Assembly: GCA_002726335.1 (NCBI GenBank)
Contig: PBSR01000134.1
Coordinates: forward strand, 1-11,146
DNA: 11,146 nucleotides
Direction of reading: 5' to 3'
From: Gemmatimonadaceae bacterium
GTDB taxonomy: Bacteria > Latescibacterota > UBA2968 > UBA8231
Position 1 is the first letter of the stretch, and every line of letters starts with the position of its first letter. This document shows, in pieces, positions 1 through 11,146 of the stretch. The position numbers were made by a program, and so were the translations under genes. Below the pieces are notes generated by a model, which saw only the letters and a program-made list of their open reading frames with translations, searched no databases and was not told the origin of the DNA.

Positions 1-25
1 CAATCCCGTTTGGTCACCCGGCGCC

Positions 26-1216
26 ATGCCGATCCCCACACCATTCCACGAACGCACCGCGCCCCTCTGCCAGTCCATGCGGTGGAAGGACTGGTCGGGG
101 TACTACGGGGTCTGCGCCTATTCCACGTACGCAGAGCGTGAGTACTTCGCCATCCGGCATTCGGCCGGGCTCATGGATGTGTCCCCCCTGTTCAAGTACG
201 AGGTGACGGGCCCGGACGCCGCAGCTTTCCTCGCACGTGTCATGGTCAACGACATACCCCGCATGAAGGTCGGGTCCGTGTCGTACACCTGCTGGACCGA
301 TGACGAAGGCAAGCTCCTCGACGACGGCACGATCGCGCGCCTCGATGAACAGCACTTCCGAGTGACCGCCGCCGAGCCGAGCCTGCACTGGTTTCATCGA
401 CACCAGGGGGGGCTCGACGTGGTGATCGAAGACTCCACGGCAAGAATTGGTGCCCTCTCATTGCAGGGTCCTCAAGCACGCCAGATCCTCCGGCATGTGA
501 CGGACACCGACATGGATGACCTGGGATTCTTCCGCCTGGCACGAGGGCGGTTCGACGGCTTCGAGGCAACGATCACACGCACCGGCTACACCGGCGACCT
601 CGGGTACGAGATCTGGGTTGCCAGCGATGACGCGATCCCGCTGTGGGATGTACTGATGGACGCCGGCCCAAGTTTCGGCATGATACCCAACGGTCTCGAC
701 GCCCTCGACATGACGCGGGTGGAGGCCGGCTTCATCATGAACGGCGTCGACTACAGCAGCGCCAATCACTGCCTCATCGAATCCCGCAAGTCCACCCCCT
801 ACGAGGCGGGACTCGGCTGGACAGTGCATCTGCAGCGAGAGCCCTTCATCGGCCAGACGCAGCTGCGCCGGGAGAATGACCAAGGGCCGGAGCGGTGCTT
901 CGTCGGCCTGGAGATCGACTGGGACGAGATGGAAGCGCTGTTCGCCGCCGTCGGCCTGCCCCCGGAACTGCCTGGCGCGGCCTGGCGCAATCCGGTTCCC
1001 ATCTACTCACATGGCGGGACTCAGATCGGCTACGCGACGAGCGGATCCTGGTCACCGATGCTGAAGAAGAACCTCGCCCTGGGGACGGTGGCAGCGTCGC
1101 ATGGAAGGATCGGCGAGCAGCTGCGCATCGAAATGACGGTGGAGCATGTACGTCACCAGGTGAAGGCCACGGTCCTCGACAGGCCCTTCTTCGATCCCGA
1201 CAGGAAGCGGTCCTGA
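26..1216 (+). CDS. GcvT-family aminomethyltransferase (folate-binding)
   Basis: A 396-residue cytoplasmic protein of the glycine-cleavage T-protein superfamily. Family hallmarks visible are an LSLQGP segment (about 145-149), RTGYTGDLGYEIWV (185-198), in which the GYE glutamate and the DEGKLLDDG aspartates (93-101) match the folate-contact region, GLDALDMTRVEAG (223-235), and a C-terminal barrel-like domain with IGYATSGSWSP (334-344). T-proteins move an aminomethyl or methyl-derived carbon to tetrahydrofolate. The N-terminus (MPIPTPFH) looks like the usual start of this subgroup, but the frame stays open to base 2 and no clear ribosome site is seen, so an upstream start is possible. Its TGA overlaps the ATG of the next gene by one base, indicating translational coupling to two flavoproteins. 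By analogy with dimethylglycine and sarcosine dehydrogenases (FAD oxidase plus GcvT domain), it may accept formaldehyde-level carbon released by those enzymes. It is not clearly the glycine-cleavage GcvT, since no gcvH or gcvP lies nearby. The true substrate is unknown. Confidence 0.88.
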   Translation: MPIPTPFHERTAPLCQSMRWKDWSGYYGVCAYSTYAEREYFAIRHSAGLMDVSPLFKYEVTGPDAAAFLARVMVNDIPRMKVGSVSYTCWTDDEGKLLDDGTIARLDEQHFRVTAAEPSLHWFHRHQGGLDVVIEDSTARIGALSLQGPQARQILRHVTDTDMDDLGFFRLARGRFDGFEATITRTGYTGDLGYEIWVASDDAIPLWDVLMDAGPSFGMIPNGLDALDMTRVEAGFIMNGVDYSSANHCLIESRKSTPYEAGLGWTVHLQREPFIGQTQLRRENDQGPERCFVGLEIDWDEMEALFAAVGLPPELPGAAWRNPVPIYSHGGTQIGYATSGSWSPMLKKNLALGTVAASHGRIGEQLRIEMTVEHVRHQVKATVLDRPFFDPDRKRS

Positions 1217-2805
1217 TGGCCGACGGGTTCGATGCCATCATCGTCGGCGGTGGTCACAACGGGCTGACCTGCGCCGCCTATCTGGCGAAGGCAGGACGGA
1301 AGGTGCTCGTGCTGGAAGGCCGACACGTTCTCGGCGGTGCAGCCGTCACCGAGGAGCTCTACCCCGGATTCCACTTTTCCGTCTGTTCGTACGTGGTCAG
1401 CCTCTTCCGCCCGCACATCATCCGTGAGCTGGAGCTGACAAGACACGGCCTCGACATGATTCCCCTGGAGAGCTCCTTTCTGCCGTTGCCGGACGGCGAC
1501 TCTCTCTGTCGATGGGCGGACACGCACGAAACCCGGCGTGAGATCGCCCGGTTTTCGCCGCGCGATGCCGAAGTTTATCCCGAATTCGGTATGGCCATGG
1601 GCAAGGTGGCCCACTTCGCCAAAGCTCTGATCGATGCTCCGGCTCCCGATCCCGCTTCGCTGGATCCCCGGGAGTGGGTCAAGCTTCTGCGTCTTGGACG
1701 GATGTTCCAGGAGCTGCCCGCCGACCTGCGTCACCTGAATCTGCAGATGATGACGATGAGTGCTGTCGACTTTCTCGATCTCTGGTTCGAGTCGCCGGTA
1801 CTCAAAGCACCCATGTCGGTGAGCGGCATCATCGGCACCTACCTCGGAGTGCGCTCACCCGGCACGGCGTACGTGCTTCTCCACCACTACATGGGCGAGA
1901 TCGACGGCGCCTTCCGTTCGTGGGGATTCTCACGCGGCGGCACAGGTGAAGTGAGCCTGGCCATCGCTCGTGCCGCTGAAAGCCATGGAGCACAGATCCG
2001 CACCGAGGCGCCGGTGGAGCAGTTTCTCGTGAACAACGGCAGGGCCGAGGGCGTGGTGCTGGAGAACGGTGACGAGCTTCGGGCGAAAACGGTCATCTCC
2101 GGGCTCGATCCCCATCGGACGTTTCGCGTGATGGTTGGCGAGGAACATCTCGACCCCGAGTTCGCCGCCCAGATCGTACGCTACAAGATGCGGGGCAGCT
2201 CGGCCAAGGTGAACCTTGCCGTCGATCGCCTGCCGGTTTTTTCCTGTCGCCCTGAAGGAACCGCTCACCTGCGCGGCGACGTCGCCATCTGCCCGAGCAT
2301 CGACTACCTGGAGAGAGCCTATGACCAGGCAAAGTACGGCGACTTCTCGGAGCGGCCGTACCTGAACGTCGTCATCCCCAGCCTCGTCGATCCCACGGTG
2401 GCGCCTCCGGGAAAGCACATCATCTCCTGCTTCGTGCAGTATGCTCCGTACCAGATAAAGGAAGGACCGGACTTCTGGCCCGAGCGCCGCGAGGCGCTTG
2501 GCGACACCGTCGTCGATACGCTGGCCGAATACATCCCCGGCCTCAAGAGTTCGATTCTCTTCCGCCAGGTTCTGACGCCCTGGGATCTGGAACAGGAGTT
2601 CGGCCTGACAGAGGGGAACATCTTCCACGGCGAGCTGAGTCCCGAACAGCTTCTCTTCCAGCGCCCCGCCGCCGGTTGGGCCCGGTACAGAACACCGATC
2701 CGTTCGCTCTGGATGTGTGCCTCGGGGACGCACCCCGGGGGAGGCATCATGGGGGCCCCGGGCGAGCTCTGCGCCAAGTCGATGCTCTCGGAGCGGGCCC
2801 TTTGA
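1216..2805 (+). CDS. FAD-dependent oxidoreductase, PYROXD2/phytoene desaturase-like (COG1233)
   Basis: A 529-residue flavoprotein. A Rossmann dinucleotide-binding motif G11-x-G13-x-x-G16 (VGGGHNGLTCAAYLAKAG) is followed by E34 at the end of the second strand (VLVLEGRHVLGGAAVTEE), typical of FAD binding in the amine oxidase/phytoene desaturase superfamily. The C-terminal flavin-contact segment SGTHPGGGIMGAPG lies at about 503-516. Motifs such as GHNGL, RHVLGGAAVTEE and SLFRPHI resemble PYROXD2-type proteins rather than carotenoid desaturases, and no carotenoid genes are nearby. No signal peptide is seen. The start is the ATG at 1216, which shares its A with the upstream stop. The gene ends in a TTGA overlap with the following paralogue. 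The likely job is oxidation of an amine or C-C/C-N bond, feeding carbon to the GcvT-like protein. The substrate is not predictable from sequence. Confidence 0.87.
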   Translation: MADGFDAIIVGGGHNGLTCAAYLAKAGRKVLVLEGRHVLGGAAVTEELYPGFHFSVCSYVVSLFRPHIIRELELTRHGLDMIPLESSFLPLPDGDSLCRWADTHETRREIARFSPRDAEVYPEFGMAMGKVAHFAKALIDAPAPDPASLDPREWVKLLRLGRMFQELPADLRHLNLQMMTMSAVDFLDLWFESPVLKAPMSVSGIIGTYLGVRSPGTAYVLLHHYMGEIDGAFRSWGFSRGGTGEVSLAIARAAESHGAQIRTEAPVEQFLVNNGRAEGVVLENGDELRAKTVISGLDPHRTFRVMVGEEHLDPEFAAQIVRYKMRGSSAKVNLAVDRLPVFSCRPEGTAHLRGDVAICPSIDYLERAYDQAKYGDFSERPYLNVVIPSLVDPTVAPPGKHIISCFVQYAPYQIKEGPDFWPERREALGDTVVDTLAEYIPGLKSSILFRQVLTPWDLEQEFGLTEGNIFHGELSPEQLLFQRPAAGWARYRTPIRSLWMCASGTHPGGGIMGAPGELCAKSMLSERAL

Positions 2806-4334
2806 GCCGCGACGAGGCGATCGTCATCGGCGCCGGCCCCAACGGGCTGACGGCGGGGGCTCTGCTGGCCAGAGAGGGGTTCAGCGTCACCATTCTCGAG
2901 GCGCAGAGCGAGGTCGGCGGGTCGGCACGCAGCGAGGAGTTTCATCCGGGCTACTGGACCGGTGGCCTGCTGCACGATACGTCGGGACTGCGACCCGCCG
3001 TGATCGACGAGCTCGAGCTCGAGAAGCACGGACTGGAACTGGGGGGCCCGCCGGACATGTTCGTGCCGACTGTCGACGGGCGTGGCCTGCTGGTCGCCCA
3101 CGATGCCCAACAAGCCATCGCCGAGATACAGCAGCATTCGGCCGGAGATGCCGAGCGCTACGTCGAGTTCCGCGCCTTCTTCGATCGTGTCCGTGGCTTT
3201 GCCGCTCGTGTCCTCGATGGCATGCCGCCGGATGTTCTGGCCGATCCCTCTGCTGGCGAACTGCTGGGTCCGGCCTGGGCCCTGCGACGCCTCGGTCGGA
3301 AGGACATGATGGAGGTCCTCCGACTCGGGCCGATGTGTGCCGCCGACTGGCTGAACGAGTGGTTCGAGGGCGAGCTTCTGAAGTGTGCGCTGGCACAACC
3401 TGCCCTCCTCGGCACATTCATGGGACCGTGGTCACCGGGGAGCAATACGAACCTGCTACGACACGAAGCTCTCACCGGACGTGCGGCGCAACGAGGCCCT
3501 CATGCCGTGGTTGCGGCACTGGTGGCGGCGGCAACGTCGCAGGGCGCCCGGATTCGAACCGCGGCCAAGGTGATGCGAATCAAGGTGCACCACGGTGCGG
3601 TGACGGGGGTGGTCCTGGCTGATGGTGAGGAACTCGATGCCACCACTGTTGTGGCGACATGTCATCCGGTCTCGACGTTCCTCCGTCTGGTAGATGGTGC
3701 AGGCCGCCCGCCTGGAATCGAGCGAGCCCTGCGGGCCTTCAGGTCAAAGGGGTGTACGGCCAAGGTCCACCTGGCGCTCGACACGCCGCTGCGGTTCGCC
3801 TGTCGACCCGATCTGCCCATCACGCACGCACGTCTCGGCGAGCGGATGGACGATCTCGAGCGCGCCTTCGATGTCGCCAAGTACGGCGGTTTCTCGACAC
3901 AGCCCATACTCGACGTGCATGTCGCCTCGGAGCGGGATCCGTCGCTGGCACCGGCCGGCCACGCCGCCGTGTCAATGCTCGTGAGCTATGCGCCGTATGA
4001 TCTCGAGGGCGGCTGGACCGACGACAGGCGTCAGGCTCTGGGTGACGCAGCCGTGGCGGTTCTCGGGCGACACGCCCCGGGTGTCAAGTCTCACATCGTC
4101 GCGCGGCAGATTCTGACGCCGGTCGATCTCGAGGCGATCTACGGCCTGCCCGGGGGACATCTCTATCACGGCGATCACGCCCTCGATCAGCTGATCGTAC
4201 GGCCAGCCCCCGGTAGCGGGCGTTTCCGAACCCCCGTCGACGGACTCTGGCTCGGCGGCAGCGGCAGTCACCCGGGAGGCGGGATCACCGGGGGACCGGG
4301 ACGACTGGCTGCCCGGGCGGTGGGATCCGCCTGA
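2802..4334 (+). CDS. FAD-dependent oxidoreductase, second PYROXD2-like paralogue
   Basis: A 510-residue paralogue of the gene before it. The dinucleotide motif is G10-x-G12-x-x-G15 (IGAGPNGLTAGALLAREG) with E33 (VTILEAQSEVGGSARSEE), and the flavin-contact tail GSGSHPGGGITGGPG is at about 485-499. Shared internal blocks with the neighbour include SPGS/SPGT near a LLxH segment, AKVHLALD/AKVNLAVD and LERAFDVAKYGGFS/LERAYDQAKYGDFS. I chose the TTG at 2802 because it places the first strand directly before the Rossmann motif and gives a 4-nt TTGA overlap with the upstream stop. The next in-frame ATG would delete the FAD-binding fold, and earlier in-frame starts run far back into the upstream gene. 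Two coupled paralogues suggest a heteromeric enzyme or successive steps on related substrates. That is inference. Confidence 0.83.
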   Translation: MSRDEAIVIGAGPNGLTAGALLAREGFSVTILEAQSEVGGSARSEEFHPGYWTGGLLHDTSGLRPAVIDELELEKHGLELGGPPDMFVPTVDGRGLLVAHDAQQAIAEIQQHSAGDAERYVEFRAFFDRVRGFAARVLDGMPPDVLADPSAGELLGPAWALRRLGRKDMMEVLRLGPMCAADWLNEWFEGELLKCALAQPALLGTFMGPWSPGSNTNLLRHEALTGRAAQRGPHAVVAALVAAATSQGARIRTAAKVMRIKVHHGAVTGVVLADGEELDATTVVATCHPVSTFLRLVDGAGRPPGIERALRAFRSKGCTAKVHLALDTPLRFACRPDLPITHARLGERMDDLERAFDVAKYGGFSTQPILDVHVASERDPSLAPAGHAAVSMLVSYAPYDLEGGWTDDRRQALGDAAVAVLGRHAPGVKSHIVARQILTPVDLEAIYGLPGGHLYHGDHALDQLIVRPAPGSGRFRTPVDGLWLGGSGSHPGGGITGGPGRLAARAVGSA

Positions 4335-4352
4335 CGGTCAGACAACCGCCCG
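4314..4352. terminator. Inverted repeat at a convergent gene junction, possible bidirectional terminator
   Basis: CGGGCGGT (4314-4321) and ACCGCCCG (4345-4352) are perfect 8-bp inverted arms around 23 bases. Inside them CTGA-CGG-TCAG (4331-4341) forms a second small palindrome holding both stop codons of the converging genes (TGA 4332-4334 on +; TCA 4338-4340, which is TGA on the minus strand). The strong GC stem suits a structure that blocks both polymerases. There is no U-tract, so classical intrinsic termination is not shown. Confidence 0.4.
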
Positions 4353-5933
4353 CATGACGAGAATCCAGTCGTGAACCACCACGGGATGCGGCGGCTCCCA
4401 GGATCCGTCGGCTTCCGCAATGACGGGTACGACATCCGTGCGGTCGCCCGTCATCGGATCGAACCAGAACGACTCGTAGGCCAAGCCGGGCTCGATTCCC
4501 AGGATTTTCGGCAGGGTCCAGGCACTGGGGATATGGATCACGCGCAACTCGCCGGGGATGCCGGCGGCGGTGTTCCTGTCGTAGTCGATGCCATCCCACG
4601 GGTTTTCCACCCACTCGTCGTGGTTCTCGAGGCGCCACCAGGGGATGTCGTCCAGCAGCTTGCGCGCTAGTCCCACGTGTTCTGATCCGGGCGACCGGTA
4701 CGCCTGCCGCCAGGTCTGGCTGCCCCAGGAGCGACCGTGCGGCGACGGCCCGTACGGGTCGTGGTCGGTGCTCATCTGCCAGATGCCGTTGGCCCCGTAC
4801 GTGTGTCCGAAGGCGCCGCTGAGGATCGCCTGCCAGAAGGCCAGCCGCTGCACATCGGCGTGGCATCTGCCAAGAATCCCCTCGTAGCTGACCTCGCTGA
4901 CGAAGGTCGGCATGGCCGGTTCCTCGGCGTAGGCTTCGCGCACGCATTCCACGTTGCTGATCAGGCTCTTGAAGCCACCGTGGCCCGTCTGCAGCATCTC
5001 GAAATCGAGCACACCGGGATCTTCGACCTGGCGCCGGCCAAAGCGCGTGGGATGGATCGTCACGGGATTATCGAAGCCGTCCACTTCATGAATGTGGCGG
5101 GCCACTTCCGTCCAGCCCGTTTTCTGCAGGGCTGCGTCGGCCTCCTTGTTCTGTGACAGGTAGAAGGGCATCGTGCCTTCGCCGGCGACACACCAGCAGA
5201 CCGGGTACGCTCCGTACCGGGCAACGATGTAGCGCCAGTACCGCTTGCAGCGTTCGACACCGATTTCCGGCAGGTAGTAACCCCACATGCCGACGATACA
5301 GGGCACCAGTCCCGACCGCACGAGATGGCCGATCTTGAGATCGGCAGCGTCGTAGTAGGCCGGGTTGATGGCTTCGAAGCCCTCGGTGAAGGGGAATCCA
5401 GCTTCGTTGCGGCCGCGCGGATCCCAGGCGGTCATGTCGGGTAGGGGCCCGGCGATGATCTGGATCGTGGTGAAACCCCGGGCCACACGATCCGCCGCAA
5501 GAGTCTGGAAACCCGCAGGCCAGTCGAGGCGGGTCGTCAGTCCCATCCACCAGGTGTCGCCGATCCAGAGATAGGGCGTGCCATCGACATGTTCGAGATG
5601 CCGACGATCTTCGGCGGCGCGCAGGCGACCGTGTTGTAGCAGGGCGTTGTCGCCGGAGTACTGCGTAGTATGGATCGTGCCCGTCTGGTCGCAGAGGCCG
5701 GCATCGTCCGGGCTGGAGCCGATCGTTTGATAGGACCAGTCTCCTGCCGTGGACGGAGCGAACCGGACCCGCCAGCTGCTGTCGCCCGCCCAGAAGGCCG
5801 GCACCGTGATCTTGCGCCCGGAGCTCGTGAAGCAGACGTCGAGATCGACTTCGTTATATGGGTCGGCGTACTGCAGCGTCGCCGTGAAAGCGATCTCCGT
5901 CATCGTGTGGGTCGTGGTGTGATACGCCGGCAT
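4338..5933 (-). CDS. DUF5060/DUF4038 glycoside-hydrolase-like protein
   Basis: A 531-residue protein with the layout of DUF4038-type putative glycosidases. An N-terminal beta-sandwich resembling DUF5060 (about 12-95; ITVPAFWAGDSSWRVRFAPSTAGDWSY is typical, 42-68) leads into a TIM-barrel-like domain (about 100-430) starting at GTPYLWIGDTWWMG, then a small C-terminal beta domain (about 435-531; GELRVIHIP, WFDPMTGD). Candidate acid residues sit where this clan keeps its catalytic pair: E252 in CVAGEGTMP and E347 in PTFVSEVSYEG. GAFGHTYGANGIWQM (373-387) is a family hallmark. Related GH140 enzymes cleave apiose side chains, but the substrate here cannot be inferred. No signal peptide is seen, so it appears cytoplasmic. 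The ATG at 5933 lies 7 nt after the upstream stop and just ahead of the first predicted strand. A more upstream ATG at 6005 would overlap the CDGSH gene, and an internal ATG at 5903 is an alternative. No good Shine-Dalgarno is visible, which fits coupling. Confidence 0.78.
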   Translation of the reverse strand: MPAYHTTTHTMTEIAFTATLQYADPYNEVDLDVCFTSSGRKITVPAFWAGDSSWRVRFAPSTAGDWSYQTIGSSPDDAGLCDQTGTIHTTQYSGDNALLQHGRLRAAEDRRHLEHVDGTPYLWIGDTWWMGLTTRLDWPAGFQTLAADRVARGFTTIQIIAGPLPDMTAWDPRGRNEAGFPFTEGFEAINPAYYDAADLKIGHLVRSGLVPCIVGMWGYYLPEIGVERCKRYWRYIVARYGAYPVCWCVAGEGTMPFYLSQNKEADAALQKTGWTEVARHIHEVDGFDNPVTIHPTRFGRRQVEDPGVLDFEMLQTGHGGFKSLISNVECVREAYAEEPAMPTFVSEVSYEGILGRCHADVQRLAFWQAILSGAFGHTYGANGIWQMSTDHDPYGPSPHGRSWGSQTWRQAYRSPGSEHVGLARKLLDDIPWWRLENHDEWVENPWDGIDYDRNTAAGIPGELRVIHIPSAWTLPKILGIEPGLAYESFWFDPMTGDRTDVVPVIAEADGSWEPPHPVVVHDWILVMRAVV

Positions 5934-5940
5934 CAGGAGC

Positions 5941-6567
5941 TCACTTGTCGAAGTCGCTGTCCCAGTGTGACCCGTCACAGAAGGGCTTGTTCTTCGAGTC
6001 ACCACACCGGCACAGTGTGCGTGATCGGGAGCTGGCGCCCTGGAGGGGTTCAGCGTTCACCAACTCGATATCACCACGGACCACGTACGGGCCCTGCGGG
6101 ATCACCCACACGCTGGCCTCCTCGTCCGGCGCGGCCTGTGCCTCTGTCAGTGTATGGCTGATCGCCCCCGACGGGCAGCGGTTGATCACATCGACGATTT
6201 CCTCGACGGCTGCGCCGTCGGCATCGATACGGGGCTCGGTCTCCTGCATGAACTGAAACACCGACTCCAGATTGCCGGTGCATACCCCGGCATGGGCACA
6301 CAGGCCACGATTGTCGTGAATCGCGATCTCCCTGCCCACGAAGCTGTCCAGCTCGTCCGGTCGGCGGTCCTCCTGCCGCGCTCCCGAGAACCCGACGCGG
6401 ACATGAGAACCGTCGCAGTAGGGTTTCTTGCCGGACTGTCCGCAGCGGCACAGCTTCATGGTCGATGTCGCCGCTACGCTCTCTCCCTGTACCTCGAGAT
6501 TCTGCAGCTGCCGGACAGCGTACGGGCCGTTTTCAGTGCATTCGATCTGGGGCCGCTGCTCTGCCAT
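5941..6567 (-). CDS. CDGSH iron-sulfur protein with tandem CDGSH domains and a Fer4_19-like domain
   Basis: A 208-residue soluble protein with three cluster-binding regions. CDGSH domain 1 has ligands C40, C42, C51 and H55 (CRCGQSGKKPYCDGSH). A divergent mono-cluster ferredoxin-like domain of Fer4_19 type has C90, C96 and C131 (GLCAHAGVC ... RCPSGAIS). CDGSH domain 2 has C186, C188, C197 and H201 (CRCGDSKNKPFCDGSH). CDGSH domains hold redox-active, labile [2Fe-2S] clusters with 3-Cys/1-His ligation. All ligands of both copies are intact. There is no membrane anchor, unlike mitoNEET. A GGAG ribosome site lies 6 nt before the ATG (minus strand, about 6574-6577). It is the first gene of a two-gene unit with the glycosidase-like gene and is divergent from the ECF sigma gene. 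Role in electron transfer, redox sensing or cluster transfer is open. Confidence 0.9.
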   Translation of the reverse strand: MAEQRPQIECTENGPYAVRQLQNLEVQGESVAATSTMKLCRCGQSGKKPYCDGSHVRVGFSGARQEDRRPDELDSFVGREIAIHDNRGLCAHAGVCTGNLESVFQFMQETEPRIDADGAAVEEIVDVINRCPSGAISHTLTEAQAAPDEEASVWVIPQGPYVVRGDIELVNAEPLQGASSRSRTLCRCGDSKNKPFCDGSHWDSDFDK

Positions 6568-6684
6568 CGTGATCTCCCGGTGTGGTTGGGCACCTGGAGC
6601 GGCAACCTACTGAGTTCCCTCGCTCCGGCCAAAGAAAAGTTCCGCATGGGCAAAGGCAGGCTTGCCAGAGTGGGTCCTATAGGC

Positions 6685-6690
6685 AAGGAG
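6685..6690 (+). promoter_or_regulatory. Ribosome binding site deciding the sigma-factor start
   Basis: AAGGAG lies 11 nt before the ATG at 6702 and directly precedes MDDLTTL, where homology to ECF factors should begin. This argues against an in-frame ATG at 6582, which would add 40 residues of low-complexity, non-conserved sequence. Confidence 0.65.
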
Positions 6691-6701
6691 CTGAGATTCG
6701 A

Positions 6702-7859
6702 ATGGATGATCTGACCACACTGATCTCGAGAGTGCACGGGGGAGACCGGCAGGCCTACGGCGACATCGTGGGCCGCTTCCAGCACATGGCGGTGGGTTAC
6801 GCCACGTCCTGCCTGGGCGACCCGCACCTGGCCGAGGATGCCGCGCAGGAAGCCTTCCTGCAGGCCTTCGTCGACCTGGCGCAGTTGCGCGAGCCGGCGG
6901 CCTTCCCCGGATGGTTCCGGCGTATCGTGCACAAGCACTGCGACCAGATCCGCCGTCGTCAGACGCTGCACCTGGTGCCCCTCGAGGAGGACCAGTGGGA
7001 GGCGCGGGTCGAGCCGGTGTCCGGACTGGAACTGGAGGACAGGCGCCAGATGCTGGCGCTGGCGATTCAGCGACTGCCGGAAGCGGAGCGCGCGCCGGTG
7101 ACCCTCTTCTACCTGCGCCAGTACAGCCAGGCGGAGGTGGCGGCCTTTCTCGAGATCCCCGAGACGACGGTCAACAATCGGATGCACAGCGCCCGTAAAC
7201 ACCTCAAACAGGAGCTGTTGGACATGGCAGATCAGGAGCAGCAAGGCAAGCGGGCACCCGACACGGAATTCACCGGGCGCGTGCAGGAGCAGATCGAGGC
7301 GCTCACCAGCCTGCACAACACGCTGGCGGAGCCGATCCGCCAGAGCCTGCTCGAACCCCTTGGTGATGACGTCGCCGTACGCGTGGTCTCCGTGGAGAAC
7401 ACGATCGGGCTGCATGTGCTGCGCAACTTGCCCTATCCGTGCTGCACGTACTCGTTCCAGCCGCGGGGCAGCCAGCGGCGCATCTGCTTCGATATCCATA
7501 TGGAGCTGGTGGCGTGTATCGTCGGCCGACACATCGGCCGGGGCGACGAGATCCGGGTCAAGGATGTGGGACAGATCGCGCCGGACGAGTTCGGCGTCAT
7601 CAACCCGATCGCCCGCGACTTGATGAACGGAATCGTCGCCCTCTGGAGTGAGGTCGTCGACATGGAGATCATCGAACCGGAGGTGGAGACGAGCAACGTG
7701 TATGTCATGGGCTCGTGGATCGCCTCCGACGATCCCATGTTCCACGTGCGCTTCGAGGTGGCCTGGGACGATCGCATCAGTCACATCAACCTGTGTTATC
7801 CGGCGCCGTCGATGGCGGCCGGCGTGGCGCAGCTACAGACACAGGGCGAGCCGGCCTGA
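6702..7859 (+). CDS. ECF-type RNA polymerase sigma factor with a C-terminal FliM/CheC-like domain
   Basis: A 385-residue protein, about twice the size of an ordinary ECF factor. Residues 1-86 match sigma region 2 (HGGDRQAYGDIVGRF, AEDAAQEAFLQAF, then FPGWFRRIVHKHCDQIRR). Residues 112-170 match region 4, with a helix-turn-helix (YSQAEVAAFLEIPETTVNNRMHSARKHL). A linker (170-200) leads to about 200-370, which resembles the middle domain of the flagellar switch protein FliM: VRVVSVENTIGLHVLRNLP (cf. VELxSVxQxTYxEFxRSLP), CFDIHMELVACIVGRHIGRGDE (cf. LEIDxxLAFxxxDRLxGGxG), ALWSEV (cf. REAWEPV) and FEVAWDDRISHINLCYP (cf. FEVxxGxxxGxINLCIPY). The FliM N-terminal CheY-binding peptide and C-terminal SpoA domain are absent. 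Sigma function is well supported. The FliM-like assignment is by recalled consensus. No anti-sigma gene is adjacent, so the extra domain may regulate the sigma part in cis (inference). It is divergent from the CDGSH unit, a possible target. Confidence 0.85.
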   Translation: MDDLTTLISRVHGGDRQAYGDIVGRFQHMAVGYATSCLGDPHLAEDAAQEAFLQAFVDLAQLREPAAFPGWFRRIVHKHCDQIRRRQTLHLVPLEEDQWEARVEPVSGLELEDRRQMLALAIQRLPEAERAPVTLFYLRQYSQAEVAAFLEIPETTVNNRMHSARKHLKQELLDMADQEQQGKRAPDTEFTGRVQEQIEALTSLHNTLAEPIRQSLLEPLGDDVAVRVVSVENTIGLHVLRNLPYPCCTYSFQPRGSQRRICFDIHMELVACIVGRHIGRGDEIRVKDVGQIAPDEFGVINPIARDLMNGIVALWSEVVDMEIIEPEVETSNVYVMGSWIASDDPMFHVRFEVAWDDRISHINLCYPAPSMAAGVAQLQTQGEPA

Positions 7860-7862
7860 CCG

Positions 7863-7888
7863 ACCGTGGCCGAACCGACCCCCACGGT
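7863..7888. terminator. Hairpin between converging genes, possible terminator
   Basis: ACCGTGG (7863-7869) and CCACGGT (7882-7888) form a perfect 7-bp stem with a 12-nt loop. It starts 4 nt after the sigma-factor stop, in the 69-nt gap before the end of the opposing senB-like gene. There is no T-run on either side, so an intrinsic terminator is only a possibility. Confidence 0.35.
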
Positions 7889-7928
7889 GCCGGGTGATCT
7901 CGGGCCGATGGGGCAGAGCGAGACCGCC

Positions 7929-8882
7929 TCAGGCGACTTGTGTCAGCAGGTCGACGAGGGCGGTCCGCTCGGTGTCCGGATCCACGAGGTGGGCACGGCG
8001 GCGTACCCCCGTCAACAGCGATTCGAGGAATTCAGGCCGGTTCTCGCAGCGGGTCAGAAGATCGGCCAGGGCCGTCGTGTCGCCGAATGGGAAGTATCCC
8101 GGATAGTCGGCGCCCAGCAGACCGATCGTGCCGGAGATGCGGGACGAGATCACCGGCGTACCGCAGGCCATGGCCTCGCACACGACGTTGGCGCCTCCTT
8201 CCATCTGCGACGAGAGCACCATAGCCCGGCTTCGGGCGATGAGGCGCAGGGCCTGGCCGTGGGGCAGGTTGCCCAGCCACTGGTAGCGCGGATTGTCCCG
8301 CGCCTCACGGCGAGCCCGTGTCTCCATCTCCGACGACAGCGCCCCCCCGGCATGCAGGATCCTGACCGCCGATTCTGTCGGCAACAGGCGGGCCGCCTCG
8401 GCGGCGCGGAAGGGGTCCTTCACGTCCCGCAGGTGGCCGACCACACAGACTTCGAAACACCCGCGGCGCGTCGGGGGAGGCGATCCCCGTGGCGGTCGCG
8501 CCGACTGTACGATGACATGTGTCCGCCGGCGGAATCGCGCCGGCAGCTCGTCCAGTCCCGCCTGCTGCAACACGATGAAACGGTCGGCCAGCTCCAGCGA
8601 CTGTTGGGCGCTCTCGTCGTGGTGGATATCCCCATAGAGGTCGGTACCGGTGAGGGCGAGGATCAGGGGTGACTCGGGGCGCAGTCGGTGGAACCGGGCC
8701 ACCGAGTCGTGGCTGCGCCGGGCGTGCAGGGCGATGAGAGCGTCGCAGCGCTGGCGGTCGAAGCGCTGGGCGATGGCCACCTGGTGACCGACGTCGCGCA
8801 GCAGCCGTGACCAGTGCAGGGCGGTCATGCGATTGCCGGCGCGAGACTTCGGCGCGGCGGGAGTGACGATGAGGATTCTCAT
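7929..8882 (-). CDS. senB: SenB-like selenosugar synthase (GT-B glycosyltransferase, TIGR04348 type)
   Basis: A 317-residue GT-B fold glycosyltransferase. The N-terminus MRILIVTPAAPKSRAGNRMTA, the blocks LIALHARRS (49-57), LALTGTDLYGDI (75-86) and VVGHLRDVKDPFRAAEAARLLP (147-168), and the C-terminal EGGANVVCEA (228-237) with its E228-x7-E236 motif and GADYPGYFPFGDT match the TIGR04348 group as I recall it. SenB of that group makes a 1-seleno sugar from a UDP-sugar (UDP-GlcNAc) and selenophosphate in selenoneine biosynthesis. Divergent placement next to selD, the selenophosphate source, strongly supports this over a generic GT4 role. The usual partner senA (EgtB-like) is not in the window, so the end product may be selenoneine or another selenium compound. 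No membrane segment is seen. The ATG at 8882 starts the first Rossmann strand immediately. No clear Shine-Dalgarno is visible. Confidence 0.85.
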   Translation of the reverse strand: MRILIVTPAAPKSRAGNRMTALHWSRLLRDVGHQVAIAQRFDRQRCDALIALHARRSHDSVARFHRLRPESPLILALTGTDLYGDIHHDESAQQSLELADRFIVLQQAGLDELPARFRRRTHVIVQSARPPRGSPPPTRRGCFEVCVVGHLRDVKDPFRAAEAARLLPTESAVRILHAGGALSSEMETRARREARDNPRYQWLGNLPHGQALRLIARSRAMVLSSQMEGGANVVCEAMACGTPVISSRISGTIGLLGADYPGYFPFGDTTALADLLTRCENRPEFLESLLTGVRRRAHLVDPDTERTALVDLLTQVA

Positions 8883-8914
8883 GACGGGTCGACGGGAGTG
8901 GGCATGAGGATCGC

Positions 8915-8943
8915 AGGATAGCCACGGAACCGCGGCCGGGCAA
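8915..8943 (-). promoter_or_regulatory. Candidate promoter of the senB-like gene
   Basis: Read on the minus strand, TTGCCC (8943-8938), a 17-bp spacer and TATCCT (8920-8915) resemble a sigma70 promoter with moderate matches. The -10 ends 32 nt before the ATG at 8882, a normal leader length. This is the only decent candidate on that strand in the 120-bp divergent gap (8883-9002). No experimental support. Confidence 0.3.
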
Positions 8944-9002
8944 GGCGGAGCTTTCGTGCATGGGGATTGCCCGAGGGTGGTCGCTCAAGTAGGTTCGTCG
9001 GC

Positions 9003-10055
9003 ATGGCACTGTTCTCAAAAGACAAGACCCTGACGAGCCTCGCCAAGACCTGCGGTTGAGCCGCGAAGGTGAGTCCGGTCGGGCTCGGAAAGTTACTGGC
9101 GGGGTTGCCCCGCAACCTGGATCCCAACCTGCTCGTCGGCTTCGAGACGAGTGACGATGCGGCTGTGTACCGTCTGGATGACGAGCGGGCTCTCGTGCTC
9201 ACGGCGGACTTCATCACGCCGCCGGTGGACGATCCCTTTCTCTTCGGTCAGATCGCCGCGGCCAATTCCCTCAGCGATGTCTTCGCCATGGGAGGTCGAC
9301 CGATCGCGTGTCTGAATCTCGTCGGCTTCCCGGCGGGCGAGCTGGGACCGGAGGTGCTGGCCGGCATCGTCGAAGGCGCTCTGACGAAGATTACCGAGGC
9401 CGGCGCGGTGCTGGCAGGGGGGCACACGACGGATGACGACGAGCCCAAGTTCGGTCTTTCCGTCACCGGGATCGTGCACCCCGACCGCTACTGGCGCAAT
9501 TCCGGCGCGCAACCCGGGGATGTCCTCATCCTGACCAAGCCCATCGGCAGTGGTGTACTGTTCAACGCCAATCTGAAGAAGTGGGTCTCCGAGGAGGCAC
9601 TGGCAGCCTGCGTGGACATGATCACAAGGCTCAACAAGACGGCCTCCGAAGTACTGCAGAGGTTCGAGGTGCATGCCGCTACGGACGTGACCGGTTTCGG
9701 TCTCGGCGGCCATGCCTACGAGATGGCCACCGGGTCGGACGTCACCCTCGAGATCGCCATGGGCAGCGTGCCGGTGATGGCGGAGGCCCTCGAGATGTAC
9801 GAGCGCGGCGTGTCGACGGGTGTCAACGGTGTGAATCGCCAGAACATCCAGTACGCCACGGACTTTGGCGCCGCCAATGAATCGCAGCAGGAGCTGCTGG
9901 TGGATCCGCAGACGAGCGGCGGCTTGCTGGCAGCCCTGCCGGAAGACCAGATCGAGACCGCGTTGGCCGCCCTGGTCGAAGCGGGTGTGGAGCATGCCTG
10001 CGTCGTGGGACGTGTCTCCCAGTTCAGCGAACCACATCACCTCATCATCAAATAA
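9003..10055 (+). CDS. selD: Selenide, water dikinase (selenophosphate synthetase), selenocysteine-containing, read through TGA
   Basis: SelD makes selenophosphate from selenide and ATP, the Se donor for selenocysteine and for SenB-type selenosugar synthesis. From the ATG at 9003 the frame reads MALFSKDKTLTSLAKTCG, then TGA (9057-9059), then AAKVSPVGLGKLLAGLP and a full SelD to the TAA at 10053-10055 (350 residues counting Sec). The TGA is codon 19. It aligns with catalytic Cys17 of E. coli SelD (GCGCKISP), and K22 aligns with Lys20, keeping the C/U-x-x-K spacing. Downstream are the metal/ATP residues D51-D52 (TSDDAAVY), D69 (LTADF), D92 (NSLSDVFAMGG), GGH, TDVTGFGLGGH and DPQTSGGLL. Starting at the GTG at 9069 (328 residues) would lose both catalytic residues. 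A weak AAGTAGG lies 9 nt before the ATG. A second cysteine, C17, precedes Sec (C-G-U). It is followed 18 nt later by the binding-protein gene. Confidence 0.9.
9057..9059 (+). other. UGA recoded as selenocysteine (Sec19 of SelD)
   Basis: The in-frame TGA splits an otherwise continuous SelD reading frame. Conserved SelD sequence lies on both sides (LTSLAKTCG before, AAKVSPVGL after), and the codon falls at the catalytic Cys/Sec position of the family, which is known to carry either residue. A frameshift or true stop would not keep frame and spacing to the catalytic Lys. Confidence 0.88.
9071..9086 (+). other. Bacterial SECIS-like hairpin after the UGA
   Basis: GAGTCC (9071-9076), loop GGTC (9077-9080) and GGGCTC (9081-9086) form a 6-bp stem with one U·G pair (9074/9083). 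The loop starts 17 nt after the UGA. In E. coli fdhF, as I recall it, the SelB-bound SECIS also has a GGUC loop, 18 nt after its UGA. The U at 9074 may stand in for the bulged U that SelB reads. The element lies within coding sequence, as bacterial SECIS elements do. Confidence 0.7.
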
Positions 10056-10073
10056 ACGTCTCAGGAGCCATCA

Positions 10074-10931
10074 GTGACTCGATTCCTCGTGGTAGTTCTC
10101 TGTCTGCTTGGACTGACCGCCGCCGATGCAGAGGAGCATCTACGCTTCACCGCCATTCCCGACGAGGACACGGCACGCCTGCTGGAGAGATTCGGCAAGG
10201 TCGCCGACTATCTCACCCGGACCCTGGGTGTTCCCGTCGAATACGTCCCCGTAAAGTCCTACGCCGCCTCCGTAGCCGCCTTCAAGAACTCCGAGGTGCA
10301 GCTGGCCTGGTTCGGCGGGTTGTCCGGAGTGAAGGCGCGACTCGCAGTACCTGGCTCACACGCCATCGCCCAGGGCGAGGAGGACCTGCAGTTCGTCACG
10401 TACTTCGTCGCCCATCACAGCACGGGCCTGACCGAGAGTGACAGCTTCCCCGACGGGATCGCCGGCAAGACGTTCACCTTCGGATCGAAAGGCTCGACAT
10501 CCGGGCGCCTGATGCCGGAGTACTTCATCCGGCAGCACTTCGGGAAAGGTCCGGACGAGGTCTTCAAGCGTGTCGGTTTCAGTGGCGACCATTCCAAGAC
10601 GCTGGCTCTCGTCCAGTCCGGCAGCTACCAGGTGGGTGCCCTCAACTACAAGGTCTGGGAGAACGAGCTGGCCGCGGGCAAGGTCGACACTTCCAGGGTC
10701 CGCATCATCTGGCGTACGCCGAGTTACCCGGACTACAACTGGACGATCCGCGCCGGCGTGAACGAGCGCTACGGCGAAGGTTTCGCGGAACGGGTTCAGC
10801 AGGCACTGCTCGACCTCGACGACCGGACACTGCTGGACTCCTTTCCGCGCCAGCGATTCATCGCCGCCGCCGACTCGCTCTACCGTCCCATCCTGGAGAC
10901 GGGCAAGGTCATCGGAGTGTTTCGCCAGTAG
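10074..10931 (+). CDS. Putative selenate (selenium oxyanion) ABC transporter periplasmic binding protein, PhnD-like
   Basis: A 285-residue exported binding protein. A signal peptide (MTRFLVVVLCLLGLTAADA, predicted cleavage after A17-D-A19) precedes a PhnD-type fold: LRFTAIPDEDTARLLERF, VADYLTRTLGVPVEYVPVKSY (about 44-64), VQLAWFGGLSGVKARL and FTFGSKGSTSGRLMPEYFIR, with VGFSGDHSKTLALVQSGSYQVGALN later. These blocks match what I recall of the TIGR04553 'putative selenate ABC transporter' group rather than phosphonate PhnD. Position directly after selD supports a selenium ligand, although no ligand is proven and phosphonate or phosphite remains possible. The GTG start at 10074 has AGGAG 6 nt upstream (10063-10067), and 18 nt separate it from selD. 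The ABC ATPase gene follows after 9 nt. Confidence 0.83.
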   Translation: MTRFLVVVLCLLGLTAADAEEHLRFTAIPDEDTARLLERFGKVADYLTRTLGVPVEYVPVKSYAASVAAFKNSEVQLAWFGGLSGVKARLAVPGSHAIAQGEEDLQFVTYFVAHHSTGLTESDSFPDGIAGKTFTFGSKGSTSGRLMPEYFIRQHFGKGPDEVFKRVGFSGDHSKTLALVQSGSYQVGALNYKVWENELAAGKVDTSRVRIIWRTPSYPDYNWTIRAGVNERYGEGFAERVQQALLDLDDRTLLDSFPRQRFIAAADSLYRPILETGKVIGVFRQ

Positions 10932-10940
10932 TGCCTGCCG

Positions 10941-11146
10941 ATGTATGACCTGAACGGCATCAGCGTCTCCTACGCGGGGGTGGCGGTACTCCAGGACATC
11001 AACCTGGCGATCGATGAGGGTGAGAAGGTCGTCATCATCGGTCCCAGCGGCGCCGGCAAGACGACACTGTTGCGCAAGCTCTACGAACTGCAGCAGGACC
11101 GGGCAACGCTGGTGCATCAGGACTATGCTCTGGTACCTCAGCTGCC
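10941..11146 (+). CDS. ABC transporter ATP-binding protein, PhnC-like, partial (runs off the 3' end)
   Basis: The first 68 codons of an ABC ATPase: MYDLNGISVSYAGVAVLQDI at the start, then Walker A GPSGAGKTTLLRKL (about 34-47) and the start of the Q-loop region LVHQDYALVPQL. The short linker between Walker A and HQDYALVPQL resembles the ATPase partnered with the selenate-type binding protein rather than a full-length PhnC. The ATG at 10941 lies 9 nt after the binding-protein stop. No Shine-Dalgarno is obvious, which suggests translational coupling. It should energise uptake with a permease gene expected just beyond the window. The signature motif, Walker B and H-loop are not in view. Confidence 0.85.
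   Translation, partial: MYDLNGISVSYAGVAVLQDINLAIDEGEKVVIIGPSGAGKTTLLRKLYELQQDRATLVHQDYALVPQL

Follow-up and report, generated by a model that had tools for sequence, protein, structure and literature searches.

The window, by which we mean the whole stretch of 11,146 nucleotides analysed here, carries at 6702..7859 (+) a gene encoding a protein of 385 aa, in which an ECF sigma factor is joined to the middle domain of the flagellar switch protein FliM. The gene was delimited by its ORF (ATG to TGA), its translation and homologues of the same architecture. Sigma-70 region 2 occupies residues 23–87 (6768..6962, +; Pfam Sigma70_r2, PF04542, 2.1e-9) and sigma-70 region 4 occupies residues 116–168 (7047..7205, +; Sigma70_r4_2, PF08281, 2.9e-13). 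Both matches are above the Pfam cut-offs, as in an ECF sigma factor, and the Pfam scan listed no region 1.1 or region 3 model for the protein; the two regions named in the sequence-only reading are therefore both found. A variable linker follows at about residues 173–193 (7218..7280, +), marked by a drop in identity and low model confidence. Residues 173–189 are only 56% identical between the window and the copy at locus L001, compared with 81% for the sigma part and 71% for the FliM part, and residues 180–188 have low confidence in the predicted model. The FliM middle domain covers residues 194–368 (7281..7805, +; Pfam FliM, PF02154, 3.7e-10). That a folded, conserved domain is present after region 4 is supported by family relatives, alignment and predicted structure; the FliM part proposed earlier at 220–370 holds, with limits that were slightly narrow (actual limits about 194–370).

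The eight other genes that were scanned in the window encode a GcvT-like protein, two FAD oxidoreductases, an apiosidase-like protein, a CDGSH/ferredoxin protein, a glycosyltransferase, SelD and a phosphonate-binding protein, as assigned by Pfam. Among these eight proteins the scan recognised no anti-sigma, flagellar or C-ring gene, and neither an RNA family nor a tRNA was found in the window. The fusion gene looks monocistronic in the window, as the genes on either side of it are encoded on the other strand. The L001 copy has different neighbours, and no conserved neighbour points to a partner protein; at L012 there was no anti-sigma gene among ten neighbours, two of which had no Pfam match. 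SelD (79% identical to its counterpart in genome G063, 76% in G064, 73% in G001 and 71% in G002) and the oxidoreductase at 1213-2805 (44% identity at best, in G001, G061 and G054; 43% for a G002 protein) indicate that the window fits the phylum of G001, labelled Gemmatimonadetes in NCBI. The selD gene (9003-10055, +) contains an in-frame TGA at 9057-9059, in the context CGUAAK, presumably the position where SelD has its catalytic Cys/Sec. The window SelD may be a selenoprotein, and the ORF as called, starting at 9069, would then miss part of the gene.

Upstream of the fusion gene, a block of about 60 bases (6632..6693, +) is common to two sequences, the window and the L001 copy, with a local alignment score of 40. 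This score was reached by none of 1941 random 165-base pieces (maximum 32) and by one of 1000 single-base-shuffled pairs (maximum 42). The block may be a promoter or 5′ leader of the fusion gene. A search with the upstream motif gave one site besides that of the fusion gene in G001, no site in G002 and one control match, and pointed to no regulon; neither a sigma-70-type promoter nor a terminator was detected within 6450-8000.

The identity of the C-terminal domain was approached by profile and structure searches, and FliM ranks first in both. The PF02154 match of the window protein scores 40.5 bits, the cut-off being 27, and spans profile positions 10-182 of 192. When the C-terminal part was compared with the PDB by phmmer, three entries, all FliM, matched at 6e-6 to 7e-6, and the match after these had an E-value of 1.5; a profile of nine domain sequences recovered the same three entries at 7e-9 to 9e-9 and additional FliM entries at 0.045–0.064. 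The predicted structure of the domain also matches FliM better than CheC, and the CYP block aligns with the corresponding block of FliM, as had been noticed for the INLCYP segment. In the predicted full-length model (pTM 0.44, mean pLDDT 69) the arrangement of the domains is uncertain. At E up to 1 Pfam listed FliM and no CheC family for the window protein, nor any SnoaL-like or TPR domain for the extension, FliM alone being above the cut-off. The earlier description as FliM/CheC-like is thus retained for FliM and dropped for CheC, and an unrelated fold such as SnoaL was rejected. These Pfam, PDB profile and structural matches support homology of the C-terminal domain to the FliM middle domain over nearly its full length, with a predicted FliM fold.

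The sigma–FliM fusion proteins form a genuine, conserved family, found in one group of marine bacteria not yet cultured. With residues 176–385 as query, a word-based search across about 5.8 billion proteins returned 13 relatives. Nine of them combine FliM with both sigma regions; P0003 is a fragment that retains region 4 and FliM, P0012 and P0013 end short of the complete domain, and P0014 resembles a mis-joined frame. The profile-based search, in which the 7999 best candidates were scored, gave 19 proteins from the same fusion family and its fragments, and the most divergent member used as query gave seven, including one new fragment (P0021). Three relatives bear organism names, all of them Gemmatimonadetes MAGs. 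Since the fusion recurs in other assemblies, it is not a sequencing error; independent full-length relatives rule out both this and a frame fusion. A phage or plasmid origin was also rejected: coverage of the protein stays below 80% in every record, and the matches listed (all 11 phage records and 5 of 221 plasmid records) fall on the sigma part and extend at most to residue 215.

When one genome per species was searched (84,980 species) with close-relative patterns, three loci were found: L001, L002 (partial) and one plain ECF. The L001 copy is 73% identical to the window protein across residues 1–380. Among 64 genomes of its phylum, the fusion was seen only in G001 (L001) and G002 (L002), with matches at 4.6e-61 or better and the next best at 3.3e-21; no further fusion was found among the matches examined, which were all except those on G056:C130 and G061:C250. 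At the phylum loci examined, no other frame with a domain match carried a sigma part, and the weak FliM matches in G061, G063 and G064 belong to other FliM fusions or fragments. On the G002 contig a formamidase-like gene is followed almost directly by FliM from residue 233 (L002:640-1095), the sigma part being missing, through either deletion or assembly. If real, this remnant would mean that the domain is able to stand alone.

The sigma part of the window and L001 copies differs with dN 0.124 and dS 1.08, and the FliM part with dN 0.191 and saturated dS (pS 0.78). In the phylogenetic tree, nine fusion domains were separated from 25 other FliM rows by a single branch (support 100/100, length 2.43), for which the program warned of long branches meeting at the fusion/FliM split. 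For tree and alignment, four of 36 rows were removed as short or weak and two PDB FliM fragments were added; alignment A1 lacks P0002, P0003 and P0014, and alignment A3 lacks P0008.

The GGXG motif of FliM contacts FliG around the EHPQ motif of FliG (PMC4642947). GGXG is kept in 25 of 26 FliM-domain rows of the same phylum and occurs in none of the 13 fusion-family proteins P0001-P0013 (P0001 being the window protein), scanned over their whole length. The aligned site reads GRGD in 9 of the 13, including residues 279–282 of the window protein (7536..7547, +), and GRGE, GHGG or AIGD in the others. We know of no ligand for this GRGD-like loop or for the conserved surface. The alignment also shows that the DQxxYxEFI block of FliM is gone from the fusion domain. 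The absence of SpoA and of the CheY-binding peptide had been noted before, and both were borne out: Pfam found no SpoA match (FliMN_C, PF01052) in the window protein, and [LM]SQ.E[IVL], which we take to be the pattern of the N-terminal CheY-binding peptide of FliM, occurs in none of P0001-P0013. The domain is thus a FliM homologue that has shed GGXG, DQxxYxEFI and SpoA and shows no CheY peptide, which leaves it unequipped to serve as a normal ring subunit. From these motifs, docking to FliG through the classical GGXG motif appears unlikely.

Across the phylum, FliM matches and FliG_N matches each occur in 29 of the 64 genomes, the latter often in multiple copies, and FlhA matches in 25. In G003, G020, G055, G061, G063 and G064, FliM (weak in G061) and FliG matches occur with no FlhA match, which could be due to MAG gaps. 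In G001 there is a single FlhA along with a flagellar operon, for which FliP and FlhA were confirmed, yet the genome holds seven FliM-domain places, the fusion among them, and 16 SpoA places. EHPQ and MFxF are kept in all 15 FliG genes checked, ten in G001 and five in G002. Standalone FliG genes (L056-L062 and L064-L068; seven checked in G001, five in G002), with both motifs intact, are scattered in these genomes, each of which has just one FlhA match.

By our own tally of 35 FliM neighbourhoods, a subset of those in the phylum that includes several truncated at contig ends, there are 12 FliN/FliG/FliM cassettes. Five of the 12 are headed by genes for an ECF sigma factor and a zf-HC2-type anti-sigma factor, in the order ECF sigma, zf-HC2-type anti-sigma, FliN, FliN, FliG, FliM. 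They lie on contigs G001:C75, G056:C258, G057:C25, G058:C330 and G059:C68 (loci L013:15346-19845 (-), L104:5280-8824 (-), L094:6814-10360 (-), L096:4943-8478 (+) and L092:5069-8802 (+)). The ECF was confirmed by Pfam in G001, G058 and G059 and zf-HC2 in G001 and G058, the remaining assignments resting on BLAST to the G001 genes. The G057 operon has broken frames, with region 2 alone by Pfam and one FliN recognised, while the other four have two FliN. All five genomes have a full-length FlhA match on another contig. The operon FliM is complete, with SpoA confirmed in the three scanned and GGXG in all five, and the operon ECF shares about 26–30% identity with the sigma part of the fusion at L001. 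In G001 about 25 kb separate the ECF-headed operon from the fusion gene. G002 is syntenic with G001 across the operon-to-fusion stretch; its contig begins at FliM, and the fusion remnant is about 18 kb from a FliM gene.

Degenerate FliM middle domains preceded by an N-terminal region with no assigned family are encoded at L076:8196-9254 (-), L077:7161-8219 (+) and L078:1593-2444 (-); those of G063 and G064 lack GGXG, and we read their N-terminal region as helical. At L045:484-2022 (-) a GNAT acetyltransferase is joined to a FliM domain whose match is below the cut-off. In this phylum the FliM domain thus behaves as a portable module, and two arrangements, the fusion and the ECF-headed operon, connect ECF sigma factors with C-ring proteins. 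Both link ECF sigma factors genetically to C-ring proteins, but the operons encode separate proteins. The ECF-headed orphan operon is possibly a C-ring-derived signalling system. The fusion, coming from a lineage that has such operons, suggests that components of the flagellar motor may have been redeployed in gene regulation, and is a concrete candidate for this. More tentatively, the flagellar switch might have been copied into a signalling device with transcription as output, in which orphan FliG/FliM/FliN would control ECFs through the sigma/anti-sigma pair of the operon or by direct fusion.

The known systems closest to the fusion include the ECFs with a C-terminal extension, in which a folded extension (about 190 residues in the fusion) likewise comes after regions 2 and 4 and no anti-sigma gene is found nearby. 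According to PMC8999054, ECFs lacking anti-sigma factors gate themselves through such extensions, which are SnoaL-like, TPR or cysteine-rich, whereas that of the fusion is FliM-like. The extension types of ECF41 and ECF56 (SnoaL) and ECF42 (TPR) are absent from the fusion protein. A FliM-like ECF extension was not found among the papers listed in the literature searches, mostly outside subscription journals, and an earlier mention is possible; the earlier statement that no described ECF group has this architecture stands to this extent, but many groups are named in PMC8999054 with no extension described. With FliM the fusion shares a homologous domain over nearly the full length and the same predicted fold, but it lacks SpoA, GGXG and a detectable CheY peptide, is joined to a sigma factor and forms a very divergent group.

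From the fusion, its conservation, the predicted FliM fold, the absent docking features and the absence of a recognisable anti-sigma gene nearby, we infer, by analogy with the self-gated ECFs, that this sigma factor carries its own regulator, a former switch domain which would gate sigma in cis in place of a separate anti-sigma factor (probability about 0.55). The sigma domain would bind RNA polymerase and promoters like other ECFs. The FliM middle domain would have left the flagellar switch, losing SpoA and GGXG and keeping no recognisable CheY peptide. Gating, whether inhibitory or activating, would most likely occur by packing of the FliM-like domain on regions 2 and 4, and would end once a partner protein (switch-type or with a receiver domain) or a ligand, as the putative signal, binds this domain. 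The built-in anti-sigma role suggested by the sequence-only reading is plausible. Against this explanation weigh the uncertain domain arrangement of the model, the lack of a conserved neighbour pointing to a partner, the GRGD-like loop and conserved surface with no ligand known to us, the upstream block that gave no regulon and, if real, the G002 remnant. Should the explanation hold, the folds by which ECF sigma factors are regulated from within would gain a new member.

The domain could instead anchor sigma on an assembly resembling the C-ring, whether flagellar or orphan, through FliM–FliM side contacts, so that a change in the assembly releases sigma and the switch state drives transcription. 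The several FliM/FliG/FliN cassettes of the lineage, the proximity of fusion and remnant to a FliM gene on syntenic contigs and the ECF and anti-sigma genes heading five cassettes speak for such a tether, but we consider it unlikely, because the lost motifs make canonical ring contacts improbable and there is neither an operon link nor a C-ring gene among the eight other window proteins scanned. It is likewise doubtful that the domain serves small-molecule binding or dimerisation, like the SnoaL-like tails of ECF41, with the FliM fold recruited for its shape and unlinked to switch biology. The joining of degenerate FliM domains to other partners in the same phylum fits this explanation, but no ligand motif was recognised and the cysteines of the PCC block vary in the family.

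Lastly, the tail might be a CheC-type phosphatase or bind phospho-CheY, and sigma would in this way respond to signals of chemotaxis. CheC and FliY phosphatases belong to the same fold family as the fusion domain, but their structural match is lower, they have no Pfam match here and their catalytic motif is not conserved. This motif, which we take to be [DS]xxxExxNx22P, is absent from 11 of the 13 family proteins, including the window protein, and present at residue 208 in P0012 and P0013, both truncated. The one LSQKEL, in fragment P0021, sits inside the FliM domain and is not N-terminal. With the peptide pattern missing from all 13 proteins and GGXG docking apparently lost, the phospho-CheY-responsive switch suggested by the sequence-only reading found no direct support, and this explanation is very improbable. 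In PMC7406223 the anti-sigma factor of FliA is named "FliM", which we read as a slip for FlgM. In G001, two FliN-like genes come before L018:9423-12197, which encodes FliM, two SpoA domains and FliG in a single chain of 924 aa.
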